Assembly (NCBI RefSeq): GCF_028401385.1
Contig: NZ_JAQOMR010000001.1
Span: 4,008,501-4,072,500 of the forward strand
DNA: 64,000 nt
Reading direction: 5' to 3'
DNA from: Marinicella algicola
GTDB taxonomy: Bacteria; Pseudomonadota; Gammaproteobacteria; Xanthomonadales; Marinicellaceae
The position numbers and the translations under genes are program-made. Each line of letters begins with the position of its first letter. Position 1 is the stretch's first letter. The notes beneath the pieces are model-generated. The model saw nothing but the letters and a program-made list of their open reading frames with translations. It was not told the origin of the DNA and ran no database searches. Shown here piece after piece: positions 1-64,000 of this stretch.

Positions 1-840
1 CCAGCCGCTGGCGGTGGAAAAGCCGGCCTCTTTGAGTTCGGTTTCGACCGCTTCAAGCCGTGGTCCGATCAGCGGTGCATAGCGGGGATCCTCGACGGCG
101 CTGCGGCCGTAGGATTCAATGAAGATCAGCACGACATCGCGACCGCGAACGCCCCGGAACAGGGTGTTGGCCTCCGGCAGGGCCTCGGTTTCAGCCAGTG
201 ACCGGTCAAAGCTCTGCATATCTTTCATCGCCTGCGTGACGGATTGGATGCGGGCGACGAGATAGCCGGAGGCGCGGGTATCGGCGTAAATCCGGGTCCC
301 GGTCGCAGCCCCTGTGGCCCATAGCGCCAGTCCGACCGCCAGAAGAGCGGCAAAGACGAGGACCGGACTACGTGTCTGTTTGCTCGAGAGCCGCGCCAGA
401 TAAAACTGGGACAGGAAAAATACGGCGAGAATACCGAGGAACAGGACGATGGCACCAGTGACCGCCAGCGCTGCAGCAAGGCCCCCGATTGTGCCGGAAA
501 ACACATTCCAGCCATCGGCAAAGATCCGAAGATCAAGATAGGGGTTGAAGCGGCGCTGAAAGGCCGATTGCACGCCGATATCGCCGAGCTTGAGGAACAG
601 GATAATACCAACGGCGACAGTGGCGAGCGCTGCCAGAACCAATGCGACACGGCGCGGCAGAAGCACGAGCGCCAGGCCGAGAAGCGGGATCTCTATCGGT
701 AGATGCGCAAATGCTCTCGCTGAAAAACCACCCGGATAATCCGGCAGGTTGAGCGCGGCAAAGGCGATGATGACAAACACCAGCACCGCTGCGAACTGGC
801 GCGGAAGGTTCTGCTTGCAACGCGGCCCTTCAGCTATCAT
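1..840 (-). CDS. Membrane sulfatase/LTA-synthase-like phosphotransferase, N-terminal part (cut by window edge)
   Basis: An open frame of 280 codons starts at ATG 840 and runs off the left edge. It holds several hydrophobic segments (about residues 16-32, 44-60, 62-80, 121-143 and 161-178), then a soluble part that begins with DVVLIFIESYG (about 235-245). This is the first metal-binding block of the alkaline-phosphatase/sulfatase superfamily, with Glu242 the likely metal ligand. Membrane proteins of this layout include LtaS-like and phosphoethanolamine transferases acting on periplasmic or envelope substrates. The catalytic Thr/Ser lies outside the window, so the substrate cannot be told. It is divergent from the flippase-like gene at 897 and may belong to the adjoining pathway cluster. 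Confidence 0.75.
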   Translation of the reverse strand, partial: MIAEGPRCKQNLPRQFAAVLVFVIIAFAALNLPDYPGGFSARAFAHLPIEIPLLGLALVLLPRRVALVLAALATVAVGIILFLKLGDIGVQSAFQRRFNPYLDLRIFADGWNVFSGTIGGLAAALAVTGAIVLFLGILAVFFLSQFYLARLSSKQTRSPVLVFAALLAVGLALWATGAATGTRIYADTRASGYLVARIQSVTQAMKDMQSFDRSLAETEALPEANTLFRGVRGRDVVLIFIESYGRSAVEDPRYAPLIGPRLEAVETELKEAGFSTASGW

Positions 841-896
841 GAACATTCCTTGTCTGTCCGGTCATCCGGATATTGTGCCCTGGAAAGGAGCGGCTG

Positions 897-1820
897 TTGC
901 CCGCATATGGCGTTCTTGCGGTGATTTTCTGTCTGGCGATTATTGCCGGGCTGTTTGTCGCTGTCGATCCCGCTGACGTTGTTGCGGCGTTTCAGAATGT
1001 GTCTGCCGGCCCGGTCGTTGTCGCCCTTGCCATCGTACAGGTTCAGGTGGTGCTGTCGGCGCTGCGCTGGCGTTTCACGGCGGCCCGGCTCGGTCATGTC
1101 TTTTCTGCGGCACTTGCGATCCGCGAATATTATATCGCCAGTTTCGTCAATCAAATCCTGCCGGGCGGAATGGCGGGCGATGCGGTGCGGGCCTATCGCA
1201 GCCGCACGGAAGAGGGCTGGAAACGCCCGGCTGCAGCCATCGTGCTCGAGCGGCTTTCGGGGCAGCTCGCCTTTTTCCTGCTGGCGGGTGCCGGGCTGTT
1301 CGTCTGGCCGGTTTTTCTGGCCGATCGTCTGCCGCCGGGTTTTGCGCGTCTCGTTTTCATTTGCGCAGGGTTTCTCGGGGTCTTTGCCTGTGCTGGTCTG
1401 TTTATTGCACGATCTCGGCTGTTGGCGCGCTACAAGACGTTGCGGCCGGATCTCGCGGCGGTTTTCTGGAACCGTGGCGCATTCGGTGTGCAAAGCGCGC
1501 TCAGCACGCTGATCGTCGCCTCCTATGTCGCCGTCTTCATGATTGCGGCCTCTGCCACGGGTGCACCGCTGCCGCCGGTCGCCGCCCTCACGGTCATCCC
1601 GCTGTGCCTGATGACGATGCTGATTCCGGCCGGTGTCGGCGGCTGGGGAACGCGCGAAGCCGCCGCTGCCGCCCTCTGGCCGCTGTTCGGTCTCACCAGT
1701 GCCGAGGGGCTTTCGGCAAGCCTGCTCTACGGCATGATCTCGCTTCTGGGCGTTGCGCCGCAGGGCATTTTGTTCCTTGCTGCGACGATGAAGCGCCGCC
1801 GCCAGATCAAGTCGGAATAG
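897..1820 (+). CDS. Lysylphosphatidylglycerol-synthase TM-region/UPF0104 family membrane protein
   Basis: This is a 307-residue polytopic membrane protein. Hydrophobic stretches alternate along its whole length, and it carries the family's NQILPGGMAGDAVRAYR block (about residues 84-100) and GGWGTREAAAA near 250. Such proteins (AglD/MprF-N-terminal-like) are associated with lipid-linked sugar or aminoacyl-lipid translocation, but few have a proven function. A TTG start at 897 is chosen because GGAAAGGAG sits at the right distance upstream; an in-frame TTG at 873 has no such site. The neighbouring phosphatidyltransferase on the other strand suggests a role with a lipid-linked product. Confidence 0.75.
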   Translation: MPAYGVLAVIFCLAIIAGLFVAVDPADVVAAFQNVSAGPVVVALAIVQVQVVLSALRWRFTAARLGHVFSAALAIREYYIASFVNQILPGGMAGDAVRAYRSRTEEGWKRPAAAIVLERLSGQLAFFLLAGAGLFVWPVFLADRLPPGFARLVFICAGFLGVFACAGLFIARSRLLARYKTLRPDLAAVFWNRGAFGVQSALSTLIVASYVAVFMIAASATGAPLPPVAALTVIPLCLMTMLIPAGVGGWGTREAAAAALWPLFGLTSAEGLSASLLYGMISLLGVAPQGILFLAATMKRRRQIKSE

Positions 1821-1866
1821 ACCAGAAACGAGCGGGCAAGGCTGCGTGTTCCGTCGAAGCGCCAGC

Positions 1867-2684
1867 TCATGCCGCACTGAAGCGCTGCCGGGCAAGACGG
1901 AAAACATCAATGCCGAAGGAATAGCTGATCAGCACAAGGGCAATGGCCGCAATCGCCGTCGAAACCGGTGGGGCTATCATCGGTACCAGAATGGCGCACA
2001 ACGCCGACACCTGTATCACACAGATCAGCTTGCGGCGGAACGACGGCCCAAGCGGTGAGCACAGAAATGGCAGCATGGTTTGCGCCAGTACAAATCCATA
2101 GCGCATCAGACCGATCGCCAGCACCCACCATCCGGCCTTGCCCAGAAGAAAGGCCGCAGCGGAGAGCAGCAGGATCAACAGCGCATCGACTTCCATGTCG
2201 AAACGGGTGCCGAGCGCTGACTGAAGCCCGGTGCGCCGGGCAAGATAGCCGTCGACGCCGTCCAGCGCGAGCGCAAACACGACGAGGCCGATAAGGACCG
2301 GCGCAACAGTGTCTGCCTTGGCCGCAAGGTCGCCAAACAACATTGCAGCGCCGAAAAACTGACCATCGCGGCGCGAATGGCGGTGATGATGTTGGCAGGG
2401 CCGAACCGATGATGCTGGTGGCCGGGCAGGGCGACGAGCACAAGTGCGAAGATGGCCAGAAGCAGGAGCGCTGCTGCTATCGGCGTACCGGGGCCCGTTC
2501 CAAGGAAGACTGAAAGCCCAAGATAGGCGGCCATCGATACAAGATAGATGGAGAAAAGCGCGGCAATCGTGTTTTTCAGCAACGGGTTCCGGTCTTGCCC
2601 TGCGGTATCGTGCGCTCTGTCAGTGCGCAGGCGGAGATCGCGCAACGGCGTTCGTCTGGCTGTTGGTGGTTCGAGCGTGCTCAT
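1867..2684 (-). CDS. CDP-alcohol phosphatidyltransferase family protein (one-base undercall)
   Basis: An integral membrane enzyme that would join a CDP-activated alcohol (usually CDP-diacylglycerol) to a second alcohol. The family signature D-x2-D-G-x2-A-R-x8-G-x3-D-x3-D is complete in the segment DGVDGYLARR...FDMEVD. The frame breaks at a T run (plus-strand A5 at 2354-2358). Adding one T joins IRAAMVSF to FGAAMLFGDLA and gives a protein of about 272 residues. Start ATG at 2684, only 5 bases after the ribA-like stop at 2690, so the two genes are probably cotranscribed. The acceptor alcohol is unknown. Confidence 0.85.
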
Positions 2685-2689
2685 GCGAT

Positions 2690-3796
2690 CTATTCCGCCG
2701 CGATCAGGCTTTCGAGCTCCAGCGTGTGACCGGCTCGCAGCGCTTTGGTTCTCAGATAATTCACATTGTCAGCGGTCACGGTGCCCGTGACGCGAACCTG
2801 ATCTGTCACATCAATGCCGCTTGAGCGCAAGCCGTCAACCTTTGTCGGGTTATTGGTATGCAGCACAATCTTCGAGATGCCGAGCAGTTCCAACATTGCC
2901 GCAGCAGCCTCGTAGCGGCGGTGATCGCTCCCAAGGCCGAGTTCGGCATCGGCGTCGATGGTATCAAGTCCCTGATGCTGGAAACCATAGGCACGCATCT
3001 TGGCGCCGATCCCCGTGCCCCGGCCTTCCTGATCGAGATAGATCAAAACCCCGCCACCGACAGCCTTCAGCTGTGCAAGGCCGTTTCTGAGCTGATCGCC
3101 GCAATCGCATTTCAGTGAGCCGCACAGGTCGCCGGTGAGGCATGAGGAATGAATGCGCACATGAACGGGTGCGTTAGTGTCCGGCTTGCCGACAATGATG
3201 GCGATCTGGTCCTTTTGTGCCAGCCCGCCGCGGAACACGGCGAAATCGGCATCGCCGATGTCCTTCAACGGCACCCGTGTGCGCGCAACCTGCTGAAAGC
3301 GTTGACGTGCAGCATCGCTTCGCCGAAGGTTTTTCAGGTCGACACACTGGCAGGCAGCAAAGCGCGTGTCTCCACGTTCGATTTCGGTGGAGATCATGGC
3401 CGGCAGCAGCAAGGCGAGGCGCGCCAGTTCAGCAGAGGCCGCCATCAGCGTGTCGGCGGGTGCCCATGCTGCGGGTTTCGTACCGGAAAGCGCATAGGCA
3501 TGGCGCGACGCGGCTTCGAAATCGGCGCCGTCAAGCGGAACGGCAATGCCCGTTTCAGCCGTTATGCCGAGCCGGTCGGCACGTTCCTTGGTCAAAAACA
3601 GGCTGTGCCGGTTTTCTGCAGCGCGGGCAAAACGGTCGTAAAGCGAAGGCGCCACACAATCGAGCGCGAGCGTCACACGCTGCCGGTCGCCATCACGCAT
3701 GATCACGGGGCGGCCGAAGCGCAGTTCCGCTACAGCGCGCTCCACCTCGATTTCAGGCGAAACGGATTCAAAGTCGACAAATTCATCCTGCGCCAT
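2690..3796 (-). CDS. ribA: GTP cyclohydrolase II (RibA) with degenerate RibB-like N-terminal domain
   Basis: 368 residues. The C-terminal ~195 residues are a full GTP cyclohydrolase II: zinc motif C-x10-C-x-C in SSCLTGDLCGSLKCDCGDQ, the catalytic QEGRGTGIG loop, and HTNNPTK near the end. The enzyme opens the imidazole ring of GTP to give 2,5-diamino-6-ribosylamino-pyrimidinone phosphate. The N-terminal ~165 residues resemble the DHBP-synthase domain (AVAELRFGRPVIM, LTKERADRLGI) but lack its acidic DDEDRENEGD active site, so this half is probably inactive. Start ATG 3796 follows GGAGAG; a longer upstream frame is ignored. It is divergent from the MDR gene over a 215-bp gap. I infer a pathway paralogue rather than the housekeeping riboflavin gene. 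Confidence 0.88.
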   Translation of the reverse strand: MAQDEFVDFESVSPEIEVERAVAELRFGRPVIMRDGDRQRVTLALDCVAPSLYDRFARAAENRHSLFLTKERADRLGITAETGIAVPLDGADFEAASRHAYALSGTKPAAWAPADTLMAASAELARLALLLPAMISTEIERGDTRFAACQCVDLKNLRRSDAARQRFQQVARTRVPLKDIGDADFAVFRGGLAQKDQIAIIVGKPDTNAPVHVRIHSSCLTGDLCGSLKCDCGDQLRNGLAQLKAVGGGVLIYLDQEGRGTGIGAKMRAYGFQHQGLDTIDADAELGLGSDHRRYEAAAAMLELLGISKIVLHTNNPTKVDGLRSSGIDVTDQVRVTGTVTADNVNYLRTKALRAGHTLELESLIAAE

Positions 3797-4011
3797 TGCG
3801 GTCTCTCCCCGTTTGCCGGCCCGTCTACTCACTCGTCTACTGGCCTTGAACAATTGTTGCATTCATCGTTTACAACGTTTTCACTTCCCAAGTGGTTCAG
3901 TCTGCTGCACAAAAACAGCAAGGGAAGTGCACGTTCATGTGAGCCGGAACAAAACCGTCTGCGCAACGTCCTATTGTGGACCTGCAATTTCATTGAGGCG
4001 AGGAGAGGGCA

Positions 4012-5010
4012 ATGTCGGATTCAACACCGGCCGGGCACACCGGAATTTCGGGGCGCGCAACAGCTTTGTGGTTTCCCGAGGCCGGACGCTGCGCATTGCG
4101 CGCCGAAGCGCTTCCGGATCCGCGCGCGGATGAGGCTCTCGTTGAAACGCTCTATTCCGGCGTCAGCCGCGGAACGGAGACGCTGGTGTTCATGGGCAAG
4201 GTGCCGGAAAGCGAGCGGGCGCGCATGCGCGGGCCCAACATGGCCGGCGATTTCACCTTTCCGGTGAAATATGGCTATGCCGCCGTCGGCCGGGTTGTGG
4301 CAGGCCCGGGAAACCTGATCGGCCGCCATGTGTTCTGCCTGCATCCTCATCAGGACCGCTTTGTCGCGCCCGTTGCCATGCTCTCGGCCCTGCCCGAAGG
4401 CCTGGCCCCGGAACGCGCCGTGCTGGCCGCCAATATGGAGACCGCGCTCAACATCGTCTGGGATGCGGCGATCCAGCCGGGCGATACGGTCGCCGTCTTC
4501 GGTGCCGGCACGGTTGGCGCGCTGGTGGCCTATCTCTCAGCCTCCATTGCGGGCACCGAGACCACGCTGATCGATCCCAATGCCGGGCGGGCAGCACTTG
4601 CGCAACAGCTCGGCGTGGCATTTTGCGCAAGCGGCTATGAGGGGCCGTTCGATGTGGCGGTCAATGCTTCGGGGTCGGACAAGGCGCTAGCCACGGCAAT
4701 CGAAAGCGCCGGACAGGAGGCGCGGATTGTGGAAGCGAGCTGGCATGGTGCAGGCAATGCGGCCATCCCGCTCGGCGGATCATTTCATGCACGCCGGCTT
4801 TCCGTCGTCAGTTCGCAGGTCGGTTCGATCCCGCCGTCACATCGCGCGCGCTGGACGTTTTCGCGGCGCATGGCCAAGGCGCTCGAACTTCTTGCCGATG
4901 CCCGCCTTGACGCGCTGATTTCGGGCGACACTTCATTTACGGAGCTTGAGGATGCCTATCCCGGCATTCTGTCGTCTCCAGACACGCTCTGCCATCGCAT
5001 CCGCTATTGA
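4012..5010 (+). CDS. Medium-chain dehydrogenase/reductase, zinc-ligand-poor (BchC-like architecture)
   Basis: 332 residues with the MDR layout: a GroES-like N-terminal half and a Rossmann half with GAGTVGALVAYL (about residues 165-176). The catalytic-zinc Cys of classical alcohol dehydrogenases is replaced by YSGVSRGTE, a version seen in MDR enzymes of the BchC type. Catalysis without the usual zinc site is therefore likely. It begins a four-gene plus-strand run with the PTPS-like, glycosyltransferase and methyltransferase genes. The substrate is unknown; from context it would be a pyrimidine, pterin or sugar intermediate. Confidence 0.75.
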   Translation: MSDSTPAGHTGISGRATALWFPEAGRCALRAEALPDPRADEALVETLYSGVSRGTETLVFMGKVPESERARMRGPNMAGDFTFPVKYGYAAVGRVVAGPGNLIGRHVFCLHPHQDRFVAPVAMLSALPEGLAPERAVLAANMETALNIVWDAAIQPGDTVAVFGAGTVGALVAYLSASIAGTETTLIDPNAGRAALAQQLGVAFCASGYEGPFDVAVNASGSDKALATAIESAGQEARIVEASWHGAGNAAIPLGGSFHARRLSVVSSQVGSIPPSHRARWTFSRRMAKALELLADARLDALISGDTSFTELEDAYPGILSSPDTLCHRIRY

Positions 5011-5022
5011 GGAAACCCCCAT

Positions 5023-5421
5023 ATGTTTGCTGTCGAGGTTCGCGATCACATCATGATCGCCCATTCGCTTCCCCGCCCGGTGTTCGGCCCTGCCCAGGCC
5101 ATGCACGGCGCGACATTCGTGACCGACGCCGCGTTTTTCACGCGCGATCTGGATGATGACGGGCTGGCCGTCGATATCGGTGCCGCGACCACGGTTCTGG
5201 GCGAGGTGCTGAAGCCGCTGAACTACCAGAACCTCGATGAACTCGAGGCGCTCAAGGGCAAGGTGACAACCACGGAAGTGATCGCCAAGTTCATTTTCGA
5301 CCGGCTTGCCGAAGCGGTCGCCGACGGGCGCCTTGGTCCGGGCAGCAGCAGGATTTGCAAGATCCGCGTCACATTGCACGAATCCCACGCCGCGCGCGGG
5401 TGGTATGAGGCCGATCTTTGA
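5023..5421 (+). CDS. PTPS/QueD-fold protein with altered active site
   Basis: 132 residues with the length and order of 6-pyruvoyl-tetrahydropterin/6-carboxytetrahydropterin synthases. The normal HGH zinc pair is HGA here (AQAMHGATF), the catalytic Cys position upstream of it is not Cys, and the LDHxxLN block reads LNYQNLDEL, so the catalytic His is Tyr. The C-terminal LHES glutamate that anchors the pterin ring is kept. I read it as a pterin- or pyrimidine-binding fold with changed or lost lyase chemistry. It sits 12 bp after the MDR gene and overlaps the next start. Confidence 0.72.
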   Translation: MFAVEVRDHIMIAHSLPRPVFGPAQAMHGATFVTDAAFFTRDLDDDGLAVDIGAATTVLGEVLKPLNYQNLDELEALKGKVTTTEVIAKFIFDRLAEAVADGRLGPGSSRICKIRVTLHESHAARGWYEADL

Positions 5422-6455
5422 AGCTGGTCTTCGCCTTCCCCGGCAGTCTCGATCTGAAGACCGGCGGCTACGGATATGACCGGCGGTTGATCGCAGCGCT
5501 TGAGGCTTCGGGGTGGCAGGTGACGCTTATGCCGCTGGGAGACGGATTTCCATATCCCGATGGACCTGTCCTGAAAACAGCCGAAGAGGGGCTTTCAGCG
5601 GTTCCGGACGGAGCGCTGATATTGATCGACGGGCTTGCCTTCGGCGTGCTGGATGAATGGGCTGCGCGCGAGGGTCGGCGGCTGAATATCGTCGCTTTGG
5701 TGCATCACCCGCTTTCGCTTGAGACCGGGCTGTCGCCGGAGCGGGTCACGGCCCTGCGGAGAAGCGAAACCCGTGCGCTGGGTCACGCTCGCCACATCAT
5801 CGTAACCTCGCCTCAGACAGCACGCGAATTGGTTGCCGGCTTTTGCGTGGATGTTGAAAACATCACCATTGCCGTGCCGGGAACGGACAGGGTTTCACCG
5901 GCAGCGGGGAGTAATGGACCGCCACATATCCTCTCCGTTGGCACGCTGACGCAGCGCAAGGGGCATGATGTGCTGATTGCCGCGTTGAAGCAGGTCGAAG
6001 ACCTCGCCTGGACAGCGACAATTGCTGGCAGCCAGAGACTTGACGCCGATACGGCGTCGAAAATCGAACAGCAGATCCGCGCGTCGGGTCTTGGCGATCG
6101 GGTTAATCTGGCGGGTTCGGTAGAAGACACCGGCGTTTTATTTGCCGGGGCCGATCTCTTTGCGCTGGCCAGCCGTTATGAAGGCTACGGTATGGTGTTC
6201 GCCGAAGCGCTGGCGCATGGTTTGCCCATTGTCGGTTGCCGCACAGGCGCCGTTCCGGATGTGGTGCCGGACGATGCCGGGATCCTGGTGCCGGTGGACG
6301 ATGTCAGGGCCTTTGCTAACGCGCTGCGACGCTTTCTTATCGACCCGAAACGACGCCTTGAAAAGGCGGTTGGGGCGCAGAGGGCGGGTGCTCTGCTTCC
6401 CGGTTGGGCGGAGACAGGTTGCATCGTTTCCGATGTGCTGGAGGAGATAACATGA
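5418..6455 (+). CDS. Glycosyltransferase family 4 (GT-B)
   Basis: 345 residues from a TTG start that overlaps the preceding stop (TTGA). The C-terminal domain has the retaining GT-B signature: the E-x7-E motif in RYEGYGMVFAEALAHGLPIV, preceded by SVGTLTQRKGHDVLIAAL for nucleotide-sugar binding. The N-terminal part begins AFPGSLDLKTGGYGYDRRL, with the glycine-rich acceptor loop. It transfers a sugar to an unknown acceptor. Within a cluster of GTP-derived ring chemistry the simplest inference is glycosylation of that ring product; a lipid acceptor is the alternative. Confidence 0.8.
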   Translation: MKLVFAFPGSLDLKTGGYGYDRRLIAALEASGWQVTLMPLGDGFPYPDGPVLKTAEEGLSAVPDGALILIDGLAFGVLDEWAAREGRRLNIVALVHHPLSLETGLSPERVTALRRSETRALGHARHIIVTSPQTARELVAGFCVDVENITIAVPGTDRVSPAAGSNGPPHILSVGTLTQRKGHDVLIAALKQVEDLAWTATIAGSQRLDADTASKIEQQIRASGLGDRVNLAGSVEDTGVLFAGADLFALASRYEGYGMVFAEALAHGLPIVGCRTGAVPDVVPDDAGILVPVDDVRAFANALRRFLIDPKRRLEKAVGAQRAGALLPGWAETGCIVSDVLEEIT

Positions 6456-7242
6456 GTTTTGACGCTGACTGGCTTTTACTGCGTGAACCGGCAGACCGGG
6501 CCGCCCGCAATGGCCATCTGATGGACGCGCTCACGCGCCACCTTGCTGCAAAGCGCAGACCTCGGATCGTCGATATCGGTTGCGGAACTGGATCGACGCT
6601 TCGCAGCCTTGCGGGGACGGTTCCTGCTGATACAGAATGGCTGCTTCTCGACAATGATCCCATTTTGCTGAGAGCTGCGGAACGGCAGACCGATGCGGAA
6701 AAAGGGTCGCCTTTCGCCGGCACGATCTGAATGACCTTGGCGGGCTTCCGCTTGAGGAGGTCGCATTTGTTACCGCGTCCGCACTGTTTGATCTCTGCTC
6801 AGAGGCCTTCTCGGCAGCGTTCGCTGAAAGGCTCGCCATGGGCGCTGTCGGGCTCTATGCCGCGCTGAACTATAACGGCCGCATTCAGTGGTCCAAGCCG
6901 CACGCGCTCGATAATGACGTGGTCGCCGTCTTCAACAGGCATCAGCAGACTGACAAGGGCTTTGGCGTGGCACTCGGCCCCACGGCGTCAGAACGGTTGG
7001 CAGCCCTGTTCGGGGCGCACGGTTTCCGGGTCGAGACGGCGGAAAGCCCTTGGCTGTTAAACGGGGACAGCAAAGCGCTTCAACGCGCCTTCATCGAGGG
7101 TTTCCGTCAGCCGCTGCAGGAGATCGGCGGTCTGACATCCCGCGATATCGAAGCCTGGATCACGTTCCGCATCGCTGTCATTGATGAGCCGGACAGCCTG
7201 TGCACCGTCGGCCATACCGACCTACTCGCCCTGCCTGGCTGA
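6452..7242 (+). CDS. Class I SAM-dependent methyltransferase (one-base undercall)
   Basis: Start ATG 6452 overlaps the glycosyltransferase stop (ATGA). SAM-binding motif I is VDIGCGTGSTLRSL (about residues 36-49), followed by an acidic LLDNDP at the end of strand 2. The frame breaks at A5 6699-6703. One more A gives AEKRVAFRRHDLNDL and continues to the stop at 7242, about 264 residues. The last 21 bases overlap the opposing RibD-like gene. It probably methylates the pathway intermediate, on O or N unknown. Confidence 0.8.
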
Positions 7243-7989
7243 CGCCGAAAGCGCGCAATCGAACAGGACATCGCTGCCGAGGCTGAATATTTCGGCGTCG
7301 GGCCGCAGTGCATCGGATAGCCGCGCGACCGGCGGCAGGTTGAGACCGTTGGGTCCGGCGCCGATGATCAGCGGCGAAATGGCGACATGCAGCCGGTCGA
7401 GCTGTTCTTCCGATATGAAGCGGGCAATGGTGCGCGCGCCGCCTTCAACGAGGATGCGCCTGAGGCCGCGCGCGGTGAGCGCATTGACGATTGCGCCGGT
7501 TTCAATGCCGTTTTCACCAGGCGCAAGGCGCAGAATTTCGGCATTCGGCAGATGCCGTGCGCGAACGGACGTGCTTTCAACGATGATCACCGGCGCACCA
7601 CCGTCATGGAACAAGCCCTCGTTGCCATCAAGCTGGCCGTTGCAGTCGATCACCACACGAACGGGCGAGGGGCCTTTCACCAGCCGGACCGAAAGGCGCG
7701 GATTGTCGGCCTTCACTGTGTTGACGCCGACGATCACCGCCTCGACGAGTGCGCGGCAGCGGTGCAGGTGGGCCAGCCCGTCGGGCCCCGAAATATCCAT
7801 GGCATCGCCTGATGGCGTCGCGACCCGCCCGTCGAGCGACTGGCCGACCTGCGCAAGCACAAATGAGCCGGGCGCAGCGGCGATCGGGGCGTAGAGCGTG
7901 GCGGTGGGGGTAACGTCCAGAGCTGGTCCGCCCGCGCGAAGGGCAAGCAGCCGCTCCCAGAGGGGTTCCGTCATTTCGACAGTCTTCAT
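7222..7989 (-). CDS. RibD C-terminal-type reductase (pyrimidine reductase, no deaminase domain)
   Basis: 255 residues of the dihydrofolate-reductase-like RibD_C family: AQVGQSLDGRVAT near residue 45, VGVNTVKADNPRLSVR in the NADPH/substrate region, and ILVEGGARTIARF near 190. RibD_C enzymes reduce the ribosyl group of ribosylamino-pyrimidine phosphates to ribityl with NADPH. The cytidine-deaminase-like half of housekeeping RibD is missing, as in stand-alone reductases. Together with the ribA-like gene this gives two steps of GTP-to-pyrimidine chemistry in one locus. It lies 3 bp downstream of the cytochrome b561 gene. Confidence 0.85.
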   Translation of the reverse strand: MKTVEMTEPLWERLLALRAGGPALDVTPTATLYAPIAAAPGSFVLAQVGQSLDGRVATPSGDAMDISGPDGLAHLHRCRALVEAVIVGVNTVKADNPRLSVRLVKGPSPVRVVIDCNGQLDGNEGLFHDGGAPVIIVESTSVRARHLPNAEILRLAPGENGIETGAIVNALTARGLRRILVEGGARTIARFISEEQLDRLHVAISPLIIGAGPNGLNLPPVARLSDALRPDAEIFSLGSDVLFDCALSASARQGE

Positions 7990-7992
7990 GCC

Positions 7993-8550
7993 TTACAATA
8001 TCCGGTAGAGGGTGAAATCGCGCCGGATGATGTGGTGCATCAGTACCGCCCCGATATGAAGCACGAACAAAACAGCGAGGATCCATGCGGTGGCCAGATG
8101 GATGGCCGACAGCGTCCCGGCGATATCTGGCGCCTTGCCGATCGGGCTCCAGATGGGCAGGACGCCAAACCAGCTGAACGGGAAGCCATGCGCGTTGGTG
8201 GCGAGAAACCCGCTGAGTGGCATGATGATCAGGAACACATAGAAAAGCCCGTGGACCGAGGCCGCTGCGATCCGCTCGATCTGTGGTCCGTCTTCTTGCG
8301 GCGCGCGCGTCAAAAGCCGGTTTCCGACCCTGAGAAGCATCAGCCACAACACCAGAAAGCCAAGGCTTTCGTGGATCAGATAGAAATCGAGCGAGACTTC
8401 GTTCTTGACGAACTTGATCACCATGCCCAGCGGCCATGTCAAAAGCACAAGGACTGCGATCACCCAGTGCAGGATGCGTGAGGTTGCGGGATAGCGCTCG
8501 ACGTCAATCGCAAGACGCGATGGTTTGCCCGGTCCTGTGTTCTCGTTCAA
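7993..8550 (-). CDS. Cytochrome b561 family membrane protein
   Basis: 185 residues with four hydrophobic segments and the haem-ligand histidines of the bacterial CybB type: RILHWVIAVLV (TM1), LIHESLGFLVLW (TM2), ASVHGLFYVFLI (TM3) and FVLHIGAVLMHHII (TM4). It moves electrons across the inner membrane using haem b. Its position just upstream of the RibD-like reductase suggests cotranscription and perhaps electron supply to a redox step of the pathway, but this is inference. Confidence 0.85.
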   Translation of the reverse strand: MNENTGPGKPSRLAIDVERYPATSRILHWVIAVLVLLTWPLGMVIKFVKNEVSLDFYLIHESLGFLVLWLMLLRVGNRLLTRAPQEDGPQIERIAAASVHGLFYVFLIIMPLSGFLATNAHGFPFSWFGVLPIWSPIGKAPDIAGTLSAIHLATAWILAVLFVLHIGAVLMHHIIRRDFTLYRIL

Positions 8551-8828
8551 GATATCCTCCTGCGCCGTCGGGTGTCATCAACGCTGCCCCGAAACGACCA
8601 CCACCATCCATGCTGGAATTGAGAGATGACGATAGCAGCGGATTGCCACGGCGTAAATCGGGTGGTTCGCGGCCCCGGGATCTGAGCCAACGGCAAAGGC
8701 GGTTATGATTTGAACGGCCACAGGCGCGAGCAAGAGTTAGCAAAGACGCTTAATCTCGGCCGACCGGCGTTGACCTGTTGCTTTGCTCGGTTAGGATTCA
8801 GACCTAAATCAAATCGCTGGAGATCATC

Positions 8829-10043
8829 ATGTCGAAAATCCTGATCACTGTTATTGCCGCGCTGGCATCGTCGTCCGCCCTTGCGCAGGAAACACGGATA
8901 GTCTCCGGTGAGGTCACCTATCGCGAGCGGATGGCGCTGCCGGAGGATGCCGAGCTTGCCGTCGAAGTGCTCGGTTTTCAGGGCGCCGGGCTTGGCAGTT
9001 TCTTCCAGTCGACCGGTGGAGGGCAGGTCCCGCTTGCCTTTGAAGTCGCCGTGCCGGCCGGTGTCGAGGGCGAGCTGTCCGCTGCCATCATGATCGACAA
9101 TACCATTGCGTTCATCGGGGAAACCGTTGCGATTGCAGCTGGTTCGGATGATGTCGATATCGGCACGGTGTGGGTTTCCGGTTTCACCCCTTCCGGTTTT
9201 CAGACCACCTGGCTTTGCGGCGATATCCAGGTCGGGGTCGGTTTTCATGACGAAATGGCGGTTGTCGAAACCGACGACATGATTTTCCAGTTGCCCCAGG
9301 CTGTCTCTGCAGACGGCGCGCGATTTGCCAGCGAGGACGGCGAGAACGAATTCTGGAGCAAGGGCCACAGCGCCATGCTGAGGCTTGCCGGCGAGGACTA
9401 TCCCGAATGTGCGGCGGTTGGCGCCGACACAAGCTGGACAGCTCAGGGCAATGAGCCCGGCTGGCGGGCGGTCATTGACGGCGAGCGTTTCCGTCTGGAC
9501 CTTAATTACGGCGATGACCGGCTCGACCTCAGCCTCCCCGAAGTTGAGGTCTTTGACGGTGCCTATCATTTTGCGTTCGAGGCTTTCGGTCTTTCTTTCG
9601 CCGTCAGTGACCGGCTTTGCCGGGATGACATGAGCGGGCGGCTATTTCCGCAGACCGCCAAGTTGACAACGGCCTCGGGTGTGCTCAGAGGCTGTGGCGG
9701 TGACACGATTGCGCTTCTTGCCGGAGCGGAATGGAGCGTCTCGGCGATCGGTTCAGAAACGCTTGCGGAGCCAGGGTCTGTGACCATCGAAATCAGCGCC
9801 GATGGGCGTATCTCCGGTTCTGCCGGGTGCAATCGCTATATGGGTGCCATCAGGCTTGGCGGCGAGGGCGGTCTTGAAATCGGACCGTTGGCCGCCACCA
9901 CGATGGCCTGCGATGCACCGCTGGTGCAGCTGGAACGCCAGTTCTTCGCGGCGATCGGCACCGTTGACAGCTTCGACATTGGCGATGATGGCAAACTTCT
10001 GTTGACGGCGGACGGCGAAACCGTGATCCGGGCCGGGCGCTGA
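8829..10043 (+). CDS. Secreted YbaY-like/MliC-like/META three-domain protein
   Basis: 404 residues with an N-terminal signal peptide (cleavage near ALAQE, residue 20). Three small envelope domains follow: a YbaY/YscW-like beta-sandwich (about 22-110), an MliC-like C-type lysozyme inhibitor region (about 120-190; FWSKGHSAMLRLAG with a following YPEC), and a C-terminal META (HslJ-like) domain (about 295-400; ISGSAGCNRYMG and TTMACD). A lipobox Cys is absent, so it is probably periplasmic. The likely role is envelope stress and protection against host or predator lysozyme. The 278 bases upstream show no further gene. Confidence 0.8.
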   Translation: MSKILITVIAALASSSALAQETRIVSGEVTYRERMALPEDAELAVEVLGFQGAGLGSFFQSTGGGQVPLAFEVAVPAGVEGELSAAIMIDNTIAFIGETVAIAAGSDDVDIGTVWVSGFTPSGFQTTWLCGDIQVGVGFHDEMAVVETDDMIFQLPQAVSADGARFASEDGENEFWSKGHSAMLRLAGEDYPECAAVGADTSWTAQGNEPGWRAVIDGERFRLDLNYGDDRLDLSLPEVEVFDGAYHFAFEAFGLSFAVSDRLCRDDMSGRLFPQTAKLTTASGVLRGCGGDTIALLAGAEWSVSAIGSETLAEPGSVTIEISADGRISGSAGCNRYMGAIRLGGEGGLEIGPLAATTMACDAPLVQLERQFFAAIGTVDSFDIGDDGKLLLTADGETVIRAGR

Positions 10044-10047
10044 AGGG

Positions 10048-11149
10048 TTACGGCACCAGCGTCAGCAGCACGAAGACGGCAAAGATCACAAGATGAACCG
10101 CGCCCTGCAACACGGTGGTGCGGCCGGTGCCAAGTGTGATCGTACTGACAAACAGCGTGAGAAGCAGCATCACCGTTTGCTCTGGCTCGAGCCCGAGGGT
10201 CATCTGACGGCCGAGTGCGATCGAGATCAGCGCCACCACCGGGATCGATATGCCGATACTGGCAAGCGCCGAGCCGAGCACCAGATTGATGCTCTGCTGG
10301 ATCCTGTTTTTCATTGCTGCCTGCACCGAGGAAATGCCCTCCGGCATCAGCACCAGGGTGGCAATCATCACGCCCACCAGCGTCTGCGGCAAGCCGGCCA
10401 TGGAGATTGCCTGGTCAAGCGGAGCTGACAGTATTTCGGCAAGCAGGATCACCATCAGAAGCGAGAACGGAAGCAATACAGCGCTTGCTGCTGTCACCCG
10501 GTTCGGCGGCACTTCGTGGTGGGCGGGGAAGAATTCGTTGTCGTCGCCATCCGGCTCGTCGGTGAAGTAGTTGCGGTGGCGCACGGTCTGGATAAACAGG
10601 AAAACGCCGTAAAGCAGCAGGCAGCAGATGCTGACGACAAGAAGCTGCGCCCATGAATATTGCCGGGCCGGGCCGGAGATTGCGTAATTCGGCAGCACGA
10701 AAGCGAGTGTCGAAAGCGTGCCGAGTACGGCAAGGGCTGCGGTCGCTGCGGCGAGCTTGAAACTCTGTTCGTGATAGATCCGTCCACCGACGACGAGGCA
10801 AAGCCCGATAATGCCGTTGAGGACAATCATGACGGCGGCAAAACCGTGTCGCGCGCGACTTCCTCAGCCCCTCAGCACCCGACAGCATGATCGAGACGAT
10901 CAGCGCCACCTCGATCAGCGTCACACAGCCGGCGAGGATGATCGACCCCATCGGCTCTCCGACCTTCGCTCCCAGGATTTCAGCATGGAGAACGGATGCA
11001 AATACCGAGCCGCCGAGAAGCAGAACCGCAGGCACCAGAAAGATGATCGATGTATCATGCAGTACACCGAACATTTCGAGCGCGACGATGACGGCAGCGG
11101 CCAGCGGCAACAATACGCTCCACAGGGGTATCGAACTCGGGCTGTGCAT
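10048..11149 (-). CDS. chaA: Calcium/proton antiporter ChaA-like (CaCA family; one-base undercall)
   Basis: A polytopic CaCA-superfamily exchanger of about 366 residues. The two alpha-repeat signatures are present: GEPMGSIILAGCVTLIEVALIV in the first half, and a second acidic repeat, ATLVLMPEGISSVQAA, in the other half. An acidic hydrophilic loop (DEPDGDDNEFF) separates them. The frame breaks at plus-strand C4 10868-10871; adding one G on the coding strand gives GAEGAEEVAR. Expected to export Ca2+ (or Na+/K+) in exchange for H+. It lies 59 bp downstream of the efflux operon's last gene, possibly in the same transcript. Confidence 0.85.
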
Positions 11150-11208
11150 GGATTTGTGTCTCTCCTGAACAATGGGGTCGGAGGGCCTTGCCCGACCGTC
11201 TCTGTTTC

Positions 11209-12695
11209 TTAGCGGGGAACTGTGGCTGCTGTCGAGGTGCCCAGCACGAAGGCAAGGTTGGCGGCAGCGGTAAAGGCGGCTTCCCGCGCGTCGCTTTCAG
11301 CCAGCCGCGCCTCCAGGAGGCCGGTCTGTGCGGTTGCCAGCGCCGGGACAGTGCCGACACCGTTCTGATAGGCTTCGAGCGCAGAATCGTAGGTCTTGTA
11401 GGCGGCCTGACGGAGTTTGACCGAAGAGGCATTGGCCTGAAGTGCGGTCGTCAGCGCATTGGAAGCGACAACGATCTCGCGGGCGGCGGTGTCTTTCAGC
11501 TGTTCAAAATTGCGTTTGGCGGCTTCCACGCGGCTCTCGGCCTGTTTCAGATTGGCGTCGCGCATGCCGGCGTCATAAAGCGGAATGGTGGCGCCGATCA
11601 TGATATTGCCGTTGAGGCCGTTATTGTCGATGGTCGGCAGTCCGCCCGCAGTCACGCCTGTTTCATAGGATGACAGCGTTCCGAAAATGCCGACCTTCGG
11701 CATGAAGTCGGAGCGGGCCTTTTGACGCCCTCGCGGCTGGCCTCAAGCGTGGCATAGCCCGCCAGAATATCGGGCCGGTTGGAAAGTGCGATCTCGATCA
11801 TGGTATCGACCGGCGCGCGCGATGAAGCGGGCAGGCCGCGTCCGGCTGTATCGGCGATCTTCAACTTTGACATCGGCGAAATGCCGAGTGCGCCGAGTAA
11901 CGCCTGATAGCTGTCCTGCTCGGTGCCCCTGGCCTGCACGAGGCCGAGTTCGGCCTGCGCCATGATCTGTTCGGCCTGGGCTTGATCAACGGAAGTGGCC
12001 AGTCCGCGGTCCCTGCGGGCCACCACCGCATCGGAGACGGTCCGGCTGTTGGAAAACGCTTGACTTGCGGCGCGCGTGTGGGCGCGGGCTGCATTATAAT
12101 CGTGATAGGCGCCGGTTACCGCGAACACCAGTTTCTGGTGCATGGCGTTGAACTGGTAGTTAGAGGCAAGCGACATCTGCTTTGCCGCTTCCACGACCGC
12201 ACTGCGGCCCCCGAAATCGAGCGCCAGCCATTGCAGCGCCATGAAGGGCACCACACCTTGAATATTGCTGTCAAAATAGGCGCTGCCGCCAATCGGTATC
12301 GGCAGTTCCGCAGCGTTCTGGTTGGAACCGGCGATGACATTGGCAGTGATCACCGGCAGATAAGTCGCCTCTGCCATGCCGACGGCAAGAGCGGCTTGAC
12401 GTGCCTGCTCCCATGCCGCTCGTGTTCCCGGATTGGTGCGCTGGGCAAGGTCGATCAGTTCCGGCAGCGTATAGGTCTTGCTGGTGTCGACCACCGGTTT
12501 TGACAGTGCCAGTTCGGTGCCGCCTTGCGCGGTGGTTCTGAGGTCATCTGCATTGGTGTTTTCCGCTGCCGGCAGCCACGGACGTTCGGGCGATGGCGGC
12601 GCCAGCGACAGGGAGTCGGCCGCGCAGCCGCCGAGCGCGGTGAGTGCGAATACAGTCATGATACCGGCCATTCCGGAAAGAAGGTTTCGGTTCAC
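11209..12695 (-). CDS. NodT/MdtP-type outer-membrane efflux lipoprotein (TolC fold; one-base undercall)
   Basis: An outer-membrane factor of about 495 residues. The signal ends in lipobox ALGGC, so it is a lipoprotein of the NodT/CusC/MdtP branch. Two repeats of the TolC fold are visible, including DIGGRS-like LDFGGRSAVVEAAK and TIPLYDAGMRDANLKQAESRVEAAK. The frame breaks at plus-strand T4 11720-11723; one added A restores EGVKKARSDFMPKVGIFG. The start overlaps the stop of the FUSC gene (ATGA), so the two are translationally coupled as the last step of a tripartite pump. Confidence 0.88.
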
Positions 12696-14516
12696 GTCGT
12701 TTCTCCCGGTTGGGCGGTGTTTGAAAATTCTGTCGGTTCGTCTGGGCGCGTGCCCGGATCCGGCTCAAGGGCAGTAACAGGTGGCGGGTCGGTCTGGAAG
12801 TAGAGCGCAAGCGAGAGCGCGTCGAGCGCACGAACCTTGCCGGCATAGCCTTTGCGGTCCTCAAGCGAGGGACGCATGCGGCGCGGTTCGTAAGACGCCA
12901 TCTCTACAGCGTTGCGGATCACACCGAGATCGGTCTGCACCGAGGCCACGAGTGCTGTGGAGGCGCGGCGGGTGGCAAAGTCGAGGCTGGCAAGCTGTTT
13001 CAGCTTGGCCGTTGCCGCACCGGCCCGCCGTTTCACTTCGTCGGCAACACTGACCGGCCAGATATTGGTGAAAATCAGATAGACCACCATATTGCCGAGG
13101 AGAATGCCGATGATGCGGTCACTGGCGGCACTCAGGCTGATGCCTGGCCCGAAGCCCTGCAGCACCGTCAGCAGGAAGGCAAGTGCGATCTGGACCCCGC
13201 CATAGGAAATCCGCTCACTGCCGGTCGAGACCCATGCAGCCATCGATACGACGGCAAAGATCAGCAAGGCGAGGCCGCCGACAGATTCGAGCTGGGGGAT
13301 GACGAACAGGATTGCCATGAGGCCGAAAAAGCGCCGATCAGGCATCCGGCGATGCGCAGCACCAGCTTGTGCACGGTGTCGCCAGTGGTGCCGAGGGCCG
13401 CGACATAACAGGTGATCATCGCGGTATGAATGCCCTGCCAGTCGATTGCGGTATAGATGAAGAAACAGGTGACGGCGGCAAGCGTCGTCTTCAGCGCGAA
13501 TTGCAGATGGACGGGGTTGGAGAAGATGTCCGGCGAGACAGCCGGATCATCAACCGGTGCGCCGTTGTCCAGGGGGCCATATGACTGAGGTCGTCGAGTG
13601 CAAACGCGACATCCGTGAAGGTGGGATCGCCCTCAAAGGCATCGGTATCGAAGGCAGGCAGGTCTTTCCTGGCCAGAACAGCTTCAGCCAAGTTGCGGCA
13701 AATCCGGGCAAGCGCCGCGCGGATTTCGGCGCTGGCATCTTCCGGCAGGGCGGAAACGGCAAGCAGCAACCGGTAACTATGGGCCTGACCGCGCTCCAGA
13801 AATTCGTAGGCCTTGCCGTAGACGAGATGCAGGAGCTTCGTCAGCATCAGCCTCTTGTCGGATTCTGCCGTCCCTTCGCCAAGCGCGTCCATGAAGGCGA
13901 GGTCATTTTTGGTGTCCGGTCGTTCCAGTTGATCGGCGGCAAGCTCCAGACGCTCGGCGATGGTCTGGCGCAGAAGTTTCTGCGGCGGGATGCCGAACAG
14001 CAGATTATAGACGGCCATTACAGCCATCGGCACGAAAACCATGGCCCAGGCATAGAGCACGGCACGGGTGGCGATTTCGCCAAGTGGAATGTTGCCGAGC
14101 AATGTCAGGACGAAGGAAATCACCAGTGCGACAATGCCGGCCTGCTCACCGGCCTTGGTGGCTGAATCCAGATAGAGGAAGATAAAAGAGGCAAGCACGA
14201 TTGCCGCGATCTGGGCCGGGGGATGATCGATGGTCAGATTGATGATGCCGATCAAAAGCACGACCACGGCGCTGACGGCGACGATAATGCCGACGCCGGT
14301 GACGACGTTTTCCGCTGCATTGGCGCGCATCAGGAAGATCACCAGATAACAGCCGATGGCGGCTTCCGGGAAATGATACATCATCGAGATGACGGTCGAG
14401 ATCGCGCAGATGGCTCCAATGGACAGTGACAGCCTGAAACGCCCCGGAAACGGCCTGAGGTCATCGATCAGCCGGTGCGATTTCCGCCTCAGCGCGCTTT
14501 CAGCATTCGTCGCCAT
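12692..14516 (-). CDS. FUSC/MdtO-type inner-membrane efflux protein (two one-base undercalls)
   Basis: An aromatic-acid-exporter/FUSC-family protein of about 608 residues with two blocks of membrane spans (about residues 25-185 and 375-500) around a cytoplasmic middle region. Breaks at plus-strand G5 13572-13576 and A5 13326-13330 are each cured by one base, giving HMAPLDNGAPV and IGAFFGLMAIL, which joins the two halves. In E. coli the MdtO relative works with MdtN and MdtP in export of sulfa drugs, puromycin and acriflavine. Here it lies between the adaptor and outer-membrane genes, overlapping both. Confidence 0.87.
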
Positions 14517-15531
14517 GGCGAACCACTGTCGAGGCGGATGCGCCGATGCGCATCAGATTTTCCGGCGGGTCGATCAACTCGATGCGCACCGGAAAACGCT
14601 GCGCGATCTGCACCCAGTCGAGTTCCTTAGGCACATAGGGCAAGGCGCTTGGCAGAGCGATCATGCTTTCGGTGGCAACGCCCCAGCCAATGCCCTGCAC
14701 GCGGCCCCTGATCTCCTCCGAGCGGTCGGCCATCACATAGACGGATGCACAGGCGCCAGCCTTCAGCTCTTTCAGCTCGGCCTCGCGGTAGAGAGCGGTC
14801 GCAAACCATTGGCCGGTATTGACGAGGGTGAAGAGGGGCGCACCCGAAATCACGAACTGGCCGCTTGAAAACTTCAGGCCGACGACCCTGCCATCATGCG
14901 GTGAGTAGATTTTCGTGTTGGCAAGGTTGTGTCGGGCGAGCGCGAGGCCGCCCGGCGGGCCTCAATCACCGCCAGTGTCTCTTCTGGCGTGGAAATCAGC
15001 GCATCGGCTGCCTTCGACTGCTGCAGCGCCTGTTCGAGGGATACTTCGGCGTCGCGCTTTGCTGTGCGGGCATCCTGCACCTGCTGGTCGGTAACGTAGC
15101 CCTTGGGCTGCAGCGGCAGTAGGCGTTCCAGTGTTTCCTCTGCAAGTTCCAGATTTGCGCGCGCGCTCGATCTGCTGGACTGCGATCTGGGCATTGGCGG
15201 TTTCGGCGGCAATGCTGCGCTGTTGCGCGGCGTAAAGCGCTTCGGCCGCCTTCAGATCGGCCTCGGCCTGCGCCACCAGAAGGCGATAGGACTCGTCCTC
15301 CAGGGAAAACAGGAGATCGCCCTTTTGTACCTCGTCATTTTCGGAAACGTGGATCTCGGCGATCCGGCCGGGCACGGTCGAGGAGATTTGCGTGATCGGT
15401 GCGGTCAGCGTCGCATCCTGCGACAGCAAATTCTCATTCATCCGCGTCATATGCGTCCATCCGAGATAGATGGTCGCGCCGATGACGATAACGGGGATGA
15501 GGGCGACAAGCTTTGCCTTTGTACTCAACAT
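14500..15531 (-). CDS. HlyD/MdtN-type membrane fusion (adaptor) protein (two indels)
   Basis: About 344 residues: a signal anchor (residues 7-26), a lipoyl half-motif with ISSTVPGRIAEIHVSENDEVQKGDLLF, a long coiled-coil hairpin (SYRLLVAQAEADLKAAEAL to ARTAKRDAEVSLEQALQQ), and a barrel domain near IYREAELKEL. The frame changes near 15160-15166 (a CGCGCGC-AAA stretch) and near 14944-14947 (one missing C, giving RRAALALARHNLA). It starts 3 bases after the YtcA stop and overlaps the FUSC start by 17 bases. It would bridge the FUSC pump to the NodT-type channel. Confidence 0.83.
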
Positions 15532-15534
15532 GGG

Positions 15535-15809
15535 TTACCGCCCGAACAGGAGGATTGAAGACGAAAGGCCGATCGCGATCGCCAGAAACAGATAAACGAT
15601 CACGCGCAGCGGCATCACGGCATCAATGCCGGCCTTGATGAATATGAGCCGTATGATGACCGCACTGATAATGCCGATCAGCGAACAGGCGATCCATGAG
15701 GGGAAATAGGCCCCGAAAAGGGAATGACGGGTCCACGATCCACCGAACTGCAGGATGCAAGCAGGAGCAGTCCCGCCAGAAAAAGCCCCGCTTTACGCAA
15801 TACATGCAC
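15535..15809 (-). CDS. YtcA-family small lipoprotein (hidden by a one-base undercall)
   Basis: No single frame shows this gene. From GTG 15809 one frame encodes a signal peptide with lipobox LLLLASC followed by SSVDRGPVIPF. At plus-strand A4 15716-15719 one added T moves it into the next frame, FGAYFPSWIACSLIGIISA, with two membrane helices, ending at TAA 15535. The joined product is about 91 residues and has the YtcA layout: lipobox, FGAYFP, two TM helices. YtcA is the first gene of the E. coli mdtNOP cluster, and here too it stands directly before the MdtN-like adaptor (3-bp gap). Its function is unknown. Confidence 0.72.
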
Positions 15810-15935
15810 GCTGCGCACTTGCCCCCTTAGTGCTTAAAATTCATCCGCAAGACATTGTCCTTCACGGCGACCGCAGGTGTCAACCAGGTCTGACTGTCAG
15901 GCTTAACGGGTGCGACCTTTTCAGAACCGGCCTGA

Positions 15936-16768
15936 TCAGAACCGGAACGTGAGTCCCACGGTCGGGCCCTGCATATCGACATCGAGCAGTTTGCCGTCAT
16001 TTTCATAGTCTATGGACAGGTATTTGTAGCCGAGCGACAGCGCTGTGGAGTGCGAGAAGTCGTATGTGACCGCCCCCATGGCCTGCCATGTGAGGTTTGA
16101 ACCGGCGGAAAAGCCGCCGATATCGGCCTGACCGACAAAGCCGAAGCCCTTTCCGAAATCATATTCCATGCGCGCGCCAACGGCCGGATCGACCCAGCCG
16201 AAGTCCCGCTTTGCCCGATAGCTGTTGGATGTGCCGGGTATTTTGACTGAAATATCGGTCCACGCCTGGAAAACGCGGACGCCGGCAAGCGCGTCGAATG
16301 TGAAGCCGTCGGTATCCGCGAGACGGTAGGTGCCGAACAGCGCGGCATTGAGCAGCTGGGCGTCGAGACTGGCGTCGATGCCTGGCACAGGACCGAATTT
16401 GGGAAGTGTAACCGGGCCGGTGGCATTTTCTTTGCCACTGTCGATATACATGACGTCCGCATAGACGCCGAACTGGCCATCCGTCGCAAGGAAATTGACG
16501 AAGCCGGCAAGCTTCAGATTTTCCAGCAGTTCAGAAAAGCTGCGGTCAACTGCCACGGTCGGGGCGCCGCTGAAGGGCGAAATTTTCCCGGAAATCCCAG
16601 CCCCCAGATATAGGGCGTCAACTCGAAGCTCCAGCTATTGGTCGTGATCGGCACCACCGGTGCCGGCTGAGGCTGTTGCGGCGTCACCGGGTCGGCGGCC
16701 AGTGCTGCGTCACAGATTGCGATTGTTACCAGGCCCGCGAGAGCCAGTTTTGCGGCAGATGTGTGCAT
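15936..16768 (-). CDS. Outer-membrane beta-barrel protein, uncharacterised (one-base undercall)
   Basis: About 278 residues with a signal peptide (cleavage near AALAAD), a short proline-rich stretch, then alternating aromatic strands (SWSFELTPYIWGLGF, FGVYADVMYIDSG, TALSLGYKYLSIDY) and a terminal Phe (GLTFRF). These are marks of an 8-10-stranded outer-membrane barrel of the OmpW/OprF-like outer-membrane channel kind. The break at plus-strand T4 16583-16586 is cured by one A (PGKISPFSGAPTV). It starts 9 bases after the amidohydrolase stop, so it probably shares that transcript. Substrate unknown. Confidence 0.78.
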
Positions 16769-16777
16769 CCCAGCCTC

Positions 16778-18133
16778 CTAGGCCAATGTGTTCTTGAAGA
16801 GGCGGCCATCTTTCATGATGATGGCCATGTTGTCAGGATCGGCGATGAGAGAAATATCCTCAAGCGGATTACCGTCGATCAGCAGCATGTCGGCAAAGGC
16901 TCCGGTCTCGATGACGCCGAGACGTCCACGATAGGGATTGCGCTCGCCGGAAAGCTGAAGCAGTTCACCGGTCCGGCTGGTGGCGAGCTTCAGAACATCA
17001 GCGGGCGAGAACCATTCGGCGAGCTTTGCCAACTGCCGGCCTTGCGAATTCGTCCTTGCCGGATTGAACAGGATATCCGTACCCCAGACCATGCGTTCGA
17101 TGTTGAATTTGCCGGCCCATTCGAAACATCGCACGGTGCCTTCGGCTATGTTGCGCTGGTCCTGACGCTGCTGTTCGGTGGCCTGCGGGTTGGAATCAGC
17201 GTCGGCCAGAAAGGGCTGAATGCTCCACCAGGTGCCGGTGTCGACCATCATGCGCACGGTTTCCTCGTTCGCCAGTTGACCGTGTTCGATACAAGCGACG
17301 CCGTTTTCGATCGAACGCTTGATGCCTTCGGCAGTGTAGACGTGGGCGCAGACATACGTGCCCCAGTCCGATGCCGCCTGTACCGCCGCCCGTATCTCTT
17401 CCGGGGTGAACTGCAGGCTCGAAATCGGATCATATTGCGAGGACACGCCGCCGCCGGTCATGATCTTGATCTGGCTTGCGCCCAGCATCAGCTGTTCGCG
17501 CACGCGGTTCAGAACCTGCGGAACGCCGTTGGCGATCGAGGAGATGCCGGCTTCTTCGGCATGGCTCAGATTGGTGTTGTCGGAGGCGGGGATCTCATAA
17601 GGAAACCGGAAATCGCCATGGCCGGAAGTCTGGGTGATCATCGCGCCTGCGGGATAGATCCGCGGGCCGATCGCCTTGCCGTCGTCAATTGCCCGTTTGA
17701 GCGCGAAGGACGGGCCGCCAACATCGCGCACGGTGGTAAAGCCCCGCATCAGCGTCTTTTCGGATTCGGCAGCGGCGACGAGATGGACATAGGGGACCTG
17801 GGCAGTCATCGCTGTCTGCATCGAAATGGCGCAGAGCAGTGAATGCCAGTGGGCATCAATCAGCCCCGGTATCAGGACGCGGTTGCCGCAATCGACGACA
17901 TCAACGGCGGCCACGTCCTCGGCGACAGGGGGCAATGCCTCGATCCGGCTGCCGCGCACCAGAACGTTGCGTCCCTCGATCAGATTGTTGGAAACTCCGT
18001 CGAAAATGCGGACATTGGTCAACAATGTCGCGCGATCATTGGCCTCAGCCAGAGATGGTACGGAGGCGAGCGCACCGGCGGCTATGGTTCCGGCAACGCC
18101 CTTGAGGACCGATCGCCGGCTGAAACCTTCCAT
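16778..18133 (-). CDS. Tat-exported metal-dependent amidohydrolase (imidazolonepropionase-like/prolidase-like)
   Basis: 451 residues. Start ATG 18133 is chosen because it puts the twin-arginine signal SRRSVLKG at residues 5-12. The amidohydrolase metal site is visible: IDAHWHS (HxH) at the end of strand 1, the later histidines in YVCAHVYTAEG and CIEHGQLAN, and the Asp of MVWGTDILF. The family includes imidazolonepropionase-like and X-Pro dipeptidase-like enzymes that cleave cyclic amides or peptides. Export through Tat points to a periplasmic substrate, perhaps one entering via the outer-membrane protein encoded next. Confidence 0.85.
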   Translation of the reverse strand: MEGFSRRSVLKGVAGTIAAGALASVPSLAEANDRATLLTNVRIFDGVSNNLIEGRNVLVRGSRIEALPPVAEDVAAVDVVDCGNRVLIPGLIDAHWHSLLCAISMQTAMTAQVPYVHLVAAAESEKTLMRGFTTVRDVGGPSFALKRAIDDGKAIGPRIYPAGAMITQTSGHGDFRFPYEIPASDNTNLSHAEEAGISSIANGVPQVLNRVREQLMLGASQIKIMTGGGVSSQYDPISSLQFTPEEIRAAVQAASDWGTYVCAHVYTAEGIKRSIENGVACIEHGQLANEETVRMMVDTGTWWSIQPFLADADSNPQATEQQRQDQRNIAEGTVRCFEWAGKFNIERMVWGTDILFNPARTNSQGRQLAKLAEWFSPADVLKLATSRTGELLQLSGERNPYRGRLGVIETGAFADMLLIDGNPLEDISLIADPDNMAIIMKDGRLFKNTLA

Positions 18134-18334
18134 GAGGCGTTGATTGAGGCGTACGAATTCCGGTGCGTGACACGGGCATCCCGCTCCGTGAACGAGATGT
18201 TGGTATTTTGACCCTGCGCGCATCGTCTTCTCCTGTTGCCTTCGGTAAGCTTGACCAATTTTTATAGGTCACGGCCTTGTTGGCCAGAACCGATTCAATG
18301 AAAAGCTGTGCCCTTTCGGGAAGATGATTTCGGT

Positions 18335-19505
18335 CTATGGCGAGCCGGTGGTTTCAGCAAGACTGGCGGAGGAATTCACGGTCCGGCCCATGCCGTCGAG
18401 GAACCGGGCACCGGCGCTCCTGAAGCGGCTGCCGAGTTCGGTGTCTTCGCCCAGTTCGGGATAGATTGCCGCAAGAGCAGCATAGCGGCTGTGATTGAGC
18501 ATGTCGCGCGAGCCGACCGATGAGATGTCGATCAGTGCGACATTCATCTTCTGCGCCTGTTCAAGGACTTCGGGATCGGTAATGTCGAGCTGGCCGGCAC
18601 GCTGTCGGTTACCCTGGATGAACCGGGAAAAGCCCAGTGCGCGGTCGTCACCGGACACCATCACCATCAAGGGGGATCGAGAGGTCCGATCACATCGACC
18701 TGGGAGGCAAAGACGTCCTCGTCTATATCGGGCGCGGCAAGAATCACATTGAGCTTGCGCAGTGCCTGTTTGTTGCCCTCAAGGCTCAGCTGTCTCAAGG
18801 CTTCCATCGTCAGCCAGCCCCCATGCTGTGTCCGAACACCAAGACTGAGCGGACACTGGAAAGTGCCGTGACCTGTTCAAGGACATCTGTCAGCCCGTCG
18901 CGCGAGAAGGTGGCGGATTCCTTGTCGGTCGCATAGTCGAGAATGCGCGCCTGCGAAGGCCATGAAAACAGAATCGGCACACCGGAAACACTGCTGTCGG
19001 CGGCCAGTTGGGCCATCCGGAAAAGGGCTTCCTGGAACGAGACATTGAACCCATGGACGAAGACGCCGGCATTGCCCTTGCCGGTTTCGCGCGCGCGCTT
19101 GGCAATCCGGGCATCGAATGCCGATTGCGACAGTACGGTATGTTTCAGAACCGTGAAATGCTCATCCGGGCGTGGTATTCGGGAATAGGGCCATTCGATT
19201 TCGCCTGGGTCGTGGCCAGGCGGGATCGAGATCACGAATTCCGCATAGCTCAGCTCGTCCTCACGCTCAGGAGTAAAGCCGTCGATCGCCTCTTCGGCGC
19301 GCTCGCGCGTCGTTGCGACATAGACGGTGACGGTGCGTTTGTCCTCGACGTTTTCGGGATATGGATAGATCGTCTCTGGACCGGGCCTTGCTGAGCAGGC
19401 GGAAAGCAACAGCATGGCAAGGCATGCAAGGGCGAGGCGCACAGCACCAACCCGCACGCTGAAGCGGTCGATACCATTTTCGAGAGTGTTCTTCGCGATC
19501 TGCAT
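18335..19505 (-). CDS. DUF900-type alpha/beta-hydrolase lipoprotein (two one-base undercalls)
   Basis: About 390 residues. An N-terminal signal ends in lipobox LLLSAC, so it is membrane-anchored. The hydrolase fold shows VFVHGFNVSFQEAL (oxyanion region) and the nucleophile elbow GHSMGG. Two breaks, at plus-strand C5 18818-18822 and G5 18671-18675, are cured by one base each and restore GHSMGGWLTMEAL and GPLDPPLMVMVSGDD. Late conserved parts include DITDP and HSRYAALAAIYPELG. Start ATG 19505 is the first Met before the signal. The substrate is unknown; an ester, lipid or peptide is possible. Confidence 0.82.
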
Positions 19506-19708
19506 GATCCGATTTCTTTGCCTCGGGTCTGCGCGGGCGGTCGCCCCGTTCACTTTTCCTACGGGCGCTCTTGCCGGAAAGCAAGTATTGTCCGTCCGCA
19601 AACCTGTTTCATTTCACGAAATTTTCTACTTACGAAGCTTGCCTTGACCGCTTTTGACCGACCCGATAACACTTTTTCAAGGACCTGTGACAAAGGGAGA
19701 AGAAGGCG

Positions 19709-21101
19709 ATGACGGAAAAAGCGAACAGGACAACCCGTTTGATCTCAACGACGAGACCTACGGTGCGTCCGATCTTTCGGCGATCCTGCCGAAGTCAGGC
19801 TTTCCTGAAAAGAACGTGCTCCGCGTCTTACCTATGCCGCGATCCATGACGAGTTGCTGCTTGACGGCAATGCCCGGCAGAATCTGGCGACCTTCTGCCA
19901 GACTTGGGAAGAGCCCGAAATCCACAAGTTGATGGACGAGTGCATCGACAAGAACATGATCGACAAGGACGAGTATCCGCAGACGGCCGAAATCGAGGCC
20001 CGTTGCGTGCGGATGCTGGCCGATCTCTGGCACGCGCCGGAAGGTCCGGCGACGGGCACGTCCACCACGGGGTCTTCGGAAGCTGCCATGCTGGGCGGGC
20101 TTGCGCTGAAGCGCCGTTGGGAGGCAAAGCGAAAGGCCGAAGGCAAGCCAACCGACAAACCGAACCTGATCACCGGTCCGGTGCAGATCTGCTGGCACAA
20201 GTTCACCCGCTACTGGGATGTCGAACACCGTGAAATCCCGATGGAGAACGGCCGTCTGCTGATGACACCGGAAGAGGTGCTGAAGCTTTGCGATGAGAAC
20301 ACGATCGGCGTCGTTCCGACCCTTGGTGTGACCTATACCGGTGAATACGAGCCGGTAAAGGCAGTTTCCGATGCGCTGGATGATCTTCAGGCGCGTACGG
20401 GCCTCGATATTCCGATCCATGTGGATGGTGCCAGCGGCGGGTTTCTCGCGCCCTTCTGTGCGCCGGAGCTGGAGTGGGATTTCAGTCTGCCGCGGGTGAA
20501 ATCGATCAATGCTTCCGGACACAAGTTCGGTCTGTCGCCGCTCGGCGTCGGCTGGGTGTTGTGGCGCGAGGAGCAGGACCTTCCCGAACAGATGGTGTTC
20601 TGGGTCAATTATCTCGGCGGTAATATGCGCGATATCGCGCTCAACTTCTCGCGCCCGGGCGGGCAGATCATCTGCCAGTACTACAATTTCCTGCGCCTCG
20701 GCCGCCAGGGCTACCAAAAGGTTCATGGAGCCTGCTACCGCAGCGCTGCCTATCTGGCGCAAGAGCTGGAAAAGACCGGTCTTTTCGACATCGTCTTTGA
20801 CGGCGACATGGCAAAGGGCATTCCGGCGGTGTCATGGAAACTGAAGGAAGGAATTGCGACCAATTACACGCTGTTCGACCTTGCCGACCGGTTGCGCGCG
20901 CGCGGCTGGCAGGTTCCGGCCTATACGCTGCCGGCCAATTGCGGTGATCAGGCGATCCAGCGCATTCTGGTGAGAAACGGTGTTTCGATTGATCTCTGCT
21001 CGCTGCTGATCGACGACATGAAGGCGGCGATCGATTATTTCAAGGCGCATCCGATCGTGAAGCCGCTGACAGAAGACGAGGCTTCCGGCTTCCACCACTG
21101 A
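19709..21101 (+). CDS. gadB: Glutamate decarboxylase, PLP-dependent (two one-base undercalls at the 5' end)
   Basis: About 465 residues, the normal GadA/GadB length. It converts glutamate to GABA and CO2 while consuming a cytosolic proton (acid resistance). PLP-lysine motif [14 protein letters not shown] at about residue 270, HVDGASGGF before it, and the [14 protein letters not shown] cofactor loop are all present. ATG 19709 follows GGGAGAAGAAGG. Using it needs one added A at 19716-19720 ([15 protein letters not shown]) and another at 19808-19811 ([15 protein letters not shown]). No gadC antiporter is next to it. A hairpin terminator follows at 21131. Confidence 0.9.
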
Positions 21102-21130
21102 ATTGGGCAGATTTTAATTGCATGGCTTAT

Positions 21131-21160
21131 AACGCCGCGTCTTTCGGGACGCGGCGTTTT
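21131..21160 (+). terminator. Rho-independent terminator after gadB
   Basis: An 11-bp perfect stem AACGCCGCGTC / GACGCGGCGTT (21131-21141 and 21148-21158) with loop TTTCGG is followed by TTTT. It stands 30 bases past the gad stop and just before the convergent choloylglycine hydrolase stop, and could serve both strands. Confidence 0.85.
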
Positions 21161-21173
21161 CGTTCTGTGGTGC

Positions 21174-22271
21174 TCAGTGCGCCAGCAACACCTTTTCGGC
21201 ATCGGTGCTGCCCTGATTGAAGGCTTCGAGCGGGACGACTTTGGGCCCGGTGGCCCCGGCCTTCAGCGTGGCAAGATCGAAGGATACATAGCCGAGGCTG
21301 TTATAGGTGCGCAGCATCAATTTTCCGCGTTCCAGGTCGATCAGCGTGATCCAGGAGGTGTATTCGGTAATGAACTCCGGCTTTTGCGCCGGCTGCTGGC
21401 CGGTCAGCTTCGTGGCCGATTCCGTCAGCGCGCTTGCCTTGGCGCTGGAGTAGACCGAGGCGCCCTTGGGCCGGTCGAACTTGTTCATCACATGGCCAAG
21501 CTGGCGGAGCGACGCCTCGGAACCGTCCGTCTTTTCACTGAACTGAGCGTAATAGACTGCCCGCACGAAACGGTCGACGGCAGTGTCGGAGCCAGGCAGC
21601 GTCACTGTGGCGATGCCGGAATCGGGCTGGATGAAATCCTGACCCAGGAAGGTCGCGCCTGAACGGTCGACATTGTTGAGGTGGGTATAATTGTTGAGAT
21701 TGGTCACGTGCCAGTCAAAACGCGGGCTGTTGGTCATCACTCCCAGAGGATTGTCGAAGATATGGCGCTCACCATCGAAGAATTCGATGACGATCGAGGC
21801 GCCGCTCTTGTCGTGAACCGTATAATGGAACGGCGGAACGACACCGCCGAGCGCTTCAAGTGGATCGACCAGCACGGTCTGCTTTTCCAGCGCCTGTTTC
21901 ACTTCCGCCACGGTTGAAAACTGTGCCAGCATCCATGCGCCGAGGTCGATCGCGGAAAGTGCGGGCACGTCCTGCGCTTCGGTGTCATCCGGGCCATGCG
22001 TGTCGGCAAAGGCGAGCAGCGAGAAATTGAGCCCGGCCTCGTTCAGGCCCTCGACCACTTTCAAATCCTTGACGCTGCCATTGGGAACTACGACGCCGAA
22101 AATGTCATAGCGGCTTTCATAGTTCAGCGGTGCGTGACCGCCTGCCTTCGATGAAAGCGGCGTGCCCTTGGGCAGGAAAGCGGCCAGATAGGGCAGTTCA
22201 ACTGGAAGCTCCAGCGTTCTTCCTGCGTAAACGGAGCCGGAAAGATCAGTGTAGAGAAGGGACGTGCACAT
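21174..22271 (-). CDS. Choloylglycine hydrolase/penicillin V acylase family Ntn-hydrolase
   Basis: 365 residues beginning MCTSLLY, so removal of Met exposes Cys2, the N-terminal nucleophile of this family. ATG 22271 is chosen for that reason. Other family blocks: GRTLELPVELP near residue 18 (conserved Arg), GLNEAGLNFSLLAF, and MTNSPRFDWHVTNLNNY with the oxyanion Asn. Enzymes of this group cut linear amides such as conjugated bile salts, penicillin V or acyl-homoserine lactones. No signal peptide is present. It is convergent with gad; a functional link is not shown. Confidence 0.88.
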   Translation of the reverse strand: MCTSLLYTDLSGSVYAGRTLELPVELPYLAAFLPKGTPLSSKAGGHAPLNYESRYDIFGVVVPNGSVKDLKVVEGLNEAGLNFSLLAFADTHGPDDTEAQDVPALSAIDLGAWMLAQFSTVAEVKQALEKQTVLVDPLEALGGVVPPFHYTVHDKSGASIVIEFFDGERHIFDNPLGVMTNSPRFDWHVTNLNNYTHLNNVDRSGATFLGQDFIQPDSGIATVTLPGSDTAVDRFVRAVYYAQFSEKTDGSEASLRQLGHVMNKFDRPKGASVYSSAKASALTESATKLTGQQPAQKPEFITEYTSWITLIDLERGKLMLRTYNSLGYVSFDLATLKAGATGPKVVPLEAFNQGSTDAEKVLLAH

Positions 22272-22530
22272 GGATGACCTCGCTGGTACTAATTGCTTGA
22301 GCGGCAGGGTATTGTGGGGCTTAAAGGTGCGCAAGTCTTGAAGACTTCCCAATTCATAGCGAAGCGTCTACGTTTCCGGTTTTGCCGACAGACAGACTCG
22401 CGTTGGCGCGGGTCGCGGGTTCGCTTCAGGAGGAAACCAGAATGACGGCCTATGAGATCAAACCGGATTTTCTGATTGAAGACGAGCAATCTCTGAGGGA
22501 TCTGTTTCCGCCGGTCAGCGGGTTGGCCGA

Positions 22531-22538
22531 AAAGAAGT
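22531..22538. repeat. Target-site duplication, left copy
   Basis: AAAGAAGT directly before the left inverted repeat; identical to 23853-23860. Confidence 0.93.
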
Positions 22539-23852
22539 GGGACTGTCCTGATTTTTGTGCTCTGGCGTGGTAACTGCTCTTTGAGGAGACCCACGTATGA
22601 GCATCGACAAAGAACTCCTGGACCGCCTGATGCAAGGGCGCTCGCCCGGTGACCTTTTCGGCAAGGATGGTATTCTGTCCGAACTGACGAAAGCACTGGC
22701 CGAACGTGCCCTGAGCACCGAGATTGACGTCCATCTCGACGAAGAGCGGGCTGAGGCTGTGCCCGAAGGCCATAACGAGCCGGCAAACCGCCGCAATGGC
22801 AGCAGCAGCAAGACGGTGACCACCGACAGCGGCAAGGTGGTCCTCGACATCCCACGCGACCGCAACGGCACCTTCGATCCGGTGCTGATCGCCAAATACC
22901 AGCGCCGCTTTCCCGATTTCGACCGCAAGATCATCTCGATGTATGCCCGGGGCATGACGACCCGGGAGATCCAGGGGCATATCGAGGAAATCTACGGCGT
23001 GGAGGCGTCCCCGGCCTGATTTCCGCCATCACCGATAGCGTGATGGATGAGGTCACGGCATGGCAGAACCGGCCTCTGGAGCCCTGCTATCCGATCGTCT
23101 TCATGGACGCGATCCGGGTCAATATCCGCAGCGACGGCGCGGTCTCCAACAAGGCGGTGTTCGTGGCGCTGGTGATCCTTCCGGACGGCACGCGCGACGT
23201 GCTGGGCCTGTGGTTCCAGGCCAATGAAGGCGCCAAATTCTGGGCCAGCGTGCTTTCCGATCTGCGCAACCGGGGTGTTCAGGACATTCTGATCGCCGTG
23301 GTCGACGGCCTCAAGGGCTTTCCGCAGGCCATCGAGGCAGCCTTCCCGAGGACGCAGGTTCAGACCTGCATTGTCCATCTCCTGCGCCATTCCATGAATT
23401 TCGCCAGCTACAAGGACCGCAAGGCCGTCGCCAAGGCGCTCAAGACGGTCTACACCGCCGTGAATATCGAGGCGGCGGAAGAAGCGCTGGCAACTTTCGA
23501 GGACAGTGACCTTGCCAGGCGCTATCCGGCGATCGCGCCAAGCTGGCGGCGGGCCTGGAACGAGGTCATCCCGTTTCTCGACTATCCGCCCGAGGTGCGC
23601 AGGCTGATCTACACCACGAATTCCATTGAGGCGCTGAACTCGAAAATCCGGCGCGCCGTCAGAACGCGCGGACACTTCCCGAGCGATGAGGCTGCGGCCA
23701 AGTTGATCTATCTGGCCCTCAATGCTACCTCAACCGAGTGGAAGCGTTCAGTGCGAGAATGGCACGCCGTCAAAAGCCAGCTCGCAATCATGTTCGAAGA
23801 ACGTTTCCTATGTCCTGAAACAACGCCAGGGCACAAAATTCTAGACAGTCTC
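22539..23852 (+). mobile_element. IS256-family insertion sequence, 1314 bp
   Basis: The element is bounded by imperfect 29-bp terminal inverted repeats (24 of 29 identical): 22539-22567 starts GGGACTGTCCTG, and the complement of 23824-23852 starts GAGACTGTCTAG. The 8-bp target duplication AAAGAAGT flanks it at 22531-22538 and 23853-23860. Length, repeats, 8-bp duplication and a DDE transposase of about 407 residues all fit IS256. The duplication is perfect, which suggests a fairly recent insertion. Confidence 0.95.
22597..23818 (+). CDS. IS256-family transposase (DDE; two probable undercalls)
   Basis: ATG 22597 follows TTTGAGGAG. The catalytic triad lies in VFMDAIRVN (Asp), AVVDGLKGF (Asp) and YTTNSIEALNSKIRR (Glu), with CIVHLLRHS between. 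At C4 23009-23012 the frame breaks; one more C gives EASPGLISAITDSV. Near the end the frame as given has no stop inside the element. One added T in GTTTCC (23803-23805) gives FEERFPMS and a stop at 23816-23818, inside the element and before the right repeat, for a normal length of about 407 residues. If the first break is real, the element would be inactive. Confidence 0.88.
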
Positions 23853-23860
23853 AAAGAAGT
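23853..23860. repeat. Target-site duplication, right copy
   Basis: AAAGAAGT directly after the right inverted repeat; identical to 22531-22538. Deleting 22539-23860 rebuilds the PPOX frame. Confidence 0.93.
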
Positions 23861-24407
23861 GCCTGTCCGCACTCGACGGCCATGCTTCAGCCTTCATCGA
23901 ACGCGCGCCCTTTCTATGTCTCGGCACCCAGGGCAGTGATGGCCGGGCCGATGTCAGCCCGCGCGGCGATCCGGCGGGCTTCGTCAAAGTGCTCGATCCG
24001 AAGACATTGGCGATCCCTGATCGGCCCGGCAACAACCGGCTCGACAGCCAGTCAAACATCGTCGCCAATCCGAATGTCGGTCTGCTGTTCATCATTCCGG
24101 GGTTTGACGATACGCTGCGGGTTAATGGCAAGGCGCAGCTGACGCGCGATCCGGCCCTGCTTGACACCATGCGTGTGAAGGACCGCGCGCCCAGTCTGGC
24201 GATTGTGGTCAGCATCAGTGAAGTGTTCATGCACTGCGCCAAGGCCTTCAGGCGCTCGCATCTTTGGAGTCCCGATCATTTTCAGGACCGTTCCGGCTTT
24301 CCCTCGCTGTCAAAGATCATCCTTGACCAGACCACCGGTGCGCCGCAGGACGATGGTGAGATGGAGCGGATCGACGCCGATCTCGAGGACATCTACAAGA
24401 AGACGCT

Positions 24408-25525
24408 TTACTGAGGCGCGCGTGCCGTTGATGTGGCCGGTCGGGTCTTGATGCGCTGACCGGCCTCGTCGAAGAGGTGGACATCGGCGACATCGAAGGT
24501 GACATCAATCGATGTCCCGGTTTTCAGCACATGCTGGCCGGCCAGCACGGCCATCACACGCTCGCCATTGCCTGCCGTGGCATAGATAACGGTTTCTGTG
24601 CCAAGCGCCTCGACAAGGGTGATATCGATGGCGAAACTGCTTTCGCCGTCGCTGGCAAGACGAATATTCTGCGGGCGGACGCCGACCGTCACCTTTGATC
24701 CCGCTGGCGGAAGGTCGCCTTCAACCGGCACATCGATTTCCTCTTCGCCCAGAAGGTTGAGGGTGATGTTGCCTGCTTCAGCCTTTGTAATCGTGGCTGG
24801 CAGGAAATTCATCGCCGGCGATCCGATAAAGCCTGCCACAAAAAGATTTGCCGGCGTGTTGAACAGTTCCAGCGGCGTCCCGATCTGCTCGACAATACCC
24901 TGGCGCAGAACCACGATCCGGTTGGCCAGCGTCATCGCTTCCACCTGGTCATGGGTGACATAGATCATCGTCGTCTTCAGCCGGCCGTGAAGCGCTGAAA
25001 GCTCGGCGCGCATATGGACGCGCAGCTCCGCGTCGAGGTTCGACAGTGGCTCGTCGAACAGGAAAACATCCGGATGGCGCACAATCGCGCGACCGATGGC
25101 AACCCGCTGGCGCTGGCCGCCGGACAGTGCCTTGGGCTTGCGGTCGAGATAGGTTTCCAGCTCCAGCATTCTGGCCGCGTCCATCACGCGGGCTTCGATC
25201 TCGGCCTTGTTCATGCCCGCGAACCTGAGCGCAAAGCCCATATTTTCGCGCACAGTCATGTGCGGATAGAGCGCATAGGTCTGGAACACCATGGCGATGC
25301 CGCGCTTGGCGGGGTCCTCGTCGGTCATGTCCTTGCCGCCGATGGCAAGTGTGCCCGAGGTGATGTCCTCAAGTCCTGCGATCATGCGCAACAAGGTCGA
25401 CTTGCCGCAGCCCGAAGGGCCGACAAACACGACGAATTCCCCGATGTGATATCGAGATCGACGCCCTTGATGACCTCGATCGACCCGAACGACTTGCGGA
25501 TTGCATTCAGCGAAACGTCAGCCAT
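24408..25525 (-). CDS. ugpC: Sugar ABC transporter ATP-binding protein, UgpC/MsmK/MalK family (one-base undercall)
   Basis: About 372 residues. Walker A GPSGCGKST, Q-loop VFQTYALYP, signature LSGGQRQRVAIGRAI, Walker B DVFLFDEPLSNLD and the H-loop VTHDQ are complete. A C-terminal TOBE/MalK regulatory domain follows from about residue 240. The break at plus-strand C4 25439-25442 is cured by one G (DLDITSGEFVVFVGP), giving start ATG 25525. As the last gene of the operon it would energise the two permeases encoded upstream. Confidence 0.92.
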
Positions 25526-25534
25526 GGGAAAACC

Positions 25535-27780
25535 TCAGGAAAGCGTGAAGGTAACGGTCTGGTCGGCAAACGGCCGGCAGCGGACGGAAAGTGTCATCGT
25601 GCCGGTCTTATCGCCAGCCTCGATGTATAGCCCGGCTGTGCCGCCCTTGAAGCTGACGAGATCCGGGCCGACGATCCGGCCGGGGCCTTCAAGCGATAGG
25701 GCGGCAGGATCGTCGAAGAAGGGCAGGATATTGCCCGCCTGATCGAGTGCACGCAGGATCACGCGGACGCAGTCCTTTTCACCGGCCTTCATGTGTGTGT
25801 CGTCGGGCGCGATCTCCAGCATTGTCGGTACAGGATCGGCGCTGAGATTCACCGTTTTTACCGGCTTGCCGTCGACATAGCCGGTGACCTTGCCGTCTTT
25901 CCAGACGCGGCCCCACTCGCCGAACTCTTCCGGTGTGACCGAACGCAGGTCGATGACCACGGGTGGATGCGGCAGGTGCGGATAGGTGGCCCGGTCGGGC
26001 TCGAGCCTGCGCGGCTCCATATCGCCGAAGCTGAACTCGATATAGTCGCAATTGGTGAGAATGATCAGCGGCAGCACCCCGCCGATATTGCGCTCGCCGC
26101 GCGCCCAGAAGGTCACGGGCCTCACCACCACGCCGTTTTCCGGCTCCCCTGCGAGGCGTAGGCGAAGGCTGCAAGCTTCGGTTCGCGGTACATGTCGAGC
26201 ACGCCGTGATAGCAGATGCGGTCGCCCGAGCCGAAATCCTGGTGGGTGTTGTAATCGAACATGCACCAGCCCGTGCCACCGGCAATCGTCGGATCGCCCG
26301 CGATCGCGTTCAGCATCTGCAGATGGCGGGTCACATGTTCGGCCTGGCGCTGCTCCTGATCGAAGCGCTTGGTCGGATACATATGGCCGCAATATTCGGT
26401 GATCATGTAGGGCACGTCATGCGAAAGTCCGGTGACCTTTTTCTGCTCGCGACGGTGGATGCGGGATTGATTGCTGCCCGGCATTTCCTCCATGCCCAGC
26501 ACGAAATCATTCATCGTGTAGACATCTTCCAGCATCTCGCTGTCCTCGATACAGCGCACGCCGCCCGTCGGCCGTGTGCTGTCGAGTTCGTGCGCCAGAC
26601 GGTTGGTCTCGGCATAAAAGTCGTGGTCGTCTGCCGACTCGTTGATCCGTACGCCCCAGATGAAGATCGACGGATGGTTCCAGTCGCGCCTGATCATCCG
26701 CTCGACATTGGCAATCGACTCCTGCTTCCAGCCCTTGTCACCGATATGCTGCCAGCCAGGAATTTCCTCAAACACCAGAAGCCCGATTTCGTCGCAGCGG
26801 TTCAGGAAGTATTTCGACTGCGGATAATGCGAGGTGCGCACCACATTGCAGGCAAGATCGAATTTCAGAATATCCGCATCCTTTTCCTGCCCGCGTTTGC
26901 CCATGGCATATCCCAGATGCGGCCAGCTCTGGTGGCGGTTCAGCCCGCGCAGTTTCAAAGGGCGACCGTTGAGGCGAAAGCCGTCGGTGGCAAAGGCAAC
27001 GGTGCGGAAGCCGAAGCGGGTGGTCACGGTATCGCTGCCGGCTTCCGTCTCGAGTGTCACTGCGAGCGTATAAAGCGCCGGGTCGTCAATGTCCCAGAGT
27101 CGGATGTTTTCAAGCCCGCCCATTTCGAACATCGCGTTCATGCCGGTGACAGTGATCTCGGTCGTGGCAAGGCTATGGCCGTCAGCATCGTAAAGCGTAG
27201 CCTTCAGCGTCGCACCGTCCGCTGCGAGGCCTTTCAGACTGACATCCGCGCGCACACTTTTCTGCGGAGCGAGCGCATCGGGCGTTTCGACCTTGACGTT
27301 TTCGATTGCCGTCGGTGTCGTCACCTTGAGCCAGACGTCGCGGTAGATGCCTGCGAAGGTGAGGTAGTCGATCATATAGCCGAAGGGCGGGATATCCGGG
27401 TTCTCCGAACCGTCGATCTTGACCGTCAGCAGGTTGTCGCCGTCCTTCAGGCGCCCGCTCAGATCAACCTCGAAAGGCGTGTATCCGTCCTTGTGGGCAA
27501 GCAGCTTCTCGCCGTTCAGATAAACTACCGTATCCGCCATTACCGCATCGAAAACGAGGGTAATGGCCTTACCTTGAAAGGCGGGGTCATTGGCGATGAC
27601 CTTCTGATAGGTGAAGGGCTTCTGGTAGCTGTTTTCGTCGAAATAGTTGAAGGGCAGTTCAACGGCCGTGTGGGGCAGCATCACCGCCTCGCCATCCTGA
27701 AGCGCCCGCGCATAGCTTTCCTCAAAGCCTTCCGTGAAGAACCAGCCGGTGTTGAATTTATCGAGTTTGCGCATCGTCAT
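25535..27780 (-). CDS. Glycoside hydrolase family 2 beta-glycosidase (beta-galactosidase-like; one-base undercall)
   Basis: About 748 residues: an N-terminal sugar-binding sandwich (EVDLSGRLKDGDNLLTVKIDG), an immunoglobulin-like middle, and a TIM barrel from about residue 280 (LRGLNRHQSWPHLG). The acid/base Glu is in the WGVRINESADDHD region, where typical GH2 enzymes have an N-E pair, and the nucleophile Glu is in MITEYCGHMYP. The break at plus-strand C4 26146-26149 is cured by one G (YASQGEPENGVVV). There is no signal peptide, so it cuts an imported oligosaccharide. The gene is 4 bp after the MalG-type permease gene. Confidence 0.88.
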
Positions 27781-27783
27781 GAC

Positions 27784-28607
27784 CTATTTGACCGAGCCAA
27801 GCATGCCCTGGACGAACTGGCGCTGCATGGCGAAGAAAATGAAGAGGGTGGGAAGGGTGGCAAGGATCGTGCCGATCATCACCGTGCCGTAGTCGGGATA
27901 ATAGGCCGATGCCAGCGACGAGACGACGAGGGTGATCGTCTTGGTCTCGTTCGACTGCAGCACGATCAGCGGCCACAAATAGTTGTTCCAGTTGAGCATG
28001 AACACGATGACGAAAGCCGCAGCGTAGGTCGATCGCATCACCGGAAAATAGATATAGAAAAAATCTGCCATTCCTTCAGGCCATCAACCTTGGCGGCGTC
28101 GCGCAGTTCGGACGGAAAAGCCTTGGTGGCCTGCCGGAAATAGAAGATCACGAAGGCCCAGGCGATTGTCGGCAGGATGATTGCGATATGGGTATCGATA
28201 AGCCCGGCCTTTGCCATCAGCATGAACAGCGGGATCATGATCGCGGCAAACGGCACCATCAACGTCAGCAGCACGAGCGTGTAGACCCTGTCGCGAAATT
28301 TCGAGCGGAAGATCTCGAAACCGTAACCGGCAAGCGAGGAAACCAGCAGCGTCAGGAACGTGCCGGCAACCGCGATCTTGACCGAGTTCCACATGATCAG
28401 CGGGACGTCGACCTGGGTGAAAAACATCTTCAGATTGTCGATGAATGCCGCGCCGAAGGAGGCCTTGCCGGTGACGATATCGGCTGTGGTGTTGGTGGCC
28501 GAAATCACCATCCAGATGAAGGGGAAGACGGAGATGAAGGCGGCAAGCCCGAGCGCGCCGTAAAGCAGGGCGCCGGACAGATAGCGTGTGGTGTAGCGCG
28601 GCATCAT
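27784..28607 (-). CDS. Carbohydrate ABC transporter permease, MalG type (one-base undercall)
   Basis: About 274 residues with six predicted membrane segments. The cytoplasmic EAA-type loop ELRDAAKVDGLKEWQIFF contacts the ATPase. The break at plus-strand A6 28058-28063 is cured by one T and joins it to FYIYFPVMRSTY. Start ATG 28607 has GAGGAG 8 bases upstream and overlaps the MalF-type stop. It ends LGSVK as MalG-like permeases often do. Confidence 0.9.
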
Positions 28608-29496
28608 TTGCGCTCCTCGCGGCATAAAATTGCAGGAAGGACAGAATGGCGACAATGACGACGATGACGTAGGAGACCGTCGCGGCGTAGCCGAAATTGG
28701 GCGTGAAGCGGAATGTCAGATTGTAGATATAGAGCGACAGCGTCAGCGTCGAATTCGCCGGTCCGCCAGTGCCTTCGGTCAGGTTGTAGACCTCATCGAA
28801 GAGCTGCAGCGTGCCAATGGTCGAGGTGATGGTGGTGAACAGGATCACCGGTTTCAGCATCGGGATCGTCAGATGCAGAAACTGCCGCCATTTCGGCACA
28901 CCGTCGACGCGGGCGGCCTCGTAGATCGACTTGTCGATGTTCTGCAGTGCGGCCAGATAGAAGATCATATTGTAGCCGGTCCAGCGCCAGGTAATCGCGA
29001 GGATGACCAGAAGCTTGGCCCAGAACGGATCAGTAAACCACGGGATCGGAATATCGATGAGACCGATGCTGAGCAGCGTGGAGTTGACGATGCCGTCGGT
29101 GGCGAACATGCTCTTGAACAGGATCGCATAGGCAACAAGCGACGACACGCAGGGCAGGAAGATCGCGGTGCGGAACAGGCCGCGGAATTTCAGCTTGGGG
29201 CTGTTGAGCGCGCTGGCAAGGATCAGCGCCAGCATGATCATCACCGGCACCTGAATGACGAGGAATGTCAGCGTGTTGGTCAGTGCCTGCAGGAACACCG
29301 GATCGTTGAAAAGTCGCTCGATATTTCCGAAGCCGACGAACTTTATCATCATGCCCCGTCCCGAATAGAACGAAAGCACGAGTGAGCGGATGATCGGATA
29401 GAACATGAATGTGCCGATCAACAGCAGGGCTGGCACAACGAACAGCCAGCCATTCACGTCGTAAAACCGTTTCAGATTGCCGGGTCTCGCATTCAT
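28604..29496 (-). CDS. Carbohydrate ABC transporter permease, MalF type (one-base undercall)
   Basis: About 298 residues with six membrane segments. The EAA loop is IYEAARVDGVPKWRQFLHLTIPMLKP. In the raw sequence the frame runs on into the next gene. One added G near 28613-28616 gives FLQFYAAEERK and a TGA that overlaps the next ATG, the usual arrangement for this pair. The start is taken as ATG 29496 (MNARPGNLKRFYD). A GTG further upstream is possible. Confidence 0.86.
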
Positions 29497-29541
29497 GTCC
29501 GCATCTCGCCCCACAAGTCTTCAGAAAAATGGCCAAATCGT

Positions 29542-29598
29542 CCGGCGGGCTGTCGGCCCGCCGGAAAAACCGGCAATAGCGGGCATCAAACGCCCGCT
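29542..29598. promoter_or_regulatory. Two intergenic stem-loops between binding-protein and permease genes
   Basis: CCGGCGGGC / GCCCGCCGG (29542-29550 and 29556-29564) is a 9-bp perfect stem. AGCGGGC / GCCCGCT (29578-29584 and 29592-29598) is a 7-bp perfect stem. Neither is followed by a T run in the operon's direction. Hairpins at this point commonly stabilise the mRNA of the binding protein and reduce permease expression, as at malE-malF. Confidence 0.65.
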
Positions 29599-29612
29599 AA
29601 CGCGCTCGGCTG

Positions 29613-30878
29613 TTACTGGATTTGATACTTGGCCTGTTGCTCGATCGCCTTCAGCACTTCATCGATCGGCTTGCCGTCGACCAGTGAGCGCAGGTTGGCG
29701 GTCACCGCGGTATCCAGCTCATTGGTGAAGATGCCGTAGTCGACTGCGGGGATTTCGTTCAGCCAGTCGGAAAACCGCTGCCAGACCTCTTCGCCGCCGA
29801 AGAATGGATCAGCCGCCTGATAGGCTGCGCCTTCACGCGCGGCCAGAAGCGAGCCGACGGCGCCGCGTTCGGTCAGGATCTTCTGATAGAACTCGACATC
29901 ATTGGCGTAGATCTCATTGAGGAAGTCGATCGCCTCGTCCTTCTCGCTGGAAGAGGAGAGCACATACCAGCTCGAGCCGCCGAGGTTCGAGGCATGCGTC
30001 GCGCCCTCGACACCGGCAAGTGACGGGATCGGTGCCACGCGCCATTTGCCGGCCTGATCTTCCTGGGCCTTGATGGTGCCGGTAATCCAGACGCCGGTGA
30101 TCACGGACGCGGTGTTGCCCGAGGTAAAGGCGTTGACATAGTTGGCCCAGCCGGTGGCCGGATAGAGGATTCCGGCGCTTTCCATTTTTGCCTGGGTTTC
30201 AAGCGCGGCCTTGAGCGCCGGATTGTCGACGACATCGAGGTCGCCGTTTTCGTCGAAATACCATCCGCCTGCCGATTGCATCATGATGCGGGTCATGCCG
30301 CCGTCATTGAGGTCGATCGAGGTCATCTTGTGACCGGTCTTTGCCTCAACCTGCTTGCCGATCTCGATGAAACGGTCCCAGGTGATGTTTTCCATGTCTT
30401 CCGGTTTGAAGCCGGCTTCTTCTAGGTAGTCGCTGCGATAGTAAAGTCCGGTGACGCCGCTGTCGAAGGGCATGCCATAGACCTTGTCGTCAAGCGTCAT
30501 CAGCTCGACCTTGTAGGGCGCGAACTTGGAATAATCGACGACATCATCCATCGGCGCAAACGAGCCGGGGAAGGACTGAAGGTATTTCTGTGCGCCGTAA
30601 TCCTCGATCAGCACGATATCGGGCAGCGCCTTGGTGGTTCCGGAAGCAAGGGCGGTCTGCAGCTTCTGCTCGACGTCAAGCTTGGCGAAGTCGACGACAT
30701 TGAAGGTCGTGTCGGGATGGGTCTTCGAATAGATCTCGCCAGCTTCCTTCATGATGGCGACATTGAAATTCGGGTCCCAGCACCAGATCGTGATCTCGCC
30801 GGCAAAGGCCGCCGATGCACTCATGACGCAGGCGCTGGCAAGGGCTGCACCCGTAATCCGCTTCAGCACGGTATCCAT
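29613..30878 (-). CDS. Extracellular sugar-binding protein of ABC transporter (family 1)
   Basis: 421 residues with a signal peptide (cleavage near AFAGE, residue 27). Start ATG 30878 follows GGGAGGAAACC. The mature protein starts ITIWCWDPNFNVAIM and shows the family-1 hinge features (LPDIVLIEDYGAQKYL, YGMPFDSGVTGLYYRSDYLEEAGF). It captures the oligosaccharide for the MalF/MalG/UgpC complex. The GH2 enzyme in the operon suggests a beta-linked galacto- or glucuronoside. The LacI-type regulator gene lies just upstream on the same strand. Confidence 0.92.
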   Translation of the reverse strand: MDTVLKRITGAALASACVMSASAAFAGEITIWCWDPNFNVAIMKEAGEIYSKTHPDTTFNVVDFAKLDVEQKLQTALASGTTKALPDIVLIEDYGAQKYLQSFPGSFAPMDDVVDYSKFAPYKVELMTLDDKVYGMPFDSGVTGLYYRSDYLEEAGFKPEDMENITWDRFIEIGKQVEAKTGHKMTSIDLNDGGMTRIMMQSAGGWYFDENGDLDVVDNPALKAALETQAKMESAGILYPATGWANYVNAFTSGNTASVITGVWITGTIKAQEDQAGKWRVAPIPSLAGVEGATHASNLGGSSWYVLSSSSEKDEAIDFLNEIYANDVEFYQKILTERGAVGSLLAAREGAAYQAADPFFGGEEVWQRFSDWLNEIPAVDYGIFTNELDTAVTANLRSLVDGKPIDEVLKAIEQQAKYQIQ

Positions 30879-30988
30879 TGGTTTCCTCCCGTTTGGACGA
30901 TCGCTCGGCGGCACTCTCCTTGCCGCCTGACGAAAGGCTAACGTTAAAACCGGACAGAACCGCAATAAAAAATTTAGTAAAATAATAA

Positions 30989-31000
30989 GTAAATTTTTAC
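30989..31000. promoter_or_regulatory. Candidate LacI-family operator, transporter side
   Basis: GTAAATTTTTAC, identical to the core of 32090-32101. It overlaps the lacI-type stop codon and lies 111 bp upstream of the binding-protein ATG within AT-rich DNA (30960-31002), where the operon promoter is expected. Confidence 0.6.
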
Positions 31001-32061
31001 ATACCGGGTGGCCGACGACAGCTCTCCCGCCAGATCATGTCTGCCGGGATGTCGACGCGCTTGGTGTATTCGCGCCCGTTGATCCTCTCCACAAGCAGGT
31101 CGACGGCACATTCGCCGATGGCCTCTCCGGGAATTTTCATGGTTGAAAGCGGCGGGGTCAGAAATTGCGCCACCGGGATATCGTTGAACGAGGCAACCGC
31201 GATATCCCCGGGCACCGAAAGTCCCGCTTCCTGCATCGCCCGGCAGGTACCGATGGCGATATTGTCATTGGCTGTCAGGATCACGTCTGGCCGGTCGGGA
31301 TTTTCGAGAAGGGTCCGCGCATTTTCATATCCGACCTCGAGACGCAGGTTTTGGCCGTTGTTGCAATCGTCGTTGAGTGCGATCAGTGCCGGATCGAAAC
31401 CGCCATGTTGCTTCTGCCATTCGACATAGGCAAGGCAGCGCGCTTCGCTGTAGGGGCTGCCTTTCCGGCTGATCCGGTCTTCCGCGCCGATAAAGCCGAT
31501 CCGGCGGTATCCGGCTGCATGAAGCCCGTCCAATATGGTGCGCGTGGCAAGGGCGAGGTCGCTTGAAACACAGTCGAAGCGCTGCGCCTCGGGCACGAAA
31601 TCCGCAAACACAAGGTGGCGGCTGTTTTCCTCGAGAAATTCAATCTCGTGGGGGCGGTGCTTGCCGATCGCGATCACCCCGGTCATGCCTTGCAAAAGCG
31701 CCGCCTCGCTCTCCAGATCGCTGTGGAAGACCTTGACGATCTCGGTGCCATACGCCTGGCAGTGGCGTTCGATGCCGAGACGCACGCCGATGTAATAGGG
31801 GTCGATCAGTTCCTCGTCGCGGTCGAGAAAGTGGACCGTGGCTAGGCGCGGCATAGGCTGCGTCCGCTTGGCTGTGCGCAGCGGTCCGGTCTTTGCGCGA
31901 AGCCGGTTGCGCGGTGTGGCGTAGTTGAGCGCCTCGGCGGTTTCGATGATCGCCTTGCGCTTGACCTCGGAAACCGAAAGCGTCGGATCATAGTTGAGAA
32001 CACGCGAAACCGTGCCGGTCGAAACACCGACCGCTTTGGCAATTTCCCGCAGTGTAACCAT
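30997..32061 (-). CDS. LacI-family transcriptional regulator (GalR/EbgR-like)
   Basis: 354 residues. The N-terminal helix-turn-helix MVTLREIAKAVGVSTGTVSRVLNYDP fits LacI. A hinge region and a periplasmic-binding-protein-like effector domain follow (FVHFLDRDEEL, VILTANDNIAIGTCRAMQE, DIAVASFNDIPVAQFLTPPLST). Start ATG 32061 is the one that opens MVTLREIA; an ATG 15 bases earlier is possible. It most likely represses the operon at 30878-24408 and itself through the two matching palindromes. Confidence 0.92.
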   Translation of the reverse strand: MVTLREIAKAVGVSTGTVSRVLNYDPTLSVSEVKRKAIIETAEALNYATPRNRLRAKTGPLRTAKRTQPMPRLATVHFLDRDEELIDPYYIGVRLGIERHCQAYGTEIVKVFHSDLESEAALLQGMTGVIAIGKHRPHEIEFLEENSRHLVFADFVPEAQRFDCVSSDLALATRTILDGLHAAGYRRIGFIGAEDRISRKGSPYSEARCLAYVEWQKQHGGFDPALIALNDDCNNGQNLRLEVGYENARTLLENPDRPDVILTANDNIAIGTCRAMQEAGLSVPGDIAVASFNDIPVAQFLTPPLSTMKIPGEAIGECAVDLLVERINGREYTKRVDIPADMIWRESCRRPPGM

Positions 32062-32088
32062 GTGCATGCGCCTCAAAAATGAAAGTGG

Positions 32089-32102
32089 GGTAAATTTTTA
32101 CC
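32089..32102. promoter_or_regulatory. Candidate LacI-family operator, autoregulatory
   Basis: GGTAAATTTTTACC is a palindrome with 6-bp perfect arms around TT, 27 bp upstream of the lacI-type start. Its 12-base core repeats exactly at 30989-31000. Confidence 0.65.
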
Positions 32103-32144
32103 AATTCGGCGGCGCCTGCAAGCCTTTCTTGTCCGTCGCCCGAT

Positions 32145-33134
32145 TTAACTGTTCTCAACTGTCTCGATCAGCTCCATCCCGCCGACAGCCGGGGCGAATT
32201 CTGTCCAGACCCCTTTGGCCCCCGCCCGCCAGGCTTCCATGTCTTCAGGCTGGAAAATTTCTCCGCCGTTTTCGCGTGCAGTTTCCATCGCCGCAGTCTC
32301 GTCCTCGACGATCAGTGCGTTGAAATAGAGTGCAGCCTCGGTCGAAATTTCGTTCAGCACGGCCTGGGTTTCGGTGTCGAGCCCGTTCCAGAACCCTTGC
32401 GCGAAATAGATCACGCCGGAGGCGCGGATGTGACCGGTCTCGGTCAGGCAGGGCACGACCTCGTAGAGCTTGAAGCCGGCATAGGCGGATTTGGTCAGGT
32501 CCATGGCATCCGCGACCCCTGTTGCAAGCGCGTTGTAAGTCTCGGTGATCGGAATGCCGACGGGGACCGCGCCGAAGGCGCTCCAGAGCCCGGTGTGAAG
32601 CGGGCTGTTGATGACCCTGATGGTGACGCCTTCGAGCTGCTCAGGCCGTGTTACCGGCGTCTTGGCCAGAAGATGGCGGGCACCGTAATCGATGAAGCCA
32701 CCGACGACGAAGCGTTCATCGGCAAGCTGCGCCTTCAGCCCGGCGCCGACAGGCCCGGTGACGACGCGCCGCAGGTGTTCAGGGCTTCGGAACAGGAACG
32801 GCAGGTCGAGGATTTGCAGTTGCGGCACCCAGGACGATAACGCGGAGACGGTAGACAGGCTCGCCTGCACCGAGCCGAGACGGATGCTGTCGGCGACCTG
32901 TTTTTCGCCACCGAGCGCGCCGTTGGTGACGATGTTGAAGCGGAAGCGGCCGGGCAGCCGCTCCTCGGCCTTTTCGGCAAACAAGCGCCAGATCTTGGTC
33001 TCGGGCTTGTCCTCGCCCAGAAGGGAGGCGACCGTCACCGTGGTCTGGGCGTGGGCGGGGCGGGCGATATAGGGGGCGGACAGAACCGCCAGTGTTCCGG
33101 CTTTCAGAAATCGACGGCGATTGAGGGTCTGCAT
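32145..33134 (-). CDS. dctP: TRAP transporter solute-binding protein, DctP family
   Basis: 329 residues. The N-terminus MQTLNRRRFLKAGTLAVLSAP is a Tat-like signal, and start ATG 33134 follows GGAGACC. DctP landmarks: EDKPETKIWRLFAEKAEE, LDLPFLFRSPEHL, and GVTIRVINSPLHTG, where the Arg usually binds the ligand carboxylate. It sits 11 bp after the fused permease gene. Because the unit is coupled to thiE under a TPP riboswitch, the ligand may be a thiamine-pathway compound and not a C4-dicarboxylate; this is inference. Confidence 0.9.
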   Translation of the reverse strand: MQTLNRRRFLKAGTLAVLSAPYIARPAHAQTTVTVASLLGEDKPETKIWRLFAEKAEERLPGRFRFNIVTNGALGGEKQVADSIRLGSVQASLSTVSALSSWVPQLQILDLPFLFRSPEHLRRVVTGPVGAGLKAQLADERFVVGGFIDYGARHLLAKTPVTRPEQLEGVTIRVINSPLHTGLWSAFGAVPVGIPITETYNALATGVADAMDLTKSAYAGFKLYEVVPCLTETGHIRASGVIYFAQGFWNGLDTETQAVLNEISTEAALYFNALIVEDETAAMETARENGGEIFQPEDMEAWRAGAKGVWTEFAPAVGGMELIETVENS

Positions 33135-33145
33135 GGGGTCTCCTC

Positions 33146-34945
33146 TCAGATCAACAGAATGTAGGTGCAAAGGATGGCGATGGCGGCGAGCAGGGCCGTG
33201 AGATAGGGTATGACGGCGCGAAACAGCGCAGCTTGAGGAATTTCCGTCACGCCCGCGACCACGAGAACCAGCATGCCGACAGGCGGGGTCAGCCCGCCGA
33301 TCATCAGTGTGGTGACGATGATCACCCCGAAGGCGGTCGGGTCGAGCCCGGCGTCGATTGCAAGCGGCAGCAGCAAAGGCCCGAGAAGCAGGATCGCCGC
33401 GCCGATATCAAGCACCAGCCCGGCGCCGAGCAGCACGAAAACAGCAAGAGCGAGAACCGCGACGGGAGACCCGCCGAACGCCGCGGCAGCCGACGAAATC
33501 ATGCCGGCCACCCCGTCGACAGCAAGCTGGAAGGCAAAGGGGCCGGCCGAGCCGATGAGCAGACCGATAGCGGCGGCTTCAGCGGCCGTCTGCCGGAACA
33601 CCGAAAACAGGGAGCATCGGCGTGTTTTCGAAAAGCCTGCCAGCGCCAGCGTGTAGATCGCGGCAAGAGCGGCCGCCTCGGTGGTGGTGACGATGCCGAC
33701 GCGGATGCCGACAACCACAATGACACCGAGCCCGAAGGCCGGAACGGCAGCAAGGAAGGCGTGCCCTCGCTCGCCCGAGCAGGCCCGCTGGCCACCCGGC
33801 TGGTTGCGGGTTGTCAGGTGAATGGCGATGCTGAGGGCGACTGCCATTAAAAGGCCTGCGAACAGCCCGCCGACAAGCAGCTTGCCGACCGAAAGATCGG
33901 TCGCGGTCGCAAGGATCAGGAAGGCAATCGAGGGCGGTATGATGTTATCGAGGACCGAGGCGGCGGCGATGATTGCGCCTGCGCGGGCAGGCGGATAGCC
34001 ATGGCGCACCAGTTCCGGATGAAAGGTCGTGGCGGAGAACACTGCATTGGCAACCGACGAGCCGGAAGCGCCGGAAAACAGCGTGCCAGTGGCCAGCACC
34101 GTCTGCGCCAGCCCGCCGCGCCGGTGGCCGACAAGCGCGGCGGCAAAGGCGACGAGTTGTTTTGCCGCGCCCGAGGCCGAAAGGGCCGCACCCGTCAGCA
34201 GGAAAAACGGAATGGCAAGCAGCAGGAAATGCGACATGCTGGAAACGGCGGTTGTGACAATCGTTTCGGTCGCGAGGTTGCCGCCGAACGGCATGGCGAT
34301 CATTGCGGCAGCCAGAAAGGCATGGGCAAGCGGTGCCGCTGTTATGAGGCCGACGGCCGCTGCAATCGCGATCGCAGCGCTCGGCGGCAGCGCGGTGGTT
34401 ACCGTTAAGCGCAGGCAGGTGAGGTAGATGGCGGTTGCGAGGATTGCCGAAGCTGCAAGCGATAATGCCTTCTGTTCGCTGATGCGGCGAAGGATGAGGA
34501 CCATCATGAGCAGGCCGCCGCCTGCACCGATCACGGCAAAGCGTAGCCATTCGGGAAGCCCGAGCGTCGGCGATGTGCCGCCGATCAGAGCCACGACGCG
34601 GCTGCTGCCGAAAATCAGCACAAGCGCTGCCAAAAGACTGACGGCATCAGCGATGATCCGGGCCGCTTTTGCGACAACCGGCCTGAAGGGAAGATCAAGC
34701 CGCATCGACAGCGGCCCGGAAAGGGCAAGCGGTGCGGCCAATGCGATCAGCGCCACATTCAGCCATATGCCGAGATCTTCCGTCCCGATCAACCCTGTGT
34801 GAAACAGATATCTGAGAACGACACTTGTGAGCACGACGGCCAGCATGACCGCCAGCACGGCGGCGGCAATCAACCCGAGTGCCGCCTCCAGCCGCTTGGC
34901 GAGCCGGGCAGCCTTTGTATGCATTGTTGCCGGAGTGCTTGTCAT
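33146..34945 (-). CDS. dctM: TRAP transporter fused small/large permease (DctQ-DctM)
   Basis: 599 residues. About 1-165 form the four-helix DctQ part (LNVALIALAAPLALSGPLSMRLD, then LPEWLRFAVIGAGG). From about 180 on is the large DctM part with more than ten helices (AIPFFLLTGAAL, GTLFSGASGSSVANAVFSATTF, PPSIAFLILATATDLSVGKLLVGGL-type blocks). The start ATG overlaps the thiE stop (ATGA). It uses ion gradients to import the ligand delivered by the DctP protein encoded next. Confidence 0.9.
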   Translation of the reverse strand: MTSTPATMHTKAARLAKRLEAALGLIAAAVLAVMLAVVLTSVVLRYLFHTGLIGTEDLGIWLNVALIALAAPLALSGPLSMRLDLPFRPVVAKAARIIADAVSLLAALVLIFGSSRVVALIGGTSPTLGLPEWLRFAVIGAGGGLLMMVLILRRISEQKALSLAASAILATAIYLTCLRLTVTTALPPSAAIAIAAAVGLITAAPLAHAFLAAAMIAMPFGGNLATETIVTTAVSSMSHFLLLAIPFFLLTGAALSASGAAKQLVAFAAALVGHRRGGLAQTVLATGTLFSGASGSSVANAVFSATTFHPELVRHGYPPARAGAIIAAASVLDNIIPPSIAFLILATATDLSVGKLLVGGLFAGLLMAVALSIAIHLTTRNQPGGQRACSGERGHAFLAAVPAFGLGVIVVVGIRVGIVTTTEAAALAAIYTLALAGFSKTRRCSLFSVFRQTAAEAAAIGLLIGSAGPFAFQLAVDGVAGMISSAAAAFGGSPVAVLALAVFVLLGAGLVLDIGAAILLLGPLLLPLAIDAGLDPTAFGVIIVTTLMIGGLTPPVGMLVLVVAGVTEIPQAALFRAVIPYLTALLAAIAILCTYILLI

Positions 34946-35604
34946 TGCTGCCGGTTGGCGATCGCGGTGTCGATGGCCCAGCGAAAGTCGCGGGTTGCGG
35001 CGGCGACATCAGGCGCGTGAAAAATTGCTGAAATAGCCGCGATACCGTCGGCCCCTTCGGCAATCAGTTGCGCAACGTTTTCAAGCTTGATCCCGGCGAT
35101 GGCGCCGACCGGCAGGTCGGGACGCGCGCTCTTGAGACCGCGCCGAAGCGCGCTGAAGCCGCGCATGCCGACCGGTGGATCGAGATTGATCTTGGAGAGT
35201 GTTTGATAGACGCCGCCGATGCAGGCGTAATTGACCGGGGCGGATGAGGCTTTGGCGCCGTCGGAGGCATTCTTGACGGTCAGGCCGATGATCGCGTCCG
35301 GCCCGAGCAGCCGCCGCGCGGTTTCCGGCTCCATGTCGTCGGCACCCAGATGCACGCCGTCGGCGCAGGACGCAAGGGCGACATCAACCCGGTCGTTGAC
35401 GACAAAGGGAATGCCGGTCGGTGCCAGCGCCTTGCGGATCTCGATGGCCCGCTCGATCATCTGACGGGTCTTGGCGTATTTGTCGCGATACTGGATCAGC
35501 GTCGCACCGTTTTCGGCAGCAAGCCGGGCAAGCTCCGACAGCGGTGCGGTTTCAACGAGCCCGGCATCAACCAGCGCGTTCAGACGATAATCGACGGCTC
35601 TCAT
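34942..35604 (-). CDS. thiE: Thiamine phosphate synthase
   Basis: 220 residues. It couples HMP pyrophosphate to thiazole phosphate. Key sites: GATLIQYRDK (pyrophosphate binding), VNDRVDVALASCADGVHLGADD, and IIGLTVKNASD. ATG 35604 (MRAVDYRLNALVDAGL) fits the rhizobial ThiE start. It overlaps by ATGA with a short upstream ORF (35657-35601) that has the real Shine-Dalgarno, so translation may be coupled. Upstream lies a TPP riboswitch; downstream the TRAP permease overlaps its stop. Confidence 0.92.
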   Translation of the reverse strand: MRAVDYRLNALVDAGLVETAPLSELARLAAENGATLIQYRDKYAKTRQMIERAIEIRKALAPTGIPFVVNDRVDVALASCADGVHLGADDMEPETARRLLGPDAIIGLTVKNASDGAKASSAPVNYACIGGVYQTLSKINLDPPVGMRGFSALRRGLKSARPDLPVGAIAGIKLENVAQLIAEGADGIAAISAIFHAPDVAAATRDFRWAIDTAIANRQQ

Positions 35605-35657
35605 GGCCGCATCCCGCAAGCTGGCTTCTTGCAGATCCGGCGAATTTCCAACGACAT
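35601..35657 (-). CDS. 18-residue leader ORF coupled to thiE (tentative)
   Basis: ATG 35657 with a strong GGAGGT 6 bases before it (35664-35669) encodes MSLEIRRICKKPACGMRP. Its TGA overlaps the thiE ATG. Either it is a leader peptide through which ribosomes reach thiE, or it is the true thiE N-terminus split by a missing base near 35604-35608. The CACCTCC of the riboswitch expression platform (35713-35719) can pair with this GGAGGT. Confidence 0.45.
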   Translation of the reverse strand: MSLEIRRICKKPACGMRP

Positions 35658-35727
35658 ATGACGACCTCCATGACATTGCGGAGACCGGATCAGGCTTGGA
35701 AACGAAAAGAAGGGAGGTGACCGATTT

Positions 35728-35812
35728 TTCCGTTCCTACGCCGGTATGACCCGGATCAGGTTCAAGGGTCCGGCTCGTTGCCATCTCAGCATCGCATGAT
35801 GCTCCCTCGGAA
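35728..35812 (-). promoter_or_regulatory. TPP riboswitch (THI element)
   Basis: On the minus strand the RNA carries the THI-box core: P1 TTCCG (35812-35808) pairs with CGGAA (35732-35728). Inside are GGGAGC, the invariant CTGAGATGG of the pyrimidine-sensing helix, then ACCCTTGAACCTGATCCGGG and the TACCGGCGTAGGAA part of the pyrophosphate-sensing side. A CACCTCC anti-Shine-Dalgarno follows (35719-35713), so control of translation initiation is likely. It precedes thiE. Confidence 0.95.
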
Positions 35813-35855
35813 TTTGCATGACTTTGTCGGGCTTTCGGCCCTCTGTCAACCGGCT

Positions 35856-36533
35856 TCAGACAGCGCCGAACGCTGCTACCTCGAAGCTGGCCAGATCGTC
35901 CAATACCGTGGCTGCCCCTGCAGCAAGAAGCCGCTCTGCATGGAGCGGTCTGATACCCTCCAGATGGCCGCCACCGACGAAACCGACGACGCGCATATCC
36001 GCGCGGCCGGCGGCAATAACACCGGCAATCGAATCCTCGAGCACCACGCAATTGCCGGCGCCCTTGCCGAGCTTTTCCGCTGCGTAGAGGAAGACGTCAG
36101 GCGCGGGCTTGCCGTTTTCAACCGAGTCGGCGCTGAAGGCGCGGCCTTCGAAGCGGTCGGCAAAGCCGATACAGTCGAGCGCGACGCCAAGTCGTTTGTA
36201 GGAACCGCCGGACGCGATGCAGTAGCTGATGCCGGCGGCATCCAGCCGGTCGAGCATTTCGCGGGAACCGGCCACCGGCTGAAGTTCGTGCGCATAGCGC
36301 TCAAACAGCCTTTCATACCATTCCTTCTGGAAATCGGGATCGATCGGCTGGCCCGTCCTGTCTTCGACAAAGGCGATGATCTGCCTGATCGAGGACCCGA
36401 GAAAAGTCTCGACCAGCGTATCCCAGTCGATGACGATGCCGTATTTCTCAAGCGAGGTCCTGAGTTCGGCAAGCGCGATGATCTCGCTGTTGGCAAGCAC
36501 GCCGTCGAAATCGAAGATGACTGTTTTGTTCAT
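35856..36533 (-). CDS. HAD-IA family sugar/polyol phosphatase-like hydrolase
   Basis: 225 residues. HAD motif I is VIFDFDGVLANSE (residues 5-17), motif II CIASGGS near 107, a Lys in ENGKPAPDVFLYAAEKLG (motif III), and motif IV VVLEDSIAGVIAA. The cap-domain size fits beta-phosphoglucomutase/sugar-phosphatase-like enzymes. The start overlaps the SorC-type regulator stop by ATGA, and such pairs are common at rhizobial polyol loci. No transporter lies downstream; the thiE riboswitch begins 44 bp later. Confidence 0.88.
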   Translation of the reverse strand: MNKTVIFDFDGVLANSEIIALAELRTSLEKYGIVIDWDTLVETFLGSSIRQIIAFVEDRTGQPIDPDFQKEWYERLFERYAHELQPVAGSREMLDRLDAAGISYCIASGGSYKRLGVALDCIGFADRFEGRAFSADSVENGKPAPDVFLYAAEKLGKGAGNCVVLEDSIAGVIAAGRADMRVVGFVGGGHLEGIRPLHAERLLAAGAATVLDDLASFEVAAFGAV

Positions 36534-37489
36534 GGGGCCCTCGCCAGAATAAGTTCAGCGGTGATATCGTCGGTAATCAGCGTGGTGACAAGTCCGCCAT
36601 GGATTGCGGCGATAATAACATCGACCTTGTGGACACCAGTTGCAGCAAGCACTCGTTCCGGAACATTTTCAAGCGCTTCGAGCCCGATGCTGACGGCGCA
36701 ACGGTTCACAACATGGTCGATTTCCCGGCCGTCGCGATCAATGAAATAGCCGACGATATCGCCGACCGCGCCTTTTTCGGAAAGTTCTGCCGATGTGACA
36801 TTGGCAGGCAGGGCCGTGGTCATCAGCACGGATTTGTCGGAAAGGTCGCCTGCAGCCAGCACGGCCAGATCGAGTTTTTCAAGCTTTTCCAGATGCGCGT
36901 TGAAAACCAGGTTGGAAAGGAAGCCTTCCCTGTTTGTTCCGGGAGAAAGATAAACCGGGGCTGCGAACAGCGAATACTGGGCACCGAGCCGATCAGCAAC
37001 GCCTACGGTGAGGCCGAAGGCGTTGAAGGGTGCGCCCTGGGCCGTGCCGCCGATCATCGAGACGATTTCAACCTTCGGGAGCTGCATCCGGGGCAGGTAC
37101 GTCATCGCGTTTTTGAGCGTCATGCCCCAGGAAACGCCGATCAGACGCCAGCGCTCCTCGTGCAGGCCCTTAGCAAGATAGTTCGCAAGAGCCGCACCGG
37201 CGGTAATCTGGTCATCGTGATTGTCTGGATTGGCCGGCGCCACGATGGCATCCGCAAGGCCGAAGCGGGTTTTCAGCTCCTCCTGCTGGCGGAAGCGGAT
37301 GACATGCGGCGACTGGATGTCGACGCGCACCAATCCGCTGGCGCGCGCGGCCCTGATCGCCTGGTTGACGCGCAACCGGGTTACGCCCATCAGCACCGCC
37401 ACGTCGGACTGGGTCATCTCATTGATGAAATAATGCCAGCAGACCTCAGCCAGAAATGCATCGGTTTCCGCAGTCACTTCACTTGCCAC
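36530..37489 (-). CDS. SorC/DeoR-type sugar-binding transcriptional regulator
   Basis: 319 residues. The N-terminal helix-turn-helix MTQSDVAVLMGVTRLRVNQAIRAARASGLV (about 25-54) is followed by the SorC sugar-binding domain (GVSWGMTLKNAMTYL, VSMIGGTAQGAPFNAFGLTVGVADRLGAQ, APVYLSPGTNREGFL). The effector is probably a phosphorylated sugar or polyol. It is divergent from the MFS gene, and an inverted repeat at 37549 lies in the shared region. Confidence 0.9.
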   Translation of the reverse strand: MASEVTAETDAFLAEVCWHYFINEMTQSDVAVLMGVTRLRVNQAIRAARASGLVRVDIQSPHVIRFRQQEELKTRFGLADAIVAPANPDNHDDQITAGAALANYLAKGLHEERWRLIGVSWGMTLKNAMTYLPRMQLPKVEIVSMIGGTAQGAPFNAFGLTVGVADRLGAQYSLFAAPVYLSPGTNREGFLSNLVFNAHLEKLEKLDLAVLAAGDLSDKSVLMTTALPANVTSAELSEKGAVGDIVGYFIDRDGREIDHVVNRCAVSIGLEALENVPERVLAATGVHKVDVIIAAIHGGLVTTLITDDITAELILARAP

Positions 37490-37548
37490 CAGTCATACCC
37501 CGTCATGCCGTTGATTTCGGCCCGCCATATGACCTGTTTTCATCTGAA

Positions 37549-37569
37549 TTGCAAATTTGACATTTGTAA
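37549..37569. promoter_or_regulatory. Inverted repeat in the SorC/MFS divergent region
   Basis: TTGCAAAT-ttgac-ATTTGTAA: 8-bp arms with one mismatch around a 5-bp spacer, 60 bp before the regulator start. It is a candidate operator for the SorC-type protein. The rest of the 352-base gap (37490-37841) is AT-rich around 37540-37610 and shows no gene. Confidence 0.5.
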
Positions 37570-37841
37570 TTTAGTGCAAAAATAATGATTAATATCAAAT
37601 ATTTATGGATACATGTCAGTGCAAGGAAACCCGACGGGGCGGTCTCTCCCGCCCAGTGTTTCCACTGTCGAGGAACCTGAATTGACTGTTGGCCAAGGTT
37701 AGAGGAGGTATGCAAGCATCGTGCAGCCGGCCGGAAGCACACTCATCAGCAATACTGACTTCTGAGTTCAGCGATATTGGATATTCATGCCGTTTGATCC
37801 CTGTTAATTTTGGCGGCGGGATTTTTTCGGGATAGGATTTC

Positions 37842-39086
37842 ATGGAACAGGCTGTAAAACGCGGGGCCGACCGCGACATGCTGATTATCATGCTGGCGGG
37901 CGGGCTCGTTCTGGCGCTGTCCTTCGGTGTGCGCTCGGTTTTCGGCGGCGTCGTCCTGCCGCTGTCGGACGATCTGTTCGGCGGCCGGATCGAGATTTTC
38001 TCGCTGTCGATTGCGATCCAGAACCTTGTCTGGGGTCTGGCGCAGCCGTTTTTCGGCATGATCGCCGACAAGTTCGGTGACCGGCGCGCGCTTTGGCTTG
38101 GCTTTGCCTGCTATGTGCTCGGCATGCTGATCTGCGTTATGGGCACGTCGCCCTTTGCCCAGCACATGGGCGCGGGTGTGCTGGTCGGCATGGGTGTTTC
38201 AGGCACCGCCTTCGGCACGGTGCTGGCGGTGGTCGGGCGTGCGGCGCCGGCTGAAAAGCGCGGCTTTTATCTCGGCGTGGCGTCCGCCATGGGCTCGGCG
38301 GGGCAGGCGGTGCTGCCGCTTCTGACGGCCTTCCTGATTAGTCGCTTCGACTGGCAGACCACGCTTCTGATCATTACGGCATTGCTGGCGCCGATGGCGC
38401 TTGCGATCCCCTTCCTGCATGTAAAGAAAAAGGGGACTGCCGCCGAAGCCGATATCGATCTGCCGCAGACGATCCGTCACGCCTTCGGCCATACGAGCTT
38501 TGTGATGCTGGCGGCCGGCTTCTTCGTCTGCGGTTTCCACCTTGCCTTCATCACCGCGCATTTGCCGAATTATGTGCAAAATTTCTGCACAGGGACCGCG
38601 CTATCCGGACCCGAATTGCGCGCGCTTGGCCTGAAAGCGCTGGCGCTCGCCGGGTTTGCCAATATTTTTGGTACGCTGATTGCGGCGCGCCTCGGTAATG
38701 TCTTCTCCAAACCGCATGTTCTGGCGGGGATCTATGCGCTGAGAGCGGTCGTCATTGTGGTGTTCATCTGGTTGCCGCTGACGCCCGTTTCCGTGCTGAT
38801 CTTCGGCCTCGTCATGGGCGTGCTCTGGCTTTCGACTGTGCCGCTGACGAGTGCATTGATCATCGTGATGTTCGGCCCGCGTGCGATGGGCACGCTGTTC
38901 GGCTTCGTCTTTCTCAGCCATCAGCTCGGCGGTTTTGCCGGTGTCTGGCTTGGCGGGATATGGTTTGACCGCTACGGCAATTACGACATGATCTGGTATG
39001 TGGCCATCGCGCTCGGCGTCGTCTCGGCCCTGATCCATCTGACGGTTCGCGAGCGTGCGGCCCCGCCCGTGGCTGTCGCTGCCTAA
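37842..39086 (+). CDS. Major facilitator superfamily transporter (OFA/CynX-like)
   Basis: 414 residues with twelve predicted helices. The MFS loop 2-3 motif is GMIADKFGDRRALWLGF (about residues 67-83), and the N-half shows the GMGVSGTAFGTVLAVVGR segment. A large middle loop (VKKKGTAAEADIDLPQT) separates the halves. It probably moves a small organic acid or a sugar with protons. The divergent SorC-type regulator may control it. Confidence 0.86.
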   Translation: MEQAVKRGADRDMLIIMLAGGLVLALSFGVRSVFGGVVLPLSDDLFGGRIEIFSLSIAIQNLVWGLAQPFFGMIADKFGDRRALWLGFACYVLGMLICVMGTSPFAQHMGAGVLVGMGVSGTAFGTVLAVVGRAAPAEKRGFYLGVASAMGSAGQAVLPLLTAFLISRFDWQTTLLIITALLAPMALAIPFLHVKKKGTAAEADIDLPQTIRHAFGHTSFVMLAAGFFVCGFHLAFITAHLPNYVQNFCTGTALSGPELRALGLKALALAGFANIFGTLIAARLGNVFSKPHVLAGIYALRAVVIVVFIWLPLTPVSVLIFGLVMGVLWLSTVPLTSALIIVMFGPRAMGTLFGFVFLSHQLGGFAGVWLGGIWFDRYGNYDMIWYVAIALGVVSALIHLTVRERAAPPVAVAA

Positions 39087-39329
39087 GGCGGATCAGCGCC
39101 GTCCTTAACACTTCCGAAAGCATAACCGCATTAATCTCGGCGCTGTCCCCCAAGACCGGACGCGGGGTGTTTATTTCCGTCGGACTCTTTTCGCGGATTC
39201 GCCAAGCGTCTATGTTTTGAAAGGGGCGATTCGGTCTGTCAACGGCCGGATCTTCATGACATGTGGACAGCCTCTTGAAGGCGGCCGCCGCGCTTTGCGG
39301 CACATTGAGCGCGGCCCGCCAAAAGACAG

Positions 39330-41854
39330 ATGCGGAAGAGACGAATGGAGCGGGGCGGTAAAAGCAACGAGGGCCGGATGATTCGCAAAAGGCGCACGAA
39401 GCGCGCGATTGCGCGATGGCTTACCGCCGGCACGGCACTTTCGCTGTCCGCGGCTGGCGCCTTTGCCCAGACGCCTGCGGCGCCCGTCTTGTCTTCGCGC
39501 GAGGTCATGGCGCTTTCGGCATTCTGCGGTATTCTGGCGGCGACCGTGCTTTCCACGCTCTGGTTCATGCGCCTGCGCGGCCGCACCGAAGCGGAAAACC
39601 AGCGGCTTGCGCTTGAACTGGAAAACCAACGCGAACGCATTGCCAATCTGAAAGCGTTGAACGCCGAGCGCAACCGCCGCATCATTTTCTGGGAGGGGCC
39701 CGAGGCTGAGCCGGAATTTCTCGGCACTCTGCCGGAAGAAGCCGGTGCGCCTGAAAACGACGACGCCTTCCTTTCCTTTGACGGCTGGCTTTCACCCGGC
39801 AGCACACGACAACTGGCGACCGCCATTGCCGCCCTGCGTCAGAAGGCCAAGGCTTTCGAGATGCTGGCCGAGGCCCATAATGGCTATGTGCTTGAAGTTG
39901 TCGGCGGCACCACCGGCGGGCGTGCCCATGTCCGCTTCGGTGCGCTCGAAAGTGTTCGCGCCGAGCTTGCCGAACTGAAGGTCGAACACAAGCGCCAGAA
40001 GGCCGTTCTTTCCCGTTTTGAGGCGTTGTTCGAAGCCGTCGACATGCCGTGCTGGCAACGTGATGCCGACGGCGGGCTGATTTGGGCAAACCGCGCCTAT
40101 ATCGCCGCGGTCGAGGGCGGCCGTGCCGCAGACACGATTGCCGAAAACCGCATGCTGGTTGGCGCTGCAATCCAGGAAAAACTTGATGAAACCGTGCGTT
40201 CCGGTGTGCGCTTTGATGGTCGCCAGCCAGTGGTGACCGGCGGCAATCGCACCTTCTTTGAACTGAGCGAAGTGCCTTGTGGCGATGGTTCGGCAGGGAT
40301 CGCGAGGGATGTCTCCGAGCTTCAAAGTGTTGAAAATGCGCTGGAACAGACGCTTGAAAGCCATGCCGATACGCTCAACCATCTGCACACGGCCGTTGCG
40401 ATCTTCGATGACGGCCGGCGGCTGAAATTTTACAATCAGGCTTTTGAGAAACTCTGGAAGCTCGACATGGGTTTCCTGGAATCCCATCCTGACAATGGAG
40501 AACTGTTCGAGCGCCTGCGCGCCGACGGCAAGCTGCCGGAGCCGCATCAATGGCGCGAATGGAAGGAAAAGGTACTTTCGGTCTATCGCACCGTCGAGCC
40601 CTATTCCGATCTCTGGTATCTGCCGAGCGGGGAAACGCTGAGTGTATTTGCCTCCGCCCATCCGCGCGGCGGCACCACCTGGGTTTTTGAAAACCATACC
40701 GAGCAGGTCGCGCTGAAGACCCGCTACAATACGCTGGTAAAGGTCCAGGGCGAGACCATCGATCATCTGGCAGAAGGCGTCGCGGTGTTCGGGCCGGACG
40801 GAAGGCTGAAGCTTTCCAACCCGGCTTTCCTCGCACTTTGGCGGATTGCCGACCGGGACGCCGAGCCCGGCACCCACATTCGCACGCTGATGCAGACCTG
40901 CGAGGGGGATCCGGGGGCGCCGATGGCTGGAAACTGTTTGCCCGGATGATCACCTCTTTTGACGATGAACGTGTTTCGCGTCAGGGCCGTCTCGATCTGA
41001 CCTCGGGTCTGGTGCTCGACTATGCGGTCACGCCATTGCCGAACGCGCAGACCATGCTGACCTTCGTCAATAAGACCGACTCGGTGAAGGTCGAGCGGGC
41101 GCTGACGGAGAAAAACGATGCGTTGCGCAAGGCCGAGGAACTGAAGAACGCCTTCCTCGAACACGTCTCCCACGAGCTCAGGACACCGCTGACGTCGATC
41201 ATGGGCTTTGCCGAACTGCTGAAGGCGCCGGACACCGGTTCCCTCACCGCACGACAGAGCAATTATGTCGACCACATCGCCAATTCCTCGTCCGTGCTGA
41301 TGACCATCGTCAACGACATGATCGATCTGAAATCGGCCGATGCCGGTATTCTGCATCTCGAATTCGACCGGATGTCGCTGGATGACCTGATCGATTCCGT
41401 CGCTGACGATATTTCGAGCCGGCTGCAGGAGACCGGCGTGACACTGGAAATCACCGCGCCACCCGCACTCGGGCCGATCACCGCCGATTTCCAGCGTCTG
41501 AAACAGGTTCTGCTGAAAATTCTCGGCAACGCCGTCAAATATGCGCCGCGTGGCTCGATTATCGCATTGTCATGCTGGCGCGAGAAGGGCGATTTCGTCT
41601 TCACTGTCACCGATAACGGGCCGGGCATTGCCGATGATGCGCTGGAAAGTGTGTTTTCCCGCTTCGATTCCGGCGGACGTCAGGCCCAATATGCCGGCGC
41701 CGGCCTTGGCCTCGCCATTGTCGAGAGCTTCGTTGGTCTGCATCATGGCAGGGTGTTCATCGACAGCGAGCCGGGCGCGGGTACCACCGTTTCCTGCCGC
41801 ATTCCCGATGCCTCCGCAGACCGGGGCGGAGCGGAAATCATCGCGGCGGAATGA
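39330..41854 (+). CDS. PAS-domain hybrid-free sensor histidine kinase (one-base undercall)
   Basis: About 840 residues: an N-terminal signal/TM region (ALSAFCGILAATVLSTLWFM, about 52-71), a coiled coil, and two or three PAS-like domains (about 235-330, 345-450 and 480-560). Then come the H-box FLEHVSHELRTPLTSIMGF, N-box ILGNAVKYAPRG, G1 TDNGPGIADD and G2 GAGLGLAIV. The break at G5 40913-40917 is cured by one G (DPGGADGWKLFARMITSF). ATG 39330 is used; ATG 39378 (MIRKRRTKR) is equally likely. It overlaps tsaE by ATGA, the usual rhizobial order. Signal and partner are unknown. Confidence 0.87.
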
Positions 41855-42297
41855 TGGAGTGTTTTCTGCCGGATGAGGCGGCGACCATCGCACTTGCTGA
41901 AAAACTGGCACCGCTTTTGAAAGCCGGTGACTGCCTGGCGCTTTCCGGTGATCTTGGCATGGGCAAATCCACCTTCGCCCGTGCGCTGATCCGCGTACGG
42001 CTGCAAGACCCGGCGCTGGAGGTGCCCAGCCCGACTTTCACCCTGGTTCAGATTTATGACGGTTCGCCGCCGCTTTATCATTTTGATCTCTATCGGCTTT
42101 CTGACCCTGACGAACTGATCGAGCTTGGTTTCGACGAAGCGCTCGACGATGGCATCAGTCTTGTCGAGTGGCCGGAACGCGGCGAACTCCCGGCTGAGAC
42201 CCTGACGCTTGCCTTTGAGGAACAAGGCAATGGCCGCCGGGTGGTGCTCACCGGGCCGGCGTCCCGGCTTGCTGCACTGGAGGCCGCGTTTCACTGA
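41851..42297 (+). CDS. tsaE: tRNA threonylcarbamoyladenosine biosynthesis ATPase TsaE
   Basis: 148 residues. Walker A is SGDLGMGKST (about 33-42), followed by VPSPTFTLVQIYDG and HFDLYRLSDPDELIELGFDE, then LVEWPERG. It supports TsaB/TsaD in making t6A37 on ANN-decoding tRNAs. In many rhizobia an AmgK-like kinase and a MurU-like nucleotidyltransferase follow tsaE; here only 119 bases separate it from addB. Confidence 0.95.
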   Translation: MMECFLPDEAATIALAEKLAPLLKAGDCLALSGDLGMGKSTFARALIRVRLQDPALEVPSPTFTLVQIYDGSPPLYHFDLYRLSDPDELIELGFDEALDDGISLVEWPERGELPAETLTLAFEEQGNGRRVVLTGPASRLAALEAAFH

Positions 42298-42416
42298 AGC
42301 CTTTCCAGGCTGGCATGACGGCAGTGGCGCAAGCGGCTCTGGCATCCGCGGCGCTTGCGAAGCACGCCATTGGCCCGTAAAACCTTGAGTGAATCGGATC
42401 GAAACGGGAGCCGGAA
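42298..42416 (+). other. Spacer between tsaE and addB; no gene seen
   Basis: 119 bases. One frame reads MTAVAQAALASAALAKHAIGP and then a stop (42315-42380), too short to assign. It could be the tail of a deleted gene, since rhizobial relatives usually have two genes here. GGGAGCC at 42406-42412 is the addB ribosome site. Confidence 0.4.
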
Positions 42417-45400
42417 ATGGCGGAGGCGAACAATGCCGGATTGTGGACGATACCGCCGGGCGTGCCATTTCTTCAAAGCCTTGCCGAAAGCCTGATTTCC
42501 GGCCGGCTGACCCCGGATTTCCGATATGATCCGAAAGACCCGCTCGCCCTTGCCGATGTGAAGATATTCCTGCCGACACGGCGCGCTGTTCGTATGTTGC
42601 GCGGCGAATTCTCCGCTCTTCTCGGCGGCGCCTCGACGATCCTGCCGGAAATTCGCGCGCTTGGTGAAACGGACGAGGACGAGCATTATTTCGAGGAAAA
42701 CCTGCCGGAAAGTGCCGAGAGCCTGCCATCGATTGAACCAGTGCCCCGGCTTCTGGAACTTGCCGGCCTGATCCTGCCCTGGCGCAACCGGTTGTCCGAT
42801 GAACTGTCCGGTCTTCACGGCGCATCCCCGCTTGTCGCCCCCGCCAGCCCGGCGGATGCTGTCTGGCTTGCCCGCGACCTGGCTGAACTCATCGATGCGA
42901 TGGAGACCGAGCGGGTCGGCTGGGACCGGCTGTCATCTCTGGAACAGGATAACTATGCGGTCTGGTGGCAGCTGACTGCCGAGTTCCTGAAGATTGCAGC
43001 GCTTTACTGGCCCGGACGGCTGGAAGAGCTTGGCCGCTCCTCCGCCGTTGCCCACCGCAATGCGCTGCTTGCCAGTGAGGCAGAGCGGATCGCCGCAATC
43101 ACGGGCCGGGCGCCGGTGATCATTGCCGGCTCCACCGGTTCGGTTCCCGCGATTGCCGATCTGATCGCTGCCGTCTCATTGCTGCCGCAGGGTGTGGTGG
43201 TGATGCCGGGGCTCGATTGCGATATGCCGGAAGAAGACTGGCAGGCGTTGACCGCTGCCGATGCCGACCCCGCCATGCCAGATCCCTCGATCCGCAGTCA
43301 TCCGCAATATGAAATGGCGCGGCTGCTCGAGCGCCTGTCGCGCCAGCGCGCGGATTTTGCCACGCTCTCGCAGCCCGGGACGGCGCTTGCCCTGCGCCGC
43401 CGCATTCTGGCTGCCGCCTTCGCTCCGGCAGAGGTGACCGACCGCTGGGAGCGTTGGCGCACGGAATTTACTGCCGACGAGATTGAAACCGCCTTTGCCG
43501 ATGTCTCGCTGATGGAAGCGGGCAATGAGCGGCAGGAAGCACTTGCGATTGCAGCGGCGCTTCGGCTGGCGCTGGAAACGCCGGGTGAGGACGGCAGACC
43601 TGCCCGCGCGGCGCTGATCACGCCCGACCGCAATCTTGCACGGCGCGTTGCGGCCGAGCTTCATCGCTTTGCTATCGAGGCCGATGATTCAGCCGGTACA
43701 CCGCTTTCGGCAACCGGGCAGGGCACGCTTTTGACACTGATGCTGGAGGCGGCACTGAAACCCGGCGATCCGGCTGTGCTGGCCGCATTGTTGAAACATC
43801 CGCTGGCGCGTTTCGGCCTGTCCGCCCGGAAAATGCGGGCAGCAAGCGCTGCCTTTGAGCTGATCGCGCTGCGTGGCGGCACCAGAACCGCCGATCTTGG
43901 CCGGCTTGCCACCTTCGTTGATGACGCGCTGGAAAAGCAGAAGGACGAGCGCTATCCGCCGCATTGGCGCACGGCCTTGCCGAGGAATGCCGCCGAGACG
44001 GCGCGCGATCTTGCGGCAAGGATCGACACCGCGCTGGCGCCGCTCATTGAAACCCATGTGGCGCGCGGCCCCGACCAGCCGCCGATCACCGAGACAATCG
44101 CGCTTTCCGACTGGGCCGCGCGCACCGGCCGGGCGCTGGAGGCGATTGCCGTTGACGATGCCGGCGACCTTTCGGCGCTATGGTCCGGCGAGGCAGGCGA
44201 GCGGCTTGCGACCGTGCTGTCGGAAACGATGGGGTCGGTGACACCGATTGTTGCCGACGGCCCGCAATGGATCGACATCATCGCAGCGCTGACGGCATCG
44301 GAGGCCGTCAAACCGCGCTCCATGGGCAATCCGCGCGTGTTCATTTTCGGCGCGGTCGAGGCCAGGCTGCAGGATGTCGATACCATCGTCATCGGCGGGT
44401 TCAACGAAGGCGTTTGGCCGACACAGGCGAAGAACAACCCGTTTCTGTCGCGCGGCATGAAAGCGGAAATCGGCCTTGAGCCGCCGGAAAAACGTGTCGG
44501 GCAACTGGCGCATGATCTGACCATGGCTGCCGGTGTGCCTAACCTGATCTTCTCGCGCGCGATGCGGCAAGGCTCGGCCCCGACGGTTGCCAGCCGCTGG
44601 CTGCAGCGGCTTCTGGCCTTTGCCGGCGCCGATCTTGAGGCGGCGCTGAAACGGCGCGGTGACAGGCTGACCGGTTGGGCCTATGCCCTTGACGATGCGC
44701 CGCGCACGGCGATCCCGCCGCGACCGGAGCCCTATCCGCCGGCCGAAGACCAGCCGAAGCGCTATTCCTTCTCCGAGATCGGCCGATTGAGGCGCGATCC
44801 TTATGCGATCTATGCCCAGAAAGTGCTGAAGCTGGATCCGCTTGCCCCGTTCAATGCCGATCCTTCCGTCAAGGAGCGCGGCATTCTCTATCACGCGCTG
44901 GCCGAGCGGTTCATCAAGTCCGGCGCGGATCCCGCCACCGAGGCCGGGCGGATGGCGATGGAGGATGTGCTCGCCGGTCTCCTGCTGGAAGCCGAACTGC
45001 CGCCGCACCTGGCCTTGAGCTGGGTGCCGCGGCTGAAATCGGTGGCTGCGGAGCTTCTGAAATTCGAAACAGCAAGACGGCTGTCAACATCGATCGATAC
45101 TACGCTGACGGAGGCGGGTGCCGGTTTCGATATTCCGCTTGCAGACATCAGACTGACCGGCATTGCCGACCGGATCGACATTCTGGACGACGGAAGGGCC
45201 GAGATCATCGACTACAAGACCGGCATCTCGCCATCGCTCAATCAGGCGCGCACGCTTCTGGAGCCTCAATTGCCGCTGGAGGCGGCAGCCCTTGCGGCGG
45301 GTGCCTTCAAGGATGTGCCCGCGCTCGAAACCAAAAGCCTCAAATATGTGCGGCTCAGGCCCGGCCATCGCTTCGGGGTCGACGCGCTGGAAAAGGCCGA

Positions 45401-45617
45401 AACCAAAAAGGACCCGGCAATCACGGCGGGTGAGCTGGCAAGTGACGCCCTTAGGGAATTTACACGGTTTGTCACCGCGCTGAAGACCGGAACCCGGCCC
45501 TTCGCCTCGCGGCTTATTCCGGCAAGCGCGCGCGATTTTGGCGGCGAATATGATCATCTGGCCCGCGTTGCCGAATGGTCGACGGCGGATGATAACGGCG
45601 AGGGCGGCGATGACTGA
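42417..45617 (+). CDS. addB: Double-strand break repair protein AddB
   Basis: 1066 residues in one uninterrupted frame. It is the partner of AddA in the RecBCD-like AddAB helicase-nuclease that resects DNA ends at Chi-type sites. The N-terminal half is a helicase-like fold (FLPTRRAVRMLRGEF). The C-terminal PD-(D/E)XK nuclease is visible: YSFSEIGRLRRDPYAIYAQ, RGILYHALAERFI, then RIDILDDGRAEIIDYKTG with the Asp/Asp-x-Lys catalytic set. It overlaps the addA start by 8 bases. Confidence 0.95.
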   Translation: MAEANNAGLWTIPPGVPFLQSLAESLISGRLTPDFRYDPKDPLALADVKIFLPTRRAVRMLRGEFSALLGGASTILPEIRALGETDEDEHYFEENLPESAESLPSIEPVPRLLELAGLILPWRNRLSDELSGLHGASPLVAPASPADAVWLARDLAELIDAMETERVGWDRLSSLEQDNYAVWWQLTAEFLKIAALYWPGRLEELGRSSAVAHRNALLASEAERIAAITGRAPVIIAGSTGSVPAIADLIAAVSLLPQGVVVMPGLDCDMPEEDWQALTAADADPAMPDPSIRSHPQYEMARLLERLSRQRADFATLSQPGTALALRRRILAAAFAPAEVTDRWERWRTEFTADEIETAFADVSLMEAGNERQEALAIAAALRLALETPGEDGRPARAALITPDRNLARRVAAELHRFAIEADDSAGTPLSATGQGTLLTLMLEAALKPGDPAVLAALLKHPLARFGLSARKMRAASAAFELIALRGGTRTADLGRLATFVDDALEKQKDERYPPHWRTALPRNAAETARDLAARIDTALAPLIETHVARGPDQPPITETIALSDWAARTGRALEAIAVDDAGDLSALWSGEAGERLATVLSETMGSVTPIVADGPQWIDIIAALTASEAVKPRSMGNPRVFIFGAVEARLQDVDTIVIGGFNEGVWPTQAKNNPFLSRGMKAEIGLEPPEKRVGQLAHDLTMAAGVPNLIFSRAMRQGSAPTVASRWLQRLLAFAGADLEAALKRRGDRLTGWAYALDDAPRTAIPPRPEPYPPAEDQPKRYSFSEIGRLRRDPYAIYAQKVLKLDPLAPFNADPSVKERGILYHALAERFIKSGADPATEAGRMAMEDVLAGLLLEAELPPHLALSWVPRLKSVAAELLKFETARRLSTSIDTTLTEAGAGFDIPLADIRLTGIADRIDILDDGRAEIIDYKTGISPSLNQARTLLEPQLPLEAAALAAGAFKDVPALETKSLKYVRLRPGHRFGVDALEKAETKKDPAITAGELASDALREFTRFVTALKTGTRPFASRLIPASARDFGGEYDHLARVAEWSTADDNGEGGDD

Positions 45618-48600
45618 CGATCCGGGCACCAATGCCAGCCCCGAAGACTGGCTGTCATGGACCACCGGCCGCCAGCGGCTGGCCTCCGATCCGGCCCGCA
45701 CTGTCTGGGTTTCGGCCAATGCCGGTTCCGGCAAGACCCATGTGCTGACCCAGCGTGTGGTCCGGCTGCTGCTCGCCGGCGCGCGTCCGTCGGCAATCCT
45801 CTGCCTCACCTATACCAAGGCGGCGGCGTCCGAGATGTCGAACCGTGTGTTCGCGCGGCTTGCCGAATGGGCGGTGCTGCCGGAAGCAGCCCTTGCAGCC
45901 GAGATCGCCGAAATCGAGGGCGTACGCCCGGATGCGCTGAAGATTGCGGTGGCGCGGCGGCTGTTTGCCCATGCGCTGGAAACGCCGGGCGGGCTGAAGA
46001 TCCAGACCATCCATGCGTTTTGCGAAAGCCTGCTGCACCGCTTTCCGCTGGAAGCCAATGTTGCCGGGCATTTCTCCGTGCTGGACGATGTTGCCGCCGC
46101 CACGCTTCTGGCCGATGCCCGCCGTCAGCTTTTGACGGCAACGGCAAGCAGGGAGGACCCGGCATTGTCGGAGGCCTTTCAGACCGTGCTGGAAATCGCA
46201 GACGATAGCGGGCTTGAAAAACTGCTCGGCGAGATCGTCAGCGCCCGCCATGCCATCAGGCCGTTTCTGGAGGAGGCGCGGCGCAATGACGGGCTCGAGG
46301 CACAGCTTCGCGCCGCTTACGGGTTCGCACCGGACGCAGGCGCGGAAACGATCGCCGCCGAGGTCTGGCCGCTTGCGGGTCTGGAAGACCTCGCGCAGCT
46401 GGTCGGGATTGCGCGCGATGATGGCGGATCACGGGCGGCCGGTTTTGCCGATCACCTGCAGAGCGCCGTCGAGGCCTCCGATGCCGTTTCGCGGTTTTCG
46501 GCGTTGGAAAGCGCCTTTTGACGGCGGCCGGAACGCCGAAGGCGGAGACGACGCTTGTGTTCAAATCGCTGCGGACCAAGGCACCGGAGCTTGGCGAGGC
46601 GGTGCTGGCAGCAGCCCAACAGGTCTTCAAGGTCCGCGACCGGTTGAACCGGTATCGGATATTCGAAAAGACACGTGCGGCGCTCATCCTCGCCGACCGG
46701 CTCGATACCCGCTATGAGGCGCTGAAACAGCGGCGCGGCAAGCTGGATTTCGAGGATCTGATTGCGCGTACGGCAGCCCTTCTGGCGCGCTCGGATGCCG
46801 GGCCATGGGTGCATTACAAGCTCGATCAGGGTGTCGACCATATTCTCGTTGACGAGGCGCAGGATACGGCCCCTCTGCAATGGGATGTGGTGCGGGCCTT
46901 GAGCGAGGATTTTTCACCGGCGAGGGCGCGCGACCGGGGCGGCGCACCATGTTTGCCGTTGGCGATGAAAAACAGTCGATCTATTCGTTTCAGGGGCGCG
47001 GCCCGAACGGTTTGCTGCGGAAGGTCGGCTGACGGAAAAGCGGGTTGTCTCGATTGCGGCGTCGTTTTCCAAGATTGACCTGCCGCTCTCCTTCCGTTCC
47101 ACCGCCTCGGTGCTGTCTGCGGTCGATTGTGTGTTCTCGGTTCCGGAAAACCGTAAGGGTCTTTCGGCCGAAGGCGGGGATACGGTGCATGTCTCCAACC
47201 GTCTCGGCCATCCCGGTTGTGTCGAGGCCTGGGAAATGGTTGCGCCGGCTGAAACCGAAGATCAGGACGACTGGACCGCGCCTTTCGATGCGACGCCGGA
47301 ACAGGCGCCCGCAGCCATTCTCGCTCGGCGTATCGCCCATCGCATTTCGCAGATGATCGGCAAGGAGACCATCGTCGAGAAGGACCGCGAACGGCCCATT
47401 CGCGCCGGTGATATTCTGGTGCTGGTTCGAAAGCGCGATGCCTTCGTCAACGCGCTGACACGGGCACTGAAATCACCCTATGACGTCCCTGTCGCAGGCG
47501 CTGACCGCTTGAAGCTTGCCGATCATATTGCGGTCAAGGACCTGATCGCGCTTGGCCGTTTTGCGGTTTTGCCGGAAGACGATCTCGCACTGGCCGCGAT
47601 CTGCAAAAGCCCGATTTTGAGCCTTTCCGAAGACGACCTGTTTTCGATTGCCGCAAGGCGCAAGCTGGGAGAGCATGTGTTCTCGGCATTGAGGCGGCTG
47701 GCAGCGGCAGGCGATGAGGCATTTGCCAAAACCGTAACCACGCTGGAGCGGATCATCAATGCCGCCCGCCGCCGCACCGCCTTTGATTTTTACGCCGGCA
47801 TTCTGGCGCGCGAGGGGGCAGGCGTGCCTTTCTTGCCCGGCTCGGCAGCGAGGCCGGTGATATCCTTGATGAGTTCCTGAACGCGGCGAAGGGGCACGAG
47901 GATACGGGTTTGCCGGGGCTGCAATCTTTTCTGGATGTGATGGAAGAGGGTGGCCTCGAGGTCAAGCGCGAGCAGGACAAGGGACGCGACGAGGTCCGGA
48001 TCATGACGGTGCACGCCTCCAAGGGGCTGGAAGCGCCGGTGGTATTTCTGGTCGACAGCGGCGGCAGGCCCTTTGTCGCAAGCCACCTTGCAGGCTTTCG
48101 GGTGATAGAGTCGGGTCTGCCCGTCTGGCATGCTGCAAAGAAGGAGGCCGACAGCAGCGTGCTTTTCGATATCGCCCGCCGCGAAGATGAGGCGAAGGAG
48201 GAATATCGCCGCCTGTTATACGTCGCGATGACACGGGCCGCCGACCGGCTGATCGTTTCGGGCTATCGCGGCCAGACGGAGGTGCCGGATTGCTGGCACA
48301 AGATCGTCTGGTCGGCGCTTTCGACTGATGAGAAGGAGCGCGCCGGGAAGATCGAAGTTGAAGGGCCATCGCAGGAAAGCTGGTCAGGCCTGCTGTGGCA
48401 GGAGAAAATTCCGCCCCGGACATTCGAGAGCGATGCCGGTCCGGCGGATGAGGACACCGCGCTGCCGCCGCTTCCCAAGGCGCTGACCGAACCCTTCCGC
48501 GAAGAGGCGCGTCCGGCGCCGCCGCTCAGCCCGTCGCGCGCCGGTCTTGAGGTAGAGGACCCGCCGCCGCTAACCGCTTCGCCTTTGTTTGGCACACCTG

Positions 48601-49130
48601 CCGCTAATCTGGCGCTGGAACGCGGACGGCTGGTGCACCGTCTGATGCAGTTGCTGCCGGGGTTTGAGGCAAGCGAGCGCGAAGAGGCCTGCAGGCGCTA
48701 TCTGTCGCGCGCGGCGTTTCATTTGCCGGAGGATGAAAGCGACGCCATCCAGAAAGGCGTGATGGCGGTGATTGCCGATCCTGAACTGGCACCGGTGTTT
48801 TCGTCCAGTGCCCGTGCCGAAGTCTCCGTGACCGGGACCGTCCGGCTTGAGGCTGGCGACTTTACGGTATCGGGCCGGCTCGACCGGCTAGCAGTTGAAG
48901 AAGACGCCGTTTTGCTGGTCGATTTCAAGACCAACCGCAACCCACCCGGCGCGGGCGAGGCGGTGCCTTTCTCCCATGCTGCGCAGATGGCGGTCTACAG
49001 GGAAATCCTGGCGCCGCTTTACCCCGGAAAATCCGTGGCCTGCCTTCTGGTCTATACTGAAACAGCTGCGGTACGCCGGCTGTCCTCTGATGAGCTGACC
49101 GGTGCGCTTGCGGGCCTCTCGACAAAGTGA
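45610..49130 (+). CDS. addA: ATP-dependent helicase-nuclease AddA (four one-base undercalls)
   Basis: About 1174 residues from ATG 45610. SF1A helicase motifs: Walker [13 protein letters not shown], motif Ia [11 protein letters not shown], motif [12 protein letters not shown], motif [19 protein letters not shown], motif [13 protein letters not shown] and motif [15 protein letters not shown]. The C-terminal nuclease has LLVDFKTNR. Four breaks are each cured by one base: T4 46516-46519 (ESAFLTAAG), T5 46910-46914 ([10 protein letters not shown]), G4 46993-46996 (SFQGARPERF) and G5 47814-47818 ([13 protein letters not shown]). Four independent mutations in one repair gene are improbable, so it is annotated as intact. 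Confidence 0.93.
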
Positions 49131-49242
49131 GGCAGGGCCATTGATTTTTGCCCGCCTGTGCTCACATGGAGGTCAAATATACGATAATGCGAAAGTATCT
49201 CATGCGCCGGGCGCGCTTTTCGCCTTTGCCAAGGAGTTCAAG

Positions 49243-49566
49243 ATGACGACAGTCAAGGTCAATACCGCCAATTTCAAGCAGGAAGTGCTCGAATCCGAAG
49301 AACCCGTTGTGGTCGATTTCTGGGCCGAATGGTGCGGCCCGTGCCGGATGATCGGTCCGAGCCTTGAGGAAATCGCCGCTGAAATGGACGGCAAGGTCAA
49401 GATCGCCAAGGTCAATGTCGATGACAATCCGGACCTGGCAGTCCAGTACGGTGTTCGTTCGATCCCGATGCTGGCCATGTTCAAGGGCGGCGAGCTTGCC
49501 GACGTCAAGGTCGGTGCCGCGCCGAAGACCGCGCTTTCGAGCTGGATTTCCGGCATCGTCGGCTGA
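49243..49566 (+). CDS. trxA: Thioredoxin 1
   Basis: 107 residues with the redox site [14 protein letters not shown] (about 27-40) and cis-Pro in [16 protein letters not shown] 49243 follows AAGGAG. It is a general dithiol reductant of the cytosol. The gene stands after addA as in rhizobia, but the usual folC is not next. A terminator hairpin follows. Confidence 0.97.
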
Positions 49567-49592
49567 ATCGGTCGTAAACGGATTTGCGTTTC

Positions 49593-49616
49593 GAAGCCCG
49601 CGTTCGCGCGGGCTTC
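49593..49616 (+). terminator. Terminator hairpin after trxA
   Basis: 10-bp perfect stem GAAGCCCGCG / CGCGGGCTTC with loop TTCG, 26 bases past the stop. The tail TGCAATTT is only weakly T-rich. Confidence 0.75.
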
Positions 49617-49701
49617 TGCAATTTGCGAGAAGGCGGGAACTTCGGGTCACCGACTGCGTTTAAGCATCCAGAGTGTTTTCGACCCTTTCGGGTTGCCCCC
49701 T

Positions 49702-51269
49702 ATGACGAACCGTTCCGTTTCGCCTGCCCGCTTTTCTCTGCCGTTTGTCTTACTCCTCGGCTTTTCCGGCGCGGCTTTTGCCCAGGATTTCGAACCCGAG
49801 CTTGGCCCGGCAGAACCGTTTTCCTTCGAAACGCTGGCCGAGGAGGCGAAGGCGCTTTCAGAGCGGCCATTCGAGGCCTATCCGGTGGAACAGCCCGAAC
49901 TGTTCGATGCCATCGATTATGACGCCCACTGGAAGATCGTGTTCCGCAAGGACCACACCGTCGATGTCGGTGAGGCTCCGGTGCAGTTTTTCATCAGGGA
50001 CGCTATTTCAAGGAACCTGTAACGATCAGCGTGGTCGAGGACGGCGAGGCGCGGGAAGTGCTTTACAGCGCCGATTACTTCACCATGCCGGAAGACAGCC
50101 CGGCAAAGGCAGTCGAGGATTTCGCCGGCTGGGCCGGTTTTCGTGTGATGCGGCCGGACATGAAGACAGACTGGATTTCGTTTCTCGGCGCGAGCTATTT
50201 CCGCACCGATGGGCCGGATAAGCAATATGGTCTTTCCGCCCGCGCCCTTGCCGTCGATACCGGACTTGCGCGTCCGGAGGAGTTTCCGCGCTTTACCGCG
50301 TTTTATCTTGAAGAAGACGAAAAGCCCGGCGACAACATCGTCATCTATGCGCTACTCGATAGCAAGAGCGTCGCCGGTGCCTATCGCATCGAAGCGCAAA
50401 ACGAGGATGGCGAGGGGCAGGTCCTCAACATCAGGAGCAGGCTCTATTTTCGGGAGGCGGTGGAACGGCTCGGTGTCGCGCCGCTGACCTCGATGTACTG
50501 GTATTCTGAAACCCACCGCAACATGGCGTTCGACTGGCGACCGGAGGTGCATGACAGCGACGGGCTGGAAATCGTCACCGGTTCGGGCGAGCAGATCTGG
50601 CGGCCGCTCAACAATCCGCCGCGCGTCGTGACCTCGAGCTTCTACGATGAAAACCCGCAAGGATTCGGTCTGATTCAGCGCGACCGCGATTTCGACCATT
50701 ATCAGGATGACGGAGTCTTTTATAATCGCCGTGCTTCCGCATGGGTCGAACCTAAGGGCGATTGGGGCAAGGGTGCGGTTCAGCTTGTCGAGCTGCCCTC
50801 CGATGACGAAATCTACGACAATATCGTCGCCTACTGGCTGCCGGAGGATCTGCCGGAAGCCGGAGAACAGCGCGATTTCTCCTATACGCTGAGCTGGGCC
50901 GAGACCGCACCGCCGAACGACAGGCTCGCAGAAACGACCGCAAGCCGCATCGGTCGCGGTGGCGTGCCGGGCCAGCCGCGCCCGGGTGATCAGGTCAAGG
51001 TTGTGGTCGATTTCTCCGGTCCCGCGGTTGAGATGCTGACGTCCGATGACGGCATCGAGCCAGAGATATCCGTCGGGAGTGGCGCTGAAGTCATTAATGC
51101 CTATGCGATGCCGATTGTTGGCACCGATGACTGGCGGCTGACCTATGACCTGAAATTCGACGGCACGGTCGATACGGTTGATGTGCGGGCCTATCTTGCC
51201 GACGATGGCGAACCGCTCACCGAGACCTGGCTCGGTCAGTTCCATCCGGATCAGTTTGCCCCGCATTGA
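49702..51269 (+). CDS. opgG: Periplasmic glucan biosynthesis protein OpgG/MdoG (one-base undercall)
   Basis: About 522 residues with a signal peptide (cleavage near AFAQD). Features of the OpgG/OpgD family: WKIVFRKDHTVDVG, FLGASYFRTDGPDKQYGLSARALAVDTG, FPRFTAFYLEE, WYSETHRNMAFDWRPEVHDSDGL and the C-terminal immunoglobulin-like domain. Family members act on beta-1,2-linked osmoregulated periplasmic glucans. The break at T5 49987-49991 is cured by one T (VQFFHQGRYFKEPVTI). No opgH glucosyltransferase lies beside it. Start ATG 49702 gives the signal peptide MTNRSVSPARFSLPF. Confidence 0.9.
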
Positions 51270-51373
51270 GCATCACCACACTGCGGCAGGGTGAAAACAG
51301 GGCACGAGAGCGGTTCAATTTAGCCCTGAACCGCTCTACAAGAGACAGGTAATCCGACGGAAAAGGGACCCGC

Positions 51374-52138
51374 ATGATACCTGTCAATGATCTGGAAGGA
51401 CTGAAGGTCCTTGTTACCGGCGCAAGCTCCGGCATCGGCGCTGCCGCCGCACGGGCCTTTTCCCGCTCGGGCGCGGAAGTGACCATCCACTACAATGCAC
51501 GGCGCGCCGAGGCCGAAAGCCTGGCGGCGGCACTGCGCGAGGAGGGCGGCACAGTGCATGTCGTCTCCGGTGATGTGACCCGGGCGGACGCGGCAGAAGA
51601 CATTGTTGCGCGCGCTGTGGCGATGATGGGCGGGCTTGATTGCCTGGTGAACAATGCGGGTGCGATCGGGCGTACACCATCATCCGATTTCGACGAGGCT
51701 GTCTATGAACAGGTCTTCGATCTCAACACCCGCTCGGTGCTCAGGCTGGTCCGCTATGCGGGCCCGGCACTGAAGGCGAGCGCGCGCGCCTCGATCATAA
51801 ATCTGGGCTCGATTGCCGGCCGCAACGGCGGTGCGCCGGGGTCCGGTATCTATGCCGCGGCCAAGGCGGCGGTGCATTCGCTGACGCGGGCGCTGGCACG
51901 GGAAATGGCGCCAGATGGCATTCGCGTCAACGCCATCTCACCCGGTGTGATTGCAACGCCGTTTCATGACGAAACCCCGGCTTCCGCCCTCAATGCGGCG
52001 TTGAATACGATACCGCTTGGCCGGCTCGGGACGGCAGACGACTGTGCCTGGAGCTTCGTCTTCCTCGCCTCGCCGACCATGTCCGGCTATATCACCGGCC
52101 AGATTCTCGACATCAATGGCGGCCAGTTAATGCCGTGA
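51374..52138 (+). CDS. Short-chain dehydrogenase/reductase (classical SDR)
   Basis: 254 residues. NAD(P)-binding TGASSGIG (about 16-23), NNAG near 95, and the catalytic Ser (INLGSIAGRNG) and Tyr-x3-Lys (YAAAKAAV). C-terminal DINGGQLMP is typical of FabG-like SDRs. The coenzyme-choosing loop has HYNARRAEA, with arginines that favour NADPH. The 104 bases upstream hold no other gene. Substrate unknown. Confidence 0.9.
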   Translation: MIPVNDLEGLKVLVTGASSGIGAAAARAFSRSGAEVTIHYNARRAEAESLAAALREEGGTVHVVSGDVTRADAAEDIVARAVAMMGGLDCLVNNAGAIGRTPSSDFDEAVYEQVFDLNTRSVLRLVRYAGPALKASARASIINLGSIAGRNGGAPGSGIYAAAKAAVHSLTRALAREMAPDGIRVNAISPGVIATPFHDETPASALNAALNTIPLGRLGTADDCAWSFVFLASPTMSGYITGQILDINGGQLMP

Positions 52139-52903
52139 GGGCGCCGCCTCTGCTTCTGCCGAAACAAGCCGGTTGCGCTCCATCAGCAGGCCCCAGTTCT
52201 GGGTCGAGGCAAGATGCAGCGCGACCGCGTCGGCCCAGCCCTTCTCCGTCCATTGTTTCAGCGTGCGGGCCGGCAGCTTGCGGTAGCGTTCCGGGTCGAT
52301 CACGCTGAAACCGTCGAGCCGGTAGCGGGTTTTGTCCGGGAACTCCATGTCAACGTGGCGGGCAACCAGAATATCGGCCTCGGCGACGGCCTTCAGGAAC
52401 GCGGTATCCTGGGCGCGGTGCTGGTGATAGGCCTCGCAAAGCTGCAGCATTGGCTCCACGACCTTGCTGGCCGTACCGTCCTCGTTGAAGATCGGCGCGG
52501 CGTCGGGCGCTTCGGAAAGCGGCTTCACACGACCGCTTTCGCTGTCATAGGCCAGATAACGGGTATCTTCATTGGGTGCCTGCACCAGGATGAAAGGGTA
52601 ACGGCGGATATAGGCCGGGACATAGGCATAGGCCGCCCAGGTTCCGTCTTGCTCCAGCATCAGATTGCGCCCCTGCTTCAGGCCGACGATTGCAACCGGT
52701 GCCGGTGAACCCGAAGCATCGATGAAGACGATCGGATAGTGCCGCACTGCCGGCATGAATTCGGTCACCGAAAGCGGGATTGCAGTGGCCTCCGAAGAAA
52801 AGGAGAAGTCATTCTTAGCCACAAGGCCGAGCCCCTTGTGTTCTTCAAAGCGCAAGATTTGCGGCTTGTGGTAGAACAGCGGCATGGGGTTCTGTGCGGT
52901 CAT
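52127..52903 (-). CDS. SapC family protein
   Basis: 258 residues from ATG 52903 after AAGGACGGAAG. SapC-family features: NPMPLFYHKPQILRFEEHKGLGL, the conserved PAVRHYPIVF stretch, YVPAYIRRYPF, and LAYDSESGRV. The family is linked to S-layer or surface loci in some bacteria, but its function is not known. There is no signal peptide. The last 12 bases overlap the convergent SDR stop. Confidence 0.85.
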   Translation of the reverse strand: MTAQNPMPLFYHKPQILRFEEHKGLGLVAKNDFSFSSEATAIPLSVTEFMPAVRHYPIVFIDASGSPAPVAIVGLKQGRNLMLEQDGTWAAYAYVPAYIRRYPFILVQAPNEDTRYLAYDSESGRVKPLSEAPDAAPIFNEDGTASKVVEPMLQLCEAYHQHRAQDTAFLKAVAEADILVARHVDMEFPDKTRYRLDGFSVIDPERYRKLPARTLKQWTEKGWADAVALHLASTQNWGLLMERNRLVSAEAEAAPSRH

Positions 52904-53345
52904 TCTTCCGTCCTTGTATATTCTGCCTGGTTGTGCACTCGCCCTTAAGTTGCTGTGCACAACTGTTTTGACGGTGATGCTTTTCGATAACACTGACTTT
53001 AAGGCATCACAACGGGAAAAACTCTGCTGGCCTGTGTTGCTCCCCCTTCCGGGTTTCGGCTTTTGGTTGTAGTTTGAAGCCTCGTTGTTGATGAGTTGCA
53101 GACCGTCGTCCAGCTTTTCTGAAAACAGCGATACTGTTCTTGGTTTTCGGTTCTGGTCGCTGCAATTGATGGTGATCATGGCCCGTCTCCGGTCATTTTA
53201 GGCATTCGCAATGCACCGAAGCGATCTCTGATCGTGGTTTGTCTGTGCTGTGGTCCGCCTTGCGGAAAAGGCCATTGACACCGCGCGCTTTGCTTGGAAA
53301 TTTACAAGTCGTTAATTTAAGTGGCAGGGATCTGGGGCAGGGCAA
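52904..53345. other. 442-base intergenic region; no gene seen
   Basis: Between the divergent SapC and TbpB-like genes. It is lower in GC than its surroundings around 52940-53000 and 53280-53330. It should hold promoters for both. GCAGGG 10 bases before 53346 is a weak ribosome site. No repeat or RNA structure was recognised. Confidence 0.5.
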
Positions 53346-54155
53346 ATGAATAACAAGACGATAATTCTCACGGGCGTGGCAGTGCTTCTCGGCCTTTCCG
53401 GATGTAGTGGTGGTGGAGGCGGTGGGCCGCTGGCGCCGAACGCGCTCGGTTACTATGGTGACGTCGACACCCGAAATGCGGTGGTAACGGGTTCTGGCTC
53501 GGCCGCGGCCAATATCCAGATGAATGGCGACGGCACTGTGGGTGTCGAGATTACCGACGGCCCTGACGCCGGCGAAACCGCGTTGTTCTATCCCGACGGC
53601 GCGGGGTATTCCGCAAATCTTGGCGATGGGGCCGAAGCCTATATGCGGCTCGGCTATTTCGCCGTTGATGGCATAAAGGATGGCCCCGTGGTCGCGTTGA
53701 TTGATGCGGATACTTGGGATGGCAATGAAGTGGCGATGGCGTTCCGCTCGACTGACGGCATGACTGCGCTGGCTGATATGCCTTTGTCCGGTTCTGCACG
53801 CTATTCTGGCCAGAATCTGGGAGCGGCGGCACTGCCGGGCGAGTATCTCGACTATGTCAACGGAGCGTTCAACGCCAATGTCAACTTCGGCAGCGGTCAA
53901 CTGGCCGGCGCAATGGGCACGCAGGTGGGCGATCTCACCTTTGACGCGACGATTTCGGGTTCGGAGTTTACCTCCAACGCCAATTCTATTGCCGTCGGCA
54001 ATGACTATCTCAATGTCGATCAGGCCAATTCAAGCGTGAACGGGGCCTTCTACGGAGACCGTGCCGCCGGCATCGCCGGTACCTACAAGGTGAATGGCGC
54101 GCGTGCTAACAGGGGCGCCGGCATGATCGGCACCTTTGTCGGCGAGCGAAATTGA
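53346..54155 (+). CDS. TbpB-like surface lipoprotein (probable Slam substrate)
   Basis: 269 residues. Signal peptide and lipobox LGLSGC, followed by a glycine run (SGGGGGGP) as a flexible anchor. The rest is beta-rich and ends with NGAFYGDRAAGIAGTYKVNGA...GTFVGER, the GxFYG..A...G closing strands of the TbpB/factor-H-binding-like lipoprotein barrel. In Neisseria such lipoproteins are put on the cell surface by Slam, and a Slam gene follows here after 68 bp. The ligand (metal carrier, haem or other) cannot be told. Composition is unusually rich in Gly, Asn and Asp. Confidence 0.82.
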   Translation: MNNKTIILTGVAVLLGLSGCSGGGGGGPLAPNALGYYGDVDTRNAVVTGSGSAAANIQMNGDGTVGVEITDGPDAGETALFYPDGAGYSANLGDGAEAYMRLGYFAVDGIKDGPVVALIDADTWDGNEVAMAFRSTDGMTALADMPLSGSARYSGQNLGAAALPGEYLDYVNGAFNANVNFGSGQLAGAMGTQVGDLTFDATISGSEFTSNANSIAVGNDYLNVDQANSSVNGAFYGDRAAGIAGTYKVNGARANRGAGMIGTFVGERN

Positions 54156-54223
54156 TCACGCCGTTTGTCCAGCCCGGCCAGGACGGGGCGGCGTCTCGCC
54201 ATCGACCCTTTCAGTGTTGCGTA

Positions 54224-55564
54224 ATGCGTATCGGATTTTTCATGAGGCTCTGCCTGTCATTCCTGAACATTGGGCCTGCGCGGTGCCTCGCTGCCTTTGT
54301 GTTCGCCTGTCTTCTGACGGTGTCTGCGACCGGCAGCGCTGCTGCTGCCGTCAATCCGTTTCCCGAAATCAAGGTGCTGATCGAATCCGGGCAGTATGAA
54401 CAGGCGATGGCGCTGTCGGCAACGCTTTCCGATGACCCGGAACTTTCCGCGCTTTCGCAGCAGTTCACCTATGCGCTGATCCTGAAACATGAGGGTAAGT
54501 TCAGGGAGGCCGCGATTTTGATGCGCGGCGTTCTGGTGAAAAAGCCGAATTTCACGCGGGTGCGGCAGGAGCTTGCCCATACGCTGGCTCTGATGGGGGA
54601 AAAGAAGGCGGCGATCTACCACTTCTCGCTCCTGGCCGACAATGCGCCCAGTGAAACTCTGCGGTCCTTCTATGAGGACTATATCGACCGGGTGAACATT
54701 GACCGGCCATGGACGCTTGGCGGTTATTTCGCAATCGCGCCAAGCACCAACATCTCCAACTCCACCGATGAGGCCCTCGTGCATGTCGGCGGCATTCCGC
54801 TGGCCCCCGGCACCAGAGCGGAAAGCGGCGTGGGCTTGAATTACGGCGTGAACGGTACCTATTCCTTTGAACTCGTTGATGATCTGTCGCTGACATTCGG
54901 CGGCTCGGTTACCGGGCTTGCCTACAAGGAGACGGTTTACAACCAGACTCAGATCGGTGGATTTTCACAGCTTGCCTGGCGCAATGATCCATGGATTTTC
55001 AGCGGCGGCATGGCGGCGGAATATGTGCTGATGGGCAATGAGCCCTACAGGGTTGGCTACGGCCCGGTGTTTTCAGTGCGCCGCTCCTTCGGTGCTCTCG
55101 GCGTCACCTCCGCAAATTTTTCGTTCCAGTGGCTCGACTATCACGACATGGATGCCTTCGACGGTTATGATACCGGCATGAGCATCAACCATCGCTATGC
55201 GCTGACCTCTTCGAGCAGTATCCGTTTCGGCGGCGGGTTCAATTATGTGTCCGCAGAGAAGGATTTCAATTCGTATTCCGGTTACAATATCAACGCCAAT
55301 TATGCCCGTGAATGGTCCGGCGGGATCCTGACCGATATCGAGGTCGGTGGTACGTTTCGCGATTATGAGGGCAACTTTCCGCTGATGACCAAACAGCGTC
55401 TCGATCGCAGGCTCGATGTCGCTCTTGGCGCGACTTTTCGCTCGTTGGCGATGAAGGGTTTTGCACCTCGTCTCGAATATGCCTACGCGAAGAATTTTTC
55501 CAATGTCGAACTCTATGCCTATGACAAGAGCACGGTCTCGCTATTCGTCACAAAACAGTTCTGA
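54224..55564 (+). CDS. Surface lipoprotein assembly modifier (Slam, DUF560; type XI secretion outer-membrane translocator)
   Basis: 446 residues. After a signal peptide (cleavage near GSAAAAV) comes a TPR-like periplasmic part of about 130 residues (LIESGQYEQAMALSATLSDD, LKHEGKFREAAILMRGVLVKKPNFTRVRQELAHTLALMGEKKAA). A beta-barrel of about 290 residues starts at WTLGGYFAIAPSTNISNSTD and closes with SVSLFVTKQF (terminal Phe). The NxSN motif (TNISNST) near the barrel start is a Slam/DUF560 hallmark. Slam moves TbpB-like lipoproteins across the outer membrane; here the adjacent gene encodes such a protein. ATG 54224 is used; 54242 is possible. Confidence 0.88.
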   Translation: MRIGFFMRLCLSFLNIGPARCLAAFVFACLLTVSATGSAAAAVNPFPEIKVLIESGQYEQAMALSATLSDDPELSALSQQFTYALILKHEGKFREAAILMRGVLVKKPNFTRVRQELAHTLALMGEKKAAIYHFSLLADNAPSETLRSFYEDYIDRVNIDRPWTLGGYFAIAPSTNISNSTDEALVHVGGIPLAPGTRAESGVGLNYGVNGTYSFELVDDLSLTFGGSVTGLAYKETVYNQTQIGGFSQLAWRNDPWIFSGGMAAEYVLMGNEPYRVGYGPVFSVRRSFGALGVTSANFSFQWLDYHDMDAFDGYDTGMSINHRYALTSSSSIRFGGGFNYVSAEKDFNSYSGYNINANYAREWSGGILTDIEVGGTFRDYEGNFPLMTKQRLDRRLDVALGATFRSLAMKGFAPRLEYAYAKNFSNVELYAYDKSTVSLFVTKQF

Positions 55565-55566
55565 CC

Positions 55567-55803
55567 TCAACAGCTAAAGCTTGCCGCGACGGTTGTTTCA
55601 TCAGCGTCAAAGGCTTCGATGACGTGTCGTAGGGGCGTTGCGTCGACATCGCTTTGGTCCCTGTCGATTAGGACTGCAAAGCGTGTGTAGACGGCCGCGT
55701 ATTCGTCCCGGTGCCGGTCGCAAAGAACCGCGTTGTCAAGCGTGAGGCGTTCTCCACTGCGCTCGAGCACGAGCCTGTCCCGGCCGATTTTCGAGGCGGG
55801 CAT
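55567..55803 (-). CDS. Hypothetical small protein
   Basis: 78 residues, charged and amphipathic (LTLDNAVLCDRHRDEYAAVYTRFAVLIDRDQSD), with CGGAGAC 8 bases before ATG 55803. It ends 2 bases after the convergent Slam stop. There is no recognised domain. Codon choice is compatible with a real gene, but it could be chance. Confidence 0.4.
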   Translation of the reverse strand: MPASKIGRDRLVLERSGERLTLDNAVLCDRHRDEYAAVYTRFAVLIDRDQSDVDATPLRHVIEAFDADETTVAASFSC

Positions 55804-55894
55804 GCTGTCTCCGCGGATTTCCGCGGATCAGACAGACCCGTGTGCCCCGCATCGATATCGCTGCGTGGGGCCGTGAAAAGGGGGTTCTCGGAGT

Positions 55895-56838
55895 TCAGCG
55901 TCCGATTGTCTCCTCGGGAAACTGATCCGGCCTCAATTCGATCTGCCGGTCGATCAGCGCGAGGACCCGTTTGACCGGCGGCGGCTGGACGGATGTGACG
56001 CGCTGGATGATCGAATAGGGGCTGACATCGATGCTTTCACGCACCGGAAGCTGGCAAACGGCGGCCCCGAGCGCGCCATCGACATGCAGAAAATCGGCCA
56101 CGGCGCGTGCGACCGGTGTCACCGAATCCGTCTCCGAGAGAATGGCGAGTGAGAGCAGCGGTGAGGTCGTGACGAAGACATGGCGGGGCAACGTAAAGCC
56201 GTTCGCCAGAAGATGAGCCTCGATCGAACGGCGCATCGGCGCGCCCACCGGCTGCAAAACCCAGTCATAGTCGAGGCAGTCGCCGATTGAGATCGAGCCC
56301 CGATCGCAAAGCGGATGCCCCTGTCTGGCGATCATGTTGATCGGTTCGACGCCGAGCGGTCGCATGGTCACCGTTTTCGCATCCACTTCTTCGGGAAGGC
56401 GACCGATATAGAAGTCGAGATCGTGGGAGAACAGCGCCGCGGCCAGCTTGTCGCTGGTATCGACCAGAACCGAAAGCTCGATTTCGGGAAAGTTTTCCTG
56501 AGATTGCGAATAACCGGCAGTACCAGTTGCATCGCGGGACCGGTGACAGCGCCGATCCGCACCTGACCGCGTGCGCCGTCGACGATCTGCGAGATCTCCT
56601 GATGCGCGTGATCGAGCTGGTTGAGGATGATCAGCGCCTGACGCGCCATCGCCTGTCCGGCTTCGCTCAAGACAACGCCGCGCCCATGACGTTCGTAGAG
56701 TTTGGCGCCGACTGTGTGTTCGAGTTCTGACAGCAGTCTGGATGCAGCCGACTGGGTCATGCCCAGCTGGGCAGCGGCAGAAGAAATCTGGCCCTTGCGG
56801 TCGAGAAGCGCGATCAGACGCATCTGCGAAAACCGCAA
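55895..56838 (-). CDS. LysR-family regulator, GbpR-like (one-base undercall)
   Basis: About 315 residues. Helix-turn-helix QISSAAAQLGMTQSAASRLLSELEHTVGAKLYERHGRG fits LysR. The effector domain starts GQVRIGAVTGPAMQLVLP. The break at plus-strand A3 56489-56491 is cured by one T (RKTFPEIELSVLVD). The start is uncertain: TTG 56838 or the ATG five codons later, with possible N-terminal extension. Its place upstream and divergent from a sugar ABC/ara operon matches GbpR, which controls the chvE sugar-binding gene in Agrobacterium. It probably controls the operon at 57192. Confidence 0.83.
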
Positions 56839-56937
56839 TCCTCGGCGGACGAGACTCGTCCTGGCTTCCGTGGCGTTGGTTGTGCATCATAACATCCATA
56901 CCAATTCTGCTATATCAGAAACACGATTATTCATTTG

Positions 56938-56951
56938 TCCCTATAGAGGGA
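56938..56951. promoter_or_regulatory. Inverted repeat TCCCT-ATAG-AGGGA in the LysR/ytfQ region
   Basis: A 5-bp perfect inverted repeat around ATAG, between the divergent LysR gene and ytfQ (57192). It is a candidate regulator site; short and not proven. The rest of 56839-57191 holds promoters and a leader, and no gene was seen. Confidence 0.35.
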
Positions 56952-57191
56952 AATTGCAACAATTCACTCGTTGCAAGGCGCTTTTAGCGCAGATACGTCA
57001 GGAAATTCACCTCTGCCATCTGCGTAAGCCAGCACGGTATTTGTCGGGAGGAAAACGTCAGACATCGTGTCACAGTTGCATTGCGACGCTTCGGCCGCAA
57101 GGGCCGAAAGGCAGGGTCTCCCCATCCGGAGGGGCCGGTGCCTGAACGGCAAACGGGATTGCCGTTTGTTCCAAACGGGAGGACATAACTG

Positions 57192-58142
57192 ATGAAATCT
57201 ATACTTCTTGCGGGTGTTGCCGCGTTCACTTTCGCCGCTGCTGCCGCTTCCGCGCAGACTGTCGGCTTTTCGCAGATCGGCTCGGAATCGGGCTGGCGCG
57301 CTGCCGAAACCACGCTGACCAAACAGCAGGCAGAAGAGCGCGGTATCGACCTGAAATTCTCCGATGCCCAGCAGAAACAGGAAAACCAGATCGCCGCTAT
57401 CCGTGCCTTTGTTGCGCAGGGCGTTGACGCAATCCTGCTTGCACCTGTCGTTGCCACCGGCTGGGACAGTGCACTGGAAGAAGCCAAGGATGCCGAAATT
57501 CCGGTCGTTCTGCTCGACCGTTCGGTTGACAGTTCGGATGACCTTTATCTGACAGCCGTTGGTTCCAACCTCGTGCATGAAGGCGAAGTGGCCGGCGAGT
57601 GGCTGGTAGAGACCGTGGGTGGCGAACCTTGCCGCGTTGTCGAATTGCAGGGCACGACCGGCTCTTCGCCGGCGATCGATCGCGCCACGGGCTTCCGCAA
57701 TTCTCTGGACGGCCACGGCAACCTCGAAATCGTGCGCAGCCAGACCGGTGACTTCACCCGCTCGCAGGGTAAGGAAGTCATGGAAAGCTTCCTGCAGGCC
57801 GAAAACGGCGGTGCCGATATCTGCGCACTTTACGCCCATAATGACGACATGGCCGTCGGCGCCATCCAGGCGATCAAGGAAGCCGGCCTTAAGCCCGGTG
57901 ACGACATCCTGATCGTCGCGATCGACGCGGTTCCGGACTACTTCCAGGCCATGGCCGCCGGCGAGGCGAATGCCACCGTGGAACTGACGCCGAACATGGC
58001 CGGTCCCGCCTTTGATGCATTGGAAGCCTACTGGGCCGATGGCACCATCCCGCCGAAATTCATCCAGACGGAGTCCGCGCTCTATACCCAGGCAGACGAT
58101 CCTCAAGGCGAATTCGAACGTCGCAAGGGCCTCGGCTACTGA
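57192..58142 (+). CDS. ytfQ: Sugar ABC transporter substrate-binding protein, YtfQ family
   Basis: 316 residues with a signal peptide (cleavage near ASAQT, residue 22). GFSQIGSESGWRAAETTL at the mature start and DAILLAPVVATGWDSALEEAKDAEIPVVLLDR are typical of YtfQ. Late parts include ALYAHNDDMAVGAIQAIKEAGLKPGDDI and EFERRKGLGY. YtfQ binds sugars in furanose form (galactofuranose in E. coli). With araB and araA in the same operon, L-arabinofuranose is the likely ligand here. Confidence 0.92.
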   Translation: MKSILLAGVAAFTFAAAAASAQTVGFSQIGSESGWRAAETTLTKQQAEERGIDLKFSDAQQKQENQIAAIRAFVAQGVDAILLAPVVATGWDSALEEAKDAEIPVVLLDRSVDSSDDLYLTAVGSNLVHEGEVAGEWLVETVGGEPCRVVELQGTTGSSPAIDRATGFRNSLDGHGNLEIVRSQTGDFTRSQGKEVMESFLQAENGGADICALYAHNDDMAVGAIQAIKEAGLKPGDDILIVAIDAVPDYFQAMAAGEANATVELTPNMAGPAFDALEAYWADGTIPPKFIQTESALYTQADDPQGEFERRKGLGY

Positions 58143-58235
58143 GTCTACTTCCTCCCGGGTGCGGCCGAGACCCTTGGGTTTCGGCCGCCTCGGTTCTTGC
58201 ACAGGCGCCGCGCGTTTGATCCAGGGTGCTGGGAA

Positions 58236-59751
58236 ATGCTACTGACAATCAAGAATCTCACCAAGACCTTTGTCGGCATGAAAGCCCTCGACGATGTCGA
58301 GTTTGAGCTTGAAGCCGGCGAGGTGCATGCCCTTCTGGGCGAAAACGGCGCCGGCAAGTCAACGCTGATCAAGTGTTTGACCGGGGCCTATACCCGCGAC
58401 TCGGGAACGATCAACCTCAACGGCCAGACAATTTCTCCGCGCTCGACGCTCGAAGCGCAGGATCTTGGCATCGGCACGGTCTATCAGGAGGTCAATCTCC
58501 TGCCGAACCTGACCGTTGCCCAGAACCTCGTATTCGGGCGTGAAAAACGCTACTTCGGTATTATAGACGGACGCGCTATGCGCCGCGATGCCGAGGCGAT
58601 GCTCGACGGCTATGGCCTTGACATAGATGTCAATCGCGATCTTGGCAGTTATTCGGTTGCCGTCCAGCAGATCGTTGCCATTGCCCGCGCTGTTGCCCTT
58701 TCCGGCAAGGTGCTCATTCTCGACGAGCCGACCGCGAGCCTGGATACGCGCGAGGTCGAGATGCTGTTCGACGTGGTGCGTCAATTGCGCGACAAGGGCC
58801 TCGGCATCATTTTCGTCTCGCACTTCCTCGATCAGGTTTTCGAACTGACCGACCGGGTGACGGTGCTCCGAAACGGCTGCAAGATCGCCACCGAAAAACC
58901 GCCGAACTTGACCGTGTGCGATTGATCTTCACATGCTCGGCCGCGAGCTGGACGAGGCCGAGGAAACCGGGGTCCGGCGTGATACCGAAGGCCGGGTGGG
59001 CGAAAAGCCGCTGCTGAGCTTCAAGGGCATTGGGCGAAAGAATTTCGTCGAGCCCTTCGATCTCGAAGTGCACAAGGGCGAGGTCGTTGGCCTTGCCGGG
59101 CTTCTGGGCTCGGGCCGCACGGAAACGGCCGAACTCATCTTCGGCGTGCGCACTGCACAGTCCGGGACGGTCTCGGACGACAATGGTAAGATCTCAATCG
59201 GCAGTCCGCGCGATGCGATTGCCGCAGGCTTCGGTTTTGCCCCTGAAGACCGCAAGACCGACGGCATCATCGCCGATCTTTCGGTGCGCGAAAACATTGC
59301 GCTGGCGCTTCAGGCGAGTCGTGGCTGGGCCCGGCCGATCAGCCGGGGCGAGCAGGAGCGGCTGGCCTCCGAATATATCGAAAAGCTCGATATCCGCACC
59401 TCGAGTGCCGAAAAACCTGTCGGAGAGCTTTCCGGCGGCAATCAGCAGAAGGTGGTTCTGGCCCGCTGGCTGGCGATGAACCCGCGCTTCCTCATCCTTG
59501 ATGAGCCGACGCGCGGCATTGATGTCGGCGCGCATGCCGAAATCCTGCATCTCATTCATCAGATCACGGCCGAAGGCATGTCGATCCTGATCATTTCCTC
59601 CGAACTCGACGAACTGATCGCGGTCACCGACCGGGTCATCGTCGTGCGCGACCGCCGCCATGTGGCCGAGCTGACCGGGGCGGAGATCGCCACGGAAAAC
59701 ATCGTCAAGGCGATCGCATCCTCGGCGGCCAAGAAAAGGGAGGCAGTCTGA
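58236..59751 (+). CDS. ytfR: Sugar ABC transporter ATP-binding protein, YtfR/XylG type, two ABC domains (two one-base undercalls)
   Basis: About 506 residues with two nucleotide-binding halves. The first has Walker A GENGAGKST and Walker B VLILDEPTASLD; its signature region is SYSVAVQQIVAIARAV. The second has LGSGRTETAELIFG in place of a full Walker A, and LSGGNQQKVVLARWL. The halves join if A5 58894-58898 gains an A and GTGCG (58915-58919) gains a G (EKTAELDRVAIDLHMLGREL). The stop overlaps the next start (TGATG). Confidence 0.9.
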
Positions 59752-60774
59752 TGCCAAGCGGCCTCAAGCGGGTGATCCCGCAACTTGTCACGCTCATCTT
59801 CCTCATTGCGCTGGTGAGCCTTTTTTCCGACCTTTCTGCAGATCGAATATTCCGGCGGTCGCTTTGTCGGACCGGTCATTGATGTTTTGAAACGCGGCGC
59901 GCCCGTCGCCCTTCTTGCCATCGGCATGACGCTCGTTGTCGCCACCCGCGGCATCGACCTTTCCGTCGGCACGGTGATCGCGATTTCGGGTGCGGTCGGC
60001 GCGGCGACGATCGCCAATGGCTATGGCCTTGTGCCGGCGCTTGTGACGGCCATCGCCGCAGGGTTGGCGGCGGGGCTTTTCAACGGCATTCTCGTTGCCT
60101 TTATCGGCATTCAGCCGATTGTTGCGACATTGATCCTGATGATCTCGGGACGCGGTATCGCGCAGTTGATCACAGAGGGGCGGATCCTGACCTTCAACCT
60201 GCCGAGCTTTGCCTTTCTCGGTTCAGGTGACTTCCTCGGCATTCCGGTTCCCGTCTGGATCTGGGTGCTGGCCGCGGCGCTTGTGATCTTTCTGGTCCGG
60301 CGAACGGCGCTTGGCCTTTTGATTGAAGCAATCGGCGTCAATCGCAAGGCCAGTGCGCTTGCCGGTGTCAATGCAAGGGTGCTGCTGATTGCCGTCTACA
60401 TGGCATCCGGCTTCTGTGCTGCCCTTGCGGGCATCATCATCACGGCGGATATCCGCGGTGCGGATGCCAACAATGCCGGGCTCTGGCTCGAACTTGATGC
60501 GGTGCTTGCCACCGTCATCGGCGGTAACTCGCTGCTCGGAGGCAGGTTCTCTATTTCGGCTGCCGTCATCGGCGCCATGATCATTCAGACCATCGATACC
60601 GGTATTTTGCTGGCAGGCTTCCCGTCTGAGTACAACCTTGTGATTAAGGCGGTGCTGGTGGTCATCATCCTCGTGCTGCAGTCGCCGAATATCACCGGCG
60701 ATCTGAAATTCCTGAGGCAGAACCTGTTCGGCGGCCGGGCCAAGGCCGCGGCCCGGCAGGAGGCAGGCAAATGA
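59751..60774 (+). CDS. ytfT: Sugar ABC transporter permease, YtfT type (indel near the start)
   Basis: About 341 residues of the RbsC/AraH family. MTLVVATRGIDLSVGTVIAISGAVGA and the loop motif VIGVNRKASALAGVNAR-type segment (EAIGVNRKASALAGVN) are present, with eight or more helices. The frame changes at T6 59821-59826. Removing one T, or adding two bases, joins FLIALVSLF to PTFLQIEYSGGRFVG. It overlaps yjfF by ATGA. Confidence 0.88.
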
Positions 60775-61741
60775 GAAATCCGCGTCTTTATCCGCTGTTC
60801 GCCACCATCGCCATTTTCATCGTGGCCTATGCGATCTGTTACATCCAGTTTCCGTTCATGCTGTCGACTCGGGTGGCCGGTAACCTTCTGACGGACAATG
60901 CCTATCTCGGTATCGTCGCCGTCGGCATGACGGTGGTGATCCTCTCTGGCGGAATCGACCTTTCGGTCGGTTCGGTGATCGCCTTTTCCGGCGTGTTCAT
61001 CGCCGTTCTTCTGCGCGATACCGGACTGCATCCGCTGATCGTCTTCGCGCTTCTGCTGGCGGTGACCACAGCCTTCGGCGCAGCCATGGGCTGGCTGATA
61101 TATACGCTCGGCATGCCGGCATTTATCGTCACGCTGGCAGGCATGTTTCTGGCACGCGGTATATCCTACATGCTCACCATCGATTCCGTGCCGATCGACA
61201 ATTCATTCTTTGACATGCTGCAGGGGGCTTACTGGCTGATGCCAGGCAAGGGGCGGCTGACACTGATCGGCGTTATCATGCTGCTCGCGTTCGCTTTTGG
61301 ACATTTTGTCGCCCACAAGACCCGCTTCGGCGCCAATGTTTTCGCCATTGGCGGCGGTGAGCAGACCGCCAAGCTTATGGGTTCGCGCATCGGAAAGACG
61401 ACAGTGATGATCTATGCCTTTTCCGGCTTCATGGCCGGATTGGCCGGCATTGTCTTCGCGATCTACACCGGCTCAGGCTATCCGCTGGCAACCGTCGGGA
61501 CAGAACTGACGGCGATTGCAACGGTTGTCATCGGCGGCACGCTTCTGACAGGCGGGGCAGGCTATGTTTTCGGCACGCTCTTCGGCGTGTTGACCATGGG
61601 CCTGATCCAGACCTACATCGTGTTTGACGGGACGTTGTCCAGCTGGTGGACCAAAATAGCGATCGGCGTCCTGCTGCTGCTCTTCATTCTGCTTCAGAAG
61701 GGGCTTTTGAAGCTGACAGTTGATCGAACGGCCGCCCCTGA
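60771..61741 (+). CDS. yjfF: Sugar ABC transporter permease, YjfF type (undercall hides the stop)
   Basis: About 323 residues, homologous to YtfT (GMTVVILSGGIDLSVGSVIAFSGVF, ALNRIG-type loop FAIGGGEQTAKLMGSRIGKTTVMIYAFSG). As given, the frame runs on into araB up to 62315. One added C at C4 61735-61738 ends the protein at TVDRTAAP with TGA 61739-61741, the normal length. It is the fourth component of the YtfQRT-YjfF transporter. Confidence 0.88.
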
Positions 61742-61816
61742 CCCGGACCAACCGCCTCCGGCGCGGCTCTGGCAGTCGCGACGGGGACGAAACGAGGCAA
61801 TAAAACGAGGCACATC

Positions 61817-63517
61817 ATGTTCTCCATCGGAATCGATTACGGTACCAATTCGGTTCGCGCACTCGTTGTGGGTTGCGACGACGGTTTTGAATACGGCACC
61901 CATGTCTACAACTACCCAAGCGGCGACCAGGGCGTATTGCTCGATGCGACCAACCCGTTGCTCGCGCGCCAGAGCCCGGCAGACTATCTCAAAGGCCTTG
62001 AGGAAAGCGTGCGCGGCGCGCTGGCCGAGGCGGCCAGCCATGAAGCCTTCGATGCCGCTAAGATCATCGGGATTGGTGTGGATTCCACCGGATCCAGCCC
62101 TCTGCCGGTTGATGCTCAAAACGGCGCGCTGTCGATGGACCCGCGCTTTAGGGACGACCTCAATGCCTATTGCTGGTTGTGGAAGGACCATACCAGCTGG
62201 CGGGAGGCGGAACAGATCACCGCACTTGGCAAGGCCGAGCGCCCGCAATACCTCGCCATGGTCGGTGATACATACTCTTCGGAGTGGTGGTGGTCGAAGA
62301 TCTGGCATTGCCTGAATGTTGACCGTGCGGTTTTTGACGCCGCGGCCTCCTGGGTGGAGCTTGCCGACTGGATCCCTTCGGTGCTTGCAGGCGTCAAGGC
62401 GCCGGCCGACATCAAGCGCGGCGTCTGCGCGGCCGGCCACAAGGGGCTCTACAACCCGAAATGGGGCGGCCTGCCGGATAAGGAATTTCTCGGCAAGCTC
62501 GACCCCGCGCTCGCTGATCTGCGCGACCGGCTTTATGACACTGCCCAGGATATTTCTGTGCCCGCCGGCAGCCTCTGCGCAGAATGGGCGGAGAAGCTCG
62601 GCCTTCCCGAAGGCATCGCAATTGCCACCGGCGCCTTCGACAACCATCTGGGCTCGATCGGCTGCGGTATCGAGGAGGGCATGCTGGTCAAGGTCATCGG
62701 CACGTCAACCTGCGACTGCGCCATTGTCGACCTGTCGAAGTCCGACACCATTCCCGGCGTTTGCGGCATTGTCGAAGGTTCTATCCTGCCGGGCTTTTTC
62801 GGGATCGAGGCTGGCCAGTCGGCTGTCGGCGATATCTTCAAATGGTGGGTCGAGCGCGTCTGCGAGGGCGGTGCAGAGCTGCACCGCGAACTGACCGAGG
62901 ATGCGACCGCCATGAAACCCGGCCAGAGCGGCCTTCTGGCGCTTGACTGGAACAATGGTAACCGCACCATCCTCGTCGACCAGCGGTTGACGGGGCTGAT
63001 GATCGGCCAGACACTCTATTCTACCCGCGCGGAAATCTACCGCGCACTGGTCGAGGCCACGGCCTTCGGTGCGCGTGCCATCGTCGAGCGGATGACGGAT
63101 TTCGGCGTGCCGATCGACAAGGTGGTCTGCGCCGGCGGTATTGCCGAGAAGAACCCGATGCTGATGCAGATCTATGCCGATGTGATGAACCGCACCATGC
63201 TGGTGACCCGCTCGGCCCAGACCTGCGCGCTGGGTGCTGCTGTGGCGGCAGCTGCGGTTGGCGGCGCGCATGAGAGTATTGCCGTGACGACCAGAGCGAT
63301 GACCGGGCTGAAGGACATCCGCTATGACCCCATACCTGAAAACGTCGCGATCTATGAGGAGCTTTACGGACTTTACCTGACGCTCCACGACGGTTTCGGC
63401 GGCATCACCCGCGACAGCGACCTTTCGCGGGTGATGAAGGATTTGATCGAGATCAGGGAAAGGTGCGCGGCTGAAGCCGCCCCATTCCCTCACAGTTTAT
63501 GCAGAAGGATTAAGTAA
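61817..63517 (+). CDS. araB: L-ribulokinase
   Basis: 566 residues of the FGGY kinase family. The ATP-phosphate loop is IDYGTNSVRALV near residue 5, GIGVDSTGSSPLPVD holds the sugar-site part, and EATAFGARAIVERM plus VVCAGGIAEKNPMLMQIYADVM the adenosine/FGGY-type end. It phosphorylates L-ribulose at O5. ATG 61817 follows an ACGAGGC stretch. It ends 1 bp before araA. Confidence 0.93.
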   Translation: MFSIGIDYGTNSVRALVVGCDDGFEYGTHVYNYPSGDQGVLLDATNPLLARQSPADYLKGLEESVRGALAEAASHEAFDAAKIIGIGVDSTGSSPLPVDAQNGALSMDPRFRDDLNAYCWLWKDHTSWREAEQITALGKAERPQYLAMVGDTYSSEWWWSKIWHCLNVDRAVFDAAASWVELADWIPSVLAGVKAPADIKRGVCAAGHKGLYNPKWGGLPDKEFLGKLDPALADLRDRLYDTAQDISVPAGSLCAEWAEKLGLPEGIAIATGAFDNHLGSIGCGIEEGMLVKVIGTSTCDCAIVDLSKSDTIPGVCGIVEGSILPGFFGIEAGQSAVGDIFKWWVERVCEGGAELHRELTEDATAMKPGQSGLLALDWNNGNRTILVDQRLTGLMIGQTLYSTRAEIYRALVEATAFGARAIVERMTDFGVPIDKVVCAGGIAEKNPMLMQIYADVMNRTMLVTRSAQTCALGAAVAAAAVGGAHESIAVTTRAMTGLKDIRYDPIPENVAIYEELYGLYLTLHDGFGGITRDSDLSRVMKDLIEIRERCAAEAAPFPHSLCRRIK

Positions 63518-63518
63518 C

Positions 63519-64000
63519 ATGATCGGCCTGAAGCCCCTCAAGATCTGGTTCGTGTGCGGCTCGCAGCATCTCTACGGACCCGAAGCGCTGGCGGAAGTCG
63601 ACGCGCAGTTCAACGCCATTGCCGCAGCCCTTGGCAAGGATGGCAATCTGCCGCTCGAAATCGTGCCGCAACCCGTTGTCAAAAGCCCGGCCGAAGCCAC
63701 AGAGCTTGCCGTGCGCGCCAATTCCGATCCCGAATGCGGGGGCTGATCCTGTGGATGCACACATTCTCGCCCTCGAAAATGTGGATCCGCGGGCTTTCCA
63801 TGCTCAACAAGCCGTTCCTTCATTTCCATACGCAATTTGCCCGCGAACTGCCGTGGGATACGATCGATATGGATTACATGAACCTCAACCAGTCCGCCCA
63901 TGGCGATCGTGAGGCCGGCTTCATCCACACCCGCATGCGGCTCGGCCGCAAGGTGGTTTCCGGTCACTGGTCCGATCCGGAGGTTCATGCCCGGATCGAT
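63519..64000 (+). CDS. araA: L-arabinose isomerase, N-terminal part (window edge; one-base undercall)
   Basis: Begins [16 protein letters not shown]. The break at G5 63738-63742 is cured by one G ([18 protein letters not shown]). It then continues [45 protein letters not shown], a strong match to AraA, and runs off the window. It turns L-arabinose into L-ribulose, the substrate of AraB. About one third of the expected ~500 residues is present. Confidence 0.93.

Follow-up and report, generated by a model that had tools for sequence, protein, structure and literature searches.

Gene content of the locus

The locus occupies the left end of the window, by which we mean the whole stretch of 64,000 nucleotides that was analysed, and it comprises the following genes:

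1..840, minus strand: membrane protein of the sulfatase superfamily (LtaS/phosphotransferase-like), continuing at its 3' end beyond the left edge of the window
873..1820, plus strand: flippase-like membrane protein (LPG_synthase_TM; PF03706, 138 bits)
1867..2684, minus strand: CDP-alcohol phosphatidyltransferase, split in two frames (PF01066 on the 3' piece)
2690..3862, minus strand: RibA-like protein, a GTP cyclohydrolase II (GCHII) domain preceded by a RibB (DHBP synthase) region that has degenerated (NF006456, PF00925)
4012..5010, plus strand: MDR-family dehydrogenase without the usual catalytic-zinc motif (best NCBIfam relative BchC)
5023..5421, plus strand: PTPS/QueD-fold protein of the SCO6650 type (PF01242, 73 bits)
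5418..6455, plus strand: GT4 (GT-B) glycosyltransferase (PF13692, 103 bits)
6452..7242, plus strand: class I SAM methyltransferase (MT), in two tblastn pieces, split in two frames
7222..7989, minus strand: stand-alone RibD-type reductase (RibD_C; PF01872, 124 bits)
7993..8550, minus strand: cytochrome b561 (PF01292, 94 bits)

The gene families named in the first-pass annotation are all present at the places it gave, and the tight overlaps that it described for the plus-strand genes are real at TTGA (5418-5421) and ATGA (6452-6455); the MDR and PTPS-fold genes are separated by a 12-base gap, so that overlaps are found at two of the three plus-strand junctions. In the named loci the unit usually runs further left (flippase-like gene in 64/80, sulfatase-type gene in 73/80), and these two genes occur in 10 and 7 of the 40 diverse loci, respectively, with cytochrome b561 present in 63/80 named and 11/40 diverse loci. 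The sulfatase-type protein of locus L040 matches window positions 840 to -785 by tblastn, in one frame and with 77% identity; this L040 copy matches PF00884 at 33 bits, and the nearest solved chain is LtaP, as a weak match (E 0.023). The CDP-OH motif is carried by all 70 copies of the CDP-alcohol enzyme in the named loci and by 16 of 17 others, the piece in the window included.

Two of the genes are interrupted in this assembly. The MT gene is split between two frames near 6706 and the CDP-alcohol phosphatidyltransferase gene between frames near 2355-2361, each yielding two tblastn pieces, and in a tblastn comparison that took in eight genes, leaving out MDR and PTPS, 2/8 were split in the window versus 0/8 in each of four relatives. 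Because of these two splits, the copy of the gene set in this genome may be dead, if both are real. An intact MT (L040:11430-12221) matches PF13649 and was modelled with a pLDDT of 97.3; its fold search returned generic class I matches only, which do not indicate the substrate.

The nearest solved chains of the glycosyltransferase, in which the EG(Y/F)GMxxx(E/N) pattern is found in 32 of 39 sequences, are Tll1590, of the sucrose-phosphate synthase type, and MshA, both too distant to fix the acceptor or the donor. The MDR enzyme reaches only 59 bits against BchC, far below the cut-off, and the one Pfam model matched is that of the cofactor domain, also below its cut-off. The motifs [ST][GA]xSxGTE and KxGY recur in 98 and 101 of 104 MDR sequences, and a GHE-like pattern, which marks the region of the catalytic zinc ligands, was found in only one of the 104, a comparison that also drew on alignment A3. 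Judged from its sequence, the enzyme is unlike the zinc MDR alcohol dehydrogenases in that the usual zinc motif is missing.

Conservation and distribution of the gene set

The first-pass annotation treated the genes as belonging to one pathway, a reading that depends on their conserved co-occurrence, and such co-occurrence was indeed found. In a survey of 240 genomes of one class, inferred to be alphaproteobacterial, the 30 genomes that carry the PTPS-like gene are exactly those that carry MDR, 29 of them have the MT gene too, and none of the three was detected in the remaining 210 at the cut-offs used. The co-inheritance persists where the genes stand apart, as in G675, or lie on different contigs, as in G490 and G647. 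MDR, PTPS, GT4, and MT are found together in 79/80 named loci (71/80 with the RibD-like gene too) and in 33/40 diverse loci (27/40 with the RibD-like gene), and the sequence identities of the different genes rise and fall together (r 0.59-0.80). At locus L123 only the PTPS-like gene is present.

Versions of the set reside on plasmids of the actinobacteria Streptomyces and Microbacterium and of the gammaproteobacterium Thiodictyon, and two small genomes (1.1 and 1.6 Mb) have kept the set. The cluster of Methylosinus trichosporium OB3b, which like Martelella lutilitoris is a relative with an intact set, is also plasmid-borne. In many loci it is adjoined either by OpgH or by the CDP-alcohol phosphatidyltransferase together with the flippase-like protein. 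The locus described here is one copy of a unit found in certain members of the alpha- and gammaproteobacteria and of the actinobacteria.

The RibA-like and RibD-like proteins

The RibA-like protein matches NF006456 with 481 bits, its homology to L040 beginning at position 3796. The zinc-binding cysteine motif of GCHII is present in 65/65 RibA-like proteins and the catalytic tyrosine in 64/65 (methionine in L118), and the RibB active-site motifs ENEGD, TTGIS, GHxFPL, and HTE(G/A) were each found in 0/65; all four are present in the genome's own RibBA. The retention of the zinc motif with the loss of the RibB motifs fits a start from GTP. Since GCHII (55/80 named, 14/40 diverse loci) and the RibD-like protein (30/40 diverse loci) are missing from some loci, this start rests on part of them.

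PF01872 is the only Pfam match of the RibD-type reductase, a deaminase domain was not found, and the nearest solved chains are 6p8c, a 2,5-diamino-6-ribosylamino-4(3H)-pyrimidinone 5'-phosphate reductase, and 2azn. In that, the stand-alone reductase resembles the riboflavin branch of archaea and fungi, which reduces before it deaminates; the locus differs from this branch in having no DHBPS motif, deaminase, or lumazine synthase. The parallel with toxoflavin-type 7-azapteridine synthesis drawn in the first-pass annotation covers the GCHII-type start and the SAM methyltransferase and appears to go no further; no deaminase domain was found in the RibD of the locus, and the MT resembles ToxA (8rdl) weakly (E 0.021). 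Toxoflavin clusters are not known to have a GT4, PTPS fold, or MDR.

RibD, RibBA, and RibH are encoded elsewhere in the genome, at C1:3.271-3.274 Mb, with RibD_C matches at C1:3.273 Mb and in two weaker pieces on C2, which gives the genome a second GCHII and a second RibD outside the locus. Ordinary riboflavin synthesis by the locus was therefore rejected on the strength of these housekeeping genes and the lost RibB motifs, which upholds the earlier view that the set is distinct from housekeeping riboflavin synthesis.

The GCHII tyrosine presumably decides the product. Its retention in nearly all RibA-like proteins means that a route through a formylated product, followed by creatininase-type deformylation, is not favoured in general, and it is also kept in four of the five loci having both GCHII and creatininase. 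In the fifth, L118 of Streptomyces, the methionine at this place and the adjoining creatininase would fit a formylated-product route. Creatininase is doubtful as a general pathway enzyme. It is present in 8/40 diverse loci, and the four creatininase-family matches of the genome analysed here all lie outside the locus, without a clear member of the type seen in the clusters.

The PTPS-fold protein

The PTPS-like gene is the sole PF01242 match in the genome at E <= 0.001, and its protein was modelled with a pLDDT of 94.4. The T-fold is evident from Foldseek, in which PTPS and QueD chains occupy ranks 3-32 with TM scores of 0.61-0.76 per query length. Catalysis in PTPS and QueD enzymes depends on a Cys, on three His that bind zinc (H..HxH), and on an Asp-His pair, and these residues are kept almost throughout in 23 canonical proteins (C 22/23, HGH 23/23, D 23/23, H 22/23). 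In all 32 PTPS-like sequences of the set the Cys is replaced by Ala and HGH by HGA, with loss of the third zinc His; the His of the pair is found in 0/32 and the Asp in 2/32, and the ring-binding Glu is kept in 32/32.

The same family includes SCO6650 of Streptomyces coelicolor (3d7j), which matches profile A2 over positions 1-132 (E 4.9e-61, 208 bits) and superimposes on the window's protein with a TM of 0.96 at 54% identity. SCO6650 was reportedly inactive as a PTPS and devoid of zinc and the triad, with a pocket that suits a pterin-like ligand. The first-pass annotation knew of no pathway that the PTPS fold would fit, which has to be qualified in that a solved member exists, so that the family is not wholly unseen. 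A relative of SCO6650 in S. fungicidicus sits in the arrangement CDPOH-MDR-PTPS-GT4-MT ... creatininase-RibA, and in the literature searched "SCO6655" appears once, in a metabolic model paper (PMC2853524).

The replacement of the catalytic Cys, the third zinc His, and the catalytic His in 32/32 sequences, while the Glu stays, makes queuosine synthesis, which the first-pass annotation had named as a possible objection, very unlikely. The same replacements set the locus apart from the queuosine/7-deazapurine pathways (huimycin, toyocamycin), with which it has the PTPS/QueD fold in common; the huimycin pathway is said to have a GT and an MT as well. Neither QueE nor QueC was noticed when the list of recurrent neighbours was inspected.

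Proposed pathway and alternatives

We consider it probable that the set encodes a dedicated, mobile, and conserved pathway from GTP to a pyrimidine or pterin glycoside carrying a methyl group, in many cases coupled to steps at the membrane. This model builds on the observed genes, on their being inherited together, and on the altered residues, the reactions and the product being predicted; as to the latter, we infer its class as pyrimidine- or pterin-like. Going by its GCHII domain, the RibA-like protein would convert GTP to 2,5-diamino-6-(5-phosphoribosylamino)pyrimidin-4-one, following which the lone RibD-type reductase, as its nearest solved relatives suggest, would convert the ribosyl to a ribityl chain, with no deamination taking place. 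In the PTPS-fold protein the retained Glu would hold a 2-amino-4-oxo-pyrimidine or pterin ring for a step other than the usual PTPS/QueD reaction. By family membership, the MDR enzyme may oxidize or reduce a side chain, and the compound may be glycosylated by GT4 and methylated by the methyltransferase. In the layout of the window, the CDP-alcohol phosphotransferase, flippase-like, and sulfatase-type proteins would attach the product to the membrane or move it across; other lineages have OpgH in their place. In loci without GCHII, a housekeeping enzyme would have to serve. Loci L032, described below, and L123 also speak against the model.

Cyanobacterial pterin glycosides are derived via FolE. 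An alternative, which appears unlikely, is that the set forms a pathway of this kind, in which a dihydroneopterin-type compound is the substrate of the PTPS-fold protein, the RibD-type protein is a pterin reductase of the DHFR-fold superfamily, and GT4 and MT produce a methylated pterin glycoside. The conserved ring-binding Glu would suit it, as would locus L032, in which FolE2 and a canonical QueD-type protein adjoin PTPS-GT4-MT without RibA, RibD, or MDR, and in both systems one would expect a glycosyltransferase whose acceptor derives from GTP. A 2026 review (PMC13259868) states that cyanobacteria make pterin glycosides, which likewise speaks for this reading. It is, however, GCHII that recurs in the loci, FolE having been seen incidentally in one, the RibD-like protein is closest to ribosylaminopyrimidine-type reductases, and many loci have the CDP-alcohol phosphatidyltransferase with the flippase-like protein, or OpgH.

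A role in salvage or detoxification, in which riboflavin synthesis leaks a reactive diaminopyrimidine and the core attaches a sugar and a methyl group to it, is highly unlikely: the RibA-like and RibD-like proteins do duplicate the first riboflavin steps, but a detoxifier would have no need of its own GCHII, the two small genomes retain the set, and membrane proteins are often linked to it. A function of the locus in ordinary riboflavin or queuosine synthesis has hardly any chance of being right, even though automatic annotation gives RibA, RibD, and 6-carboxytetrahydropterin synthase and a search of the genome yielded no further PTPS-family gene, in view of the housekeeping riboflavin genes elsewhere and the motifs and residues lost from the RibA-like and PTPS-like proteins.

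Returning to the dedicated pathway from GTP, a more specific and decidedly doubtful version of it is that the product is a pyrimidine or pterin that is linked to a lipid and bears a sugar and a methyl group, for which the CDP-alcohol enzyme would couple an intermediate bearing ribityl phosphate to a phospholipid, the flippase-like protein would flip it towards the periplasm, and it would be carried and reduced by YceI and cytochrome b561.

Biological significance

The pathways to folate, riboflavin, pterins, queuosine, and a number of antibiotics all begin with GTP cyclohydrolases. The gene set described here is likely a further branch from GTP, maintained as one unit across two phyla, in which the active site of the PTPS-fold protein has been remodelled. 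Searching titles and abstracts, mostly of literature outside subscription, revealed no paper describing the set, through which the orphan structure 3d7j would gain a pathway to belong to. Were the lipid-linked version true, it would mean a previously unrecognised redox cofactor of the membrane or periplasm, ranging from rhizobia to actinobacteria. In the 2026 review, the passage of pterins across bacterial membranes is described as unexplained, with no pterin efflux system identified (PMC13259868); a gene set that probably starts from GTP and is associated with flippase-like, CDP-alcohol, and OpgH proteins is relevant to this membrane crossing.

Gene content and integrity of the locus

The set consists of ten genes at the left end of the window, around the gene of a PTPS-fold protein.

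Genes of the set in the window (strand marked where minus), followed by the number of loci with each gene among the best 80 of at least 583 coding PTPS relatives and among 40 diverse loci; PTPS counts are by construction
1–840, minus, sulfatase-type membrane protein; 73; 7
873–1820, flippase-like protein; 64; 10
1867–2684, minus, CDP-alcohol phosphatidyltransferase; 76; 16
2690–3862, minus, RibA-like GTP cyclohydrolase II (GCHII); 55; 14
4012–5010, MDR dehydrogenase; 80; 38
5023–5421, PTPS-fold protein; 80; 40
5418–6455, GT4 glycosyltransferase; 80; 38
6452–7242, class I methyltransferase (MT); 79; 34
7222–7989, minus, RibD-type reductase; 71; 30
7993–8550, minus, cytochrome b561; 63; 11

The tight overlaps that the first-pass annotation had described for the plus-strand genes hold for PTPS/GT4 and GT4/MT, each pair sharing four bases, but not for MDR and PTPS, which are separated by a 12-base gap. 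Of eight genes tested by tblastn, those for the CDP-alcohol enzyme and the MT are split between two frames in the window, and none is split in the related loci L037, L038, L039, and L042. Since other window genes at 10–12.7 kb also look split, assembly indels are a likelier cause than decay of the set's locus alone; these genes, named from their translations and apparently split between frames, are cation antiporter-like (10048–11149) and outer-membrane efflux-like (11209–12695).

The left flank of the window shares 84–85% DNA identity with Martelella lutilitoris (L040) and M. radicis (L038), and the cluster 73–77% with L037, L038, and L040; the window DNA is treated here as Martelella-like. 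At odds with the Martelella match, other members of the class assigned to the window's genome (G000) look gammaproteobacterial by gene content (L033–L035).

Conservation and co-occurrence of the set

The 80 named loci are the best of at least 583 coding relatives from a PTPS-alignment scan of public genomes, end at about 10 kb or at contig ends, and come mostly from Rhizobiaceae, with Roseibium, Pannonibacter, Cohaesibacter, Phyllobacterium, Falsirhodobacter, and a few MAGs; being closely related, they are not independent. MDR, PTPS, GT4, and MT occur together in 79 of these best 80, with the RibD-like gene in 71, and all ten genes in 42. The same loci were the source of ten gene profiles; a check of the PTPS profile found six out-of-frame ORFs among its 71 training sequences, with the motif FGPA(Q/K)xxHGAT present in all 65 that remain.

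The 40 diverse loci, for which a PTPS match was the sole criterion and from which the window is left out, comprise 5 from the scan of G000's class, 20 of the 30 hits of a 240-genome scan, 7 further hits of a phylum draw, 1 from a scan of 41 relatives, and 7 of 26 PLSDB plasmid records. MDR, PTPS, GT4, and MT are together in 33 of them and joined by the RibD-like gene in 27; the RibA-like protein of L158, an ordinary RibBA, was excluded from the count. Among the absences are those at a contig end (L035), in a rearranged genome (L161, genome G675), and around a lone PTPS gene (L123).

A survey of co-occurrence, which the first-pass annotation had called for, supports a dedicated set. It covered 240 evenly drawn genomes of the class of genome G309, which we read as alphaproteobacterial because its loci group on the tree with or near the window, Agrobacterium, and Methylosinus. 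At E ≤ 1e-10 for PTPS and MT and E ≤ 1e-20 for MDR, the PTPS-like and MDR genes were matched in the same 30 genomes and MT in 29, all within these 30, and neither MDR nor MT was found among the other 210 at these cut-offs. In the one genome without MT (G505), the contig breaks off 150 bases from the PTPS gene, on the side that would hold MT. Three further genomes keep the genes although these lie apart, with MDR (G490) or MT (G647) on a different contig from PTPS or MT 63 kb away (G675). The hypergeometric value is 7e-39, which ignores relatedness and serves only as a guide. Pairwise gene identities are correlated (r 0.59–0.80) in 20 of 21 gene pairs, the remaining pair having too few loci, and 0–6 of 500 permutations reached the observed correlation (L123 and L161 excluded).

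The PTPS-like gene was found in 15/249 genomes of the phylum draw (E ≤ 1e-10, G000 included), in 14/76 genomes of the order of genome G629 (E ≤ 1e-15), and in 2 of the 41 relatives including G000. Within G000's assigned class, 6/185 genomes, G000 included, have a full-length match of at least 38% identity; at E ≤ 0.001 the number is 39/185, the remainder being canonical-type relatives of about 20–30% identity.

Enzymes and the start of the pathway

On the best reading, the pathway starts with GTP and uses GCHII. All 65 RibA-like proteins carry the GCHII zinc motif and 64 the Tyr, and the RibD-like protein is a reductase that lacks a deaminase domain and whose nearest solved relatives are 6p8c and 2azn. 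The start is put no higher because the RibA-like gene is absent near 25 of the best 80 loci and 26/40 diverse loci, which counts against it, the RibD-like gene is likewise absent near 9/80 and 10/40, which does not fit the GCHII route, FolE2 is found in one locus, and a creatininase gene lies near the set in 8/40 diverse loci. These creatininase-family hydrolases include L160:8086–8853, L151:6379–7191, and L118:13653–14444; that of L118 best matches MftE in NCBIfam, and weakly ArfB, and its RibA neighbor is the one with Met in place of Tyr.

The main rival is a pterin route, to which locus L032 points: it is without RibA, RibD, and MDR, and has FolE2 and a canonical QueD-type protein (6595–7949) adjoining PTPS-GT4-MT.

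The PTPS-like protein belongs to the family of SCO6650 (Streptomyces coelicolor, 3d7j), for which PTPS activity was reportedly not detected and whose pocket is said to be suited to a pterin-like ligand. A role of the PTPS-like protein as QueD was also considered, as no second PTPS-family gene was found in the window's genome, so that queuosine synthesis there has no QueD unless this protein serves. Its residues speak against it. In all 32 aligned proteins of the cluster, that of the window among them, as compared with 23 canonical ones (22 from the 24 loci L008–L031, one from L032), the catalytic Cys is replaced by Ala, the zinc motif HGH by HGA, and the His of the Asp-His pair is lost (its Asp is retained in 2/32), while all 32 retain two His and the ring-binding Glu. 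The cluster proteins also have an invariant Asp72 and Thr84, at positions that in the canonical ones are mostly Asn and Ala. Ordinary riboflavin synthesis is dismissed, in line with the first-pass annotation: RibD, RibBA, and RibH are grouped elsewhere in the genome (with two weaker RibD_C pieces on contig C2), and the four RibB motifs of its own RibBA are each absent from the RibA-like proteins (0/65).

As to the enzymes that would follow a GCHII start, the usual catalytic zinc motif was not found in the MDR by alignment and motif test, and its best NCBIfam match is BchC, a distant one. The GT4 has the pattern EG(Y/F)GM in 32/39 sequences, and the MT gives a confident structure model with generic fold matches only.

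Membrane-associated neighbors

OpgH/MdoH, a glucan glucosyltransferase, is encoded close to the set in 12/40 diverse loci (an end-cut piece in L167) and CDP-alcohol or flippase genes in 16, with 1 locus having both and 13 having neither (Fisher p 0.012, not corrected for relatedness). YceI is found in 9/40, 7 of which also have the CDP-alcohol gene; the 80 named loci gave no OpgH or YceI match at E 1e-10. These differing neighbors suggest that the inner membrane, or the space beyond it, is probably where the product is handled, by lineage-dependent means.

Plasmids, possible transfer, and significance

In PLSDB, the set's genes are recorded on plasmids, among them those of Rhizobium, and neighborhoods were read in Streptomyces fungicidicus, Microbacterium, Candidatus Thiodictyon syntrophicum, Methylosinus trichosporium OB3b, and Agrobacterium tumefaciens. 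The 59-kb mobilizable Microbacterium plasmid (L119) carries the set without RibA, with genes for fluoride exporters and a universal stress protein close by; that of Streptomyces sp. NBC_00019 (L123) has an SCO6650-type PTPS protein with none of the other genes nearby. In a midpoint-rooted FastTree of MDR, PTPS, and GT4 from 37 loci (L035, L123, L161, and L167 excluded), the three actinobacterial loci group together (support 1.0), nested in a larger group whose only other members are five loci of genomes assigned to G000's class or order (0.99), which suggests that the set has moved between phyla. Compact sets occur in genomes of 1.1 Mb (L036: CDP-alcohol, MDR, PTPS, GT4, MT, flippase, RibD-like) and 1.6 Mb (L160: creatininase, MDR, PTPS, GT4, MT, RibD-like, RibA-like).

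Full-text literature searches found no paper on the set by title or abstract, and as far as searched the pathway is without prior assignment. The first-pass annotation had read the locus as turning GTP into a glycosylated, methylated pyrimidine- or pterin-type compound; the conserved, dedicated set stands, and the rest of that reading is likely rather than established. The set is a real, conserved, and mobile pathway, the first steps of which are likely GTP-derived and the late steps of which likely include sugar and methyl transfer.
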